A stretch of DNA of 53,631 nucleotides from Dehalococcoidia bacterium (GTDB taxonomy: Bacteria; Chloroflexota; Dehalococcoidia; GIF9; AB-539-J10): NCBI GenBank assembly GCA_016933195.1, contig JAFGBN010000058.1:1-53631 (forward strand), given 5' to 3'. Below the pieces are notes generated by a model. The model searched no databases, had not been told where the DNA came from, and saw only the letters and a program-made list of their open reading frames with translations. This document shows, one piece after another, positions 1 to 53,631 of the stretch; the stretch's first letter is position 1; every line of letters starts with the position of its first letter. The position numbers and the translations under genes are program-made.

Positions 1-1974
1 AGTAGCTGTGCTCTTTATCTTTTCCCCACTAAAGCCTTAGCTCAAGATCAGCTTCGCAGCCTGAGACAGCTTGCCTTGCCGGAACTCCTTTCTGAAGAAG
101 CCATAGCCGTTTTTGATGGTGATACGCCGCAGAACCAGAGGGCTGTTATAAAGAGACAAGCCAGAATAGTACTCACCAATCCGGATATGCTTCATCTAGG
201 CATCTTGCCCAACCATCGATCGTGGTCTAAGCTACTCCGCCACTTGAAGTATGTAGTGGTTGACGAGGCTCATGTTTATCGAGGTGTTTTTGGCTCTCAT
301 GTAGCTAATGTCTTGCGGAGACTACGGCGGCTTTGTGCTTATTATGACTCAAGTCCCCAGTTTATTTGTTGCTCAGCAACCATTGCCAATCCCAAAGAGC
401 ATGCCCAAAACCTAACTGGTTTACCCTTTAATGCAGTTATTAAAGATGGTTCACCGCATGGTGAAAAATACTTCTCCTTTTGGAACCCACCAGTCCTTGA
501 TGAAGCTAAGAGTAGTCGGCGCAGTTCTAACAGTGAGGCAGCCTTCCTTCTTACTGAGCTTATTCAGAAGAGTATTCGTAGCCTCGTCTTTGCTCGCACT
601 CGTAAACTAACCGAGCTTATTTATATTTACTCCCGATCTCGGCTATCTCCCTCATTGGCACAACTTATCAAACCTTATCGTGCAGGCTACCTTCCTGAGG
701 AGAGACGTCAAATTGAGTACCAATTCTTCAAAGGTCATCTCCTTGGTCTAGTGGCAACAACTGCTTTGGAATTGGGAATAGATATCGGCGATTTGGAGGC
801 AACAGTGCTCACTGGCTATCCGGGAAGCATTGCTAGCGCCTGGCAGCAAGCAGGACGCAGCGGGCGAAGCACCCATAGTTCCCTGAGCTTTCTTATCGCT
901 CAGGATAACCCTCTTGACCAATATTTAATGCATCATCCAGATTTCTTTTTCGGTAAAAACTTTGACAACGCCTTAATCAATCCCGATAACCCTTATATTC
1001 TAAAGCCTCATCTCCTTTGTGCTGCCTGGGAGGAACCACTAGATGATAAAGACAAGGAAATCTTTAGTCTAGTCTTTGATGCTGCACTAGCTGAATTGGA
1101 ACAAGAAGGTAAGATAAGAAAACGCCGTGAGAGATGGTACCCCTCTCCTATCTCTGCCTATCCCGCGCAGGACGTAAATATAAGGGCGACGTCGGGGCAA
1201 TATGCCATAATTGACATCTCCCAAGGTTCTGTATTGGAAACCGTAGAAGCTAGCGTTGCCTTTTTTCAAATACACCCTGGCGCTATCTATCTCCACCAAG
1301 GCGAGTCCTACATTATAACTGAACTCGACTTGGTCAGGCATATTGCTTTAGCCAAGCCAATTTATAGTGATTATTATACCCAAGCCAAGGACCTCACCGA
1401 CATTCAAGTAGTAAAAATAGTTCAGGTTAAGGACTGCCACGGCGTAAAGGTCTATTTTGGAGATGTTGATGTCACTACCACAGTGATGGGCTTCAAAAAG
1501 AAGAGGCAGTCCACTGAGGAAGTTATTGGGGAGGAACCGCTTGATTTGCCACCCCAAAGCTTTCCTACCAAAGCTTTGTGGTTTGATTTGCCCCAAAAGG
1601 CAGTTGATAGGATAGCTGAAGGTGGGCTTGATTTTCATGGTGGCTTGCACGCTTGCGAACATGCCGCCATTGGCATACTTCCCCTGTTTGCTCTTTGCGA
1701 CCGAAACGACATCGGCGGTGTTTCCACTCCTTTTCATCCTGACACAGGCAAAGCACAAATATTTATCTATGATGCCTATTCTGGAGGCATTGGCATTGCC
1801 GAAAAGGGATTCGAGATTATAAGCGAGCTTTGGCAAGCCACCTTGAACTTGATTAAGGAATGTCCCTGCCAGGACGGCTGCCCATCTTGCATTCAATCGC
1901 CCAAATGCGGCAACAATAACCAGCCATTGGATAAAGAAGCCGCTTTGGTATTGCTTGGAGAATTGGTGGGGTAA
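1..1974 (+). CDS. MrfA-like DEAH-box helicase with C-terminal DUF1998 domain (5' end outside window)
   Basis: ATP-dependent superfamily 2 helicase of the YprA/MrfA type; in Bacillus subtilis MrfA acts with exonuclease MrfB in repair of mitomycin damage. The frame is open from base 1, so the gene is truncated by the window edge and its Walker A motif lies upstream. Visible motifs are YLFPTKALAQDQL (motif Ia, codons 6-18), VVVDEAH (near base 265), CSATIAN (near 375) and QQAGRSGRS (motif VI, near 850). The C-terminal DUF1998 part ends with a four-cysteine metal site, CPCQDGCPSC plus a later Cys (about 1861-1910). The family assignment is firm. The functional link to MrfB rests on the exonuclease homologue at 5269-5793. 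Confidence 0.9.
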   Translation, partial: SSCALYLFPTKALAQDQLRSLRQLALPELLSEEAIAVFDGDTPQNQRAVIKRQARIVLTNPDMLHLGILPNHRSWSKLLRHLKYVVVDEAHVYRGVFGSHVANVLRRLRRLCAYYDSSPQFICCSATIANPKEHAQNLTGLPFNAVIKDGSPHGEKYFSFWNPPVLDEAKSSRRSSNSEAAFLLTELIQKSIRSLVFARTRKLTELIYIYSRSRLSPSLAQLIKPYRAGYLPEERRQIEYQFFKGHLLGLVATTALELGIDIGDLEATVLTGYPGSIASAWQQAGRSGRSTHSSLSFLIAQDNPLDQYLMHHPDFFFGKNFDNALINPDNPYILKPHLLCAAWEEPLDDKDKEIFSLVFDAALAELEQEGKIRKRRERWYPSPISAYPAQDVNIRATSGQYAIIDISQGSVLETVEASVAFFQIHPGAIYLHQGESYIITELDLVRHIALAKPIYSDYYTQAKDLTDIQVVKIVQVKDCHGVKVYFGDVDVTTTVMGFKKKRQSTEEVIGEEPLDLPPQSFPTKALWFDLPQKAVDRIAEGGLDFHGGLHACEHAAIGILPLFALCDRNDIGGVSTPFHPDTGKAQIFIYDAYSGGIGIAEKGFEIISELWQATLNLIKECPCQDGCPSCIQSPKCGNNNQPLDKEAALVLLGELVG

Positions 1975-1991
1975 AGCCTTACTTTATTAAA

Positions 1992-2087
1992 ATGGGCAAA
2001 ATTAGAAACTTCATTGGAGAAGCCGAAAATCTATATCTTGAATTTATTGAGAGGACCAAGAGGATAATAAAGATAGGGGAGAAATGA
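1992..2087 (+). CDS. possible 31-residue peptide after the helicase gene
   Basis: A short frame begins 17 bases after the helicase stop and reads as a charged, probably helical peptide containing IGEAENLYLEF and IERTKRIIKIGEK. No ribosome binding site is obvious and no family is recognised. It could be the tail of a lost gene or a chance frame. Confidence 0.2.
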   Translation: MGKIRNFIGEAENLYLEFIERTKRIIKIGEK

Positions 2088-2130
2088 AAGGCATACGGAC
2101 TTTAGTCAGCAGACCAGGCCTTGGACAAGT

Positions 2131-2325
2131 TCACCTGGGTTTTCTTATCCTGGAAATATAGAAATCCCTGCTTACCTTGGGGATATAGAAGTCCTTACCT
2201 ACCCTAGGTATATAGAACTCTGACCCTCTTCTTTTGGGAAGTAGCAACCTAAGGAACAGCAACAGTGCCCCCAGTATTCCCAGAAATATTCCCAGTCCTA
2301 TTCCTGCTTTCTTGAGTTTGCTCAT
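2131..2325 (-). CDS. small membrane protein with a nine-residue YIP repeat
   Basis: 64 residues. One membrane segment (about residues 7-29, rich in G, L, I and F) is followed by a basic stretch PKRR and then three near-tandem nine-residue units, FYIPRVGKD, FYIPKVSRD and FYISRIRKP (residues 37-63). The start codon overlaps the stop of the preceding gene as ATGA, so translation is probably coupled. It is the last gene of a three-gene minus-strand operon behind the AAA+ ATPase. The positive-inside rule would place the basic repeat tail in the cytoplasm. Function unknown; the pattern is protein-like and the coupling supports a real gene. Confidence 0.55.
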   Translation of the reverse strand: MSKLKKAGIGLGIFLGILGALLLFLRLLLPKRRGSEFYIPRVGKDFYIPKVSRDFYISRIRKPR

Positions 2326-2513
2326 AGCATTGGCTTGGGTAATCTGTGGATATTGCGTAGTCCCCTCGGGATATAAAGGTCCAATATGCTTTCTCTATCT
2401 TCCCCTACCCCCTCATCCGAAACCTCGCGCTCAAGTTCTTCAAGGTCATCCGCCAATCTTCCTATTTGTCTGATTATCTCCCTCTTTCTGGCTTCCGATT
2501 CTTGCTTCTCCAT
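2322..2513 (-). CDS. small charged coiled-coil protein, partner of the YIP-repeat gene
   Basis: 63 residues. The N-terminal two thirds is highly charged and heptad-like (EKQESEARKREIIRQIGRL and following), probably a coiled coil. The tail contains LDLYIPRGLRN, which resembles the YIP repeat units of the next gene. A strong ribosome binding site, AGGAGGTG, lies 6 to 8 bases before the ATG. It overlaps the downstream gene by four bases and follows the AAA+ ATPase gene by about 56 bases. Unknown function; possibly an adaptor between the ATPase and the small membrane protein (inference). Confidence 0.6.
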   Translation of the reverse strand: MEKQESEARKREIIRQIGRLADDLEELEREVSDEGVGEDRESILDLYIPRGLRNIHRLPKPML

Positions 2514-2569
2514 TTCTTGACACCTCCTGTTTCTATTCCTCTCGCCCTACCGCTCTTGTTCTGTCCCTT

Positions 2570-3910
2570 TTATCCCGCCATTGCCCCATTGCCATGATAG
2601 CTGCTCGGTATTGTGAAGCCCAGGCGCCTACCATTCCCGTTTACCTTGGATAAAGCATTGTCCACCTCCTCAATGCCGAACTTACAATAGCCCAGCTCAT
2701 CACAGCTAGGGCTGTGCCCATGCTCAATAACCAGGCTATAGAGTACTTCCTGGACTTGAGCTGGGGTATAACTTTCTGTTCTCTGGGCCAGATAATCCTG
2801 GGTATCCTCATCTATCGGGATCGTTTGAGAAAGAGACTGAACCAGCTCTCTTCGTTGCTCAAATGAAGGCAGTGGCAATAGTATGACACGGTCAAACCGG
2901 GAAGGCCGCTTCCTCAAAGCCTTATCCAGGATTTCAAGCCAGTTTGTCGTGGCTACAGTGACCACTTCCCTGCATTCCTCGACTCCGTCAAGTGCTGACA
3001 GCAGAGTTGCTAAGGCTCCACCTCTGGAATAGTGGGACTGCGTTCTTCCTTCGCCTATAAGGTCAATATCTTCAATGAATACCATGCTTGGCCTCAGGTC
3101 TTCAGCCAGCTCATACAACTCGAAGATGTATCCGCTATGAAGCAGGTCGCTTCCGGTGGCCAGGATACAGGTAATGCCAGAGCTATTGTTCAGCAGTATT
3201 TTGCATATCAAGGTCTTACCGGTGCCTGGTTCACCTACTAGCAGGACGCCCCTCCGTGCAGGTATGCCATACGTGGCGAGCTCATCTCTCCTACCGAGAA
3301 AGCCGGCTGTGTTAGCCACAATCTCATCCTTCAGCGACGGAGCTAGCGCCAGGTCCTGCCAGCTCTTTGATGATGGCTTCAAGAAGCTGATGCGATGGCT
3401 GAAACCCAGCTTCTTGCCTTTGTAGAGGTTGTGTTCCCTGGTAATCTTGTGGACTCCTTCAGTAAACTGGTGGGCTTCATCTGTTGCATTGCTGGAGGCT
3501 GTTACTACCAGCGAAGCAGGTCGCATTGACGTAGCGTGTATAGTAGCTAGAAGACGCTTACTTTCTTTTTGCAGGAGCAAACGACCGCCACACAGGATAT
3601 TTTCGTATTGGTCATAATCGGTGTTAACATCGGTATATCGTGGTGCTGGGTGACTGTAGGAAAGGATGCTAACGACCTTCCAGTCCTCGGCCTCGACATA
3701 GCGCTGAAGGGCCCAGGAAAGCAGGTCACCATAATACCTCGGCACTATGATTGGTACATCTGTCTTCTTCCCCTGGCCCAGGAACCTGGCAATCGTCTTT
3801 GCGCTTCTCTTTTGCTGAGCCTGAATATTCGCATACGGGTTGCCATCGTCATCATCCTCCTCCATATTCAGGGCCTCTATGATCTCCTCCGTCTCCTCGT
3901 CAAAACTCAT
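2570..3910 (-). CDS. AAA+ ATPase of unknown function
   Basis: About 446 residues from the chosen ATG; a longer start at 3961 is possible, but AAGGAGG lies 13 bases before the 3910 start. The N-terminus is very acidic (EEDDDDGN). An uncharacterised region of about 170 residues follows, then a single AAA+ module with Walker A GEPGTGKT, Walker B VFIEDIDL and an RPSRFDR arginine-finger-like segment, so ATP hydrolysis is expected. The module resembles the FtsH/spastin/Bcs1 class. It is transcribed away from the WYL regulator, with an inverted repeat in the shared intergenic region, and is followed by two tiny coupled genes. Substrate and partners cannot be read from the sequence. Confidence 0.8.
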   Translation of the reverse strand: MSFDEETEEIIEALNMEEDDDDGNPYANIQAQQKRSAKTIARFLGQGKKTDVPIIVPRYYGDLLSWALQRYVEAEDWKVVSILSYSHPAPRYTDVNTDYDQYENILCGGRLLLQKESKRLLATIHATSMRPASLVVTASSNATDEAHQFTEGVHKITREHNLYKGKKLGFSHRISFLKPSSKSWQDLALAPSLKDEIVANTAGFLGRRDELATYGIPARRGVLLVGEPGTGKTLICKILLNNSSGITCILATGSDLLHSGYIFELYELAEDLRPSMVFIEDIDLIGEGRTQSHYSRGGALATLLSALDGVEECREVVTVATTNWLEILDKALRKRPSRFDRVILLPLPSFEQRRELVQSLSQTIPIDEDTQDYLAQRTESYTPAQVQEVLYSLVIEHGHSPSCDELGYCKFGIEEVDNALSKVNGNGRRLGFTIPSSYHGNGAMAG

Positions 3911-3965
3911 CTTGCCTTCATCTCCTCCTTCAAAAGTTATTCGCAGATATAATGCTAACACAGGC

Positions 3966-3988
3966 TTGTGACAGCAGTTATGTCACAA
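3966..3988. promoter_or_regulatory. inverted-repeat operator candidate between AAA+ and WYL genes
   Basis: TTGTGACA, seven bases, TGTCACAA: a perfect 8-base inverted repeat in the divergent intergenic region. A second copy with the same spacing lies just after the WYL gene (5068-5090). It is a likely binding site for the dimeric WYL regulator (inference). Confidence 0.6.
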
Positions 3989-4034
3989 ATTTGCCCGTTA
4001 TTCCAATTTTTTACGAATATTTTTTTGGATGGAG

Positions 4035-4043
4035 TGCTATAAT
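4035..4043 (+). promoter_or_regulatory. extended -10 promoter of the WYL regulator gene
   Basis: TGC followed by a perfect TATAAT, with no good -35 box. The transcript would start near 4050, about 27 bases before the chosen ATG at 4077. The operator candidate lies roughly 60 to 85 bases upstream of that start. Confidence 0.5.
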
Positions 4044-4076
4044 GTTGACAAAAGCTATCCGAGAGGGAGAAATGGA

Positions 4077-5063
4077 ATGGGCAAAGGTAAGACGAAGGAC
4101 CGCACCAGCCGTTGGGCACAGATAGAGCATCTCCTCTACCAGAACAGTAAGGGCTTGAAGATAAAGGAAATAGCCCGCGTTTGTAATGTCAGTACGAGGC
4201 AAATATACCGTGACCTCGGTGACCTTGAGTCCAAATTAGGTATTCCTATCTGGGAACAAGGTAGCACACGTGGCATTGTTGAAAACTACTTCCTGCCTCA
4301 TATCCGGTTTAGTCTGCCCGAGGCACTGAACGTTTTCCTTGCCGCGCGGCTGATGCTTAATTATGCCCACTGCTATGATCCGAATATGGCTTCAACCTTT
4401 ATGAAGCTGAATTCCATAGTCCCGCCCCTGCTAAGGGAACAAATTCAAAAGACCATGGACTGGATGCAAAAACAGTCCATGGATGAGAAATATCTGCGCA
4501 CTCTGGCAACCCTGACCGAGGCATGGGTATCACGGTACCAGGTTAAGATAGTTTATCAATCGCTACCGGCGGAGAAGGCAACAGAGCGGACTATTGAACC
4601 CTATTTTATTCAGCCAGCAGCAGCCGGCCATTCGAGCTATGTTATTGCCTACTGCCACCGTACTAAATCTCTAAGAACCTTCAAGATAGAGCGCATAGAA
4701 GCTATTGAAGCCAGCTCCGAGTCTTATACCATATCCCCTGACTTCGATGCCAACGAATACCTGGGCTCATCCTGGGGCATCACAGTAGATAGCGAGGGGG
4801 AGATTATCAAACAAGAAACCATCAAACTGAAGTTCAATCCTGAGATAGCCAGGATAGCAGAGGAAACTACCTGGCATCCTTCCCAAATCACACAGCGTCA
4901 GCCTGATGGCTCGGCCATAGTCACTATGAACCTGTCCGTAACGGTGGAGTTACTTACTTTTATATTGGGCTGGGGGGAGAAAGTAGAAGTGCTGGAGCCG
5001 CAAGAACTCCGCCAGGAAATAGTTGAGACTGCAAAAGCTATGCTGGAGGTTTATAAAGAGTAA
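4077..5063 (+). CDS. WYL-domain transcriptional regulator
   Basis: 328 residues from ATG 4077, preceded by GAGGGAG. The upstream ATG at 4029 overlaps the -10 element, so it is unlikely. The N-terminal winged helix-turn-helix spans about residues 10-65 (IKEIARVCNVSTRQIYRDL). The middle and C-terminal WYL/WCX regions span about 140-325, with PYFIQPAA and KIERIEAIE typical of ligand-sensing WYL proteins. The family commonly regulates DNA repair, CRISPR and other defence loci, sensing nucleic acids or nucleotides. Matching inverted repeats flank the gene at 3966-3988 and 5068-5090. It probably controls itself, the AAA+ operon and perhaps the exonuclease operon downstream (inference). Confidence 0.85.
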   Translation: MGKGKTKDRTSRWAQIEHLLYQNSKGLKIKEIARVCNVSTRQIYRDLGDLESKLGIPIWEQGSTRGIVENYFLPHIRFSLPEALNVFLAARLMLNYAHCYDPNMASTFMKLNSIVPPLLREQIQKTMDWMQKQSMDEKYLRTLATLTEAWVSRYQVKIVYQSLPAEKATERTIEPYFIQPAAAGHSSYVIAYCHRTKSLRTFKIERIEAIEASSESYTISPDFDANEYLGSSWGITVDSEGEIIKQETIKLKFNPEIARIAEETTWHPSQITQRQPDGSAIVTMNLSVTVELLTFILGWGEKVEVLEPQELRQEIVETAKAMLEVYKE

Positions 5064-5067
5064 AGAT

Positions 5068-5090
5068 TTGTGACAATACAGGTGTCACCA
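5068..5090. promoter_or_regulatory. second inverted-repeat operator candidate, after the WYL gene
   Basis: TTGTGACA, seven bases, TGTCACCA. It has the same left arm and the same 7-base spacer as 3966-3988, with one mismatch in the right arm. It lies 4 bases after the WYL stop and about 180 bases before the exonuclease gene. Confidence 0.55.
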
Positions 5091-5135
5091 CCGTGTGTTA
5101 AGGTATATAATCCTCCGCACGACTTCGTGTAGAAG

Positions 5136-5212
5136 CCCTCTCCCTTGAAGGGAGAGGTTAGGTGAGGGTGAAGTTCCCCCTCCCTCTAACTCCCTCCCAC
5201 TAGGGGAGGGAG
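5136..5212. repeat. two dispersed palindromes of the CCCTCTCC/GGAGAGGG family
   Basis: Two hairpin-forming palindromes lie side by side: one at 5136-5157 (10-base arms around TTGAA) and one at 5190-5212. The connecting text GTGAGGGTGA recurs beside other copies in the window (19577-19617, 39383-39407, 40175-40198, 44698-44719, 52733-52793). Confidence 0.7.
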
Positions 5213-5268
5213 AACTATAATAAATTTTGAGGTTAGCTGTAATTCAGGAGAAGGCGAAGGCGCAAGCT

Positions 5269-5793
5269 ATGGAGCAATTGACCGATGCCTACCTTGATAT
5301 AGAGACCACCGGCTTATCCCGGCTCTATGACGATATAACCGTGATTGGCATTTACCCGTGCAATGGCAAAGATAGCAAGCTCATTCAATTGGTAGGTGAG
5401 CAAGTGACGAGGGATAACCTTATCAAAGCTCTTGAAACGGTAAGCACAATCTATACCTATAATGGCAGCAGATTTGACTTTCCTTTCATCGATGCTTCCC
5501 TTGGGATAAACCTTGAAGCTAAATTCCATAATCATGACCTGATGTATGACTGCTGGAGAAGCAACTTATATGGCGGCTTCAAGTCAGTGGAGCGGCAATT
5601 GGGTATCCCCAGGCAGCTACAGGGCATTGGTGGATTGGGGGCAGTGCTGCTGTGGTGGGAATATCGGAATGGAGGTGACCAAAATGCCCTGGATTTACTT
5701 TTACAATATAATAAGGAGGATGTGGTGAATTTGAAGGCGCTGAGGGAGAAGTTAATTAATTTGCTGGAGGCACATAGTGATAGAGATACCTGA
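5269..5793 (+). CDS. MrfB-like RNase H-fold exonuclease
   Basis: 174 residues from ATG 5269 (GAAGG eight bases upstream); an in-frame TTG at 5227 would add 14 residues. It belongs to the YprB/MrfB ribonuclease H-like family of DEDD 3'-5' exonucleases. The first acidic motif is YLDIETTGL (residues 8-16), the second is TYNGSRFDFPFID and the last is YNKEDVVNL near the C-terminus, so the metal-binding acidic residues appear intact. In Firmicutes this gene follows the MrfA helicase directly. Here the two are separated by the AAA+ operon and the WYL gene. Its last 17 bases overlap the next gene, so the two are probably co-transcribed. Confidence 0.8.
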   Translation: MEQLTDAYLDIETTGLSRLYDDITVIGIYPCNGKDSKLIQLVGEQVTRDNLIKALETVSTIYTYNGSRFDFPFIDASLGINLEAKFHNHDLMYDCWRSNLYGGFKSVERQLGIPRQLQGIGGLGAVLLWWEYRNGGDQNALDLLLQYNKEDVVNLKALREKLINLLEAHSDRDT

Positions 5794-7093
5794 CATTAAT
5801 AGTGATTTCATTAAAGAATGGGAATCCAACTATTATAAAGAAGACCCTGACGCTAAAAGGGATGAAAAGGACTACGTACGACTTATTAACCTAGCTAAAC
5901 AAGATATCAAAACAGACACAATTTCGCTGGACACTTTGATGGGAATTCTTGATTGGAAGGACTACAAACAAAAACGGCTGAAGAGGTTCGTGACTAAAGA
6001 TTTTTGGGACAGGGAGGATTTTTGGCAATACGCTTATGAACCTCGTTTTCGTCCTATTACCTCTAGATCTATCGATAAAGACTACTACTTGAAGCTTTTG
6101 ATATGGGACAAGGATGAGTTGAGCCAGAGATTTCCGCCAGATGTACTCGATAAATTGAAGAATGTCAAGGAAAAAGCAAAAGGTTTCGGCATTCCAGTAG
6201 CGTCAACTGCCTTGCACTTTATTTTTCCTACGGAATTTCCAATCATGGATGTTCGAATAGCAGAGATGCTGTATCTTGTCGATAAGACTAACTCCGTAGG
6301 GAGAGACGCTCCTGAAAAATATGAGCAGTTTCGCGTGGCAATGCTCATCACTCAAAAGGAAACTGGGCACGAGCTCCATAAGATAGATAGAGCGTTATTT
6401 TATTTTCACAAGAAAAAGCTACAAGATGAATTAAAAGACATCTACAAGAAGTATTCTAGGAAGTTTAATCCAGGGTTGTCCACGGAAGAGATAGGGAAAG
6501 GCCCTGGTATAGGTGCTGATGTGAGCTTTCGAAGGCTGCTCATAGACATAATAAAGTGCGAAACTAGGTTGCAAAGACAGCGCGTGCAGCTAGAAAATCA
6601 GGAGCTTCCTCAAGCTGAGCAACAATCTACCACTTTGAATCTTCCGAGAGGACTGGTTCTCCGCGGCCGTATTAACGATTTGACAGGGCATGCAGGGACT
6701 GAGTGGATAGGACCAATAGAAGCACTTAAACCTACAGAAGGTGAAAACGGCTTATGGGAGTTTTTAGTCACTAGTGAAGCCCAATATAGTGAACTTTCAC
6801 GTGATACATTTCCAGTTACAACAGGCCCCATTAATCCAAATCCAAAAGGCATACTTGTAACATTATCACATGGGGAGCACAAATGTGAGGCTTCGTTACA
6901 CCGCCATCCTGGTAACGACTTCTATATAAGTAGTGCGAACAAGTGGTTAGGTCGTAAATATACGGAGATGTATAGGAAATTCGTGAAAGACAACGGACTT
7001 ACTAGGGCCAAAGGCAACCCCAAAGTTAACCTTGTATTCGAGGGATACACGGTTCATATTCTCTCTAAACCTGGACCAGCTATGAGTACTTAA
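5777..7093 (+). CDS. protein with helix-hairpin-helix-like segment, unknown function
   Basis: 438 residues from a GTG start that overlaps the exonuclease gene. The centre (about residues 133-165) reads AKGFGIPVASTALHF followed by PTEFPIMDVRIAEML, resembling the hairpin and following helix of HhH base-excision glycosylase-fold proteins. No catalytic Lys-Asp pair can be assigned by eye. The C-terminal 150 residues (from about 290) contain short strand-rich stretches such as LVLRGRIND and VNLVFEGYTVHIL, and no family is recognised. Overlap with the MrfB-like gene suggests a DNA-linked role (inference). Confidence 0.65.
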   Translation: MIEIPDINSDFIKEWESNYYKEDPDAKRDEKDYVRLINLAKQDIKTDTISLDTLMGILDWKDYKQKRLKRFVTKDFWDREDFWQYAYEPRFRPITSRSIDKDYYLKLLIWDKDELSQRFPPDVLDKLKNVKEKAKGFGIPVASTALHFIFPTEFPIMDVRIAEMLYLVDKTNSVGRDAPEKYEQFRVAMLITQKETGHELHKIDRALFYFHKKKLQDELKDIYKKYSRKFNPGLSTEEIGKGPGIGADVSFRRLLIDIIKCETRLQRQRVQLENQELPQAEQQSTTLNLPRGLVLRGRINDLTGHAGTEWIGPIEALKPTEGENGLWEFLVTSEAQYSELSRDTFPVTTGPINPNPKGILVTLSHGEHKCEASLHRHPGNDFYISSANKWLGRKYTEMYRKFVKDNGLTRAKGNPKVNLVFEGYTVHILSKPGPAMST

Positions 7094-7139
7094 AGCCTAT
7101 TGTGACACGAATTAGACGCTATATCTGGGAGGAATCATC

Positions 7140-7313
7140 ATGCCTATCTATTCCCATTCTCAGCTAAGTATGTATGAAGGGTGCCCCTTGAAGTACAAGC
7201 TTCGCTACAGGGACAGGATTAAGCGGGACATCGAGGGCGTTGAGGGCTTTGACTTGCGTAAATCAGCATATCAGCACAGAACATGGTGGGGAAACGATAG
7301 GTCACACTTCTAA
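7140..7313 (+). pseudogene. stump of a Cas4/RecB-like PD-(D/E)XK nuclease
   Basis: 57 codons with a good GGGAGG ribosome site. The first 37 residues (YSHSQLSMYEGCPLKYKLRY, then RDRIKRDIEGVEGF) match the conserved N-terminus of Cas4/RecB-like nucleases. That N-terminus carries the first Cys of the iron-sulphur site in many members. After GVEGF the sequence becomes unrelated (DLRKSAYQHRTWW) and stops, and the nuclease core is absent. A deletion junction near base 7250 is likely. It lies in line with the MrfB-like and HhH genes, so a nuclease was probably the third gene of that operon. Confidence 0.65.
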
Positions 7314-7385
7314 GCTTAACCAGAGCCTCCTCGGTTGCCATAATTAGTTTTCGTAATTTTATCGCAAAGTCTAATAGCAATATTG

Positions 7386-7414
7386 TTGCATTTAACATCT
7401 CGCCTTGCTACAAT
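7386..7414 (+). promoter_or_regulatory. sigma-70 promoter of the Fur-family gene, leaderless layout
   Basis: TTGCAT, 17 bases, TACAAT. Only seven bases separate the -10 box from the ATG at 7422 and no ribosome binding site is present, so the transcript should start at or next to the start codon. Confidence 0.6.
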
Positions 7415-7421
7415 ATCACCC

Positions 7422-7856
7422 ATGGTTCAAGATTCAATACGGGTTTTGCAGGCTCAGAGATACAAGGTAACCAAACCCCGACTACAGGTGCTTGAGGTTT
7501 TGGAAAGAGCGCGGAAACCACTCTCCCCATATGACATACAAAGGCTTCTCAGGCTGAAAGGCAAATACATAAATCACGTTACCATCTACCGCATACTCGA
7601 ACTGTTTTGTAACCTCAATCTGGCTCACAAGGTTTTGTCGAGTGGTGGATTTGTTAAGTGCGGCTTGGGCAAAAAGGAAGGTTGTCATCGGTTTATGGTT
7701 TGCCGTCAATGCGGAGCTATTAAGGAGTTTGCTGATGAAGAATTGTGCCGGGAGGAAAATGAGTTCGCCCAGAATGTTGGCTTTCATACTGAGTATCATC
7801 TTTCTGAATCTTCCGGGCTTTGTGCCAATTGCTATAGAAAGCAGTTTGGCCAATAG
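7422..7856 (+). CDS. Fur-family metal-responsive regulator
   Basis: 144 residues, the usual Fur length. The winged helix spans about residues 10-75 (KVTKPRLQVLEVL and NHVTIYRILELF). The metal and dimer domain contains HRFMVCRQCG and a second CANC pair near the C-terminus, forming the structural zinc site of Fur/Zur/PerR proteins. By eye the metal specificity (iron, zinc or peroxide sensing) cannot be decided. The chosen ATG is supported by the promoter placed directly in front. It is followed 29 bases later by a membrane protein gene, which may be its partner or target. Confidence 0.85.
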   Translation: MVQDSIRVLQAQRYKVTKPRLQVLEVLERARKPLSPYDIQRLLRLKGKYINHVTIYRILELFCNLNLAHKVLSSGGFVKCGLGKKEGCHRFMVCRQCGAIKEFADEELCREENEFAQNVGFHTEYHLSESSGLCANCYRKQFGQ

Positions 7857-7885
7857 AAAATTTTGACTTAATCTCGAGAGGAAAG

Positions 7886-8515
7886 ATGCTCAAGCGAATC
7901 ATAAGTGAGCTTAAGAGACATGCCCCCTTTACTGCCTTAGGAGCTCTCACAGGCAGTGCAGTCATGGCTATAATAGTCTTTGGCGATGTTCCTTCAGAGG
8001 TTTCCCACACTATTTTTTATATCTTGCATCCACTCCATGTGATATTGAGCGCACTTGTGACCACAGCGATTTATGCGAAATATAGAAAAGCCAAATTGTG
8101 GGCGGTATTCCTGATTGGCTGGACGGGGTCAATTGGAATAGCCACGATAAGCGATGCCGTAATTCCCTATTTGGGAGGAAGTTTGCTCCATGCCCAAATG
8201 GAGTTCCATGTGCCCTTTATCGAAAAATGGTGGATAAATCTCTTGGCGCTGGGCGGTATTGCAATTGGCCTCAGGAAACAAACAACTAGGATTCCCCATG
8301 CTGGTCATGTATTATTAAGCACCTGGGCCTCGCTATTCTATTTCACTTCATTTGGAGTAGCGAATTGGATTCCATTGCTCCCCTTCGTCTTCCTGTTTTT
8401 GTTCCTCGCAGTTTGGATTCCCTGCTGCACCAGCGATATAGTATATCCTCTTTTATTTGTAAGGGAATCCGCGGATTTACCTCTGCAACATGGGGATGAA
8501 ATCAACCACAGCTAG
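7886..8515 (+). CDS. polytopic membrane protein next to Fur
   Basis: 209 residues with about five or six membrane segments, two of them at residues 15-35 and 38-65. Histidines lie at or near the membrane (SHTIFYILHPLHV, residues 40-52; AGHVLLSTW later). The start is supported by GAGAGG seven bases upstream. Short spacing from the Fur gene suggests one transcript and a metal-related role such as transport or sensing (inference). No family is recognised. The cysteine pair PCC near the end may also bind metal. Confidence 0.7.
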   Translation: MLKRIISELKRHAPFTALGALTGSAVMAIIVFGDVPSEVSHTIFYILHPLHVILSALVTTAIYAKYRKAKLWAVFLIGWTGSIGIATISDAVIPYLGGSLLHAQMEFHVPFIEKWWINLLALGGIAIGLRKQTTRIPHAGHVLLSTWASLFYFTSFGVANWIPLLPFVFLFLFLAVWIPCCTSDIVYPLLFVRESADLPLQHGDEINHS

Positions 8516-8668
8516 TATGCTAGCCGCACATAGGACAGGAGGGAACCTCTCTCTTGCAAAAGAGCTTGTCGCAGCGATAATTCGTGATACCCCTTTCACT
8601 CAAGCAACGCCTCAAGTTAATAGCTCAATCACCATCTAGCTCTCAAGTTAAAAAGTCAGCTTCGCCTG

Positions 8669-8677
8669 TGCTATTAT
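8669..8677 (+). promoter_or_regulatory. extended -10 promoter candidate of ftsY
   Basis: TGC followed by TATTAT, about 32 bases before the GTG of ftsY. The rest of the 193-base gap after 8515 holds no gene that I can see. Confidence 0.4.
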
Positions 8678-8708
8678 ATGTTAATAATTTCATACCAAAG
8701 GGGCTAAT

Positions 8709-9617
8709 GTGGTTGATTGGTTAAAAAAAACCGAGTTAGGGATAAGAAGGAGTAAGGAAGCTTGGTTTAACAAGATAGCTCATCTTTTTGACCAAGGCTC
8801 AATTGGGAATGAAACCTGGGATGAGCTTGAAGAATTGCTCATCTCAGCGGATATTGGTATAGAAACCACGGACAAGCTTGTAGATAGAGTAAAACAGCAA
8901 GTTAGAATAAACAGATTAGCAGAGGCATCACAGGTAAAGTCGGCTTTGAAGGAAGAGATGGTAAATCTATTAAAGGTCCCACAGAAGCCAACAATCTCTG
9001 ATTCAGTTCCTCAGGTCATCCTTGTAGTCGGCGTAAATGGCTCAGGTAAAACGACCAGCATTGCTAAACTGGCTTACGGCTTTGCCTCACAGGGGAAGCG
9101 AGTTGTTTTAGCTGCAGCTGATACCTTCCGCGCTGCAGCTATTAACCAACTCGAATACTGGGGCAAAGAGGTTGGGGCCGAGGTTATTGCCCACCAACCT
9201 GGTGGTGACCCAGGAGCAGTTGCCTTTGATGCCATCGAAGCAGCATATAATCGCTATGCCCAAGCAGTGATTATTGATACTGCTGGTCGTCTCCACACCA
9301 AGTTTAACCTCATGGAAGAGCTCAAGAAAATAAAAAGGGCAGCAGCTAAGCATGATGCCTCAGCCCCTCATCAAATTCTATTGGTAATAGATGCTACTAC
9401 AGGGCAAAATGGCCTGACCCAAGCCAAGTACTTTACTAAAGCTATAGGTATAACTGACATTTTCCTGGCTAAGCTAGATGGCACAGCCAAAGGGGGAATA
9501 GTCTTTGCTATCTGCGACGCTTTGAATATACCTATCGCTTATATAGGAACTGGTGAAAAACTAGGGGATATAGCTCTTTTCGACGCTGAAGCCTTCGTCA
9601 ATGCCATTTTCTCTTGA
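8709..9617 (+). CDS. ftsY: signal recognition particle receptor FtsY
   Basis: 302 residues. GTPase that docks SRP-ribosome complexes at the membrane. It consists of the N-terminal four-helix N domain and G domain only; the acidic A domain of E. coli FtsY is absent, as in many short bacterial forms. Motifs are [10 protein letters not shown] (G1, about residue 106), [15 protein letters not shown] (about 190), [10 protein letters not shown] (about 254) and GTGEKLGDI at the end. The GTG start is preceded by AAAGGGG. It is followed 7 bases later by lgt, so the two membrane-biogenesis genes are probably one operon. Confidence 0.95.
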
Positions 9618-9624
9618 AAACTAA

Positions 9625-10470
9625 ATGCTCACTATTAGTATAGACCCTATTGCTTTTACCATCGGTTTTATTACTGTGAGATGGTATGGAATCATGGTGG
9701 CTTTGGCAGTCATAACACTGCTCATTGTCACCTTTCGAGAGACAAAAAGAGCGGGCTTCCCCCAAGATACTACTTATAATCTTTTCTTTTGGGGAATTAT
9801 AGGTGGTTTCATAATATCCAGGCTAGTCCATGTTGTTGACTACTTTGTAACGCATCCCGAGGAACCTATTAATATCATCGGTTTTGCTGGACTTGCTTTA
9901 TATGGAGCTATCGGTGGAGCTTTGCTGGGAGCTTGGCTCTATACCAAGGTAAGGAAAATCCCTTTCTCAAGCTTATCTGGCGTAGGTGATGCTATTGCTG
10001 TCGGAGGACCCTTAGCTCAAGCTATAGGCAGAGTTGGCTGTACTCTAAATGGTTGCTGTTTCGGTAAACCCAGTCCTTTTCACCTCTTCCCCGGCGCAGT
10101 GCTCTATACTCCTCGGGATACCATTCCTTCCCAAAATTGGGGGGTGCCTCTCTACCCCACACAGATTTATTTCCTACTGTGGAACCTGATAGTTTTTGCT
10201 ATAATATGGCGATTCCGTGGAAAACTTAAACCACAGGGCTCTCTCTTTTTCCTTTACCTTTGCCTCTACGCTGCGGGTGATTTTGGCATAAGGTTTCTCC
10301 GCGTGAACGAGCCATTTTTATTGGGGCTTCATCAAGGTCAGGTTATCAGTTTAGCCATATTGGTAGTGGTTGTGCCTTGGCTTATTATCAGAATGCGCAG
10401 GTTTCGGCAAGGAATTCGGGCCACTGAATCTACTAGCGCGGCTGGCTTGGAGCAAAGTCACGAAGATTAA
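9625..10470 (+). CDS. lgt: prolipoprotein diacylglyceryl transferase
   Basis: 281 residues, integral membrane enzyme. It transfers diacylglycerol from phosphatidylglycerol to the lipobox cysteine of prolipoproteins. About seven membrane segments are visible. The Lgt signature region reads GRVGCTLNGCCFGKP (about residues 133-147) and an early arginine-bearing segment reads ITVRWYGIMVALA. Two adjacent Cys in the signature replace the more usual FINxE, a variation seen in several phyla. The 3' end overlaps convergent recJ by 38 bases. Confidence 0.93.
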   Translation: MLTISIDPIAFTIGFITVRWYGIMVALAVITLLIVTFRETKRAGFPQDTTYNLFFWGIIGGFIISRLVHVVDYFVTHPEEPINIIGFAGLALYGAIGGALLGAWLYTKVRKIPFSSLSGVGDAIAVGGPLAQAIGRVGCTLNGCCFGKPSPFHLFPGAVLYTPRDTIPSQNWGVPLYPTQIYFLLWNLIVFAIIWRFRGKLKPQGSLFFLYLCLYAAGDFGIRFLRVNEPFLLGLHQGQVISLAILVVVVPWLIIRMRRFRQGIRATESTSAAGLEQSHED

Positions 10471-12112
10471 GTCGCAATACCTCTTCTCCTCCCCAGCTAC
10501 TTTTCTCAATGCTATACACAATGTCTATGTGCGACGTGACTTCCTCCCGAGTTTTCTGGGAAGCAAAATCCACAGCTCTCCAGGTTATATCTCCTTGTCT
10601 GAGCTTTAACTCTAAATGTTTGCCTTGGTTGCCAAAGCTGCGGCATTCGGTTACTTCGACTTGACGGCTGAGGAAAACAGGCTGTGGGTTGCCTTTACCA
10701 AAAGGGCTCAGTTTTTGAATTAGATTGAAGGTATCACCGGCAAAAGCGGATAAAGCAACTTCAGCATCAATGGCTAACTCGGCACGAAGGTCAAGGTGAG
10801 ATAATTCGCTCACAGCTAAGCTCATAAGTCTTTCCTCTAACCTGGCCAGATTTTCACGTGTCAAAGTAAATCCAGCAGCCAAGGGATGCCCGCCAAAGCC
10901 ATGAAGCAGGTCACGACATTTTTCTAAAGCAGACACAATGTTGAACTCAGGTATGCTACGGCAACTGCCTCGGCATACATCTGGACCAAGGCTGAGGATG
11001 ATAGACGGCTTGTGAAATTCATCTACTAACTTACCAGCGACAAGTCCAATAACCCCAATGGGATAGCTTTCATCGCCCTCTATAAGCAATGGGAATGAAG
11101 CTTTGTGGACTAGTCTCTCCTTTGTTTTGCTTAATACTTCATTGGTTAGTTGCTGACGCTCAGTATTCATTTCTCCCAATTCTACTGCCAAGCGATGGGC
11201 TTCTTCCGTAGAATGAGTGGCAAGCAATTGATAACTGTTGCTTGCACGCCCAACCCTGCCAGCAGCATTGAGGCGAGGACCTAATGTCCAGGAAATATGC
11301 TCGGTATCCAGACTACCTGGCTCTAGCCTGGCCAATTTGATCATCTCTTGAAGCCCGATACGATGAGTATTATTAAGCACCTTCAATCCTTCCCTGACCA
11401 GATAACGGTTCTCCCCAATGAGAGGAACTAAATCAGTGACAGTGCCTAAAGCTACTAAATCCAGTAATTTAGCTAGCTCTTTCTTTCTGCCATCTTCATG
11501 GAACAAAGCCTGTAAAACTTTGAAGGCAACGCCTACGCCAGCCAGGTCAGGGTAGGGATACCGTGAATCACTTCGCTTTGAGTCAATTACAGCTATAGCT
11601 TGGGGCAAGGTTGCTGATGGAATATGATGGTCAGTGATAATTACATCTATCCCCATTTCTTGAGCCTGTTTTGTTTCCACGAGGTTACCAATACCACAAT
11701 CAACAGTAATGAGCAGGCTAACCCCTTGGCTACAAAGCTCCTCTATAGCTGGTAATTGCAACCCACGCCCTTCACAAAAACGATCAGCAATATGAGGGAT
11801 GACTTTAGCACCAAGCCAGGATAGCCCTTCGACAAGAGCAGCTGTAGCGGTAACTCCATCAACATCAAAGTCCCCATAGATGGCAATTTTTTCACCCGAG
11901 AGCAAGGCTTTGTAAATTCTACTTACTGCTTGTGACATGTCAGGAAATAGGAAAGGATTGCCCTCGAGCCTTTGGTCAGCAGCCAAAAACAGTTCGGCTT
12001 CATCTGGCTTGACACCGCGGTTATAAAGGAGTTGAGCGATTACAGAGGGGACGCCGCAAGCACTCATATATTCGTCCGGTGCCTGAGGTAAAAGCTGCCA
12101 CTGCTGCTTCAT
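10433..12112 (-). CDS. recJ: single-stranded-DNA-specific exonuclease RecJ
   Basis: 559 residues from ATG 12112 (an in-frame TTG at 12124 would add four). A 5'-3' exonuclease acting in recombination, base-excision and mismatch repair. The DHH-family motifs are complete: IYGDFDVDGVTA, LITVDCGIG, ITDHHIP and DLVALGTVTD. The DHHA1 domain contains LNAAGRVGRAS and GFGGHPLAAGFT, followed by a C-terminal OB fold. Length matches the family. The tail-to-tail 38-base overlap with lgt leaves no room for a separate terminator. Confidence 0.95.
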   Translation of the reverse strand: MKQQWQLLPQAPDEYMSACGVPSVIAQLLYNRGVKPDEAELFLAADQRLEGNPFLFPDMSQAVSRIYKALLSGEKIAIYGDFDVDGVTATAALVEGLSWLGAKVIPHIADRFCEGRGLQLPAIEELCSQGVSLLITVDCGIGNLVETKQAQEMGIDVIITDHHIPSATLPQAIAVIDSKRSDSRYPYPDLAGVGVAFKVLQALFHEDGRKKELAKLLDLVALGTVTDLVPLIGENRYLVREGLKVLNNTHRIGLQEMIKLARLEPGSLDTEHISWTLGPRLNAAGRVGRASNSYQLLATHSTEEAHRLAVELGEMNTERQQLTNEVLSKTKERLVHKASFPLLIEGDESYPIGVIGLVAGKLVDEFHKPSIILSLGPDVCRGSCRSIPEFNIVSALEKCRDLLHGFGGHPLAAGFTLTRENLARLEERLMSLAVSELSHLDLRAELAIDAEVALSAFAGDTFNLIQKLSPFGKGNPQPVFLSRQVEVTECRSFGNQGKHLELKLRQGDITWRAVDFASQKTREEVTSHIDIVYSIEKSSWGGEEVLRLNLRDFAPSQPR

Positions 12113-12206
12113 GTCTAGTCTCAATAGCCTTTAGCCAAAGTCGTTTACTATACCATAAAGAGAGCCCTGGCAAAAATCCTTGTTGTAGGGACTCATAAAG
12201 AATCGT

Positions 12207-12236
12207 TTGACCTGAAACAAAGGCAACAAATATAAT
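12207..12236 (+). promoter_or_regulatory. sigma-70 promoter of mtaB
   Basis: TTGACC, 18 bases, TATAAT, with the ATG at 12254 about 17 bases after the -10 box. Together with the recJ start at 12112 it fills the divergent 141-base gap. Confidence 0.6.
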
Positions 12237-12253
12237 CAATACTTGCGGGAAAT

Positions 12254-13564
12254 ATGAAAATAGCTTTCTATACTCTAGGATGCAAGCTTAATCAAGCAGA
12301 GACAGAGTCTCTAGTTGCTGAGTTCAGTGAAGCTGGATTTCAGATTGTGCCTCCTGACAATTTGGCAGATATTTACATTGCCAACACCTGTACGGTCACC
12401 CATATCGCTGACCGTAAGTCACGCCAATGGCTCAGGCTAGCTAAACGAAGGAACCCCCAGGCTTTCATTATTGCTACTGGCTGCTATGCCCAAAGAGCTC
12501 CGCAAGAGCTAGCTCCCATCGCTGACCTCGTTTTGAATAATAAGGAGAAGGAGCGCTTGCTTGAGATTGTAACAGACTTGTTAGCGACAAAGAGCTCAAG
12601 CATCGAGCTCCTCTCTCCCCACCAGTCTGAGAGAACGAAGCAATTTCATGCGCACAATGGTATCAGCAGGATTCGCAGCTTAATAAAGATTCAAGATGGC
12701 TGCCACAGTGCTTGTACCTATTGTATCGTACCCCATGTGCGAGATCGTGAATATTCCGTGCCCTCCTCCCAAATAATCAAGGAAACCAAAAAGAAAGTGG
12801 CTCTGGGCTATAAGGAAGTTGTGCTCACAGGGACAAAAATTGGTCACTATAAAGATGCCACCCCAAGCGCTAGCGAAGGACCTGGCGCTGACCTCGCGGA
12901 TTTAATAGAGCGTATTCTCTACGATACAAATATCGAGAGGTTAAGGCTTTCCTCACTCCAGCCCCAGGAGCTATCTCCTAAACTTCTTGCCCTATTGCAA
13001 GATAAAAGGGTATGTCGCCACTTCCACTTAGCGCTTCAAAGTGGCAGTGACGCTGTGCTTCAGAGGATGAGGCGATGCTACTCCTTGGATGATTATCAAA
13101 CGGCGATGGATTCGATTAGAGAGACAATACCCGGAGCAGCTATTACCACTGATGTTATAGTTGGGTTCCCTGCTGAAAGCGATGAAGAGTTTGAGCAAAG
13201 CTACCTCTTTTGCCAGCAAGCCGGCTTTGCTAAGATTCACGTCTTTTCTTTCTCACCTCGACCTGGAACAGCGGCAGTTAAGGTATCTAATCAGGTAAGA
13301 GATAAAGTGAAAAAAGAACGTAGTCGCAGAATGCTAGAGCTATCATGGATTTCTAATCGCAATTTTGAAGAGCAATTTCTCGGGCAAACCATGTGGGTCT
13401 TGTGGGAAAAGGAAACGAATCCAAGCAAAAGCATATATTCTGGCCTAACTGATAGCTATATCAGGGTATTTACCCGAAGCCAAAAATGCCTGACCAATAC
13501 AATAACCCCGGTTAAGTTAGCAGGTTTTAATAACCAAGGAATGTGGGGAGAGTTAGTTAGCTAA
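12254..13564 (+). CDS. mtaB: tRNA (t6A37) methylthiotransferase MtaB
   Basis: 436 residues. Radical SAM enzyme that adds a methylthio group to t6A at position 37 of ANN-decoding tRNAs. The N-terminal UPF0004 domain carries cluster cysteines in TLGCKLNQAE, ANTCTV and ATGCYAQR. The radical SAM cluster is CHSACTYC (about residue 150). A TRAM-like C-terminal domain is reduced, ending in a short strand-rich stretch from about 375. Closest to the MtaB branch by the KLNQAE signature and length. Confidence 0.92.
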   Translation: MKIAFYTLGCKLNQAETESLVAEFSEAGFQIVPPDNLADIYIANTCTVTHIADRKSRQWLRLAKRRNPQAFIIATGCYAQRAPQELAPIADLVLNNKEKERLLEIVTDLLATKSSSIELLSPHQSERTKQFHAHNGISRIRSLIKIQDGCHSACTYCIVPHVRDREYSVPSSQIIKETKKKVALGYKEVVLTGTKIGHYKDATPSASEGPGADLADLIERILYDTNIERLRLSSLQPQELSPKLLALLQDKRVCRHFHLALQSGSDAVLQRMRRCYSLDDYQTAMDSIRETIPGAAITTDVIVGFPAESDEEFEQSYLFCQQAGFAKIHVFSFSPRPGTAAVKVSNQVRDKVKKERSRRMLELSWISNRNFEEQFLGQTMWVLWEKETNPSKSIYSGLTDSYIRVFTRSQKCLTNTITPVKLAGFNNQGMWGELVS

Positions 13565-13582
13565 AAATTCAAGGCAGTTATA

Positions 13583-14008
13583 TTAGCTGAGATGGGCGCC
13601 TGTTTCGTTTTCCTGATTTTCGTTGCTTATAGGGCTTATTAAAAGGGTCATCCCTTCTATGCCTGTAACAATGACTTCTTCACCAGCGTTGACGGTTGAA
13701 CTTGATGAAGCTCGCCAAAGCTCTCCACCAAGTCGAACATAACCTTCAGGAGCAAGGACTGTTGTCGTTTTACATCTGCTACCAATCATAGCCTCAGCTG
13801 AAATCATTGGTTTTTTATCCAATGCTTTCTTGCCAAGCCTGTAAGTTATATAGGAATATACCCCCAGAGCAAGCATCAAAAGGATAAGCCCCCAAAGCGG
13901 AATATTTATTCCAAGCGTTGGTAGCAGCCAGAGGACAACTGCTGCTAGAGCTGCCTCTTCAAAAAGAGTTGTTATAAAAGAGTATATTGTATATCTCGTA
14001 CCTTTCAC
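13583..14008 (-). CDS. NfeD-like membrane protein
   Basis: 141 residues from a GTG start. Two membrane segments (about residues 10-32 and 35-55) are followed by an OB-fold domain with PEGYVRLGGELWRA and GEEVIVTGIEGMTL, the signature of NfeD C-terminal domains. These proteins usually sit beside a stomatin/flotillin-type gene and help organise membrane domains. No such partner is seen here, and the upstream region looks decayed. Its stop faces mtaB's stop. Confidence 0.8.
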   Translation of the reverse strand: MKGTRYTIYSFITTLFEEAALAAVVLWLLPTLGINIPLWGLILLMLALGVYSYITYRLGKKALDKKPMISAEAMIGSRCKTTTVLAPEGYVRLGGELWRASSSSTVNAGEEVIVTGIEGMTLLISPISNENQENETGAHLS

Positions 14009-14077
14009 TGTTAAAACAAAAAACTACCGCCTGAGCTATAGCATACTTCTAGCCCTTAGGCAGCCGTTTAATCCCCT

Positions 14078-14149
14078 TCAAGCCATCAGCGAGGAAAGAT
14101 GCTTTATCCTCTTTAACATATTAGGATGAGTGCTGAGAACCTCCATCAT
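14078..14149 (-). pseudogene. possible C-terminal remnant of an M48 (HtpX-type) peptidase
   Basis: The peptide EVLSTHPNMLKRIKHL resembles the conserved tail of HtpX-like zinc peptidases (typically STHPxxxxRIxxL). The catalytic HEXXH region is not found upstream. This is a weak call from one short motif. Confidence 0.3.
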
Positions 14150-14302
14150 AACTATTATAACGCTCACCCTGTAGAGTTGCATTAGGGCCAATCTTAGGGG
14201 CAGGAGTAGGATGAAACAATAAAGAAACAGCGATAATCGCCTCACCTATAGAGCCCCCCCATCAGCATAACAAAACAATCCATATCTGAGTTACTCACCA
14301 AC

Positions 14303-14470
14303 TCAATGCTCCATACCGGAATTGAAAGCATGATCGCTCACTTTAGCTTCACCCACATATTTCGCACTAACTGCATCAATCCTTTGTTTTCGCAGAAATT
14401 CTACTTTGCTTGGTTTAGTCTCAGCTTTAGCGCCAGAAAGGGGGATAGCATCTCCCATCCTGGCTAACAT
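14303..14470 (-). other. 55-codon frame of unknown origin
   Basis: Starts with ATG and is rich in charged residues. No family is recognised and there is no clear ribosome site. It may belong to the same decayed locus as 14078-14149. Confidence 0.2.
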
Positions 14471-14526
14471 AGCTTACTTACGTTTCGTTGCAAAATGAAA
14501 TCTCGCAGATTGGAAGAGACTGAGCA

Positions 14527-14555
14527 TTGACAGGGAAACAAAAATTCGTTAACCT
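14527..14555 (+). promoter_or_regulatory. promoter of birA, overlapped by the operator
   Basis: A perfect TTGACA, 17 bases, then TAACCT (3 of 6 matches to the -10 consensus). The -10 box lies inside the left arm of the inverted repeat at 14545-14577, so a bound repressor would block initiation. Confidence 0.5.
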
Positions 14556-14577
14556 TGCTATTAGTAAGGTTAACGAA
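14545..14577. promoter_or_regulatory. BirA operator, 12-base perfect inverted repeat
   Basis: TTCGTTAACCTT, nine bases, AAGGTTAACGAA, ending directly at the birA ATG. Its core GTTAAC, 15 bases, GTTAAC matches the known BirA site form TTGTTAAC-N14/15-GTTAACAA. It argues for autoregulation of birA by biotin-bound BirA. Confidence 0.85.
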
Positions 14578-15510
14578 ATGAAGGGAGAAATACTAAAAGC
14601 TCTTCGAGGTAGTGGAGGTTATGTTTCTGGAGAGTTGTTAGCTCAAGAGCTTTGCATCTCCAGAGTTTCAGTCTGGAAGCATATTCACGATTTAAAACAG
14701 GATGGCTACATATTAGAGGCTTCAGCTAAAGGATATCACCTAATCTCATCACCAGATTTATTGCTTCCCTGTGAATTTCCCAGTTGGGAGGAAAAAATTC
14801 ATTACTTCAGAGAAATTGGTTCGACAATGGATGTGGCAAAGGATTTAGCAAAAAAGGGAGCGGAGGAAGGGACGATTATAGTTGCCGAGCATCAAACTGG
14901 TGGAAGAGGAAGGCTGAAGAGAGAATGGCTTTCTCCAAGAGGAGGGATTTATTTCACCCTCATTTTAAGACCAAAAATAAGTCCTGTATACGCTCCCAGG
15001 ATAAACTTGATGGCATCAGTTGCAGTAGCAAAAACTATTAGAAAACTTTTCGGGCTGAAGGCAGAATTGAAATGGCCCAACGATGTTTTGATTGAAGGCA
15101 AAAAGGTGTGTGGGATATTGGCTGAAATGGATGCAGAAACAGATGTCATAAACTTTGTAAATCTGGGTATGGGCATAAATGCCAATACTCCCATTACCCA
15201 ATTAGGAGAAATGGCAACCTCCTTAAAAGACGCTTTAGGCAAGGAAATTTCCAGGATGGAATTATTAAGCTCGATGTTAACAGAAATAGCTAAGCAGCAA
15301 GCTGTGTTAACTCAAGAGGATTTGCTTGAGGAGTGGAAAAGCCTCTCTGCTACGTTGAATAAGAATGTGAAGGTAGTAACACCGGGTGAGGAAATGATAG
15401 GGCAAGCGGTAGGTATTGATACTAGCGGAGCGCTCATGATAAGAAGTAAAGAGGGTTCCTTGAGAACTGTCATCGCCGGAGATTGTATCCACTTAATGAA
15501 ACAGTCATAG
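14578..15510 (+). CDS. birA: bifunctional biotin ligase and biotin repressor BirA
   Basis: 310 residues from ATG 14578; the longer TTG start at 14527 lies inside the promoter. The N-terminal winged helix (about residues 1-60, LAQELCISRVSVWKHIHDL) makes this the DNA-binding class of ligase. The catalytic domain contains GSTMDVAKDLA, the biotinyl-AMP loop GGRGRLKREW (usual form GRGRxGRxW), KWPNDVLI and KVCGILAEM. A C-terminal SH3-like domain follows (about 265-310). Its substrate is probably the biotin carrier of the acyl-CoA carboxylase whose carboxyltransferase is at 25383-26951. The operator at 14545-14577 shows the repressor role. Confidence 0.95.
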   Translation: MKGEILKALRGSGGYVSGELLAQELCISRVSVWKHIHDLKQDGYILEASAKGYHLISSPDLLLPCEFPSWEEKIHYFREIGSTMDVAKDLAKKGAEEGTIIVAEHQTGGRGRLKREWLSPRGGIYFTLILRPKISPVYAPRINLMASVAVAKTIRKLFGLKAELKWPNDVLIEGKKVCGILAEMDAETDVINFVNLGMGINANTPITQLGEMATSLKDALGKEISRMELLSSMLTEIAKQQAVLTQEDLLEEWKSLSATLNKNVKVVTPGEEMIGQAVGIDTSGALMIRSKEGSLRTVIAGDCIHLMKQS

Positions 15511-15539
15511 CCCGCGGCCCACAACCGAGCCATGGAAAA

Positions 15540-15715
15540 AGTTGTAATTCTGAGGGAGCGAAGCGGCCGAAGAATGACAGAATGCTAGAGGCATCCTATT
15601 TTCATGTCAAGGAAGCGTTAAATACTAATATCTAAACCCTAAAGGATTAAGAATTTGGATTTTGAATTTGTTTAGAAGTTAGAAGTTAGGATTTAAGTTA
15701 TGTCTTGCATCCGCC
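15540..15715. repeat. intergenic repeat copies before the symporter gene
   Basis: 15547-15580 is a copy of the ATTCTGAGGGAGnGAAGCG...CGAAGAATGACAG family. It is followed by an AT-rich stretch of short reiterated words (GAATTTG, AGAAGTTAG, AGGATTTA) like that at 29960-30060. No gene in 15511-15730. Confidence 0.5.
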
Positions 15716-15730
15716 TTTCTGTCTAGTAAC

Positions 15731-17122
15731 ATGCTACAGCTATCCATTATTATCGTTTATTTTCTAGCCATAATTGGCATAGGGGTGTGGAGTAGGAAAA
15801 GGGCAGGGAGCCAAGATGGATTTTTTGTTGCTCACCGTAAAGGAACTGTACTTCTCATCACAGGCTCTCTCCTGGCCACTGCTATCGGAGGCTCGTGCAC
15901 AGTAGGAATGGCTGGCTTGGGATTCCAGCAAGGATTGACAGGAGCCTGGTGGCTTCTTGCTGGCTCTATTGGCCTCTCAATTCTAGGGTTCTTCTTTGCC
16001 AGGAAAGTAAGAGACTCTGCCCTCTATACTCTTCCCGAGTTGGTGGAAAGACAGTATGGCCACCATGTAGGTTTGGCCGCTTCCATTCTTATCGTTATCG
16101 CCTGGGTTGGGATAGTAGCAGGGCAAATTGTCGCTGCAGGGAAAGTCTTGTCTATTTTAGGAATAGGCTCTGTCACCTTCTGGATGATTATTTTCACCAT
16201 AGTTTTCGTAACCTATGCTATTCTAGGAGGCCAATTCTCGATTATCCGCACCGATTTTATCCAGGCAGCGATACTCTTTGTCGGGATTTTTATAACCTTA
16301 GCACTTGCCTTTTCTCACGTGGGCGGGCTAGATGGTTTAAGTTCTTCTATCCCACCCGATTATTTATCCTTTCCCGTAAGCCCGGCATTCAACTGGAAGA
16401 TGCTCCTATCCCTTTTGATTCTCGTCGGGGCAACCTATGTTGTGGGACCAGACATGTATACTCGGCTCTTCTGTGCTAAAGAGGGAAAAACAGCCCAGCT
16501 ATCAACCTTCCTCTCCGCATCTCTTTTTGTTCCTATAGCTTTTGCCATCACCTTAATAGGAATGAGTGCCAAGGTCCTATATCCTGGGATTTCTCCTGAG
16601 CAAGCTTTCCCTCAAGTAATAAGCGGAGTTCTTTCCCCTGGTTTGAGCGGGTTAATCCTGGCTGCTTTAGTCGCTGCGCTTATGTCCTCAGCGGATACTT
16701 GTCTCCTTAGCCAAAGCGTCATCTTGACTCAGGACATATTTAAGCGATTCCGTCCTTCGCTTGACGAAAGAAAGACTGTTTTACTAACCCGCTTAAGTCT
16801 AATCGTGCTGGGCCTGGTAGCACTGGGCCTAGCCATCTCTTTGAAGGGGGTAATTTCATCTCTTCTCTTTGCTTACACCATTTTCACTTGCGGGCTAGTT
16901 GTCCCGGTAATCGCCGGGTTTTATAAGAGAAGGCTAAGGGTAACTTCGCAAGGGGCTTTGGCAGCTCTTATAGGTGGGGGAGCAATAGGATTGGTGGGAA
17001 AGATTCCATATCTTGACATTCCTCTCAAAGGAGACCTTGGCCTCATAGGCTTTGCTATAAGTGCGCTTCTTCTTTTTGGAGTGAGTTTCATCACCAGATC
17101 TGATTTGAATCCTAAATTCTAG
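15731..17122 (+). CDS. sodium:solute symporter family transporter
   Basis: 463 residues with about 13 membrane segments, the usual SSS layout. Family features are YFLAIIGIGVWSRKRAGSQD at the N-terminus, the core GSLLATAIGGSCTVGMAG (sodium-site helix), GQFSIIRTDFIQAAI, and LVAALMSSADTCLLSQSVIL (sodium-site serines). The substrate cannot be read from sequence: pantothenate, proline and short acids are all carried by relatives. It lies after birA but behind a repeat-filled gap, so shared regulation is not shown. Confidence 0.88.
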   Translation: MLQLSIIIVYFLAIIGIGVWSRKRAGSQDGFFVAHRKGTVLLITGSLLATAIGGSCTVGMAGLGFQQGLTGAWWLLAGSIGLSILGFFFARKVRDSALYTLPELVERQYGHHVGLAASILIVIAWVGIVAGQIVAAGKVLSILGIGSVTFWMIIFTIVFVTYAILGGQFSIIRTDFIQAAILFVGIFITLALAFSHVGGLDGLSSSIPPDYLSFPVSPAFNWKMLLSLLILVGATYVVGPDMYTRLFCAKEGKTAQLSTFLSASLFVPIAFAITLIGMSAKVLYPGISPEQAFPQVISGVLSPGLSGLILAALVAALMSSADTCLLSQSVILTQDIFKRFRPSLDERKTVLLTRLSLIVLGLVALGLAISLKGVISSLLFAYTIFTCGLVVPVIAGFYKRRLRVTSQGALAALIGGGAIGLVGKIPYLDIPLKGDLGLIGFAISALLLFGVSFITRSDLNPKF

Positions 17123-17204
17123 GCTCTGAACAAATTCAAAGCACAAATTCCTAAAAGTTTAGATTTTGTATTTAATACTTAGTACTTAGGATTTCTCTTG
17201 CCCA

Positions 17205-17213
17205 TGTTATAAT
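17205..17213 (+). promoter_or_regulatory. extended -10 promoter of the prephenate dehydrogenase gene, leaderless layout
   Basis: TGT followed by a perfect TATAAT, and the GTG start of the gene follows after six bases. There is no ribosome binding site between them. Confidence 0.55.
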
Positions 17214-17219
17214 GAAAGG

Positions 17220-18101
17220 GTGCAAGTTGCTATCATTGGTTTGGGACTTATCGGTGGCTCTATAGGACTTGCCTTGAAGCAAACCAGTGACCCTGGATGG
17301 AAGATAGTTGGTTACGCCCGCCGCCCTGAAGTAGCATCTCAAGCGTTAAGCTCCAGCATAGTTGATAAAATAGAGGCAAGCCTTAAAGAAACAGTAAAAG
17401 ATGCTGAGCTTGTTATCATCGCTACTCCGGTTCTGACTATAAAGGGAATTCTATCCCAGATAGCCGATCACCTCCCTCATGGCTGTGTGGTTACCGATAC
17501 CGCAAGCACCAAGCTCCAAGTTATGAAATGGGCGGAGGAGTTATTGCCACCAACAGTGGACTTCATCGGTGGACACCCCATGGCGGGAAAGGAAACCTAC
17601 GGCATTGAGACTGCCGAAGCTGGATTGTTTCAAGGATGTATTTATTGCCTTACTCCAGCAGAGAAGGCCTCGCCAAGCTCGATAGGCCAAATGTCAGATA
17701 TGGTAAAGAAACTTGGAGCCACGCCTTTTTTCATTGATACCCAAGAGCATGACAGCTTGGTAGCTGGTATCAGTCATCTACCCATGCTGCTCTCAGCAGC
17801 TCTGGTATCAGCCACGGCTAAGGATGCCTCATGGGACAAGATGTCTGCCTTGGCAGCTTCGGGCTACCGTGATCTCACTCGCCTAGCTTCAGGAAATCCT
17901 GAGGTTAATGCTCATATTTGTCTTAGCAACCAAGAGGCTATACTACACTGGGCTGACAAATTCAGCAAGGAATTGAATAGGTATCGCCGATTACTAGCTT
18001 CGGGAGATAAACAGTTGGAGGAAGCTCTAGCTGAGGCTAGTAAAGCAAGACAACAATGGCTAAAGGACTATTTAGCTTATCACCCTGAGCCGAAGCTCTG
18101 A
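17220..18101 (+). CDS. tyrA: prephenate/arogenate dehydrogenase
   Basis: 293 residues. NAD(P)-dependent oxidative decarboxylation of prephenate (or arogenate) in tyrosine synthesis. The nucleotide-binding loop is GLGLIGGSIGLAL (residues 7-19). The catalytic region contains IGGHPMAGKE and a histidine in ISHLPMLLSAAL. There is no fused ACT or chorismate mutase domain. aroA follows after a 127-base gap holding a dispersed repeat. The GTG start is supported by the promoter directly upstream. Confidence 0.92.
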   Translation: MQVAIIGLGLIGGSIGLALKQTSDPGWKIVGYARRPEVASQALSSSIVDKIEASLKETVKDAELVIIATPVLTIKGILSQIADHLPHGCVVTDTASTKLQVMKWAEELLPPTVDFIGGHPMAGKETYGIETAEAGLFQGCIYCLTPAEKASPSSIGQMSDMVKKLGATPFFIDTQEHDSLVAGISHLPMLLSAALVSATAKDASWDKMSALAASGYRDLTRLASGNPEVNAHICLSNQEAILHWADKFSKELNRYRRLLASGDKQLEEALAEASKARQQWLKDYLAYHPEPKL

Positions 18102-18104
18102 GTC

Positions 18105-18200
18105 CTGACGACAGAAAGGAAGCGAAGAGGCTAGCGAAGGGTCTAGATTCTTCGGTCGCTTTGCTCCCCTAAGAATGACAGGAAGCGGAGGACTCAGAAT
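18105..18200. repeat. dispersed repeat between tyrA and aroA
   Basis: A hairpin-like copy of the AGAATGACAG / GATTCTTCGG family: GAAGCGAAGAGG...TCTAGATTCTTCGGTCGC...AAGAATGACAGG. Related copies are at 15547, 35693, 35821, 38420 and 44499. Confidence 0.55.
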
Positions 18201-18228
18201 GGCATGTAGGGCTGCTAAATGACCTCAA

Positions 18229-19560
18229 ATGACTGAGCAAAACACAATGAGAACTGTGAAATCTTGCCCTCGCTTAGAAGGGGAAATCACCTTGCCCGGT
18301 GATAAGTCTATTTCCCATCGAGCAGCCATACTCAATAGCTCAGCAGCAGGTAAAGCCCAGATCGATAATTTTGCTCCAGGCAGGGATTGCCTAGCTACAG
18401 TTAAGTGTTTGAAGGCTCTAGGAGTGGAGATTCATAAAAGGGGGCCTAAGAACTTTCCTGCTTTATCAGTTTCGGGAATTGGTGAAAGCGGCTTTAAGGA
18501 AGCAGGAAATGTGCTTGATGCTGAAGATAGCGGCACTACTATGCGCCTTCTTGGAGGCCTCCTTTCCAGCCAGCCTTTTCTATCTATCGTCACTGGTGAT
18601 ACCTCCCTTCGTTCCCGCCCCATGGGAAGGCTGATTGAGCCATTACGCTTTATGGGCGCTGAAATCTGGGGAAGGGGAAAGGATTCCTTTGCCCCTTTGG
18701 TTATTAGGGGACGAAAGCTACACGGCATAGAGTTTTCCTTGCCTGTTCCCAGTGCTCAGATTAAATCGGCGATCCTATTGGCTGGCCTTTTCGCTCAGGG
18801 CAACACTATTTTGCACCAGCCTATTCCCTCGCGAGACCATACCGAGCGATTGCTCAAACAGATGGGGGCTAGGCTTGAAAGCGATGGAGGTTTGATTTCT
18901 CTAGCGCCTTTGAGCAGCCCTTTATCTCCCCTCAGTTTTAGTATCCCTGGTGACATTAGCTCAGCAGCCTACTTCCTAGTTGCTGGGGCTATCCACCCCA
19001 ATGCCAAGATAATTATGAGAAATTGTGGAATTAATCCCACACGAACAGGAATTATAGATGTTCTTAGTGCTATGGGAGCTAAGATCAAAATAGAGAATGA
19101 GAGATGGGAAGCTGGTGAGCCATTAGCCGATATTATGATAGAATCTAGTGACTTAAGAGGGGTTGAGGTTGGTGGCGATATCATCCCTCGCCTCATTGAC
19201 GAGATTCCCGTGCTAGCTGTAGCTGGCTGTGTAGCTAAGGGCAAAACTGTGATTAGAGATGCGAGTGAGCTACGGGTAAAAGAGTCGGACAGGATTGCTG
19301 CTTTGTTAAATGAACTTTCTAAGATGGGTGCTGAAGTTGAGGAATTGCCTGATGGCATGGTCATCCACGGTGGGAAATCTCTATCGGGCACGACGGTTGA
19401 CAGTCATTCTGACCACCGGCTAGCAATGAGCTTAGCCATAGCTGGTTTGATAGCCAAGGGAGAAATAACCATGGACCATGCCCAGGTAGCAGAGGTTTCC
19501 TATCCTGCTTTTTGGCAGGATTTGCTAACCTTGCGCGTAGAACAAAATAAGGTGAAGTAA
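18229..19560 (+). CDS. aroA: 3-phosphoshikimate 1-carboxyvinyltransferase (EPSP synthase)
   Basis: 443 residues. Sixth step of the shikimate pathway: shikimate-3-phosphate plus PEP to EPSP. Motifs are LPGDKSISHRAAI (about residues 22-34), DAEDSGTTMRLLGG, QIKSAILLAGL, IDEIPVLAVAG, ELRVKESDRI and DSHSDHRLAMSLAI. Whether the ATG at 18229 or the in-frame ATG six codons later is used is unclear; neither has a good ribosome site. It probably works with tyrA just upstream. Confidence 0.95.
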   Translation: MTEQNTMRTVKSCPRLEGEITLPGDKSISHRAAILNSSAAGKAQIDNFAPGRDCLATVKCLKALGVEIHKRGPKNFPALSVSGIGESGFKEAGNVLDAEDSGTTMRLLGGLLSSQPFLSIVTGDTSLRSRPMGRLIEPLRFMGAEIWGRGKDSFAPLVIRGRKLHGIEFSLPVPSAQIKSAILLAGLFAQGNTILHQPIPSRDHTERLLKQMGARLESDGGLISLAPLSSPLSPLSFSIPGDISSAAYFLVAGAIHPNAKIIMRNCGINPTRTGIIDVLSAMGAKIKIENERWEAGEPLADIMIESSDLRGVEVGGDIIPRLIDEIPVLAVAGCVAKGKTVIRDASELRVKESDRIAALLNELSKMGAEVEELPDGMVIHGGKSLSGTTVDSHSDHRLAMSLAIAGLIAKGEITMDHAQVAEVSYPAFWQDLLTLRVEQNKVK

Positions 19561-19576
19561 AGAATCCCTCATCTAA

Positions 19577-19617
19577 CCTCTCCCTCAAGAGGGGCAGAAT
19601 AAGGTGAGGGTAACATT
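19577..19617. repeat. dispersed palindrome in front of remA
   Basis: CCTCTCCCTCAAGAGGGG hairpin with the trailing AAGGTGAGGGTAA text typical of this family. It abuts the ribosome binding site GGAGGG of the next gene. Confidence 0.6.
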
Positions 19618-19627
19618 GGAGGGTAAT

Positions 19628-19900
19628 ATGGCTACGGAACTGGTTCACATAGGTTTTGGTAATGTTATAGCTGTCAACAGGGTGATTACTTTCCTCTCTG
19701 TAAACCAGCAACCAATCAAACGTCTCCTCAAGGAATCAAGAGAGAAAGGACTCTTAATTGATGCTACTCATGGCAGAAAAGCCAAGGCTGCTATTCTCTT
19801 TGACACTGGCCATATTGTATTGGCTCCTGTGACAGCAGAAACTATCGCTCATAGATTAACCACTGCCTCCGAGTCAATTGAGGAAAAAATTGAACCGTGA
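19628..19900 (+). CDS. remA: RemA/DUF370 family DNA-binding regulator
   Basis: 90 residues from ATG 19628 (GGAGGG upstream). Matches the RemA family: GFGNVIAVNRVI at the N-terminus and LLIDATHGRKAKAAILFD in the middle. In Bacillus RemA activates matrix and osmoprotection genes and forms oligomeric DNA-wrapping assemblies. The remA-gmk order is conserved in many bacteria. Its last 11 bases overlap the chosen gmk start. Confidence 0.9.
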   Translation: MATELVHIGFGNVIAVNRVITFLSVNQQPIKRLLKESREKGLLIDATHGRKAKAAILFDTGHIVLAPVTAETIAHRLTTASESIEEKIEP

Positions 19901-20549
19901 CGCATCTAGCCGAAGTAACATTATTGCGAGCAAAGCGAAGCAATCTCGCAGTGAAGGATATCAGTCCTTACTCATTGTACTTTCCGGGCCATCGGGTGTA
20001 GGCAAGGATGCTGTGCTTGCTAGAATGAGAAAGCTAGGATGTCCTTTCCATTATGTTGTCACTGCCACTACGCGCCCTCAGCGTGCCAAGGAGAGAAATG
20101 GAATAGATTACCACTTTTTATCTCAGGAAGAATTTGAGCAAATGATACACACGGAACAACTTATAGAATGGGCCAAGGTCTATGGCAATTACTACGGTGT
20201 ACCCAGAGATGAATTAGCTCGAGCTTTACCTAAAGAAGTAGATGTGATAATGAAGGTGGACGTTCAGGGCGCTGCCACGATAAAAAAAATCTTGCCTCAG
20301 GCAGTATTTATTTTCCTTATGCCACCCTCGATGAAAGACCTGGAACTACGTCTAAAGCGGCGCCACAGCGAGTCTGTAAACGACTTGGCTCTAAGGTCGG
20401 ATAAGGCTAAAGAGGAAATAAAAAGCCTGCCGTTATTTGATTATGTGGTAACAAGCTATCAAGGCAAGCTTGATGACATTGTGTCCCAAATCAACGCTAT
20501 TGTCGCCGCTGAAAAGTGCCGTGTTGAGCCAAGAGTTATCAAGCTCTGA
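19890..20549 (+). CDS. gmk: guanylate kinase with repeat-encoded N-terminal insert
   Basis: 219 residues from TTG 19890, which has GAGG six bases upstream; no ATG is available before the P-loop. It phosphorylates GMP to GDP. Motifs are LSGPSGVGKDAVL (P-loop), TTRPQRAKERNGIDYHF (GMP binding) and RLKRRHSES (lid). The N-terminus is about 25 residues longer than usual and contains IIASKAKQS, encoded by the dispersed repeat at 19923-19947. The rpoZ gene that often follows gmk is absent. Confidence 0.93.
   Translation: MNRDASSRSNIIASKAKQSRSEGYQSLLIVLSGPSGVGKDAVLARMRKLGCPFHYVVTATTRPQRAKERNGIDYHFLSQEEFEQMIHTEQLIEWAKVYGNYYGVPRDELARALPKEVDVIMKVDVQGAATIKKILPQAVFIFLMPPSMKDLELRLKRRHSESVNDLALRSDKAKEEIKSLPLFDYVVTSYQGKLDDIVSQINAIVAAEKCRVEPRVIKL
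19923..19947 (+). repeat. in-frame copy of the ASKAKQS-encoding repeat in gmk
   Basis: A 25-base unit beginning ATTGCGAGCAAAGCGAAG. It matches 23 of 25 bases at 21386-21410 in the thiD2-thiE gene, read in the same frame in both. Confidence 0.8.
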
Positions 20550-20814
20550 TTCCTTAGCCTGCCTTGGTAGAGAATATGCTTACTTTATGAAATTTCAAAT
20601 TCCAGGTTCAAGCGCTTTGTGCATCCACTAGATGCTAGTAGCTTAAGAGCAACCTGCAAAGTTTATAAGCAATTGCAAGGCCGACTTGCCTGAACATCAA
20701 TTAAGAGCAGTGACTTCCATTGAGATAGCTACATTTGGTAAAATTTACTTAGATAAACAAAGTTATTTATGAAGATATACCCTCTGGCTGTGAGCCAACT
20801 TGAAGAAGGAATCT

Positions 20815-21189
20815 GTGCCCATTTACGAATTCGTCTGTCAAAATTGCCATAGAAAGGCAAGCTTTTTAGTAAGGGACACTACCGCTTCCTTTACCCCTAA
20901 ATGCTCATTTTGTGGCAGTGCCAAGCTGTCCCGTGCTATTTCGAGCTTCGCTTACCACAAATCATTGAAGACCGTATGGGAAGAGGGTGGAGAACCCACA
21001 ATGCATCCCAGCGCTGATTATTACAAGGATCCTCGTAATATTGGTCGCTGGGCAGAGAAGAAATTTCAAGAGATGGGGGAAGAGCTCCCACCCCAAATCC
21101 AAGAGAAGATACAAGCGGCTAGGGAGGGTGTGTTACCTGAGCCGCTGAAGGATTTACAAAATGCCTCTCCAACCGCTGCGTATCATTGA
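20815..21189 (+). CDS. FmdB-type zinc-ribbon protein
   Basis: 124 residues from GTG 20815, giving the family-typical start MPIYEFVC; GAAGGA lies five bases upstream, and a TTG at 20800 is also possible. The zinc ribbon is CQNC plus CSFC (residues 8-11 and about 31-34). The rest is charged and helical. FmdB-like ribbons are small putative regulators with no proven role. The 250-base gap upstream holds no recognisable gene. The 3' end overlaps thiD2-thiE by 29 bases, so the two are co-transcribed. Confidence 0.8.
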   Translation: MPIYEFVCQNCHRKASFLVRDTTASFTPKCSFCGSAKLSRAISSFAYHKSLKTVWEEGGEPTMHPSADYYKDPRNIGRWAEKKFQEMGEELPPQIQEKIQAAREGVLPEPLKDLQNASPTAAYH

Positions 21190-22255
21190 TGCCAACCTCG
21201 ATAGGTCAAGCGAAGGCTTGCGCTTTCTGGAAGACGTCGCTCGTTTTCTTCTCAATGATGCTACACTGAGCCAGCAGTTAAGAGTCATGCGTCACGATTT
21301 AGCCAACAAGATTAAGCCACTACGTGTAAAGCTATTATCTCAAAGGGACTCGAAACATGACGTTGGCGCTAACAGAGAAAATGGCATTGCAAGCAAAGCG
21401 AAACAATCTCAACAAAACTTGCCTGGCTTAATTGCTGCTAATGCTAAAAGAGTGGAGGAAGCTCTACGTGTGGTAGAAGAGCTAGCTAAATTGCCAGAGA
21501 TAAGTTCAATGCTGGATTCAGCCAAATTTGGGCAAGCAAGATTCACCCTTTATGCCTTAGAGAAAGAATTGCTTTCCAGAATATTACGTCAAGACAAAAT
21601 AAAATGGCTAACAGGACTTTACGCTATTCTGGATAGGCAAGTCTTGGCTGGCAGGAACGAACTGGATGTTGCTAGCCAAATTATCAGCGGAGGGGCCAGG
21701 ATAATCCAGCTTCGTGATAAACAAGGCAGCAAAGCAGAGTTGCTGCCTATAGCCCAAAAACTCAGAAACCTTTGCGTTGAGTCAGGTGTTCTATTTATAA
21801 TAAATGACCACCTTGACCTCGCATTGGCTGTTGATGCCGACGGCTTGCACATTGGCCAAAGAGATTTGCCCCTGCCTTACATCCGAAAGGAATTGCCCAT
21901 AGATAGAATAGTTGGCTGTTCTATTAACACGGTGTCTCAGGCAATACAGGCACAGAATGAGGGAGCGGATTATATCGCTGTGGGCTCTATATTTCCGACA
22001 ACAACTAAAAATGAGGCTACTCTAGTGGGAATAGACAGGCTCAAGGAAGTCAAACAGGCAGTATCTCTTCCCTTAGTAGCTATTGGCGGCATCAACCAGA
22101 ATAACATTGACCAGGTTTTGCCTGCTGGCGCTGATTCCATAGCTGTAGCTAACGCTATACTAAGGTCTGAAGATATCACAGGAGCGGTACAGCAATTAAT
22201 CTCAAAGATAGAACTAATAAGGGGGAAATATCAAAAGGCAAAGAGCTCAGAATGA
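21161..22255 (+). CDS. thiE: ThiD2-ThiE fusion: HMP-P kinase-like and thiamine-phosphate synthase
   Basis: 364 residues. The N-terminal ThiD2 domain (about residues 1-140, RIIDANLDRSSEGLRFLEDV, MRHDLANK and AKRVEEALRVVEEL) belongs to the alternative HMP-phosphate kinase family. The ThiE domain (about 150-350) condenses HMP-PP with thiazole phosphate, with IIQLRDKQG, INDHLDLAL, ADGLHIGQRD and GSIFPTTTK. The domains together give two consecutive steps of thiamine synthesis. The ThiD2 domain is interrupted near residue 76 by IASKAKQS from a dispersed repeat (21386-21410). No thiamine riboswitch was seen upstream. Confidence 0.9.
   Translation: MPLQPLRIIDANLDRSSEGLRFLEDVARFLLNDATLSQQLRVMRHDLANKIKPLRVKLLSQRDSKHDVGANRENGIASKAKQSQQNLPGLIAANAKRVEEALRVVEELAKLPEISSMLDSAKFGQARFTLYALEKELLSRILRQDKIKWLTGLYAILDRQVLAGRNELDVASQIISGGARIIQLRDKQGSKAELLPIAQKLRNLCVESGVLFIINDHLDLALAVDADGLHIGQRDLPLPYIRKELPIDRIVGCSINTVSQAIQAQNEGADYIAVGSIFPTTTKNEATLVGIDRLKEVKQAVSLPLVAIGGINQNNIDQVLPAGADSIAVANAILRSEDITGAVQQLISKIELIRGKYQKAKSSE
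21386..21410 (+). repeat. in-frame copy of the ASKAKQS-encoding repeat in thiD2-thiE
   Basis: A 25-base unit beginning ATTGCAAGCAAAGCGAAA. It differs from the gmk copy at two positions, both synonymous or silent in the shared ASKAKQS peptide. Confidence 0.8.
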
Positions 22256-22280
22256 CAGCAGGATTAGTAAGCGAGATGAA

Positions 22281-22913
22281 ATGTCAAAGCGAATAGAAGA
22301 CTTGGAGCTTATTGCTGCGGAGCTCCGCCCCTACTTCGAAGCTAAAGATGAAGCACGCGAGAAAGCCTTGCGCACTTGCCGTCAAATAATACGCCATAGC
22401 GCTAATGCCATACGTGCTACACATCGTCGAGAGCAGGACAAGGCCAGACAAATTCTCAGTTCAGCGCAAAAACTAGTTCAAGAGATGAATCATAACCTCG
22501 ATAGGCATGGTAGCTTGCTTCACTCGGGTTTTGTTCACGATGCGCAAAAGGAATTTGCTGAAGGATGTATAACTCTGGCCTTAACTGCCGGAGAGGAACT
22601 GCCGATGCCCGAAGCACTGGGCGTGGATTATGCCGCCTATCTTAATGGGCTAGGTGAATCCGTGGGTGAGCTTAGGCGCTACATACTGGATAACCTAAGG
22701 CAGGGAGACTTTTCCCGCTGTGAGGAACTACTAGCCACAATGGATGGCATTTACGGAATCTTGATGACCATGGACTTTGCGGATTTAATCACCCATGGCT
22801 TAAGACGAACTACAGATGCCATACGTGGCATCATAGAAAGAACCCGAGGAGATTTAACCATAGCGCTAAGGCAAAAAGCGTTAGAAACAAAGCTGGATAA
22901 CCCTCGGTCTTGA
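22281..22913 (+). CDS. translin-family protein
   Basis: 210 residues, all helical. Matches the translin/TRAX fold: an N-terminal helix with REKALRTCRQIIRHSANAIR, a central FVHDAQKEFAEGCITLAL resembling the TRAX acidic motif region, and YLNGLGESVGELRRYILDNL. Eukaryotic translin binds single-stranded nucleic acid as an octamer and TRAX supplies RNase activity. Archaeal and a few bacterial homologues are known. It starts 25 bases after thiD2-thiE. Whether the metal-binding acidic triad of TRAX is complete cannot be decided by eye. Confidence 0.8.
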   Translation: MSKRIEDLELIAAELRPYFEAKDEAREKALRTCRQIIRHSANAIRATHRREQDKARQILSSAQKLVQEMNHNLDRHGSLLHSGFVHDAQKEFAEGCITLALTAGEELPMPEALGVDYAAYLNGLGESVGELRRYILDNLRQGDFSRCEELLATMDGIYGILMTMDFADLITHGLRRTTDAIRGIIERTRGDLTIALRQKALETKLDNPRS

Positions 22914-22930
22914 GACCTCAAGAGCAAAGC

Positions 22931-24070
22931 CTAGCTGGTTAGTCCCATCTCCCGGGCTACTATTTCTCGGTAGAAGTTGCCATCGCCAAAAGAAAGCTCG
23001 CCAGCTTTAGCCCGTCGAGTGTAAAGTTGTAAGTCGTGTTCCATAGTAACGCCAATAGCACCATGAATTTGATGTGCCAGGGCAATAACACGCTGGGAAG
23101 CTTCACCCGTCCATGCCTTGGCTACAGCTGCCTCTTTAGCACAAGGAAGCCCTTCGCTTAACATCCAGGCTGCCTGACAGGTGCTAAATCTGGCACCGTC
23201 AACATCAGTTGCCATATCGGCACAGTAGTGCTGTATAATTTGGAAGCTACCAATAGGATGGCCAAATTGCTTCCTTTCCTTGGCATAATCGACTGTTATC
23301 TCCAGCACCCGTTGAATATTACCAACCATCTCGCAGCATTTTGCCACTGCTGCTCGCTCTATTACCTTCTGCACATCCTTCCACCCTTCATCCAGCCGTC
23401 CCAAAACATTAGCTCCAGGCACCCGCACGTGGTCAAAAACAACCTCGCATAGCTTATCGCCAGCAATAGTCTTTAGGACAGTATGGCTTATCCCAGGACT
23501 CTTGGCATCCACCAAGAATATCGTAATTCCGTCTTCAGGTTCTGCCTGCTCCTTGGTTCTGGCCACGCATAGCAGATAGTCGGCGATATGCGCATCGGGA
23601 ACGAACATCTTAGTGCCGTTGATAACATAATCATTATTATCAGGACTGGCCTTGACTGCAATCGAGGCAGCATCATACCTGGCACCAGGCTCAATTAAAG
23701 CTAAGGTAAAAATCGCCTTACCACTAGCTATTTTGGGCAGGTACTCCCGTTTTTGCTCCTCGCTGCCAAGGTCCAAGATGGGCAAAGCGCCAAGAACTAC
23801 TGTAGGGAAAAAGGGGCCAGGCAGGCAAGCACGTCCCATTTCCTCCAGCAATATCGATAAATCGAAGAAATCCATACTGCTGCCACCATACTTCTCTGGA
23901 AACGCCAACCCAGTCCAGCCTAACTGTGACATTTCTTGCCATAACTCTGCCGAGTAGCCTTTCTCGCTCTCTTCCATCTCCTTAATCACTTCTTTAGGAC
24001 ACTTATCGGTTAAGAAGTCACGAGCTGCCTTCTTTATCATCTCCTGTTCTTCAGAAAGAGTTAAATTCAT
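22931..24070 (-). CDS. acyl-CoA dehydrogenase, probable non-catalytic partner subunit
   Basis: 379 residues from ATG 24070 (AGGAGG six bases upstream). FAD-dependent acyl-CoA dehydrogenase fold: N-terminal helices, then GLAFPEKYGG, FTLALIEPG and YTRRAKAGE at the C-terminus. The usual C-terminal GxxxEI segment is replaced by FGDGNFYREIVA, a form found in one subunit of heteromeric FadE pairs. It follows the other dehydrogenase gene (24195-25367) by about 125 bases on the same strand, so a two-subunit enzyme is plausible. Substrate unknown. Confidence 0.85.
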   Translation of the reverse strand: MNLTLSEEQEMIKKAARDFLTDKCPKEVIKEMEESEKGYSAELWQEMSQLGWTGLAFPEKYGGSSMDFFDLSILLEEMGRACLPGPFFPTVVLGALPILDLGSEEQKREYLPKIASGKAIFTLALIEPGARYDAASIAVKASPDNNDYVINGTKMFVPDAHIADYLLCVARTKEQAEPEDGITIFLVDAKSPGISHTVLKTIAGDKLCEVVFDHVRVPGANVLGRLDEGWKDVQKVIERAAVAKCCEMVGNIQRVLEITVDYAKERKQFGHPIGSFQIIQHYCADMATDVDGARFSTCQAAWMLSEGLPCAKEAAVAKAWTGEASQRVIALAHQIHGAIGVTMEHDLQLYTRRAKAGELSFGDGNFYREIVAREMGLTS

Positions 24071-24094
24071 CGTTATCCTCCTATTACTCAAACA

Positions 24095-24190
24095 TCCCGA
24101 ATATCATTGAGCCGCAGGCGAAGAACCTGTGAAGCCTCGAGATACTTCGCCAGCCCCCTTAACTTCGTTCAGGGCTTCAGCTCAGAGTGA
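24095..24190. repeat. dispersed repeat between the two acyl-CoA dehydrogenase genes
   Basis: GCGAAGAACCTGTGAAG ... CAGCTCAGAGTGAT matches the text at 35821-35882. It lies inside an otherwise continuous operon. Confidence 0.5.
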
Positions 24191-24194
24191 TACC

Positions 24195-25367
24195 TCATTG
24201 GCTGGGCAAACCCAATCCACGTGAGGCCAGGATATTCTTTAAAATTTCTGAACTTCCAGCCTGCAAACTATAACCCTTGGAGCCCAAGTATGAATGAGCT
24301 GCCAAACCTGCGATTGATACATATTTAGAGCCAGCTACCAGTTGCCCGTAAGGCCCCAGAATCTCCATAGATGTGTTAGCCAAACGTTGCTCAAAAGCGG
24401 TGGCATATGCCTTGGACATCGCGGCTTCTATGTTAGGAGCACGTCCTTCATCCATAACCAAAGCTACCCTGTAGATTAATAGGCGCCCAACCTCAAATTC
24501 AATCTCAAGCTGTGCCAGCTTATTGCGAATTAAACCGTCATGGGACAAAGGTTTCCCATTACACTTAGTTTCCTTGACGAAATGGAGCAGAGCTTCAAAG
24601 AGAGAATAGTTACCCATAAGGCGCTCCATACCACTTCTCTCATAATCAAGCTGGTGAAGGGCCTGGAGAAAACCACGGTTTTTCTCTCCTATCAGACATC
24701 CCTTGGACACACGCACTCCGTCATAGAAAACATCATTCCAGGCATCGGTGCCAGTAATATCTATCATGGGGATCCGGCTAATTCCAGGCAAATCTGCTGG
24801 GATGATGAATTCGCTAATACCTCTATGCTTTGGTGCCTGTGGGTCTGTTCTGGCTAACAGGTAAAAATAATTCACAAACGAGCCGCCACTGGTCCATGTC
24901 TTCTGCCCATCAATGACATACTCATCTCCATCCTCAACAGCTCTGGTCTGAAGTGATGCTAAATCACAGCCAGCCTCAGTCTCGCTCATCCCCAAACCAA
25001 TATAAGCCTCTCCCTTCAAAATCCTGGGTAATACCTCCTTCTTTTGTTCCTCAGTGCCAAAAGTGACGATGGAGCCACCTATCTGGCGGTCGGCAAACCA
25101 GTGACAGGCTGCTGGTGCTCCATAGCGCAGCATCTCCTCAGTAAGAATAAGCCTGTCTATATAGCTGCGCCCCTGACCACCATATTCTTTGGGCCAGGTT
25201 ATGCCAATCCAACCTCTCTGCGCCACCCTTTTGGTAAACTCTGTGTTATAAGTCTGAATCCAGGCATCGCAAGTTGGTTCCCAGAGTCCTTGCCTTATCT
25301 CTTCTTCCAAAAAGTTGCTAACTTCCTGTCTAAATCTGTTTTGCTCCCCGGTAAAACTAAAATCCAT
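24195..25367 (-). CDS. acyl-CoA dehydrogenase
   Basis: 390 residues from ATG 25367 (GAGGAGAG upstream; the TTG-type start at 25382 is less likely). Motifs are ITWPKEYGGQG, GMSETEAGCDLASLQT, and TWTSGG of the FAD site. The C-terminus LQAGSSEILKNILASRGLGL keeps the usual EI segment. It starts 15 bases after the carboxyltransferase gene, so the two are one transcript. With its neighbour it may form a heteromeric dehydrogenase. Confidence 0.88.
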   Translation of the reverse strand: MDFSFTGEQNRFRQEVSNFLEEEIRQGLWEPTCDAWIQTYNTEFTKRVAQRGWIGITWPKEYGGQGRSYIDRLILTEEMLRYGAPAACHWFADRQIGGSIVTFGTEEQKKEVLPRILKGEAYIGLGMSETEAGCDLASLQTRAVEDGDEYVIDGQKTWTSGGSFVNYFYLLARTDPQAPKHRGISEFIIPADLPGISRIPMIDITGTDAWNDVFYDGVRVSKGCLIGEKNRGFLQALHQLDYERSGMERLMGNYSLFEALLHFVKETKCNGKPLSHDGLIRNKLAQLEIEFEVGRLLIYRVALVMDEGRAPNIEAAMSKAYATAFEQRLANTSMEILGPYGQLVAGSKYVSIAGLAAHSYLGSKGYSLQAGSSEILKNILASRGLGLPSQ

Positions 25368-25382
25368 CGTCTCTCTCCTCAA

Positions 25383-26951
25383 TTAAAGGTTAATATTAGA
25401 ATATTTCTTCCACGGTCTGGTTACAGTTTTATTTTCCAAAGCGTCCAATGCTCTATTTATCATTTTCCTGGTATCCTGAGGCATAATTACATCATCAATG
25501 TAACCTCGCTCGGCACCACAATAGGGGTTTTCATAAAGCTCCCGGTATTCGTTTATCCTCTTTGCTCTTACCTCTTTGGGATTCTCCGCCTTCTTTATCT
25601 CCCTGGCAAAGATGACGCTAGCTGCAGTTTCAGCACCAACAATAGTTATGCGAGCAATGGGCCAGGCGAAGACAAAATCAGCGCCGATGGACTTGTCCAG
25701 CATCCCATAGTGAGCCCCAGCATATGATTTCCTCACCACAATTGAAATCAGGGGCACGGTAGCCTCGGCCCAGGCAAAGAGCAGCTTAGCGCCATGCCGC
25801 AATATGCCCTTCCAATCCTGCTGGGAACCTATCATGTAACCAGGGCAATCCTGAAGGCTAACCAAAGGGATGTTAAACAAATCACAGAACCTAATAAACC
25901 TGGCTCCTTTATCTGCGGCATCAATATCTACACTTCCTGCTGCCCACATTGGTTGGCTAGCTATCACGCCCACGGGGCGCCCATTAAAACGAGCGAAACC
26001 TGTTATCATATTCCTGGCATAAAGTCCCATGGTCTCAAAGAAATAGCCATCGTCCACTATCCTTTTGATTACCTCATGCATGTCAAAAGGACGATATTGC
26101 TCCTCGGGAACCAAGGTATTTAAGTCGGGGCTAATCCTTTCCGGGTCATCCTTAGTCTCAATGCGAGGTGGTTTCTCTTTGTTATTGGAGGGGAAGAAAG
26201 ACAAGAGTTCTTTCGCCTTATCCAGGGCATCCTTATCATCCTCAGCTACTATATGTGTCTGGCCTGATTTGACAGCATGTGCCTTATATCCTGACAATTC
26301 CTCAAGGCTGATTTCCTCCCCCGTTTGTGTTTTGACAAAGGCGGAACCAGCAATTCCCATAAAGCCAGTATGTCTGGCTTGAATGAGGAAATCCTGCATT
26401 ACAGGATGGTATGCCTGCCCTCCCAAGCAAGGACCTAGTAGCAAAGCTACTTGAGGGATTATGCCTGAGGCTAATATCTGAGACTTAAATAACCACCCGT
26501 AGGCTTCCAGACAATCCATCCCTTCTTGAAGTCGAGCTCCACCAGAATCATTCATGCCTATGAAGGGCCATCCCTGTTCTTTGGCAAATTCAATAGCTCG
26601 AACGAATTTCTTGCCATGGTATTCGCCATAACTGCCAACCATAGCAGTAAAGTCTTCAGCAGCGGCGACAACCGTCCTTCCATTTACCCTGCCAAAGCCG
26701 GTAATAACTCCCTCAGCAGGTACCTCCTTTTCATCCATGCCAAAAGCGCTTGTCCTATGCTTAACGAATAAACCTATCTCGGTGAAGGTCCCAGGGTCGA
26801 AGAAATAGTCTATCCTCTCCCTGGCTGACATTTGTCCCTTTTTATGGCGCTCTTCAATTGCCTTGGGACCCCCCATCTGCAAAATGTGCTCTCGCCTCTG
26901 CTTCAACTCTCCCAAGCTCTCCACGTTTTTGCTGCCAGATTCATCATTCAT
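25383..26951 (-). CDS. acyl-CoA carboxylase carboxyltransferase subunit
   Basis: 522 residues. Transfers carboxyl from carboxybiotin to an acyl-CoA such as propionyl-CoA (malonyl-CoA ACC/PCC beta family). Both crotonase-like halves are present: FIGMNDSGGARLQEGMD and GPCLGGQAYHP in the first, LQDCPGYMIGSQQD and KSYAGAHYGML in the second. AAGGAGG supports the start. No biotin carrier or biotin carboxylase gene lies nearby in the window. Substrate is not decided by sequence. First gene of the minus-strand operon with the two acyl-CoA dehydrogenases. Confidence 0.93.
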   Translation of the reverse strand: MNDESGSKNVESLGELKQRREHILQMGGPKAIEERHKKGQMSARERIDYFFDPGTFTEIGLFVKHRTSAFGMDEKEVPAEGVITGFGRVNGRTVVAAAEDFTAMVGSYGEYHGKKFVRAIEFAKEQGWPFIGMNDSGGARLQEGMDCLEAYGWLFKSQILASGIIPQVALLLGPCLGGQAYHPVMQDFLIQARHTGFMGIAGSAFVKTQTGEEISLEELSGYKAHAVKSGQTHIVAEDDKDALDKAKELLSFFPSNNKEKPPRIETKDDPERISPDLNTLVPEEQYRPFDMHEVIKRIVDDGYFFETMGLYARNMITGFARFNGRPVGVIASQPMWAAGSVDIDAADKGARFIRFCDLFNIPLVSLQDCPGYMIGSQQDWKGILRHGAKLLFAWAEATVPLISIVVRKSYAGAHYGMLDKSIGADFVFAWPIARITIVGAETAASVIFAREIKKAENPKEVRAKRINEYRELYENPYCGAERGYIDDVIMPQDTRKMINRALDALENKTVTRPWKKYSNINL

Positions 26952-27042
26952 GAACTAAGCCTCCTTTAACTCTGAAATGGACTACCTGTGTGGATGTGGC
27001 CATTATAGCAGATGACTGGCAAACTCCACAAAGCTAGGGGCC

Positions 27043-27080
27043 TCAGCCACCTAGTACTAATGTCAGCCACCTAGTACTAA
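27043..27080. repeat. tandem pair of TCAGCCACCTAGTACTAA
   Basis: Two 18-base copies, two bases apart, directly upstream of the pilB promoter. The 13-base core CACCTAGTACTAA occurs again at 42659-42671 upstream of pilT. Confidence 0.7.
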
Positions 27081-27087
27081 GTATTCA

Positions 27088-27115
27088 TTGACAACTTGGT
27101 TCATTATGTTAATAT
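27088..27115 (+). promoter_or_regulatory. pilB promoter, leaderless layout
   Basis: TTGACA, 16 bases, TAATAT, with the ATG at 27123 only seven bases after the -10 box and no ribosome binding site. Confidence 0.6.
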
Positions 27116-27122
27116 TGATACT

Positions 27123-29483
27123 ATGTCTACGAAGGCAACAATGGCAGCGAGGGAAAGTCAAATAAAGCAACTCAGTAGCCAGCTCGTTCAGCGGTTTGAG
27201 AGCCAGCACTATGAGGTGGAACAAAATGCCACTGCTAAAGGCAAATCTGGAGGCGAACATAGCTTTGACATCTTAGCGCGCAAAAGCCATGATTTTGTCA
27301 CCTATACTATTGCCGTAGGCATTATCGCTTCTGACGATAATCAGGAGATAAGCTTGGGGGAGGCATTCGCCTTTGATGACAAATGCTATGACTGTGGCAT
27401 TCAAGATAAGGCTCTCATAGCTCTCCCCAAACTTGATTCCATGGCCACCCGCTTCGCCCAGGGACAGCGAATAAAAGTCTTCGACGAGGAAAGCCTGAAG
27501 ACCCTCTTATCTTCGCCATTACCCACCCCCCCAGCTAAAGAAGGCCCATTCAACTGGCAAACAAAGTCCCAATTTCTGGAATCTTTAGCTAAGTCTGGCT
27601 ATAACGTCGAGGAGACCGCTAAGGTTACAGGAAAATCAGGAGCTGAATACGTTTTCGACATCCTGGCCTCCCTGGATGATGGCCTAATAGCACACAAGCT
27701 AGGCATAGATATAATAACCAGTAACGAAGTCAGCCTGAGCCAAGTATCCCTGTTCGACACCAAAACCTATGATACTGGAATTTACAACAAGGTCATGCTT
27801 ATCTCAGGTGAACCTACCAAAGAAGCAGAGCAATTTGCCTCTCAGCAGAGGATAAAGATACTCAGACTTGGCAGCCAAAAGGGGAAGACCCCCGTCAAAG
27901 AGGAGGCCTCCGGGGAAACTATTGTTGAAGCCCCCGGCAAAGCTGAAGCGCTTGGCCTTCAAAACGCACTTGAGAAAGTGCTGGCTCAGGTGCCTGAGGA
28001 AAAACTGTTCAGGCGCAGGTCTCAACCTGAAGCCTTACAGTTGATTCCTGAAGCTATGGCAAGAAGATTTAATGCCATGCCAATAGCCATTATGAACAAT
28101 GCCCTACAGGTGGCTATGGCAGACCCCACCGACATCTTTGCCCTGGAAGCCCTGGCATTACAGAGCCGCATGAGAATAGAACCCGTAGCTGCTAGTATGA
28201 AACAAATTCGGGAAGCCATTGACTTCAACTATAAAAGCTTCGGGCAAATCGAAGAACAAATATCCCGTATTCCGGGAACAGAGCCAGCTGACGTACAAAC
28301 ACTGATTGAAGCCAGTGAGGATGCTCCAGTAGCCAGCGCTTTGCGCATCATAATAGATGAGGCAAGTAAAGCCAGAGCCTCTGACGTTCACATTGAGCCA
28401 GATGAAGATAGACTAAGAATCCGCTATCGCATTGATGGCGCCCTTCAGGATGTCATGTCCCTTCCCCTGAAAATACATCTCCCCCTTACCTCCCGAGTGA
28501 AAATAATGGCTGATATGAATATTGCCGACCATCTTCGCCCTCAGGACGGACAGTTTTCTATTGAATCTAAAGGCAAGCCTTTAGATGTTCGTGTGGCCAC
28601 CTCCCCCACCGTGCGTGGTGAAACCACGGTGCTACGCCTTCTGGATAAGTCACTGGCGGTCATAGACATGGCAGAGTTAGGTTTTTCTCCCCATGCTTTG
28701 GCTAAATATGAAGATATGCTCAAGGTTCCTTTCGGTATGATTCTAATCAGCGGTCCCACAGGAGCAGGCAAGACCACTACCCTTTACGCCTCAGTAAACA
28801 GGCTGGATAAGATATCCCGAAACATAATCACCATTGAGGACCCCGTGGAGTACCACTTTGCCAATATGAACCAGATTCAGGTCAATGCCAGGGCAGGAGT
28901 TACCTTTGCCAGCGGGCTACGCAGCATATTGCGTCTCGACCCTGACGTCATACTTGTAGGTGAGATTCGCGATGCCGAGACCGCCCGGATAGCTGTTCAA
29001 TCAGCTTTGACAGGCCATTTAGTCCTCTCTTCCATCCACGCCAATGATGCCATAGGCGTTATCTTCCGCCTACTCGACCTGGGTATAGAACCCTTCCTGG
29101 TATCGTCGGCAGTTATCGGCGTGGTAGCTCAGCGTATGGTACGCCGTATCTGCCCCGATTGCTCCACCTATTCAGAGGCTTCCTTAGTGGAGCAATCGGC
29201 TTACGCCGATGAGATGGAAGAAAAGCGGACTGAGTTTCTCTACGGCACTGGCTGTGAGCTATGCAGCTATACCGGATATCGGGGAAGAACAGGACTTTTC
29301 GAAATTTTGCGCCTTAGCGACAGGACAAGGATGCAAATACTTAATCGTGCCAGCACTGCCGAGATTCGACAGCAGGCGATTGAAGAGGGAATGGTGCCCT
29401 TAATTAAGGACGGCATGCTCAAAGTAAAGGACGGCATCACCACCGTATCCGAGGTCCTGCGTAACGCTTACTTTACAGAGTAG
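27123..29483 (+). CDS. pilB: PilB-type pilus extension ATPase with two N-terminal Mrr-like domains
   Basis: 786 residues from ATG 27123; a TTG nine codons earlier overlaps the promoter. Residues about 10-130 and 140-250 are two copies of one domain (KSGGEHSFDILA and KSGAEYVFDILA), like the PD-(D/E)XK Mrr fold but without the later ExK residues. Then come an MshEN domain (about 275-365) and the GspE/PilB ATPase with GPTGAGKTT (about 544), DPDVILVGEIRD, SSIHAND and a zinc motif CPDC...CELC (about 677-713). It powers pilus assembly at the inner membrane. First gene of the pilus locus, with its own promoter. Confidence 0.92.
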   Translation: MSTKATMAARESQIKQLSSQLVQRFESQHYEVEQNATAKGKSGGEHSFDILARKSHDFVTYTIAVGIIASDDNQEISLGEAFAFDDKCYDCGIQDKALIALPKLDSMATRFAQGQRIKVFDEESLKTLLSSPLPTPPAKEGPFNWQTKSQFLESLAKSGYNVEETAKVTGKSGAEYVFDILASLDDGLIAHKLGIDIITSNEVSLSQVSLFDTKTYDTGIYNKVMLISGEPTKEAEQFASQQRIKILRLGSQKGKTPVKEEASGETIVEAPGKAEALGLQNALEKVLAQVPEEKLFRRRSQPEALQLIPEAMARRFNAMPIAIMNNALQVAMADPTDIFALEALALQSRMRIEPVAASMKQIREAIDFNYKSFGQIEEQISRIPGTEPADVQTLIEASEDAPVASALRIIIDEASKARASDVHIEPDEDRLRIRYRIDGALQDVMSLPLKIHLPLTSRVKIMADMNIADHLRPQDGQFSIESKGKPLDVRVATSPTVRGETTVLRLLDKSLAVIDMAELGFSPHALAKYEDMLKVPFGMILISGPTGAGKTTTLYASVNRLDKISRNIITIEDPVEYHFANMNQIQVNARAGVTFASGLRSILRLDPDVILVGEIRDAETARIAVQSALTGHLVLSSIHANDAIGVIFRLLDLGIEPFLVSSAVIGVVAQRMVRRICPDCSTYSEASLVEQSAYADEMEEKRTEFLYGTGCELCSYTGYRGRTGLFEILRLSDRTRMQILNRASTAEIRQQAIEEGMVPLIKDGMLKVKDGITTVSEVLRNAYFTE

Positions 29484-29536
29484 CATGATAAATACGACCA
29501 AAATGCAAGAGAGACAACAAAAGAGCACGACTGGAA

Positions 29537-29971
29537 ATGCAGAATATAATAAGCCCTAAGCACGAAACCCTAAATGAGAATCAAATTGCAAAAACCAAAA
29601 TGCAAAATGACAAAGCAAGATTCAAAAATGAATTTAAGGGCCGCGTGTACAAACTTGCATTGGATGTAATAGCATTCATGGAGCAATTGCCAATGGAACA
29701 AACTTCGAGGATTATCAGCGACCAGTTGTTGCGGAGCACTACCAGCATTGGTGCCAACGTGATTGAGGCTCAGGCAGCTTCTCCAAGGAAAGACTATACC
29801 AATTTCTTCAATTATTCATTGAAATCGGCAAATGAGTGCAAGTTCTGGTTAGGATTGCTCAGAGATTCCAGCCGAGGCGACAAAGAGACCGTCAATAGAC
29901 TTCTAAAAGAGACCACGGAGATTGCCAATATACTTGCCACCAGTGTTCTGACCTTGAAAGGGAGAAAATGA
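29537..29971 (+). CDS. four-helix-bundle protein (23S rRNA intervening-sequence family)
   Basis: 144 residues. The core KLALDVIAFMEQLP, SDQLLRSTTSIGANVIEAQA and FFNYSLKSANECKFWLGLL is the S23/four-helix-bundle family found in 23S rRNA insertions and elsewhere. Its role is unknown. The N-terminal 30 residues (ENQIAKTKMQNDKARFKNEF) come from A-rich reiterated sequence (words like CAAAATGCAAAATGAC) and are probably not core. It lies between pilB and pilC, flanked by AT-rich repeats, which suggests insertion into the pilus operon. Confidence 0.75.
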   Translation: MQNIISPKHETLNENQIAKTKMQNDKARFKNEFKGRVYKLALDVIAFMEQLPMEQTSRIISDQLLRSTTSIGANVIEAQAASPRKDYTNFFNYSLKSANECKFWLGLLRDSSRGDKETVNRLLKETTEIANILATSVLTLKGRK

Positions 29972-30073
29972 GGCACTTTTGCATTTTGAATTGTAATTTT
30001 GATTTTTTATCTTTGACCTTTGATATTGTTTAGGATTTAGAGTTTAGGTATTAGTTATTTAGGTGAGGTGGTC
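29972..30073. repeat. AT-rich reiterated sequence between the four-helix gene and pilC
   Basis: Short reiterated words GCATTTTGAATT, TTTGACCTTTGATATT, TTTAGGATTTAGAGTTTAGG. Similar text is found at 15650-15720, 17125-17200 and 42485-42625. Confidence 0.5.
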
Positions 30074-31285
30074 ATGGATTATCAATATACGGGCTACACC
30101 GAGGATAAGAGAATAGTAAAAGGGAGGCTTTCCGCTTCCAGTGAGGAAGCTGCCACCGATATGCTGGCTTACAGCGGCTGCAAGGTACTCAGCCTCAAAG
30201 AGATTACGCCATTTGTCAAAGGTGCGGGCTTTTCTGCCCGCTTCTCCCCGATAAACCCGATGGAAGTGATAATGTTCACTCGCCAGCTAGCTTTGTTGCT
30301 GGAGTCAGGCACCGATATCGTCACTGCGCTGGAGCTATTGCAGGCTCAGGTGACCAGCCGCAGCTTGAAGAAGATAATTGCTGGCGTGGTTGAGGATATT
30401 CGTAGCGGTAGCCCTTTCTCCCAAGCTCTGAGCAAGCACCCCCATGCTTTTCCCCAAACCTATCATCGGCTGGCAGCAGTGGGGGAAAAAACAGGGAATC
30501 TAGAAGTGGTATTAAGGCGAGCCGCTGACTACATGGAAAGGAACCTTACCACGCAAAAAAAGGTAAAGAACGCCTTAATTTACCCCGTTATCCTTTTTAT
30601 CCTGACTATCGGAGTCGTCGGGGTAATGGTGGGGTTCGTTTTCCCTGCCTTCACCAGCTTTTACGCGTCTTTTAACGTCGAGTTGCCTGCAACAACCAGA
30701 GCGCTTATCGCCCTCACCGATTGGCTGCGGAGTTACGGCCTCTGGATTCTGCTGGTTATAGTGGTCATCATAGCGGCAGGATACGCTTATACCAGGACAC
30801 CGGCGGGCAGGTACCAATGGGGTAAGTTAATGCTAACCTTGCCCCGCTTCGGGCATATCAACCTACTCAATGAGCTTTCCCGCTGTTGCCGCAGCCTGGC
30901 ATTGCTGTTTAGCAGCGGTTTACCGCTGCCCGAGGCAATGACCCTGGTCATTCAGGGCACCAATAATAAAGCTATGGAAGCAGCGTTGAGTGAAGTCCAG
31001 CAGGACATGATTGCCGGTGCCGGCTTATCTGGCCCCATGGCTAAGAATAAGCTTTTCATGCCCCTCATGGTACAGATGACCGCTGTGGGTGAGGGCACTG
31101 GTAACCTGGATAGCGCACTAACCACTGTAGCCCAAAGCTACGAGACCGAGGCGGATGATAAAACCAAAGCTCTCGTTGCCGTTATTACTCCAGCTACGAC
31201 TGTAATTATCGCCTTAATAATTGGTTTCATTGCCATATCCCTGGTCTCGGCTATGTACTCCATCTACGGCTCAGTGAATGTCTGA
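30074..31285 (+). CDS. pilC: PilC-type inner-membrane platform protein
   Basis: 403 residues from ATG 30074 (GAGGTGG upstream). Couples the PilB motor to pilin assembly. It has two GspF/PilC domains, each with the family signature (LALLLESGTDIVTALELL and LALLFSSGLPLPEAMTLV), and three membrane segments (about residues 170-195, 215-240 and 370-398). The N-terminal DYQYTGYTEDKRIVKG is typical of the family. Cognate partner of the pilB at 27123-29483. Confidence 0.93.
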   Translation: MDYQYTGYTEDKRIVKGRLSASSEEAATDMLAYSGCKVLSLKEITPFVKGAGFSARFSPINPMEVIMFTRQLALLLESGTDIVTALELLQAQVTSRSLKKIIAGVVEDIRSGSPFSQALSKHPHAFPQTYHRLAAVGEKTGNLEVVLRRAADYMERNLTTQKKVKNALIYPVILFILTIGVVGVMVGFVFPAFTSFYASFNVELPATTRALIALTDWLRSYGLWILLVIVVIIAAGYAYTRTPAGRYQWGKLMLTLPRFGHINLLNELSRCCRSLALLFSSGLPLPEAMTLVIQGTNNKAMEAALSEVQQDMIAGAGLSGPMAKNKLFMPLMVQMTAVGEGTGNLDSALTTVAQSYETEADDKTKALVAVITPATTVIIALIIGFIAISLVSAMYSIYGSVNV

Positions 31286-31464
31286 GCGAGGAGGTTATGA
31301 ACCACATGCGTATGGGTTCAATCATAGAGGGTGGAAGCAGAGCTAGAAAGATATTTGCTTAGACCGGCTCTGTCTTTACCATGTTACTTGCATATTCCAG
31401 AAGGAGACATTAGACTGATATACGAGGAATAACGGAAAGCAGAAACTTGAGAAGCTGGTGAACT

Positions 31465-31944
31465 ATGCCACGGCCAAAGAAGCTTTGTAAAGTCCTTCAG
31501 GACAACTCCAAAGGCGTGGGGCTTGTTGAGGCGCTAATCGCCGTGGCCATATTGGGAATGATTGCCGTAGCCTTTCTCAACGGGCTATTCACTGCCTTCA
31601 AGTCCGACATCGTCGCCAGTGAACAGACTACTGCTGAGAGTCTGGCCAGGAGTGAGCTGGAGTATCTCAGGAACATTAGTTATGACTCCTTCTACAATTC
31701 CGATGAGCCTCCATCGCTCCTCTTCCCATACGAGCTTCCAGATGACCCTCCCGAGTGGGATCCATCTCGTGCCCTTGATGAGCATTATGCTGGCTACACA
31801 ATAGACGTCAGTGGTGTGCCTATCGACCCCGACAGCCACGAAGTACTACCATCTGGAGACAAGGGCATGCTCGAAATGACGGTGGAGGTCTATCATCAGG
31901 GACACCTTGTGCTTACCACCAGCACTTATAAGGTGAGCAGATGA
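31465..31944 (+). CDS. minor pseudopilin, PilV/GspI-like (cassette A, gene 1)
   Basis: 159 residues. Prepilin leader of 17 residues (MPRPKKLCKVLQDNSKG), cleaved before VGLVEALIAVAILG, with Glu at +5 and a hydrophobic helix. The exported domain is acidic and aromatic. It is paralogous to 35107-35568: leaders and about 50 bases of upstream DNA match. The stop overlaps the next gene's ATG by four bases (ATGA). The 178-base gap before it contains only a 21-codon frame at 31297 behind AGGAGG. Confidence 0.85.
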   Translation: MPRPKKLCKVLQDNSKGVGLVEALIAVAILGMIAVAFLNGLFTAFKSDIVASEQTTAESLARSELEYLRNISYDSFYNSDEPPSLLFPYELPDDPPEWDPSRALDEHYAGYTIDVSGVPIDPDSHEVLPSGDKGMLEMTVEVYHQGHLVLTTSTYKVSR

Positions 31945-32432
31945 ACTGGCTACATAAAAACGAAGGGGGCTTTACCTTACTTGAGCTTTTGATATCTCTA
32001 CCCATAGCAGCCCTTGTTGTATATGCCGCCACGGGGGCAATTTTTCAGGTGTTGAATAGTACGCGTGCCAGCAACTATATTCTTGCTTACAGGCAGGTGC
32101 AGACTGCCGGATACTGGGTCACCAACGATGGTATCCAGGCACAAGACATCAGCGTTCCCGCTTACCCCGGCTTTCCCTTCACACTTAGCTGGACCGACTG
32201 GGACGATGATGAAGTTCACGAGGTTGAGTATTCTCTAGATGGAACGGAACTCTGTCGGCAGGAGACCATCAACGGTGGCGGGACAACCACTTTCGTGCCA
32301 GGCCAAGATTTTGATTCATCACGGACCAGTTGCGAGTGGGATGGCAGTGTGCTTACCTTCTGTGTAACAGCGACGCTGGGCGAGCAAAGCGCCACCAGGA
32401 CCTATGAGATTAAACCTCGACCCCTGGCGTAA
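31941..32432 (+). CDS. minor pseudopilin, PilW-like (cassette A, gene 2)
   Basis: 163 residues. Short prepilin leader (MNWLHKNEGG) cleaved before FTLLELLISLP, Glu at +5. The C-terminal domain ends in RTYEIKPRP, closely matching RTFEVKPRP of the cassette B gene at 35876-36391. Cysteines at CRQE, CEWD and FCVT may form disulphides outside the cell. Translation is coupled to gene 1. Confidence 0.85.
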   Translation: MNWLHKNEGGFTLLELLISLPIAALVVYAATGAIFQVLNSTRASNYILAYRQVQTAGYWVTNDGIQAQDISVPAYPGFPFTLSWTDWDDDEVHEVEYSLDGTELCRQETINGGGTTTFVPGQDFDSSRTSCEWDGSVLTFCVTATLGEQSATRTYEIKPRPLA

Positions 32433-32466
32433 GAAATAAGTGTAACGCTGTAATAGCATAAGTTAG

Positions 32467-35025
32467 ATGATAACTAAAACGAAAGCTATGTTGGCCCGAA
32501 TAAAGAAGGGTGAATCAGGGCAGGGCGCTCTGATTGCGGTCTTGCTGCTGCTGGTTTTGGGTTCTCTCACGATTCCACCACTTCTTGGCCTGGTACAGAC
32601 TGGTCTCAAGGCAGGCCAAATTCACGAAGCCAAGCTGCAGGAATTTTATGCCGCCGATTCCGGCGTGGAGGACGCGCTGTGGCAAATCAAGAACGACAAG
32701 ATGGAAGACCTGTTTGGGACTTACAACCCCTATGACTACGCTGAGGAATATTCCTACTCGTTCGACAACACCATCAACGAGAAGTCGGTAGATGTCACCA
32801 TACAGAATATCTGGCTTCCCGAGGGCTATATATCTGAGCCTACTCCTGCCGAGGCACAAGCCATCATCGACGACGGCACGCTGGTGCTGACCGGCAGGGC
32901 CATCACTGATTCAGAGTACCAGCTCAAGATAGTGTACAATTACCAGAATCTGGAAGACTGGGAGGATATCTGGGATGACCTTGAAATCACCACCCTGGGC
33001 ATCTGGCTGCCAGCCGGCTTCATCTACGTCGAAGGGTCCAGCAACCTCGAGCAGGACCCTTACGACTGGGAGCCCGAAGACCCCGAGCCCTACAAGGGCG
33101 GCCAGGCTATTGTCTGGGACTTCGGTAGCGGTGCCCTGTTCACAGAATTTCCCAGCGTTGACCTAGAGGGTTACCCCCTGGTAGCCAAAATCAGCTTTCA
33201 GTTCACCTCTCCGCCCAACCGCAGGCCCAACTCCGCCGTATCATGGATAAGCACCGACGGGTTGGACGACATCTCTTACACCTGGGATGCCGACACCAGA
33301 ATGTACAGCATCGAGTCCACCGGCAGCGACACCGAGACCGGTAGTCAGAGCGTCGTTGAGGCCTACACCGCCAAGAGCGAGATAAGAAAGATGAGCAATG
33401 CCATGCAGGCAGACTACTTCGCCACCGGCAATAGCCTGCTAAGCCCAACAGGCGACGTCAATTACCGCAACAGACTCCACAAGGAAGCCAGTGCTACCGT
33501 CGAGACCGATGAGGACGGCCTAGAGGGAATACCCTCACAGGGGATGGTGGAGGCGGCTTTCCTCTACTGGACCGGCTGGATAGACTACCACGGTTATGAC
33601 CCCGAAGGCGGCGACATAGTGATATTCGAAGATGACTGCACGGACCTGTACTCCCCTGCTTCTAACTGGGACTATGGGGACGACTGGCACGAATCTGGGT
33701 CATATACAGCATTCTACGCACACCACGATGGCGACCACGGGTCCAACGACAGAATCCTGACCACCAAGGAAGGTCTGGTGGACCTCAGCGACACATCGGG
33801 GAAAGAGGTCACGGTCTCCTGGCGAAGCTGGAACTGGGATTCAGGAGCTCAGGATACAGACGACTGTCTCTACTACTCCTACTCAGGTGACGGAGGTAGC
33901 ACCTGGAGCAGCTGGCAATCAGCCTTTTGCAACGACATTGGCACTTCGCCAGACACCTATAGTTATCAAATCCCGGATAGCACCACCTACCGCACAGAAA
34001 ATGCCAGAATCAGGTTCGGCATATCCACCTATAGTGGCTCTAACGAGTACGTCTATGTCGACAACGTCAGCATCAGTACCGAAGGCTCCGCCGGAGGCAG
34101 CCTTGAATATCCCGACGACCCCACTCCCGAGAAACTGACCACGCTGGTCGAGGATACCGCCAGGGTCAATACCGTTCGTTTCGGCATTGAGCCCTCCAAC
34201 ACCGTGACCATAGAAGCCGACTACTGGGAAATAGAGCCAACCACCGGCACGACCTGGGAAGGGACCTGGTCATACTGCTGTCTCAAGGACGTGACAGACC
34301 TTGTCACCGACTGGATTGAAGAAGAAGACCTGGGCGAAAATGGAGCAGGCACATATATTCTGGGACATGTGGTCGCGGAGAACGAGGTCGACCCGGGCTA
34401 TTCCTTTGACCTTTATCCCGGCAGCGAAGATACCGGCTACCCCCTGGGCACGCCCGCGCTGGAGCACAGCCTGATTTACCAGTACTCGCATGCTGGCTGG
34501 TCGCTCATACTCCTCTACACCAGCCCTCAGACTAAAGGGCATCAACTCTACCTCTATGACATCTACGACCCAGATTTCGAGTTCACCGAAGCCTGGGAGC
34601 CCAGCGGCTATCCCAACCCTGACTTCGACGGAGATGGCGAGCCCGGTGGCCAAATCAGTGGCTTCCTGGTACCTGAGCCTATCGAAGGTGAAGAAATGGC
34701 AGCCAAGCTCACCATATTCGCAGGCGAAGGTGATATAGGTATAACCGGCGAACATGTAGAGATAAACGGTGACAGAATATCGGAGCCTCCTATCAACCCC
34801 GACGGGAATATGTGGAACTCCCAATCGCCCGGGTTGAGTGAGGACGGCATAGACGTTGACACTTTCTACATTGAATGGACCGACGGCATTCTGGAACCGG
34901 GGGACACCCAGGCGCAGGTAGACCTGCCCACCGGCAGCGACGGTTTCAATCTCATATACATTGTCCTCTCCTTCCGCAGTGATATTATCACCGGCGGCAC
35001 CATAGGCTACCTGATACACGGATGA
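32467..35025 (+). CDS. 852-residue PilX-like pilus protein with large surface domains (cassette A, gene 3)
   Basis: N-terminal membrane helix (about residues 18-42) followed by FYAADSGVEDALWQI, the PilX-type segment. The prepilin site GQGALIAVLL lacks Glu at +5. The exported part is acidic and rich in D, E, G, Y and W. AAFLYWTGW (about 363) and GWSLILLYTSP (about 677) look like two halves of one DUF3344-like domain. Between them, residues about 388-540 form a separate jelly-roll-like unit. By eye its base composition is more GC-rich than flanking genes. Likely pilus-tip adhesin (inference). The start shares AAGTT-GATGATAA context with the cassette B gene. Confidence 0.75.
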   Translation: MITKTKAMLARIKKGESGQGALIAVLLLLVLGSLTIPPLLGLVQTGLKAGQIHEAKLQEFYAADSGVEDALWQIKNDKMEDLFGTYNPYDYAEEYSYSFDNTINEKSVDVTIQNIWLPEGYISEPTPAEAQAIIDDGTLVLTGRAITDSEYQLKIVYNYQNLEDWEDIWDDLEITTLGIWLPAGFIYVEGSSNLEQDPYDWEPEDPEPYKGGQAIVWDFGSGALFTEFPSVDLEGYPLVAKISFQFTSPPNRRPNSAVSWISTDGLDDISYTWDADTRMYSIESTGSDTETGSQSVVEAYTAKSEIRKMSNAMQADYFATGNSLLSPTGDVNYRNRLHKEASATVETDEDGLEGIPSQGMVEAAFLYWTGWIDYHGYDPEGGDIVIFEDDCTDLYSPASNWDYGDDWHESGSYTAFYAHHDGDHGSNDRILTTKEGLVDLSDTSGKEVTVSWRSWNWDSGAQDTDDCLYYSYSGDGGSTWSSWQSAFCNDIGTSPDTYSYQIPDSTTYRTENARIRFGISTYSGSNEYVYVDNVSISTEGSAGGSLEYPDDPTPEKLTTLVEDTARVNTVRFGIEPSNTVTIEADYWEIEPTTGTTWEGTWSYCCLKDVTDLVTDWIEEEDLGENGAGTYILGHVVAENEVDPGYSFDLYPGSEDTGYPLGTPALEHSLIYQYSHAGWSLILLYTSPQTKGHQLYLYDIYDPDFEFTEAWEPSGYPNPDFDGDGEPGGQISGFLVPEPIEGEEMAAKLTIFAGEGDIGITGEHVEINGDRISEPPINPDGNMWNSQSPGLSEDGIDVDTFYIEWTDGILEPGDTQAQVDLPTGSDGFNLIYIVLSFRSDIITGGTIGYLIHG

Positions 35026-35106
35026 GGGGACCACCCATGCGAAAAAGACACGCTTAGACTGAAATGAGGAATAACAGAAAGCAAAAGCTTGAAAAACGGG
35101 TTAGTT

Positions 35107-35568
35107 ATGTCACGGCTAAAGAAAGTTTGTAAAGTCCTTAAGGAGAACTCAGCGGGCATGACCCTTAGTGAGATAATAATGGCGCTGGCTATCCTGGGTT
35201 TAGTCGCTATTACCTTCCTTGTCGGCGTATCCACCACTCTCAAAGCCACCTCCACCGCTGGAGAGCAAGCTACTGCTCAAAGCTTAGCGCAAAGTCAGAT
35301 GGAGTATCTCAAGAGCCAGGAATATGAAACTGCTCCTTCAGAGGGTGAGGTAACCTATGATAAGATTAGTCTCTCATCATACCCTGACTACTACATCAAG
35401 AGTGCCGACCGTGACAGCAATATCGTCGATGAGATAACAGGCATCCCCTGGGATTCAGAAAATAACCAACCTTCGTCCGAGGATGGGGGTATTCAAAAGA
35501 TAGCAGTCGTAATTTATCATGACACTACATCGGTGCTCACACTGGAGGACTATAAAGTAGACCGCTGA
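35107..35568 (+). CDS. minor pseudopilin, PilV/GspI-like (cassette B, gene 1)
   Basis: 153 residues from ATG 35107; the upstream TTG at 35089 is less likely because the paralogue at 31465 starts at the matching position. Leader MSRLKKVCKVLKENSAG cleaved before MTLSEIIMALAILG, Glu at +5. Upstream DNA from about 35056 (GAGGAATAACAGAAAGC) matches that before 31465. An acidic globular domain follows. Confidence 0.85.
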   Translation: MSRLKKVCKVLKENSAGMTLSEIIMALAILGLVAITFLVGVSTTLKATSTAGEQATAQSLAQSQMEYLKSQEYETAPSEGEVTYDKISLSSYPDYYIKSADRDSNIVDEITGIPWDSENNQPSSEDGGIQKIAVVIYHDTTSVLTLEDYKVDR

Positions 35569-35875
35569 TGCCATTTCTCCTTGAGGGGGGGAGCGAAGCA
35601 ACGCTGCAATCCCCTCCTCTTGATGGGAGAGAATTAAAGTAAGGGTGATGAAGTTATTGCAAGTAGCCGAAGCCATGAGTTCTTCGCTTCCCTTCATTCT
35701 GAAGGAGAGAAGCGATCGAAGAATCTCGCTCAGGATAGACTTTGCGAACGAAAAGGAAGCGTGGCAACCTTATAAGTAAATGAAAGCGAGACAGCCTTCA
35801 ATGCTAAGAAACCTTCTTTGTCATTCTGAACTCCGTGGACGAAGAACCTGTCGGAGACTCTTCGCTCCGCTCAGA
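35569..35875. repeat. repeat-filled gap inside cassette B
   Basis: Holds three dispersed elements: a hairpin of the CTCC/GGAG family with AGTAAGGGTGATG (35575-35650), an ATTCTGAAGGAGAGAAGCG type (35693-35742) and a CATTCTGAACTCCGTGGACG type (35821-35882). The last supplies the start of the next gene. Cassette A has no such gap. Confidence 0.7.
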
Positions 35876-36391
35876 GTGACACCCTCCAACAAATATAAAC
35901 ACCAAAAAGGGTTCACCCTAATTGAGATGATAATAGTCGTTGCCTTGATAGGCATGATTTCCGCAGCCGCCACTATGGCCATACATCAAGTACTCACCGG
36001 CACCACGTTAAGCAATGACCTCAACACCGCCATAAACCAGATACACAACGCCGGCTACTGGATTAACCAAGATGTCCAGATGGCAAAGCCAGGCAGTGAC
36101 ACTATAGTTGACAGCAGTCAACTTGATGACCCGGACTTCCTTCAGTTGACAATCTGGAAAGATGCCACTGGCGATACCACTCACACGGTTATGTACACTC
36201 TCCAGGATGGAAAGCTGTTGCGGGATGGGCAACTGATTGCCGAATACATACAGCCCAAACAGGAAGGCGTAACCTGGTGTGACTGGGATGAGACAACTTT
36301 GTTGCTGACTGCGACCATCACTGCTCAGATAGGTGAAGAAATAGAAGCGAGGACATTTGAGGTGAAGCCTCGTCCTGACCCTGTTTCCTAA
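35876..36391 (+). CDS. minor pseudopilin, PilW-like (cassette B, gene 2)
   Basis: 171 residues from GTG 35876, giving a normal leader MTPSNKYKHQKG cleaved before FTLIEMIIVVALIG. An ATG at 35780 would add 32 residues (including CHSELRGRRTCRR) that are simply a translated dispersed repeat, so it is rejected as the main start. The GTG itself lies in the end of that repeat. The rest is homologous to 31941-32432, including the RTFEVKPRP end. Confidence 0.8.
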   Translation: MTPSNKYKHQKGFTLIEMIIVVALIGMISAAATMAIHQVLTGTTLSNDLNTAINQIHNAGYWINQDVQMAKPGSDTIVDSSQLDDPDFLQLTIWKDATGDTTHTVMYTLQDGKLLRDGQLIAEYIQPKQEGVTWCDWDETTLLLTATITAQIGEEIEARTFEVKPRPDPVS

Positions 36392-36420
36392 ACCTTGGAG
36401 GCAAAGTAAAGATAATGCAA

Positions 36421-36448
36421 TTGACGTAAAGCTAGAGCATGGTAAAAT
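36421..36448 (+). promoter_or_regulatory. promoter candidate before cassette B gene 3
   Basis: TTGACG, 16 bases, TAAAAT. Transcription would start near 36455, about 54 bases before the gene. Confidence 0.45.
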
Positions 36449-36508
36449 GAAATTGATGATAAAGTGCCCAAAAGAGAACCACATTATCAGATGCAGTAGC
36501 AAAGTTGG

Positions 36509-37633
36509 ATGATAATGATTCACATGGCAAAAGGAATATTGAGGAACATAATCAAGGAGCAGAAAGGGCAGGTCTTGCCTATAGTATTGATTCTTCTGGT
36601 TATAGGCGGGCTCCTCATGGCTCCCACCCTGGACTATGCCTCCACCAGCCTCAAGGGACACCAGGCTACCGAGACGAAAACGATGGAGCTTTACGCCGCC
36701 GATTCGGGGGTGGAAGACGCCATTTACTGGTTACCTGAGTTGCGGCAGAACGGAGGGTCAGCGGGGCCCTATACTAACTGGACACGGGATAATATCTACG
36801 AAATAAATACAAAAGATGTAGATGTTTACATAGAAGATCAAGGTGAGAATATCTACAAAATCACCTCCACGGCTACCAGTAACGGCGGAGGCATTAGCAA
36901 AATTGAATCATATGTGGAAGCTATCCCTGGAGGCAATCTTGATATCTTCAGTGGCGCCCTTTCCAGCAAAGGTGACATATCGTTGGGCAAGGACTCTACG
37001 GTCACAGGCGACATCTATTGTGGCGGAACATTTACCTATAGCAGTGGTTTCACGCATAATGATGGAGAGGTGATAGAGGTTGGGCCAGATGCATTCCCCA
37101 CTCAAGAACAGGATGAAGCATTTGCTCAAGCACTCAAGGAGGAGGCGTTGCTTGGAGGGACACTGCCGGGCCTGACGGTAGACTCTGATATCGAACTAGG
37201 GCCAAAATATATTGATGGGGACCTTTATGTCACGGAAGAAATCATAATCACCCTTACGGGAACAATCTACGTTGAAGGCAGTATCAGAGCGCAAAAGGAC
37301 TATACAGTTACAGGGTCAGGTTCCATAATTGCCACAGGCGATATCTACATGAGCAAGCTCGCAGATTACGGTACCGCAGGTGACTCTATCATAATGTCTC
37401 TCAATGGCAACATTACTTTTAAGAAGGAAGCCATAATAGAGGCGCTGATATATGCTCCCAACGGAACAATTGCGTTTGACAAATCGGCTACCGTAATCGG
37501 AGGCGTGGTGGGAGCGAACATTCAAGCGGATAAAGAAGGCTCTTTTACCTATATCCCGAGAGAGAACCCCATCGAATTCCCCGGTGCTCTTCCAGGTGGA
37601 TTGGAACTCAAAACATACAATATTAATCCGTAG
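36509..37633 (+). CDS. PilX-like pilus protein with bactofilin-like beta domain (cassette B, gene 3)
   Basis: 374 residues (ATGs five codons further in are alternatives). Membrane helix GQVLPIVLILLVIGGLLMAP is followed by LYAADSGVEDAIYWL, matching the cassette A gene. The exported part from about residue 150 has repeated short strands around G, S and T (GDISLGKDSTVTGDIYCGG, IIATGDIY, ALIYAPNGTIAF, VIGGVVGANI), as in bactofilin or beta-helix polymer-forming domains. Likely a surface or tip protein of the pilus. It lacks the jelly-roll and DUF3344-like parts of its cassette A paralogue. Confidence 0.75.
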   Translation: MIMIHMAKGILRNIIKEQKGQVLPIVLILLVIGGLLMAPTLDYASTSLKGHQATETKTMELYAADSGVEDAIYWLPELRQNGGSAGPYTNWTRDNIYEINTKDVDVYIEDQGENIYKITSTATSNGGGISKIESYVEAIPGGNLDIFSGALSSKGDISLGKDSTVTGDIYCGGTFTYSSGFTHNDGEVIEVGPDAFPTQEQDEAFAQALKEEALLGGTLPGLTVDSDIELGPKYIDGDLYVTEEIIITLTGTIYVEGSIRAQKDYTVTGSGSIIATGDIYMSKLADYGTAGDSIIMSLNGNITFKKEAIIEALIYAPNGTIAFDKSATVIGGVVGANIQADKEGSFTYIPRENPIEFPGALPGGLELKTYNINP

Positions 37634-37870
37634 GGCAATCAAGACCGAACACACAGAAACAGCCCCACGCACTACCCCGGCAAATAAACTAACAAAGCTA
37701 CCATAACCAGACTCTGTTGCACCTCCCTATACCTAACTAAGCCTGCAAAGCCAATCAGGGGTAAATCTACGAACTACTGCGACCTTTAGGCCGCAAAGGA
37801 GCAAAGCCAAGGTAGATTTTGCGCTTCTAGTTGCTATATACTAATGTTTGCTGGCTAAGGAGGTTACGGG

Positions 37871-38089
37871 ATGGAACAGACATTTGAAGCTACTATTGAG
37901 AAGCGTGACAGATGGTATATTGGGTGGGTGGATGCGGTCCCAGGAGCTTTTAGCCAGGGAAGAACAATCAAAGAAGTTCAAGAAAACCTGAAAGAAGCAG
38001 TTCAGCTCATACTGGAGACTCAGCGGGAAATGAGGAGCAGTGGGGCGGCTGGGGAAATCCTGAGGAGAAAGATACAAGTTCAGGTGTAA
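37871..38089 (+). CDS. hicB: HicB-family antitoxin (module 1)
   Basis: 72 residues, with AAGGAGG nine bases before the ATG. The partial RNase H fold is typical of HicB: FEATIEKRDRWYIGWVDAVP, then FSQGRTIKEVQENLKEAV. The partner toxin directly downstream is frameshifted, so the antitoxin may now be an orphan. The 230-base gap upstream has a TATACT at 37837-37842 but no good -35 box. Confidence 0.85.
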   Translation: MEQTFEATIEKRDRWYIGWVDAVPGAFSQGRTIKEVQENLKEAVQLILETQREMRSSGAAGEILRRKIQVQV

Positions 38090-38093
38090 TGTT

Positions 38094-38292
38094 GTGAAAC
38101 GCCGCGACCTTGTCAACCATCTGGCAAGGGAAGGTTGTGTTCTCCAGCGAGAAGGTAGCAAACACTCAAGTTTATCTAAATCCAGAGAACGGCCACATTG
38201 TCACCGTTCCTCGTCATCGAGAGATAGAAATTCTCCTAGCCAGAAAGATATGCCGACAACTGGATATTCTCGTCCCTAGAGCACGCACCTGA
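38094..38292 (+). pseudogene. hicA: frameshifted HicA toxin (module 1)
   Basis: The first frame from GTG 38094 reads KRRDLVNHLAREGCVLQREG then SKHS. At about 38169 the HicA sequence continues in another frame as VYLNPENGHIVTVPRHREIE and ARKICRQLDI, ending at 38292. One extra base (an A in CTCAAGTTT) accounts for the break. All conserved parts including the catalytic His region (SKHS) are otherwise intact, so this is a recent loss or a sequencing error. Confidence 0.85.
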
Positions 38293-38662
38293 GTTGAACA
38301 TCATGACAGAATATGAGCAATACACGATGCCTCTCCCTGCACTGAGCTAGACTTGCATAACCCAGCAAAGCCAATCTGGGGGATAACTCGGTTGGTTCTT
38401 GCGCGCTCCTTCATTTCCTGTCATTCTGAGGGAGAGAAGCGACCGAAGAATCTCGCTCAGGATAAACTCCGCGAAGAATCTAGGTCACTCAGGGCAGGCT
38501 CCGGCGTGGCAATCTCAGAAAAAGTAAAACCAAATAAGAGATTGCTTCGGCACTTTGTGCCTGGCAATGACAATAGGGGAGGCCACAATGACAAAGGGGG
38601 ACTCGAAATAACAGGAGAAAGGGGAAATAGGTTTATCTATAGCTTTACTAAATCTACAAGAT
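38293..38662. repeat. 370-base gap of dispersed repeats
   Basis: Contains an ATTCTGAGGGAGAGAAGCG...CGAAGAATCTCGCTCAGGAT element (38420-38490) and an inverted GAGATTGCTTCGGCACTTTGTGCC type (38540-38575) related to the repeat seen in gmk. No gene is seen. Confidence 0.6.
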
Positions 38663-39058
38663 TTATAAGCTAAGGGCTTCTTTCAGTCGCTCATCGAGTT
38701 CTTTTTGTATGCCAGGGCTGATTTTACCAAGGCGGCGAATAAGCCTGGTTCTTTCAATAGTCAAGAGTTTCTTCATTTTGAATACCGAAGCCTTCTTTAG
38801 ACCAGTTTGGTAGAAATCAGGGTGATTTGGCGCTAGCAGAAAATCGGCCATAGGCAATTCTCCGGACGGCACTATAGAGGAAATAAAGGCAATAACAATA
38901 TCAGATTCCTGCGGCTCGGCAGAGATTATGACCGCTGGTCGCAATTTTTCAGTAGTCAAGTCGGTAAAAGGAAAGGGGACAAGCACAATATCACCACGCT
39001 TGAGGTGGATTCCTAACGGGTTAGCCAACTCCTTCCCCGTCTTCGCCAGTATAAACAT
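38663..39058 (-). CDS. PemK/MazF-family toxin (module 2)
   Basis: 131 residues. The MazF fold is shown by RGDIVLVPFPFTDL followed by KLRPAVIIS, and by IAFISSIVPSG. The family cuts mRNA. The N-terminus is about 20 residues longer than most members, and a start nearer to RGDIVL is possible though no good codon is seen. It overlaps the antitoxin gene by 38 bases. The C-terminal half (KKASVFKMKKLLTIERTRL) is standard. Confidence 0.88.
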   Translation of the reverse strand: MFILAKTGKELANPLGIHLKRGDIVLVPFPFTDLTTEKLRPAVIISAEPQESDIVIAFISSIVPSGELPMADFLLAPNHPDFYQTGLKKASVFKMKKLLTIERTRLIRRLGKISPGIQKELDERLKEALSL

Positions 39059-39236
39059 CTTCGCCAGGATAACTGAGGAAAGTGTAACTGCTACTCTGCT
39101 CAGCTACCTCAGCAATAAGGGAAGAGGGCAAGTCATCAGCTAAAATAATAATTTCAACCTTTTGTCGTTCGGGAATGTCTAACTTTTGCAAAGGTTTAAG
39201 AACTCCGTTCTCATAAATTGCTTGAATTGTGGACAT
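39021..39236 (-). CDS. DUF104/AF2212-like antitoxin (module 2)
   Basis: 71 residues from ATG 39236 (GAGGTGG upstream; the longer frame to 39335 has no support). STIQAIYENGVLKPLQKLDI with VEIII is the DUF104-type N-terminal DNA-binding strand region. The C-terminal half is the likely toxin-binding tail. Partner of the overlapping MazF-type toxin. Confidence 0.82.
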   Translation of the reverse strand: MSTIQAIYENGVLKPLQKLDIPERQKVEIIILADDLPSSLIAEVAEQSSSYTFLSYPGEDVYTGEDGEGVG

Positions 39237-39619
39237 TACCACCTCTACTGTCAGGATAGCAAAAGGAAATAGAAAAAACAAGAGCAATGACTGAATAAAC
39301 GAGATGCCCTTCCCTATACCGAAATAAACTTTCATGATCCAGCAAAGCCAATTGAACCGGTGAGCAAGGACACCCTCTCAATCTCCTCTCTCGTCGAGGG
39401 AGAGGAGTAAGGCAAGGGTGATGATATCACTGCCAGCCAAAGCGAACGCTCTAATCTTACATCACTCAGAGCAGGCTCTGTAAGACAATTCCCCTGCTCA
39501 CTTGCGATTCCCTCGGCACTTCGTGCCTGCCCATGACAAAAGGGATACAATAGAACTGACCACCAGTCTCTTAGATGCTGGTTTATCTGGTTAAGGCGAC
39601 AGCTAACGAAAGAAAATAG
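39237..39619. repeat. 383-base gap with repeats between TA modules 2 and 3
   Basis: Holds the hairpin CTCCTCTC...GAGAGGAG (39383-39407) with GGCAAGGGTGATG after it, and a CCCTCGGCACTTCGTGCC type (39509-39540). No gene is seen. Confidence 0.6.
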
Positions 39620-39625
39620 TATAAT
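39620..39625 (+). promoter_or_regulatory. -10 box of TA module 3
   Basis: Perfect TATAAT 23 bases before the antitoxin ATG, with GCGACA 18 bases upstream as a weak -35. Confidence 0.4.
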
Positions 39626-39648
39626 CTAAATGCGAACGGAGGTAGAAA

Positions 39649-39852
39649 ATGGCAAAGACCATCTTGATACCTGAGAACAGTATCATAGAGATGCTTAAAG
39701 CATTGCCCCAAGATACTCTGGTGGACATATTTTCAAAGACTTTGGTCCGAAGTGATATCTCCCCACTAACTGCTGAGGAAGAGGCATCATACAAGAAAGC
39801 TCTAAAAGAGTATGAGAAAGGCGAAGTTATCAGTTGGAAAGACTTGAAGTAA
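39649..39852 (+). CDS. antitoxin of ParE/RelE-type module 3
   Basis: 67 residues behind a strong GGAGG site. A strand-rich start (KTILIPENSIIEML) and an acidic helical tail (LTAEEEASYKKALKEYEKGE) form a common RelB-like antitoxin layout. It overlaps the toxin gene by 19 bases. Family is inferred mostly from the partner. Confidence 0.75.
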   Translation: MAKTILIPENSIIEMLKALPQDTLVDIFSKTLVRSDISPLTAEEEASYKKALKEYEKGEVISWKDLK

Positions 39853-40085
39853 AGTTTTCCAAGGATGCATCCAAGCAGTATAAAAAGCTGCCTAAGGAAT
39901 ACAAGACCCTGGTTGATATTGCTCTCTACAGATTGTCCGAAACCTTAGAGTTAGATTTGAAATCTATAGAAGGCGAGAGGGATGTTTATAGAGTCAGGAT
40001 AGGTAAGTATAGAGTATTATTAAGAAAATTTGATAGAACCGTACTCGTGTTCAGAATATCCACGAGGGGAGGTGCATACAAATAG
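39834..40085 (+). CDS. ParE/RelE-family toxin (module 3)
   Basis: 83 residues. EVKFSKDASKQYKKLPKEY followed by GERDVYRVRIGKYRVLLR and VFRISTRGGAYK is the RelE/ParE fold; GGAYK at the end is common in this branch. It appears intact. Whether it targets mRNA or gyrase is not decided by sequence. Confidence 0.88.
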   Translation: MERLEVKFSKDASKQYKKLPKEYKTLVDIALYRLSETLELDLKSIEGERDVYRVRIGKYRVLLRKFDRTVLVFRISTRGGAYK

Positions 40086-40432
40086 GCATCGTCCGGCAAG
40101 GCCAATCAGGACAGATAAGACGGTTAGTCCTTGAGGAGAACACCTGAGCAATGGCAGACAAGGCGAGACCCCACCCTCTCCTCCCTTGACGGGAGAGGAC
40201 TAAATGCTTCCAGGTACCATATCACATGGTTATGCTACTCTAGACATAATGTAAGTTGTAATATATGCTATAAGATATAAAGTCAGCATCAATGACTTCA
40301 AGAAGCTAATATGAAGGTTGCCATGAGTTCAGGAAAAGAGTATAAAGAGGAGCTAAAATAACGTACTTGCAAACCCCTCTTTATTGAGCTAACCTTGCAT
40401 ATTGTGGCAAGGCTTAGGAAGGACTAAAGCTC
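40086..40432. repeat. 347-base gap before pilO
   Basis: Contains a CCTCTCC...GGAGAGG palindrome at 40175-40198. The remaining 230 bases are AT-rich without a recognised gene; a promoter for the pilO operon is expected here but none is clear. Confidence 0.5.
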
Positions 40433-41023
40433 TTGAAGATAAGTAGAACAAGTCGGTGGATTTTGACCATTGGCATACTGGCTATTATTCTCATCACTCT
40501 TGGTGTCATGTATTCCCGCCACAAGGCAACACAAGATGAGCTGACAGCCAATATCGCCCAAGCTCAACAGAGCTTCCTGAAATACAGCCAGGAAGCGGCC
40601 GAATATACAACGCAAAAGAATGAGCTGGAAGCCAGCTTAAGCGAAGCTAATTCACGAATTGCCAGTGCCAAGGACAAATTCCGCCAACGCACTCGTACTC
40701 AATCCATAGAAATCAGCGAGATATTGTTCCAGGCTGCCGACAGTGCCGCTGTGACCATAACCGAGCTCGGCTGCTCACCGCCTCAAGAAGAAGAGATAAA
40801 CGGAATTACTTACCATGTCTTCCTTATTGACATCACTGCCAAAGCATCTGCTAGAGAGATAGTTTCATTGCTCAACTTCAGTAATAAGATAAGTGACGGA
40901 TTCTCTACTGCCGCTACAGAATCGGTGGAGATAACTGTGCCTCCCGAAGCGGAGGAAGAAGAGGGTCAAGAAATGCCGTCAATGGAATTGCGACTAAAAA
41001 TCTATTTTTATGAAGGCGAATAA
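40433..41023 (+). CDS. PilO-like pilus alignment protein
   Basis: 196 residues from a TTG start; no ATG is available before the membrane segment. One membrane helix (about residues 9-27, WILTIGILAIILITLGVMY), a coiled coil (30-85) and a small alpha-beta domain (95-195) match PilO layout. The acidic run PEAEEEEGQEM sits near the end. The stop is two bases before the pilM-pilN gene. PilO pairs with PilN in the inner-membrane alignment complex. Confidence 0.75.
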   Translation: MKISRTSRWILTIGILAIILITLGVMYSRHKATQDELTANIAQAQQSFLKYSQEAAEYTTQKNELEASLSEANSRIASAKDKFRQRTRTQSIEISEILFQAADSAAVTITELGCSPPQEEEINGITYHVFLIDITAKASAREIVSLLNFSNKISDGFSTAATESVEITVPPEAEEEEGQEMPSMELRLKIYFYEGE

Positions 41024-41025
41024 CG

Positions 41026-42465
41026 ATGTCCACCACAATATACATAGATGACTCAGCTATCCGGGTGCTGGTAGCCCGGGGTAGGAAAGTACGAAGCTGG
41101 GCAACCATGCCTCTGGAACCAGGCCTGGTTAAGGACGGGCTTATCTTAGATGAGGATGCCATAGCCAGGAAAGTGAGAGAGCTTCAGCGAGCTGAGCATA
41201 CAGGAGACAGAAAGGTTATCGCTGCCATCAGCGGCATCAACTGCCTTTACCGCTCACTCACGCTTCCCGAACTACCCAAGGACTTATTACCTGAGGCAGT
41301 AAGGAGGGAAGCGAGCAGAGTTCTAGGAGTCCCCTTAGAACAACTTTATCTCTCATGGCAAGCTCTTCCCTCATTGAAGGGAGAGACTCTGGTTTATCTG
41401 GCAGCCTTACCAAGGAATTCCGCCGATGCCCTAATCTCAGCGCTACGCAAAGCAGGATTGAACCCCTATCTCATAGACTTGAAGCCTCTGGCCCTGGCCA
41501 GAACCATCACGGAGTCCAGAGCCATTATCATTGACCTCCAGCCCGGCAGTTTCGATGTCGTAGTAATGGCAGAAGGAATTCCCCACGTTGCGCGCAGCCT
41601 GTCCTTGCCTCAGGAAGCTTCACCGGAGGAGAAAATCCCCACTATCACAGGGGAACTGGATAGAGCCATCACCTTTTATAATTCCGGTCACAGGGATAAG
41701 CCCATTGACAATGCTGTGCCTTTGTTGGTGAGCGGGGAGCTTGCCGAACAGGAGGATGTCTGGAGCCTCCTGGCAGGCAGAGCACGCCGTCCCATTCAGA
41801 CATTACTCCCACCCATGGAATCACCCGAAGGCTTCCCCTCAAACCAGTACACCACTAACCTCGGCCTGGCTCTCAAAGAGCTGGCTCCAGAGAAAGGAGC
41901 CGCTTATTCTCTGGTCAACCTCAATGCCCTTCCAGAGGTCTACATTCCCAAACCACGTCCCGTATCCGAGGTTCTCTTTATTCCCACTATCATAGCTGGT
42001 ATTGCCCTGGTGGCTCTGGGTCTTTTTCTTACTATCCCCAAGTTCGCTCATACCACTGCCCTGCGCCATGAGCTGGCAGTCACGAACCAGAGGGCCACTT
42101 CACAGATTACCCAAACCACCGATATAAGCAACGCGATAGCCCCACTTCAGGAGCAAGTTTCCTCGATTGAGGCGACTACCGATGCCTTCACTACCACGTT
42201 TAGCAATTTTGCTGCCGGGCGTGATGAAGTCAATGGCGATTTAAGCCAGATAAATAATTGCTTGCCTGCAGCGGTGGACTTAGGAAGTGTAGCTCACAAT
42301 GGCGATACCCTGGCGATAAAAGGCCTGGCTGATGGTGAGGATGACATCTTTCGCTACGCCAAAGACTTGAGAGACACCAACAGGTTTGCGCTGGTGGTCA
42401 TCACTGACATGGAGCAGGAGGACTATCTCATGCGCTTCACCCTGACGCTTACCAAACAAGGATAA
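41026..42465 (+). CDS. PilM-PilN fusion protein
   Basis: 479 residues. The N-terminal part (1-310) is an actin-like PilM domain: YIDDSAIRVLVARG, VIAAISGINCLYRSLTLPEL, REASRVLGVPLEQLYLSWQ, IIIDLQPGSFDVVV. A membrane helix follows (about 323-343, LFIPTIIAGIALVALGLFLT), then a PilN-like periplasmic coiled coil and alpha-beta domain. PilM and PilN are usually separate proteins, with the N-terminal tail of PilN binding PilM. Here they are one chain. It lies between pilO and pilT. Confidence 0.8.
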   Translation: MSTTIYIDDSAIRVLVARGRKVRSWATMPLEPGLVKDGLILDEDAIARKVRELQRAEHTGDRKVIAAISGINCLYRSLTLPELPKDLLPEAVRREASRVLGVPLEQLYLSWQALPSLKGETLVYLAALPRNSADALISALRKAGLNPYLIDLKPLALARTITESRAIIIDLQPGSFDVVVMAEGIPHVARSLSLPQEASPEEKIPTITGELDRAITFYNSGHRDKPIDNAVPLLVSGELAEQEDVWSLLAGRARRPIQTLLPPMESPEGFPSNQYTTNLGLALKELAPEKGAAYSLVNLNALPEVYIPKPRPVSEVLFIPTIIAGIALVALGLFLTIPKFAHTTALRHELAVTNQRATSQITQTTDISNAIAPLQEQVSSIEATTDAFTTTFSNFAAGRDEVNGDLSQINNCLPAAVDLGSVAHNGDTLAIKGLADGEDDIFRYAKDLRDTNRFALVVITDMEQEDYLMRFTLTLTKQG

Positions 42466-42742
42466 TTACTCAGCGCCCTGCGAACTTAGAAATCCGAAAT
42501 ACTGAAAGAGCAAAGGGCAAAAATTAAAATGCGAAACGTCAGAGAAAAACTTAAGAATCAGGCTTTTTTGCATTTTGCTTGCAAATCTTGTTTTTTTGTG
42601 TTTGAATTTTTATGTCGCTCAGGGCTTGATGATTAGGAGGCGGGATTCCCCGCATGGCACCTAGTACTAAAATATGCCCCTGCTCATGACTAAAAGGCTA
42701 TTGAAATACGTAGAGCTTATGTTAAGCTTATAAAGTAAAGCA
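42466..42742. other. 277-base gap before pilT with repeat words
   Basis: AT-rich reiterated text (GCAAAAATTAAAATGCG, GCATTTTGCTTGCAAATC), a short hairpin GCGGGATTCCCCGC (about 42643-42656) and the word CACCTAGTACTAA shared with the pilB upstream region. A TATAAA at 42729-42734 lies eight bases before the pilT ATG, again a leaderless-type layout. Confidence 0.5.
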
Positions 42743-43813
42743 ATGGAAAATATTATCGATTTGCTGCGGCTAGCTAATGAAAACGGCGCCTCCGACCTGC
42801 ATCTGGTAGTCAATGCGCCGCCTATGCTGCGCATAGATGGCACACTGGGCTCTGCAGATGGAATGCCGCCAGTGTCTCCCGAGGAAATAAGCCAGGCCTT
42901 TATGCAGCTAACCACACCGGAGCAAAGGGAGGAATTTCAACATTCCCTGGAGCTTGATTTCGGCTATACTCTCCCTGGCGTGGGCAGGATTCGCTGCAAT
43001 GTTGCCCAGCAGCGTGGAGCTATCAGCTTTGCCCTGCGTCTTCTATCACCTGTAATTCCCACTATAGACGAGCTGGAACTGCCTCAGCTATGCAAGGAAT
43101 TAGCCTTGAGACCCAGAGGCCTGGTGATAGTCTCCGGACCTACCGGAAGCGGTAAAACCACCACCCTGGCAGCCATGATTCATCACATCAATGCCAATAG
43201 AGCCTGCCATGTGGTTACCATTGAAGACCCCGTAGAATATAACCATCCTAACTTCAAATCAGCCATTACCCAGCGAGAGCTGGGCACAGACACCTTGTCC
43301 TTCGGCAAAGCCCTGAAGCATGTACTAAGGCAAGACCCGGATGTCATCCTGGTCGGTGAGATGAGAGATTTGGAGACCGCTGCCGCTGTGCTCAACGTGG
43401 CGGAGACAGGACATCTGGTGCTTACTACTGGCCATGCTCCCAGCGCAGCCCAGGCCATGGAAAGAGTCATAGACTTATTTCCACCCCATGAGCGTTACCT
43501 GGCCCAGGCAAGACTGGCCTCCCTGATTATCGGCGTCCTATCTCAGACCTTAGTGCCGCGGGCCGATATCTCAGGAAGAATAGCTGCTGTGGAAATAATG
43601 CTCGGCAGCACGGCGGTGAAAAACCTTGTTCGCGAGGGAAAAATTTATCAACTCCCCAATATCATCCGTACCAGCAATCAAGAAGGCATGCAGACTCTGG
43701 ACCAATCCCTGACTAACCTCTACTTCAGAGGAATTATCACTGGCGAGAGCCTGATAAGGTTCTGCAATGATAAAGATGAGGTAGAGAAAACCATGGAAAA
43801 GATGCCTGCCTAA
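42743..43813 (+). CDS. pilT: PilT twitching-motility retraction ATPase
   Basis: 356 residues. Disassembles pilins at the inner membrane and so drives retraction. PilT signatures are GASDLHLVVNAPPMLRIDG (residues 14-32), VSGPTGSGKTTTLAAMIHHI (about 132), VEYNHPNFKSAITQRELGTD, DPDVILVGEMRDLET, HLVLTTGHAPSA and GRIAAVEIML. No ribosome binding site is seen. Confidence 0.95.
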   Translation: MENIIDLLRLANENGASDLHLVVNAPPMLRIDGTLGSADGMPPVSPEEISQAFMQLTTPEQREEFQHSLELDFGYTLPGVGRIRCNVAQQRGAISFALRLLSPVIPTIDELELPQLCKELALRPRGLVIVSGPTGSGKTTTLAAMIHHINANRACHVVTIEDPVEYNHPNFKSAITQRELGTDTLSFGKALKHVLRQDPDVILVGEMRDLETAAAVLNVAETGHLVLTTGHAPSAAQAMERVIDLFPPHERYLAQARLASLIIGVLSQTLVPRADISGRIAAVEIMLGSTAVKNLVREGKIYQLPNIIRTSNQEGMQTLDQSLTNLYFRGIITGESLIRFCNDKDEVEKTMEKMPA

Positions 43814-44058
43814 GCATTGCCTGTGCCAGCTATTCCTGGTCTGGGTAAATTTATCCGGTACTTCGAAATTGGCTTTAGCCCCATAAACTAAGGTTCACGC
43901 CAGGCTGCATCACCGCCTTTCATCCCAGAAACTGATGACCAGGGAGTAATTAGCACCTCGCCCGGACAAATTGTTAATTGTAACTTCGTCTTTTATTAGC
44001 TACAGCCGAAGAATAATAAGAATGCTTAACAAGTTAGCCATAAGTGGGCAATTGCTGC

Positions 44059-44064
44059 TATAAT
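44059..44064 (+). promoter_or_regulatory. extended -10 promoter of TA module 4
   Basis: TGC followed by a perfect TATAAT, 25 bases before the antitoxin ATG. The rest of 43814-44089 shows no gene. Confidence 0.45.
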
Positions 44065-44089
44065 TCAAGGGAACAGGAGATATTTGGAG

Positions 44090-44296
44090 ATGTTAGACAT
44101 AAAGAAAGAATATGTCATCACAGATGACAATAGGAAAAAGGCAGTGTTAATAGATATAGAAACGTTTGAAAGGATAGAGGAAACTCTAGAGAGTTACGGA
44201 CTTGGGAAATATATGGAAGAGGTTAAGGATGAGGACGCTCTGCCCATCAACGATGCCACTGCATACTATGAGACCTTCTCACCGCACCAAATATAA
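44090..44296 (+). CDS. Phd/YefM-like antitoxin (module 4)
   Basis: 68 residues from ATG 44090. YVITDDNRKKAVLIDIETFERIEETL is a common RelB/Phd-type pattern, followed by an acidic toxin-binding tail ending PINDATAYYETF. The downstream toxin is truncated, so this antitoxin may have no partner. Confidence 0.75.
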   Translation: MLDIKKEYVITDDNRKKAVLIDIETFERIEETLESYGLGKYMEEVKDEDALPINDATAYYETFSPHQI

Positions 44297-44301
44297 AGAA
44301 G

Positions 44302-44433
44302 ATGAAAGGCTATCACAACTATTATCGGATAAGAGTAGGTAATTACAGAATAGGATGTGAGGTGAAAAAGGCTAATCATGTTATCTTCTATAGAGTCAAA
44401 AGCAGAGATGATATCTATAAACTTTTCCCCTAA
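44302..44433 (+). pseudogene. N-terminally truncated RelE-type toxin (module 4)
   Basis: 43 codons: GYHNYYRIRVGNYRIGCEV, then VIFYRVKSRDDIYKLFP. This is the C-terminal half of a RelE toxin (usual length about 85-90). The first helices that normally follow the antitoxin are missing, so a deletion of roughly 130 bases is inferred. Confidence 0.8.
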
Positions 44434-44872
44434 CTACCCTTTGATAGCTACGGGCCGAAGCGCGGCAATCCTTGTTACGAACTCTTCGCGTCCTGTCATT
44501 CTGACACTGAACTAAGTGAAGGGGAAGAACCTCATCTTGCTCAGGGCAAGCGGACTAATCCGGTGACAGGCCATTCTATGTCTCGCAACTGCTTGTATTC
44601 CTCACAATAGCACAGGGGAACCACCCCGCAGAAGAGAAAGCCTGGCAGCAAAGTTACATCACTGCCAGACTCTGGCTTTCTTTCACCCTCACCCTATCCC
44701 TCTCCCCTGGAGGGAGAGGATAAAGGAGGGGGGGATATTAAGCCTCGCCCTGATAGACTGGCTTTTTTGGCAATGCCCGGCGGCAAAGCTGCCTTCACCG
44801 ACAGGCTTTGGGTTTTAGTTCTGGTAAATTGGCTTTTGGGTATGAACGAGCAGTTATCAGGTGATGAGCTAT
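44434..44872. repeat. repeat-filled gap between TA modules 4 and 5
   Basis: Contains CATTCTGACACTGAACTAAG (44499-44560 element), a CTGGCAG...CTGCCAG hairpin (44642-44668), and the CCTCTCC...GGAGAGG palindrome with flanking CACCCTCACCCT (44684-44719). No gene is seen. Confidence 0.6.
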
Positions 44873-44901
44873 TTTACAGCTTCCCTATGGCAAGGTATAC
44901 T
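44873..44901 (+). promoter_or_regulatory. promoter of the hicBA module 5
   Basis: TTTACA, 17 bases, TATACT. The antitoxin ATG follows 34 bases after the -10 box with GGAGGGG in between. Confidence 0.6.
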
Positions 44902-44935
44902 AATCAGGAAAATTAAGAATTTGTGGAGGGGTTCA

Positions 44936-45190
44936 ATGCTCACTGACTACTTGCAAGAGGCGATGCATCGGGCAAAGTATAAGATTCTCGAAGACGGAAC
45001 TTACTATGGATGGATTGAGGAACTGCCTGGTGTTTGGGCCAGTGCGGCAAGCTTAGAAGAATGCCGGCGAGAATTAGAATCAACAGTTGAAGATTGGCTA
45101 CTGTTGGGTTTAAAGCTAGGGCATCGTATTGTTCCTTTAGGCGATATTGATTTGAACATATCGGTGGAAGCAGGACATTTGAGTGGCTAG
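44936..45190 (+). CDS. hicB: HicB-family antitoxin (module 5)
   Basis: 84 residues from ATG 44936, behind GGAGGGG. KYKILEDGTYYGWIEELPGV and ASAASLEECRRELESTVEDW are the HicB partial RNase H pattern. It overlaps the toxin gene by eight bases. The gene order is antitoxin then toxin, as in module 1. Confidence 0.87.
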   Translation: MLTDYLQEAMHRAKYKILEDGTYYGWIEELPGVWASAASLEECRRELESTVEDWLLLGLKLGHRIVPLGDIDLNISVEAGHLSG

Positions 45191-45410
45191 GCGTCTTACT
45201 CCGGTATCGTGGAATAGTCTGGTGCGGAGGCTACATCATCTAGGATTTCAGGGTCCCTACCGTGGTGGGAAGCACTACTTCGTTACTAAGGGAGACTTGA
45301 GATTAACTATCCCTAATCCTCATGCTGAAGACATTGGCGTGCCTTTGCTAAAAGAGATTTTGGCTCGTGGTCATATCAGTCGAGAGGAATGGCTGAAATG
45401 GCATGATTAA
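45183..45410 (+). CDS. hicA: HicA-family toxin (module 5)
   Basis: 75 residues from GTG. The double-stranded RNA-binding-like fold with the catalytic histidine in GGKHYFVTKGDLRLTIPNPH is intact, unlike module 1. The family cleaves mRNA. It is only about 33% like the broken HicA by eye, so the two modules are separate acquisitions. Confidence 0.88.
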   Translation: MARRLTPVSWNSLVRRLHHLGFQGPYRGGKHYFVTKGDLRLTIPNPHAEDIGVPLLKEILARGHISREEWLKWHD

Positions 45411-45473
45411 AAAAGTTGTTCCTGCGATGAAGCTTGGCAATCTCACGCAAGAGAGCCTCACATTGCATGGGAA

Positions 45474-45880
45474 TCACTGGGCCTGAACTCTAGCCCAGGT
45501 CCACTTAGCGCTGCCCCAAAAATTCCATAGAGTGGCAACCGCGATAGCTGCCAAATTGGCCAGGAGATAGTACACCCCCAAGCGCTCAGTGATAACATAC
45601 AATAAGCCCAGGTTAATCGCTAGCCCTACACCATACACAAGGTGGAACTTCACCAGCCTCTTAAGGCGCCCGGTAACTCCATGAGCGCCAACACCCTTCC
45701 ATGTCCACAGGTCATTAAGGAAAATCGGATATAAAAGAGCATTCGATAGTAATAGGGCTGGAGAACAAATAGAACAGCCCGCATCCCTCGGTCAGAGCAT
45801 AGAGAAGCCCCGTGTTTACCCCAATCCCAGATAAGCCAACAGCACAAAACCTGAGAAATCGTGGCGATAACAGCCACCTG
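45474..45880 (-). pseudogene. frameshifted double-GtrA membrane protein remnant
   Basis: Frame one gives RFLRFCAVGLSGIGVNTGLL and LTEGCGLFYLFSSP. After a one-base shift near 45720 frame two continues as LNDLWTWKGVGAHGV, NLGLLYVITERLGVYYLLAN and TLWNFWGSAKWTWARVQAQ. This is the C-terminal, two-GtrA part of a protein like 51452-52594, lacking the GT2 domain. It lies at the end of the glycosylation operon. Confidence 0.75.
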
Positions 45881-46006
45881 GACTTCGTGGGAACACGGCA
45901 CTGCAATCGCTGCCACCCTCGACACACCGAGGGAGGATAGTCCTGCCCCTGCTCATCCTGATTCAGGTCATCGATGTCATCGGCCCGGCTATGTAATCGT
46001 CTCTAC

Positions 46007-48421
46007 TCAATCAACATCCGCCTCTATCCCGGCAACATAGAAAACGTAGTCCCCCGGACTGTCATAGCGGGTTGAAATAGTCATCAGCATATTGATTTTC
46101 TCGGGTTGCAGCCAGCCTGCCCGGCTCCAATATGCTGGCAAATCTATACCTTGTTCCGACCACTGGTATAATTGAGCTGGCTTGATTACAAACATCAAGC
46201 CACATTCTTCACATTGAAATATCTCCTCGGTATCTGTTTCGTCGGAAAAGCCTATCACTACCGAATGCCCATCTTCATCCATGAAGTGAATGCCTGCCCC
46301 AAGCGTGGTCCGCCCTAATATCTCGGTATTGACTTCAGGAAAGACCCCCACTGTAATCTGGCCCTCAGGAAACGGCATCTCCTGGACAATTCCCGCGTGT
46401 GTCCATTCAAGCTCACCATCCTGCTCCCCATCCTCGTATATCGCCAGCCTCAGGCACTTCTTATCGCCAACATATGCTTCGCCCATATCAGCCTCATCAC
46501 CTTCCCCCTTAATAAGCACGGGGTCCCAGCCCAGCGGACTCTTCATCTCTTCACCTCTCACCCAGTGCTCAAAGTCCCCGTTGAATATGCCCTCAGCTTT
46601 AGCGCCCAGCAAATAGATTTCAGTGCTACAGCGAGAATCGGGCTCCACGACTTTAACCAGCCTGCCGTTGAGGTGCACCTCTTCTACTAGCTCCGCGATT
46701 TCCTCCCTATAAGGATACCCCCAATATCTCGTCCATGCATCCAGGACCACGTAGTCCACCCCCTCATTCATCAAGTCAGTGACTATTTCACCTGGCGGCT
46801 TTTTCTCCAGCCATAAAAGAGCGAAGGTGTTAATAGCAAGAGTGCCATTGAGATTCGGTGACATGGCCAGATAGATAGGATTAGGAGCATATACTTTCTT
46901 TGCCCCTGCTGCCTCAAGGTAGTCTACAGTCTCTCTACACACCTGTTCCTCATTAGAGGCAAACCAGGACCAGTTGATATCATACCCGGTGTAGTTATTA
47001 AGCAGCACTATGGTGACACCTAAGAAAACGAGGAGAGTAGCTAACACCACCAGCAGGCCAGCCTTCAGTTTGGCGGTGAGCAACTTCATATTCACTGAGG
47101 GTACCAGCCATGAGATACCCAGAAAGAGAAAAGGATACAGTGCAATATAGTATCGCGGCAGATAAAAGAACCCCTGGCACAATAACAGAGAGACAACTAA
47201 GGTCACCACCAGGAAGCAGTCGCTCTTGGAGAAGTCTTCCTTATTTAGTATAATCAGGATGAACGGTATCACGAGGAGAATAGGTAGGAAAGCCATCTTC
47301 AGGAAACTAAAAGCCGAGGGGGCTATTCGAATAAGTGCTACCAGTGAAGGGAATTCGGTTAAAGGCCGGTCTGTTTGCAACAAGACAGTCTGGGAAAAAA
47401 ACTCCTGCGGGGTTCTAATCCAGAAGAAGCCTGTGACACATATAAACCCCAGGACTGTCCCGCCAACCAGCAGCCATAACCCCTTGTTGCGCCTGAGACC
47501 CCACAGCTCCAGCCACCATTTCTTAAAAGGTAGTTCCTTCTTCAGCATTACCGCTGAAATGAAGAAGGGAACCACAAAGACGAGTATGACAACCATCACA
47601 TCTCCGGCTGTCAGGTACGTGGGGTCTATAAAGGGAACTGCCACATCCAGCCAGAATACATACCTCAGGAGCAGCAGAAAAGCATAGAAGATGCCGGCAA
47701 AGCAGGCATACATGACCCAGAGTTCCCATCGGCCCAGTTTCTTGATTGACTGCCAGAAGCCTTCATTCATGGATAGCAAAATGGCTGCCGCGATGATGGC
47801 AACCGCCGCCGGGATAAAGACATATTTCGTAGCTATCGCTAATCCCAGGAACAGCCCGCAGAGGAGAGCTCTATTTGCCTTCCTATTAAAGATAAAATCA
47901 ATAGCGAAATAAACTGCTAGAAGTATAAAGAATATGCCCAGCGTCTCCTGAACAGAGCGGCGTCCCAGATAGACCATCATGGTAGATACGGCAAACAGGG
48001 CTGCAGCGGCAAGCCCGGCCCTGGGGTGATACATCTTCTTACCTATGAGGTAGATGAGGATAATACAGGCGAGGGATAGAGCTACAGACAGATATTTCCC
48101 GGCAAAGAAGCTGTACCCGAATACCTTGTAGATTGAAGCCAGCACCAGATGGTATAGAGGAGGATGGACTACCATGAAGTCCTGGTATGGCAGATATCCC
48201 TGCGTAATAAAGCGGGCACCGAGGGCATAAACAGCCTCATCATAATCATGTATGGCATTGAATAAATGCTGGATTTGCCACAACCTGAGATAGGCTCCGA
48301 GGGCTAATACTCCAAGCAGAATCAGTATTTCTCTGTCTCTACTGACTTTAGAGAGCCGGGACAAAAAGCGCCTTGGCAGACTGAGCCAAATATCTAATTT
48401 GGATTTCGTCTCTTTCCCCAT
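46007..48421 (-). CDS. GT39-type membrane glycosyltransferase with C-terminal exported domain
   Basis: 804 residues. N-terminal two thirds has about 12 membrane segments. The first loop has HDYDEAVYALGARFITQG (about residues 56-73), the DE motif of the PMT/ArnT family, which uses polyprenol-phosphate sugars, then HPPLYHLVLASIYKVFG. Residues about 600-804 form an exported domain with CEECGLMF. Probable acceptors are surface proteins or glycans (inference). The start overlaps the upstream gene by 28 bases, so it is operon-coupled to the polyprenol-phosphate mannose synthase that would supply the donor. Confidence 0.85.
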   Translation of the reverse strand: MGKETKSKLDIWLSLPRRFLSRLSKVSRDREILILLGVLALGAYLRLWQIQHLFNAIHDYDEAVYALGARFITQGYLPYQDFMVVHPPLYHLVLASIYKVFGYSFFAGKYLSVALSLACIILIYLIGKKMYHPRAGLAAAALFAVSTMMVYLGRRSVQETLGIFFILLAVYFAIDFIFNRKANRALLCGLFLGLAIATKYVFIPAAVAIIAAAILLSMNEGFWQSIKKLGRWELWVMYACFAGIFYAFLLLLRYVFWLDVAVPFIDPTYLTAGDVMVVILVFVVPFFISAVMLKKELPFKKWWLELWGLRRNKGLWLLVGGTVLGFICVTGFFWIRTPQEFFSQTVLLQTDRPLTEFPSLVALIRIAPSAFSFLKMAFLPILLVIPFILIILNKEDFSKSDCFLVVTLVVSLLLCQGFFYLPRYYIALYPFLFLGISWLVPSVNMKLLTAKLKAGLLVVLATLLVFLGVTIVLLNNYTGYDINWSWFASNEEQVCRETVDYLEAAGAKKVYAPNPIYLAMSPNLNGTLAINTFALLWLEKKPPGEIVTDLMNEGVDYVVLDAWTRYWGYPYREEIAELVEEVHLNGRLVKVVEPDSRCSTEIYLLGAKAEGIFNGDFEHWVRGEEMKSPLGWDPVLIKGEGDEADMGEAYVGDKKCLRLAIYEDGEQDGELEWTHAGIVQEMPFPEGQITVGVFPEVNTEILGRTTLGAGIHFMDEDGHSVVIGFSDETDTEEIFQCEECGLMFVIKPAQLYQWSEQGIDLPAYWSRAGWLQPEKINMLMTISTRYDSPGDYVFYVAGIEADVD

Positions 48422-49137
48422 CGCAATTGTAGTGCCACTTTAGCATAAGTTAGTACTTCTTTGACACTGAATTTGGATTTTCCCTGAGCTCTTTCTTGAA
48501 ACACTATGGGAATCTCTTTGTAACTCCAGCTGGACTTGGCTAAACGATAAAGGGTCTCCATGCCAATCGAATATCCCCGGGAAAAGAAGTCGCCGAAATT
48601 GAGAGAAGCCAAGGCACGTCTGCTATAGCATTTGTAACCACCATGCCAGTCTCGGATATTAAGACCCAGGATAAGCCGTGCATATAAGCCGGCACCCCGA
48701 CTCACCAGCTTTCTAATGAAACTCCTCTTACCACACCAACCACCAGAAGCAAACCTGGAACCGATGACAACATCGCAGTTTCTGGCTTCATCGAGAAATC
48801 GGGGGATATCATCCGGGTTGTGACTGAAATCGGCATCCATTTCGATAATATAATCAAAGTCCTGCGCCAGGGCATACTTGAACCCGGCAATACCAGCTGT
48901 GCCCCTACCTCGCTCCTTACGATGAATCACATGAATATTGCTGGGGGCTTCCTCCCTCAACTTCTCAGCCAACTCACCTGTGCCATCAGGAGAATCGTCA
49001 TCTACAATTACAATATGTATTCCCTCAATGCCAATCTGTTCCATCTCGGGGCGGTGCTCCAACTGGAGAATAGCATGTGCCATCGGTTCAATATTTTCCT
49101 TCTCGTTATAGGTGGGGAGCAAGACCAATGTTTTCAT
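48394..49137 (-). CDS. polyprenol-phosphate mannose synthase (DPM1-like GT2)
   Basis: 247 residues. GT2 fold with LLPTYNEKENIEPM, IVDDDSPDGTGELA (nucleotide site), EMDADFSHNPDDI (DxD) and GSRFASGG; IRDWHGGYKCYSRRAL is characteristic of DPM1-like synthases. Transfers mannose, or a related sugar, from GDP-sugar to polyprenol phosphate. It lacks the GtrA domains of the other GT2 in the operon, so it is probably membrane-associated rather than integral. Donor supplier for the GT39 protein downstream. Confidence 0.9.
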   Translation of the reverse strand: MKTLVLLPTYNEKENIEPMAHAILQLEHRPEMEQIGIEGIHIVIVDDDSPDGTGELAEKLREEAPSNIHVIHRKERGRGTAGIAGFKYALAQDFDYIIEMDADFSHNPDDIPRFLDEARNCDVVIGSRFASGGWCGKRSFIRKLVSRGAGLYARLILGLNIRDWHGGYKCYSRRALASLNFGDFFSRGYSIGMETLYRLAKSSWSYKEIPIVFQERAQGKSKFSVKEVLTYAKVALQLRWGKRRNPN

Positions 49138-49165
49138 GCGTGGCTTCAGTAACTTGGAATACCTC

Positions 49166-49771
49166 TCAAGGGTTACCGTTTAGAGACGGCAAGCTTCCAG
49201 CCGATGGCACAGTCCTCACTGTATTAATCACTACCCAGTCGCAGGCCTGTTTGAAGTTCTCCGCTTTGAAATCCGGCCTCATGGAATATTCTTCAGGCGG
49301 AGTTGCTTCATCACCGACAGGTATGATTAACACTGTCCTGCAGCCGGCAGCATGCCCTGCTTCAATATCTTGAAGCTTATCGCCGATAGAAAAGGATTCA
49401 GTTAAATCAATATTGTGCTCTCTTGCTGCTCGCAGGATGAGAGTCGGCTTTGGCTTACGGCAATCACAACCTTCATCAGGATGGTGGGGACAATAATAAA
49501 TGGCATCAATATGAGCACCATAGCTCGCTGAGTCACTCTTCATTTTCTGATGAATTCTATCCAGCATCGCCTCGGTAAAATAGCCCCTGGCAATACCCGA
49601 CTGATTGGTAACTACTATAACTTTAAATCCAGCCTCACTCAACATCCTTATTCCCTCCCCCACTCCCTCAAGCAGTTCAAAGTCCTCCAGACGGCTGCAG
49701 TAAGGAACATCTCTGGCTATCGTGCCATCACGGTCGAGAAAAACTGCTCTATTCGTCCCTACCAGCTCCAA
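49166..49771 (-). CDS. gmhB: D-glycero-D-manno-heptose 1,7-bisphosphate 7-phosphatase
   Basis: 201 residues. HAD superfamily, HisB/GmhB branch: FLDRDGTIARDVPY (catalytic Asps), VTNQSGIARG, and the zinc loop CPHHPDEGCDCRKPKP, followed by GDKLQDIEAG. Removes the 7-phosphate in heptose activation. Overlaps gmhA by 23 bases. The assignment as GmhB rather than a histidinol phosphatase rests on its gmhA and hddA neighbours. Confidence 0.9.
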   Translation of the reverse strand: MELVGTNRAVFLDRDGTIARDVPYCSRLEDFELLEGVGEGIRMLSEAGFKVIVVTNQSGIARGYFTEAMLDRIHQKMKSDSASYGAHIDAIYYCPHHPDEGCDCRKPKPTLILRAAREHNIDLTESFSIGDKLQDIEAGHAAGCRTVLIIPVGDEATPPEEYSMRPDFKAENFKQACDWVVINTVRTVPSAGSLPSLNGNP

Positions 49772-50339
49772 AGAGAGCCTCCTCTACCAGATAGCAGATG
49801 ATATGCCCGGCAGTGATATGTGCTTCTTGTATACGCGCTGTGTCATTGGAAGGCAGAGAAAGAGCATATTCCGCCATTTCTCTAAGCCTGCCGGCTTTGC
49901 CGGTAAAAGCAATGGTAACTGCACCTCGCCGCTTGGCTTCCTCCATTGCCAGAAGCACACTGCGAGAGTTGCCGCTTGTACTGATACCGATGACCACATC
50001 TCCCCCGACCATCAGTCCCTCAAGTTGCCTGACGAATACCCTATCATAGCCATAATCGTTAGCGATAGCGGTTAAAGATGAACTATTTGTAGTTAGAGAT
50101 ATGGCAGGCAGGGCCTCACGCTCGAGGCGGAATTTCCCAGCCAGTTCCGCAGTAATATGCTGAGCGTCAGCGGCACTACCACCATTGCCAAACAGAAACG
50201 CTCTGTTCCCTCTGCGAAACGCCTGTGCTAATTCCTCGGCAATCTTGATTAATAGTCTCACCTCACCTTGCAGGTATCTTTTAAGAGCTATACCCTCTTC
50301 AATCTGATTCCTAATAGCTGTTTCTTGGTCCATTATCAA
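49749..50339 (-). CDS. gmhA: sedoheptulose-7-phosphate isomerase
   Basis: 196 residues. SIS-domain isomerase making D-glycero-D-manno-heptose 7-phosphate, the first step of heptose synthesis. Motifs are FLFGNGGSAADAQHITAEL, GISTSGNSRSVLLAMEEAK and AHITAGHIICYLVEEALF. ATG overlaps the hddA stop by four bases. Confidence 0.93.
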   Translation of the reverse strand: MIMDQETAIRNQIEEGIALKRYLQGEVRLLIKIAEELAQAFRRGNRAFLFGNGGSAADAQHITAELAGKFRLEREALPAISLTTNSSSLTAIANDYGYDRVFVRQLEGLMVGGDVVIGISTSGNSRSVLLAMEEAKRRGAVTIAFTGKAGRLREMAEYALSLPSNDTARIQEAHITAGHIICYLVEEALFGAGRDE

Positions 50340-51361
50340 GCCATTTTAGAATTATTGTTCACATCCCACGTTTGCAGCCCGTGAAAATCGAAGGCAAAAC
50401 TTGTTACCTTCCCGCCGCATCGTTCCAGCTCCTGTGCCACCCTGTGCCATTTGTCAAAGTGGCATAAGAATAAGAAATAACCCCCACCACCAGCCCCAAG
50501 GAGCTTACCTCCCAAAGCACCGTTTTTAGTAGCAGTCTCATAAAGCTCATCAATATGAGGGTCAGTCATCCTGCTTGAGAATTTCTTCTTTGCCAGCCAT
50601 CCTTGGTGGAGAAGGCTGCCAATCTCGTCTATTTTTCCCATGAGCAGGGCATTCCTTATTTCAATCGCCAGTTGTTTGGTCTTGTCCAGAGCCAAGACAA
50701 CTTCCTCTCTTTTCTGTAGATAGCGGTTTACCTGGTCCTCGATAATGCCAGCGGAGAGCCGTCGTTTTCCCGTATAGCACAGCATAAGTCGGTATTGCAG
50801 CTCATTCAGGGTATCTTGCTTGATATTAAGTGGAGCGACCACCGTCTCATCACCACCAAACTCAATGAAGTTGAAACCGCCAAATGTGGCAGCATACTGG
50901 TCTTGCCTGCCACCCCTAATCCCAACCTCTTCCCTCTCGATACGGTAAGCTAATTCAGCAATATCGTAGTCAGTTAAACGAAGCTCCTTCCAACGTGTAA
51001 GCGCGCCCACCAGGGCCACTGTCACCGATGATGAGGCGCCTAGCCCTGCAGCGGGAGGTACATCGCTGTGCAGGAAGACATCCATCCCCTGTCTAACGCC
51101 AACAACCTTGAGTGAGGCTCTGACCAGGTCCAATTTCCCATTTGAATGGAATTCTCCGCCCACACCAAAACTGGTGATAATGTCGTAATCCAGCGATTTA
51201 ACATTTATGGCGCTATGAGCCCCCGAGGTTATAGTGCAGTACGAATACCTATCAATGGTACAACTGAGAACACAGCCACCACGCTCCTGTGGGTAAGGGT
51301 CAACATCGGTCCCCCCACCAGCAAAGCTTATCCTGAGAGGAGCTTTAGCTCTAACAATCAC
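50336..51361 (-). CDS. hddA: D-glycero-D-manno-heptose 7-phosphate kinase (GHMP family)
   Basis: 341 residues. GHMP-kinase motifs are APLRISFAGGGTDVDPYPQE, PPAAGLGASSSVTVALVGAL (ATP loop) and KLLGAGGGGYFLFLC (motif 3). With gmhA and gmhB it makes heptose 1-phosphate in the GDP-heptose (alpha) route. HldE or RfaE genes, used in the ADP route, are not in the window. The HddC nucleotidyltransferase expected next is not intact here (see 52601-52657). Confidence 0.9.
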   Translation of the reverse strand: MIVRAKAPLRISFAGGGTDVDPYPQERGGCVLSCTIDRYSYCTITSGAHSAINVKSLDYDIITSFGVGGEFHSNGKLDLVRASLKVVGVRQGMDVFLHSDVPPAAGLGASSSVTVALVGALTRWKELRLTDYDIAELAYRIEREEVGIRGGRQDQYAATFGGFNFIEFGGDETVVAPLNIKQDTLNELQYRLMLCYTGKRRLSAGIIEDQVNRYLQKREEVVLALDKTKQLAIEIRNALLMGKIDEIGSLLHQGWLAKKKFSSRMTDPHIDELYETATKNGALGGKLLGAGGGGYFLFLCHFDKWHRVAQELERCGGKVTSFAFDFHGLQTWDVNNNSKMA

Positions 51362-51451
51362 TGACTTCTCCTAGAAGCTTTTCCCTGCTTCCTGCGTATA
51401 AGGACAAAGCAACGGCCAGAGATGCCACTGCACATGCTAGCATAATATTAG

Positions 51452-52594
51452 TCATGCCCCCACTCTGGTGGAAAGCTTCTGTGCAATTCGATGTCTGCTA
51501 CTGGTCACGCTCCCTGGCTTCCAGGTCCACGATGCATTGGCAGTGAAATTCCACAGCATCGCCGCGCCGATGCCAAACAGATTTGAGAGCAGGTAATAAA
51601 CACCCAGAAGTTCAGTGCAAGACCATAATATCCCCATATTGATGCCGATGCCGACGGCGCTCACCAGGTTGAACTTGAGGAACCGCATCAGCCTCGCGGC
51701 CATGCCAGGAGTCCTTCTATCCCTGAAAGTCCAGCTATCGTTCAGGACAAAGTTGTTAATAATTGATGCCCCGATAGCGATCGCAGCAGAGGCAAGGTAG
51801 AACAGCCCCGCAACTTCGGTCAATAGCCACAGCAGCCCCATATTGACCAGCACGCCGCTCGACCCCACCAGACAGAATTTAATGAACCGCCTCACGCCGC
51901 CATCTGCCGGCAGCAAACGCAGAAGATGCCGTAAATAGTTGACCTGCTCGCGAATGCCATACTTGCTATCCCCTGCTTCCCTCCCTCTGAAAGTGTAGGG
52001 AATACAAGCCACCTGCCTCGCCTTGCCCCGCACCAGGACCTCCAACAGTATCTTATAACCAGTAGGGTTGAGCTCAATGCCTTGTATAACTTTTCTCCTG
52101 AGCAGAAAGAAGCCAGAAAGGGGGTCGCTAACCTTCTTAGATGACGGTAAGAGCAGGTGAGCCAGCGACCTGGCGACCCTGGAGACTAATTGTCTCTGCC
52201 ATGTCCACTTTTCTGTACCGCCGCCTGGTTCATATCGGCTGCCAATTGCCACATCCGCACCATTGCGAATGTATCGCAATAAATCAGGAATCTTCTCTGG
52301 CGGATGCTTGAGGTCAGCGTCCATCACCCCTAACACATCTCCGTGGGCATGACCGAAACCCTCGGCTATTGCCGAAGCCAGCCCTCTTTCTCCACGGCGA
52401 ACGATGACTTTTACTGGATATTGGGAGCTGAGATAGCGCGCCGCTTCCGCTGTGCCATCCGGGCTATCATCATCAACCACAATAAGCTCGTAGCGACAAC
52501 AGGACGCAAGTGTCTCATGCACTCTAGAGACAAGAGCCTCAATATTATCCGCCTCGTTATATGTAGGAACTATCAGCGAAAGCTCGGGAGTCAT
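51452..52594 (-). CDS. GT2 glycosyltransferase fused to two GtrA domains
   Basis: 380 residues. N-terminal DPM1-like GT2 domain (1-235): LIVPTYNEADNIEALVSRVH, VVDDDSPDGTAEAA, GVMDADLKHPPEKIPDLL. Then two GtrA-type four-helix membrane domains (about 238-300 and 308-370), each with the NMGLLW/NMGILW...NF...WTF/WTW pattern. Expected to make a polyprenol-phosphate sugar and place or flip it in the membrane. Double GtrA is unusual. First intact gene of the glycosylation operon after pilA. A short GGGGGTG lies nine bases before the ATG. Confidence 0.88.
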   Translation of the reverse strand: MTPELSLIVPTYNEADNIEALVSRVHETLASCCRYELIVVDDDSPDGTAEAARYLSSQYPVKVIVRRGERGLASAIAEGFGHAHGDVLGVMDADLKHPPEKIPDLLRYIRNGADVAIGSRYEPGGGTEKWTWQRQLVSRVARSLAHLLLPSSKKVSDPLSGFFLLRRKVIQGIELNPTGYKILLEVLVRGKARQVACIPYTFRGREAGDSKYGIREQVNYLRHLLRLLPADGGVRRFIKFCLVGSSGVLVNMGLLWLLTEVAGLFYLASAAIAIGASIINNFVLNDSWTFRDRRTPGMAARLMRFLKFNLVSAVGIGINMGILWSCTELLGVYYLLSNLFGIGAAMLWNFTANASWTWKPGSVTSSRHRIAQKLSTRVGA

Positions 52595-52600
52595 TTGAAA

Positions 52601-52657
52601 TCACACCCCCAGACAGTACCGGGTACCTTTTCCGGCAGCTAACATAATCACTTTCAT
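52601..52657 (-). pseudogene. N-terminal stump of a nucleotidyltransferase
   Basis: Eighteen codons, MKVIMLAAGKGTRYCLGV, then stop. The first 13 residues are the sugar-nucleotidyltransferase signature (LAAGKGTR). It lies seven bases before the GT2-GtrA-GtrA gene on the same strand. An HddC-like gene may have been deleted, or this may act as a leader peptide. Confidence 0.6.
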
Positions 52658-52726
52658 CACGCTAATCCGCTTTGGCCAAAAACATGGTGCGTCACTTTGA
52701 CGTCATACATCCTTTTCACTCCTTTT

Positions 52727-52800
52727 CCACCCCCCTCCCATCAAGAGAGGGGGATAGAAAAGGAGAAGCGCTGAACCCTCCCCTAGAGAGAAGGTTCAGG
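52727..52800. repeat. palindromic repeat region between pilA and the glycosylation genes
   Basis: A CCCCCCTCCCATCAAGAGAGGGGG hairpin-like copy (52733-52753) and a second TGAACC...GGTTCA hairpin (52771-52799). Downstream of pilA on the minus strand it could attenuate transcription. Confidence 0.5.
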
Positions 52801-52830
52801 CAAGAAGGGAAATTAAGTCTTTGCCCCTAG

Positions 52831-53235
52831 CTAGCAAGTCCACTGGCCGTTTACGAAAACGCAGCCGTCCCATTTACCACCAGTGGTAGCCACTGCAGCA
52901 GTTATAGCGCCATCCGTGTCATAAGTGTAAGTCGCCTGCAGTTTTCCCGGGTCCACCAGATAGTCATCTGCAATGCCCGGAGTAGCAGCGCTAACTGTAG
53001 TCCCTGGTGCAGTGGACGAATGGTTATACGCCATATAGGCTATGATAGCAGTCTGGACCTGGTGAGCTTCGGTATTAGCTGCGTCCGTCTGGCCACTACC
53101 CATGAAGCCTCCGACATTCAGCACCACCACAGCGGCTATGACGCCCAGAATGGCCACCACCACCAGCAGCTCGACTAAGGTAAAACCACCCTGCCCCCGG
53201 TATGCCTTCTGCATCAAACTCCTCACATATTTCAT
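52831..53235 (-). CDS. pilA: type IV major pilin
   Basis: 134 residues, GGAGGG seven bases before the ATG. Leader of 17 residues (MKYVRSLMQKAYRGQGG) cleaved before FTLVELLVVVAILGVIAAVV, with Phe at +1 and Glu at +5. Small globular domain, rich in A, T and S, with a C-terminal disulphide-like pair (GCVFVNGQWTC). The many Ser and Thr residues could be glycosylated. It has its own promoter 160 bases upstream and lies ahead of the glycosylation genes on the same strand. Confidence 0.92.
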   Translation of the reverse strand: MKYVRSLMQKAYRGQGGFTLVELLVVVAILGVIAAVVVLNVGGFMGSGQTDAANTEAHQVQTAIIAYMAYNHSSTAPGTTVSAATPGIADDYLVDPGKLQATYTYDTDGAITAAVATTGGKWDGCVFVNGQWTC

Positions 53236-53403
53236 CTGTTTATCCCTCCTTTCTTTTTAATTCCTTTTGTCACCCTCATCATATTCCTCTCTCTTGATTA
53301 GAGAAGTCAAGCACGGGACTCCACACTCTTAAAAGCAAACGTTCCCGGAAATATTTCTCTCCCTCAGGCTCAGAATAACATCCGTGGCTCCAAACTTAGA
53401 AAC

Positions 53404-53432
53404 ATAATATAGTCCTAGCTTTAACCTGTCAA
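53404..53432 (-). promoter_or_regulatory. strong sigma-70 promoter of pilA with a long leader
   Basis: On the minus strand: TTGACA (53432-53427), 17 bases, TATTAT (53409-53404). Transcription would start near 53397, leaving a 5' leader of about 160 bases that contains a TCTCT...AGAGA hairpin near 53290-53307. Confidence 0.65.
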
Positions 53433-53631
53433 TAGCTTTGAGATAGTATTTAATAGTATTTAGTAATACTCAGCATAGGAAAAAGGTCATAGGCAGGATA
53501 CTACCGGACATCTTTGCCACAGGAGCTTATTCCAGACCTGAAGCAAACTTGATAGCCATCTCAGTGCTCCTCAGCTTCTAAAGGCTTAAGCTGGTCAAGT
53601 TACCCTCAGCAGAGCATGTCTGGCAGCAAAA
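53433..53631. other. end region without a recognised gene
   Basis: AT-rich with AGTATTTAATAGTATTTAGTA (53451-53466 area) reiterated words. No gene, RNA or repeat of a known family is seen. Confidence 0.4.

Follow-up and report, generated by a model that had tools for sequence, protein, structure and literature searches.

A nuclease-derived domain pair at the N terminus of a Dehalococcoidia PilB-type motor as a possible docking or regulatory module

The pilus operon and its motor gene

The window, that is, the whole 53,631-nucleotide stretch of Dehalococcoidia contig JAFGBN010000058.1 analyzed here, contains a type IV pilus operon in which an intact open reading frame (27123 to 29483, plus strand, 786 amino acids) encodes a PilB/GspE-type pilus extension ATPase with an N-terminal pair of probably dead nuclease domains, hereafter the dyad. 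The start codon is uncertain (TTG at 27096, ATG at 27123, or ATG at 27141), but the choice among them leaves the domains unaffected. Behind the dyad, a linker (residues 250 to 290, positions 27870 to 27992) that has no RLGxxL... c-di-GMP motif and in which the MshEN_N subdomain is absent leads to an MshEN_C subdomain (Pfam MshEN match at residues 291 to 371, E value of 5e-17, positions 27993 to 28235). The T2SSE/PilB ATPase core follows (residues 397 to 780, E value of 9e-124, positions 28311 to 29462), with the P-loop GPTGAGKTT, the Walker B region DPDVILVGE, and CxxC pairs. The motor missed both NCBIfam equivalog cutoffs, with 518 bits for GspE (630 needed) and 507 for PilB (676 needed), so that "PilB-type" is meant broadly here, as membership in the same superfamily rather than as a typed equivalog.

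The pilB gene heads the operon, and the gene order is the same in relatives. Downstream, all on the plus strand, lie pilC (T2SSF, 30068 to 31285) and a span of type IV pilin-like genes (31465 to 36391), three of them with N-methylation motifs (31465 to 31944, 31941 to 32432, and 35780 to 36391) and a further one (35089 to 35568) with a motif just below the cutoff. They are followed by a pilO-like gene (40433 to 41023), which has no Pfam match and was named from its position and its homologues between the pilins and pilM, a gene for a PilM-PilN fusion-like protein (41026 to 42465), and one for a PilT-type retraction ATPase (42743 to 43813).

Some other features of the region were recorded. An 18-bp exact direct repeat (TCAGCCACCTAGTACTAA, spacing of 20 bp, positions 27043 to 27080) lies just 5' of pilB and is a possible regulator site. 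Between pilB and pilC (29537 to 29971, plus strand) there is a gene for a four-helix protein of the 23S rRNA-intervening-sequence type (PF05635, E value of 5e-20), and related reading frames adjoin pilT at loci L057 and L102. The pilin-like genes and the subsequent large pilus gene (31465 to 37633, plus strand) look like two similar sets in succession, and a MazF/PemK-like toxin gene (E value of 5e-13) occupies positions 38663 to 39058 of the minus strand within the pilus region.

Two PD-(D/E)XK repeats precede the motor

The dyad consists of two PD-(D/E)XK (Mrr-like) repeats, the first at residues ca. 11 to 130 (27153 to 27512) and the second at residues ca. 146 to 249 (27558 to 27869). The segments quoted in the original prediction, which had read this region as tandem Mrr-like domains fused to a PilB motor, are located at residues 41 to 52 (KSGGEHSFDILA) and 171 to 182 (KSGAEYVFDILA). 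Independent lines of analysis bore this reading out. The two repeats aligned with each other with 36% identity over 105 amino acids (E value of 3e-21), and the isolated N terminus matched Pfam Mrr_cat with 24.0 bits (cutoff of 21), a match that was not reported for the full-length protein, while homologous dyads matched the same family with E values down to 4e-12, clearly past the cutoff. An AlphaFold2 model built with 40 homologous dyads (pLDDT of 93.5, pTM of 0.87) contained the abbb-a-b-a-b PD-(D/E)XK topology twice. The best PDB match of this model in Foldseek was AF1548 (1y88, E value of 3e-6, probability of 1.0), which was also, weakly, the only PDB relative found by sequence; MspJI, AspBHI, Can2, EndoMS, Bax1, and RPB5 scored lower. 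The structure prediction, obtained via homologues, thus gave a PD-(D/E)XK fold and not an unrelated one, and chance resemblance was discarded on the basis of the repeat alignment, AlphaFold2, and Foldseek together.

An artefactual fusion through gene prediction or assembly was also rejected, since the same fusion was found again in genomes assembled as one contig and across many families. The dN/dS values of the dyad were 0.06 to 0.15 in 7 of 10 pairs and reached up to 0.40, compared with 0.03 to 0.29 for the motor. The dyad evolves faster than the motor yet is constrained and under purifying selection; with values well under 1, it is not a decaying remnant. An anti-phage defence protein was another candidate, for which PADLOC gave no meaningful match. 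Sequence, model, and phylogeny together show that the dyad is genuine and conserved as a pair; it is of Mrr descent and most likely no longer cuts.

The catalytic lysine motif is lost and the acids only in part

We aligned 144 repeats to a canonical Mrr domain from the same class (an SNF2-Mrr protein, L104, D...QCK) and to AF1548 (D...ECK). In this alignment, the strand motif [DEQ]xK was present in none of the 144 repeats, while the beta-2 Asp was kept in 133 of them (92%). Repeat 1 of the window retains this Asp (D49) and has no QxK; repeat 2 retains it as well, with an Asp at the E/Q site (GIDI) and the Lys absent. That second Asp, at the position taken by Gln or Glu in catalytic Mrr proteins, occurs in 98% of PilB second repeats. 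The loss of the active site had been predicted from the missing ExK residues, and this holds for the lysine motif in all compared repeats, but the acids are lost only in part. Judged from these alignments, nuclease activity of the dyad is most likely absent.

The remaining acids leave room for a second repeat with an altered catalytic or metal site, made of the beta-2 and beta-3 Asp, and with some nuclease or phosphodiesterase activity. Both Asp (or Glu as the second) together with a conserved Lys in the next helix are found in 83% of PilB second repeats. Nevertheless, [DEQ]xK is missing throughout, the helix Lys lies on the outer face in a helical-wheel estimate, and the TackOD1 dyads (see below), which are the closest paralogues, mostly have Gly at the beta-3 site, and we regard residual activity as highly improbable. 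Beyond these acids, an H/Y at or near the old active site is 98% conserved, a helix Asp is likewise strongly conserved, and the two repeats have in common the set H/Y-x-x-D, FDxKAYDxGI, and a K/R before beta-4, which argues for a retained function.

Distribution and architectures of the dyad

We searched a class sample of 294 Dehalococcoidia genomes and a phylum sample of 400 Chloroflexota genomes, many of which are fragmented metagenome assemblies, so that absences are soft. Within the class, 43 genomes had a dyad match and 104 a PilB-type motor (E value of ≤1e-60). In the phylum sample, the 18 dyad-positive genomes were all inside Dehalococcoidia, with none among the other Chloroflexota, and one scan of genome contigs likewise gave Dehalococcoidia only. 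A full-length TackOD1 protein occurred in 19 genomes of the class sample, and each of these had the dyad as well.

Three architectures were found. In the first, that of the window, the dyad is fused to PilB; it is spread over many Dehalococcoidia families, with examples in genomes that consist of a single contig. The four dyad-bearing f16 genomes tested had 27 to 30 reductive dehalogenase matches each, which suggests that they are Dehalococcoides- or Dehalogenimonas-like, the names being deduced from these matches. A PilB with four repeats, as two consecutive dyads, is encoded at L091 (1570 to 4866, minus strand, genome G142). In the second architecture, the dyad is the C terminus of TackOD1 proteins of ca. 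450 amino acids. Their genes lie directly upstream of a dyad-less pilB at nine loci (L026, L029, L030, L033, L034, L035, L036, L041, and L043) and beside pilT/pilM, prepilin peptidase, or pilin genes at five others (L092, L095, L101, L102, and L039). The last of these is in the window's own genome (G000:C59), where the TackOD1-dyad paralogue adjoins a prepilin-peptidase-like gene; its structural model (pLDDT of 87.5) again gave Foldseek matches to the PD-(D/E)XK part, with no clear structural clue to the TackOD1 domain. In the third, a REC domain and a linker precede TackOD1 and the dyad (ca. 680 to 785 amino acids; L050, L052, and L053), with operon partners encoding a GAF histidine kinase, an OmpR-type regulator, a family 2 glycosyltransferase, and an NDP-sugar epimerase. 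The window PilB had no match to the Cys-rich TackOD1 domain (PF18551), and no TackOD1 protein was detected in the Dehalococcoides-like genomes with a fused PilB.

In the Dehalococcoides-like genomes, a gene for a LuxR-type response regulator (REC-LuxR) lies directly upstream of pilB. A receiver-type gene is found directly 5' of pilB at L089, L090, L092, L093, L096, L098, and L057 and also at L156, where PilB is bare; Pfam backed the REC-LuxR identity at L089 and L156. By eye, an ECF-sigma-like gene was noted on the opposite strand near pilB at L089, L096, L098, and L156. Also by eye, two small Roadblock/LC7-like reading frames (L040, 5289 to 6421, minus strand) are flanked by a TackOD1-dyad gene on one side and a dyad-fused pilB on the other.

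These neighborhoods bear on a reading raised in outline in the original prediction: as a nucleic-acid-binding module, the dyad would link the pilus motor to the uptake of DNA or hold the motor at the chromosome. Mrr-like domains do derive from DNA enzymes, and ComEC is encoded in the same genome. However, ComEC is also found in relatives in which no dyad or PilB was detected (e.g., G006 and G019), the dyads are acidic (median pI of 5.3 and charge of -7; 5.35 and -5.9 in the window), and their other carriers are TackOD1 and REC signalling proteins and a polysaccharide operon. The link to DNA uptake found no support here, and binding to nucleic acid in either role seems quite unlikely.

The dyad stands where MshEN_N is missing

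According to published work (PMC5013675), c-di-GMP binds these motors at MshEN_N, a subdomain marked by tandem RLGxx... motifs. The tandem RLGxxLVxxG...LxxxLxxQ motifs were absent from the window PilB and from all dyad PilBs examined. PilBs with a fused or adjacent dyad keep only MshEN_C and have no MshEN_N, while in other PilBs of the class, MshEN_N is present or recognizable. In a tree of 77 PilBs (like the dyad tree, a quick search with SH-aLRT support only), the MshEN_N-less proteins formed one supported clade of 65 rows, apart from the MshEN_N PilBs of the same class; L169, a long branch with no recognizable MshEN_N, was placed on the MshEN_N side. The clade comprised 48 proteins with a fused dyad, 9 with an adjacent TackOD1-dyad gene, and 8 that were bare. 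The fused label required at least 4 to 5 changes on this tree, meaning that the dyad was gained or lost repeatedly. In the dyad tree, the dyads of the TackOD1 and REC proteins formed one clade (96*), which contained no PilB dyad other than one of the two from L091, in a weak and unsure grouping on a long branch. At L173 (G156, ca. 3125 to 3250, minus strand), the gene for a bare PilB is preceded by a remnant of the second Mrr-like repeat, as would be left by a recent loss of the dyad or by an assembly break.

A swap that tracked the loss of c-di-GMP metabolism was rejected: GGDEF genes persist in genomes that have the dyad, so the replacement is not coupled to c-di-GMP loss, and G007 and G020, which have MshEN_N-like PilBs, are without GGDEF genes.

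The main rival to a docking role is ligand sensing, in which the old active-site cleft would bind a nucleotide second messenger or a metal and do the job of MshEN_N directly. The dyad does occupy the place of a ligand-binding subdomain, and polar residues at or near the old site (the beta-2 Asp, the H/Y, the helix Asp, and the second-repeat Asp of PilB) are conserved at the levels given above. On the other hand, it matches no known ligand-binding family, the Foldseek matches to Can2/Cdn1 could not be tied to a particular domain and say nothing about a ligand, and the conserved residues would also suit a structural network inside the protein or a surface that contacts another protein. We consider a sensor unlikely.

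Some lineages can do without the dyad, as the bare PilBs of the clade show, and this would suit a structural spacer or an oligomerization aid for the PilB hexamer with no signalling role. Its occurrence on separate TackOD1 and REC proteins and the strongly conserved residues in both repeats speak against a spacer, which appears very unlikely.

A possible docking or regulatory role

We somewhat favor the reading in which the dyad is a dead-nuclease docking or regulatory module that stands in place of the MshEN_N sensory subdomain of the motor. PD-(D/E)XK domains often dimerize. The PilB dyad would pair with its counterpart on a TackOD1 or REC-TackOD1 protein, or else with a different partner, and the contact, relayed through MshEN_C, would permit or prevent motor action or set the position of the motor. 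The company that the dyad keeps (pilus motor, TackOD1, REC, histidine kinase, and polysaccharide synthesis) points to the regulation of cell-surface machines and not to DNA, and its acidic charge may point the same way, although pI is weak evidence. The original prediction had offered protein binding as its alternative, and a module that binds protein and acts on the motor is the option favored by these data. Further in favor of docking, the repeats are always paired, including in the four-repeat PilB. Against it, the 8 bare PilBs of the MshEN_N-less clade manage without a dyad. Given the fused PilBs without a detected TackOD1 protein in Dehalococcoides-like genomes, the partner cannot be a TackOD1-dyad protein everywhere.

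A more specific form of the docking reading, which we hold to be doubtful, would be a private docking code in Dehalococcoidia, in which matching dyads on the motor and on two-component/TackOD1 proteins would carry phospho-signals to the motor and to the polysaccharide synthase operon by dyad-dyad contact, replacing the binding of c-di-GMP by the motor N terminus.

Literature searches for the fusion of this dyad to PilB returned nothing relevant and no paper describing it. The dyad has the look of a lever for motor control that has yet to be described, rather than of a device for cutting or taking up DNA. Control of PilB by c-di-GMP via MshEN is known in many bacteria, and a PilB clade in which a nuclease-derived dyad replaces the sensory part would, if true, represent a new way of controlling a pilus motor. 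Because complete genomes with many reductive dehalogenases carry the dyad, it should be testable with genes of cultured relatives.

Comparison with known systems

With the MshEN (T2SSE_N) domain of MshE/PilB (PF05157; PMC5013675), the dyad has in common the N-terminal regulatory position on a pilus or type II secretion extension ATPase, and the window PilB retains MshEN_C; the c-di-GMP-binding four-helix MshEN_N is absent, and the nuclease-derived dyad is there instead. The Mrr_cat restriction endonuclease domain (PF04471) resembles the dyad in fold, in the beta-2 Asp, and in the C-terminal strand/helix pattern, but the dyad is without QxK/ExK, always in tandem, acidic, and carried on a pilus motor or TackOD1 protein. 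A fold without the full catalytic set is also found in inactive PD-(D/E)XK domains such as NA-iREase1 (PF22722) and the N-terminal domain of RPB5, which is itself inactive. The partners of these domains differ, and the window dyad has no sequence-level match to either: the likeness to RPB5 comes from Foldseek, and the only NA-iREase1 match was the SNF2-Mrr protein used as a control (L104).

TackOD1 proteins (PF18551, arCOG06883) have been reported from the type IV pilus loci of Thaumarchaeota and, as REC-TackOD1, among regulators, without an assigned function (PMC4858521, PMC5847659). In the published archaeal architectures, TackOD1 stands by itself or is joined to REC or to REC-wHTH, with no mention of Mrr (PMC5847659, PMC4858521). 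The window PilB differs from these proteins in having no TackOD1, while in Dehalococcoidia the dyad is the C-terminal part of proteins that, like the archaeal ones, are tied to type IV pilus loci and REC. The thaumarchaeal pilus loci provide an independent link between TackOD1 and pili, and with the dyad, this obscure output domain, until now known from the pilus loci of archaea, acquires a defined molecular companion.
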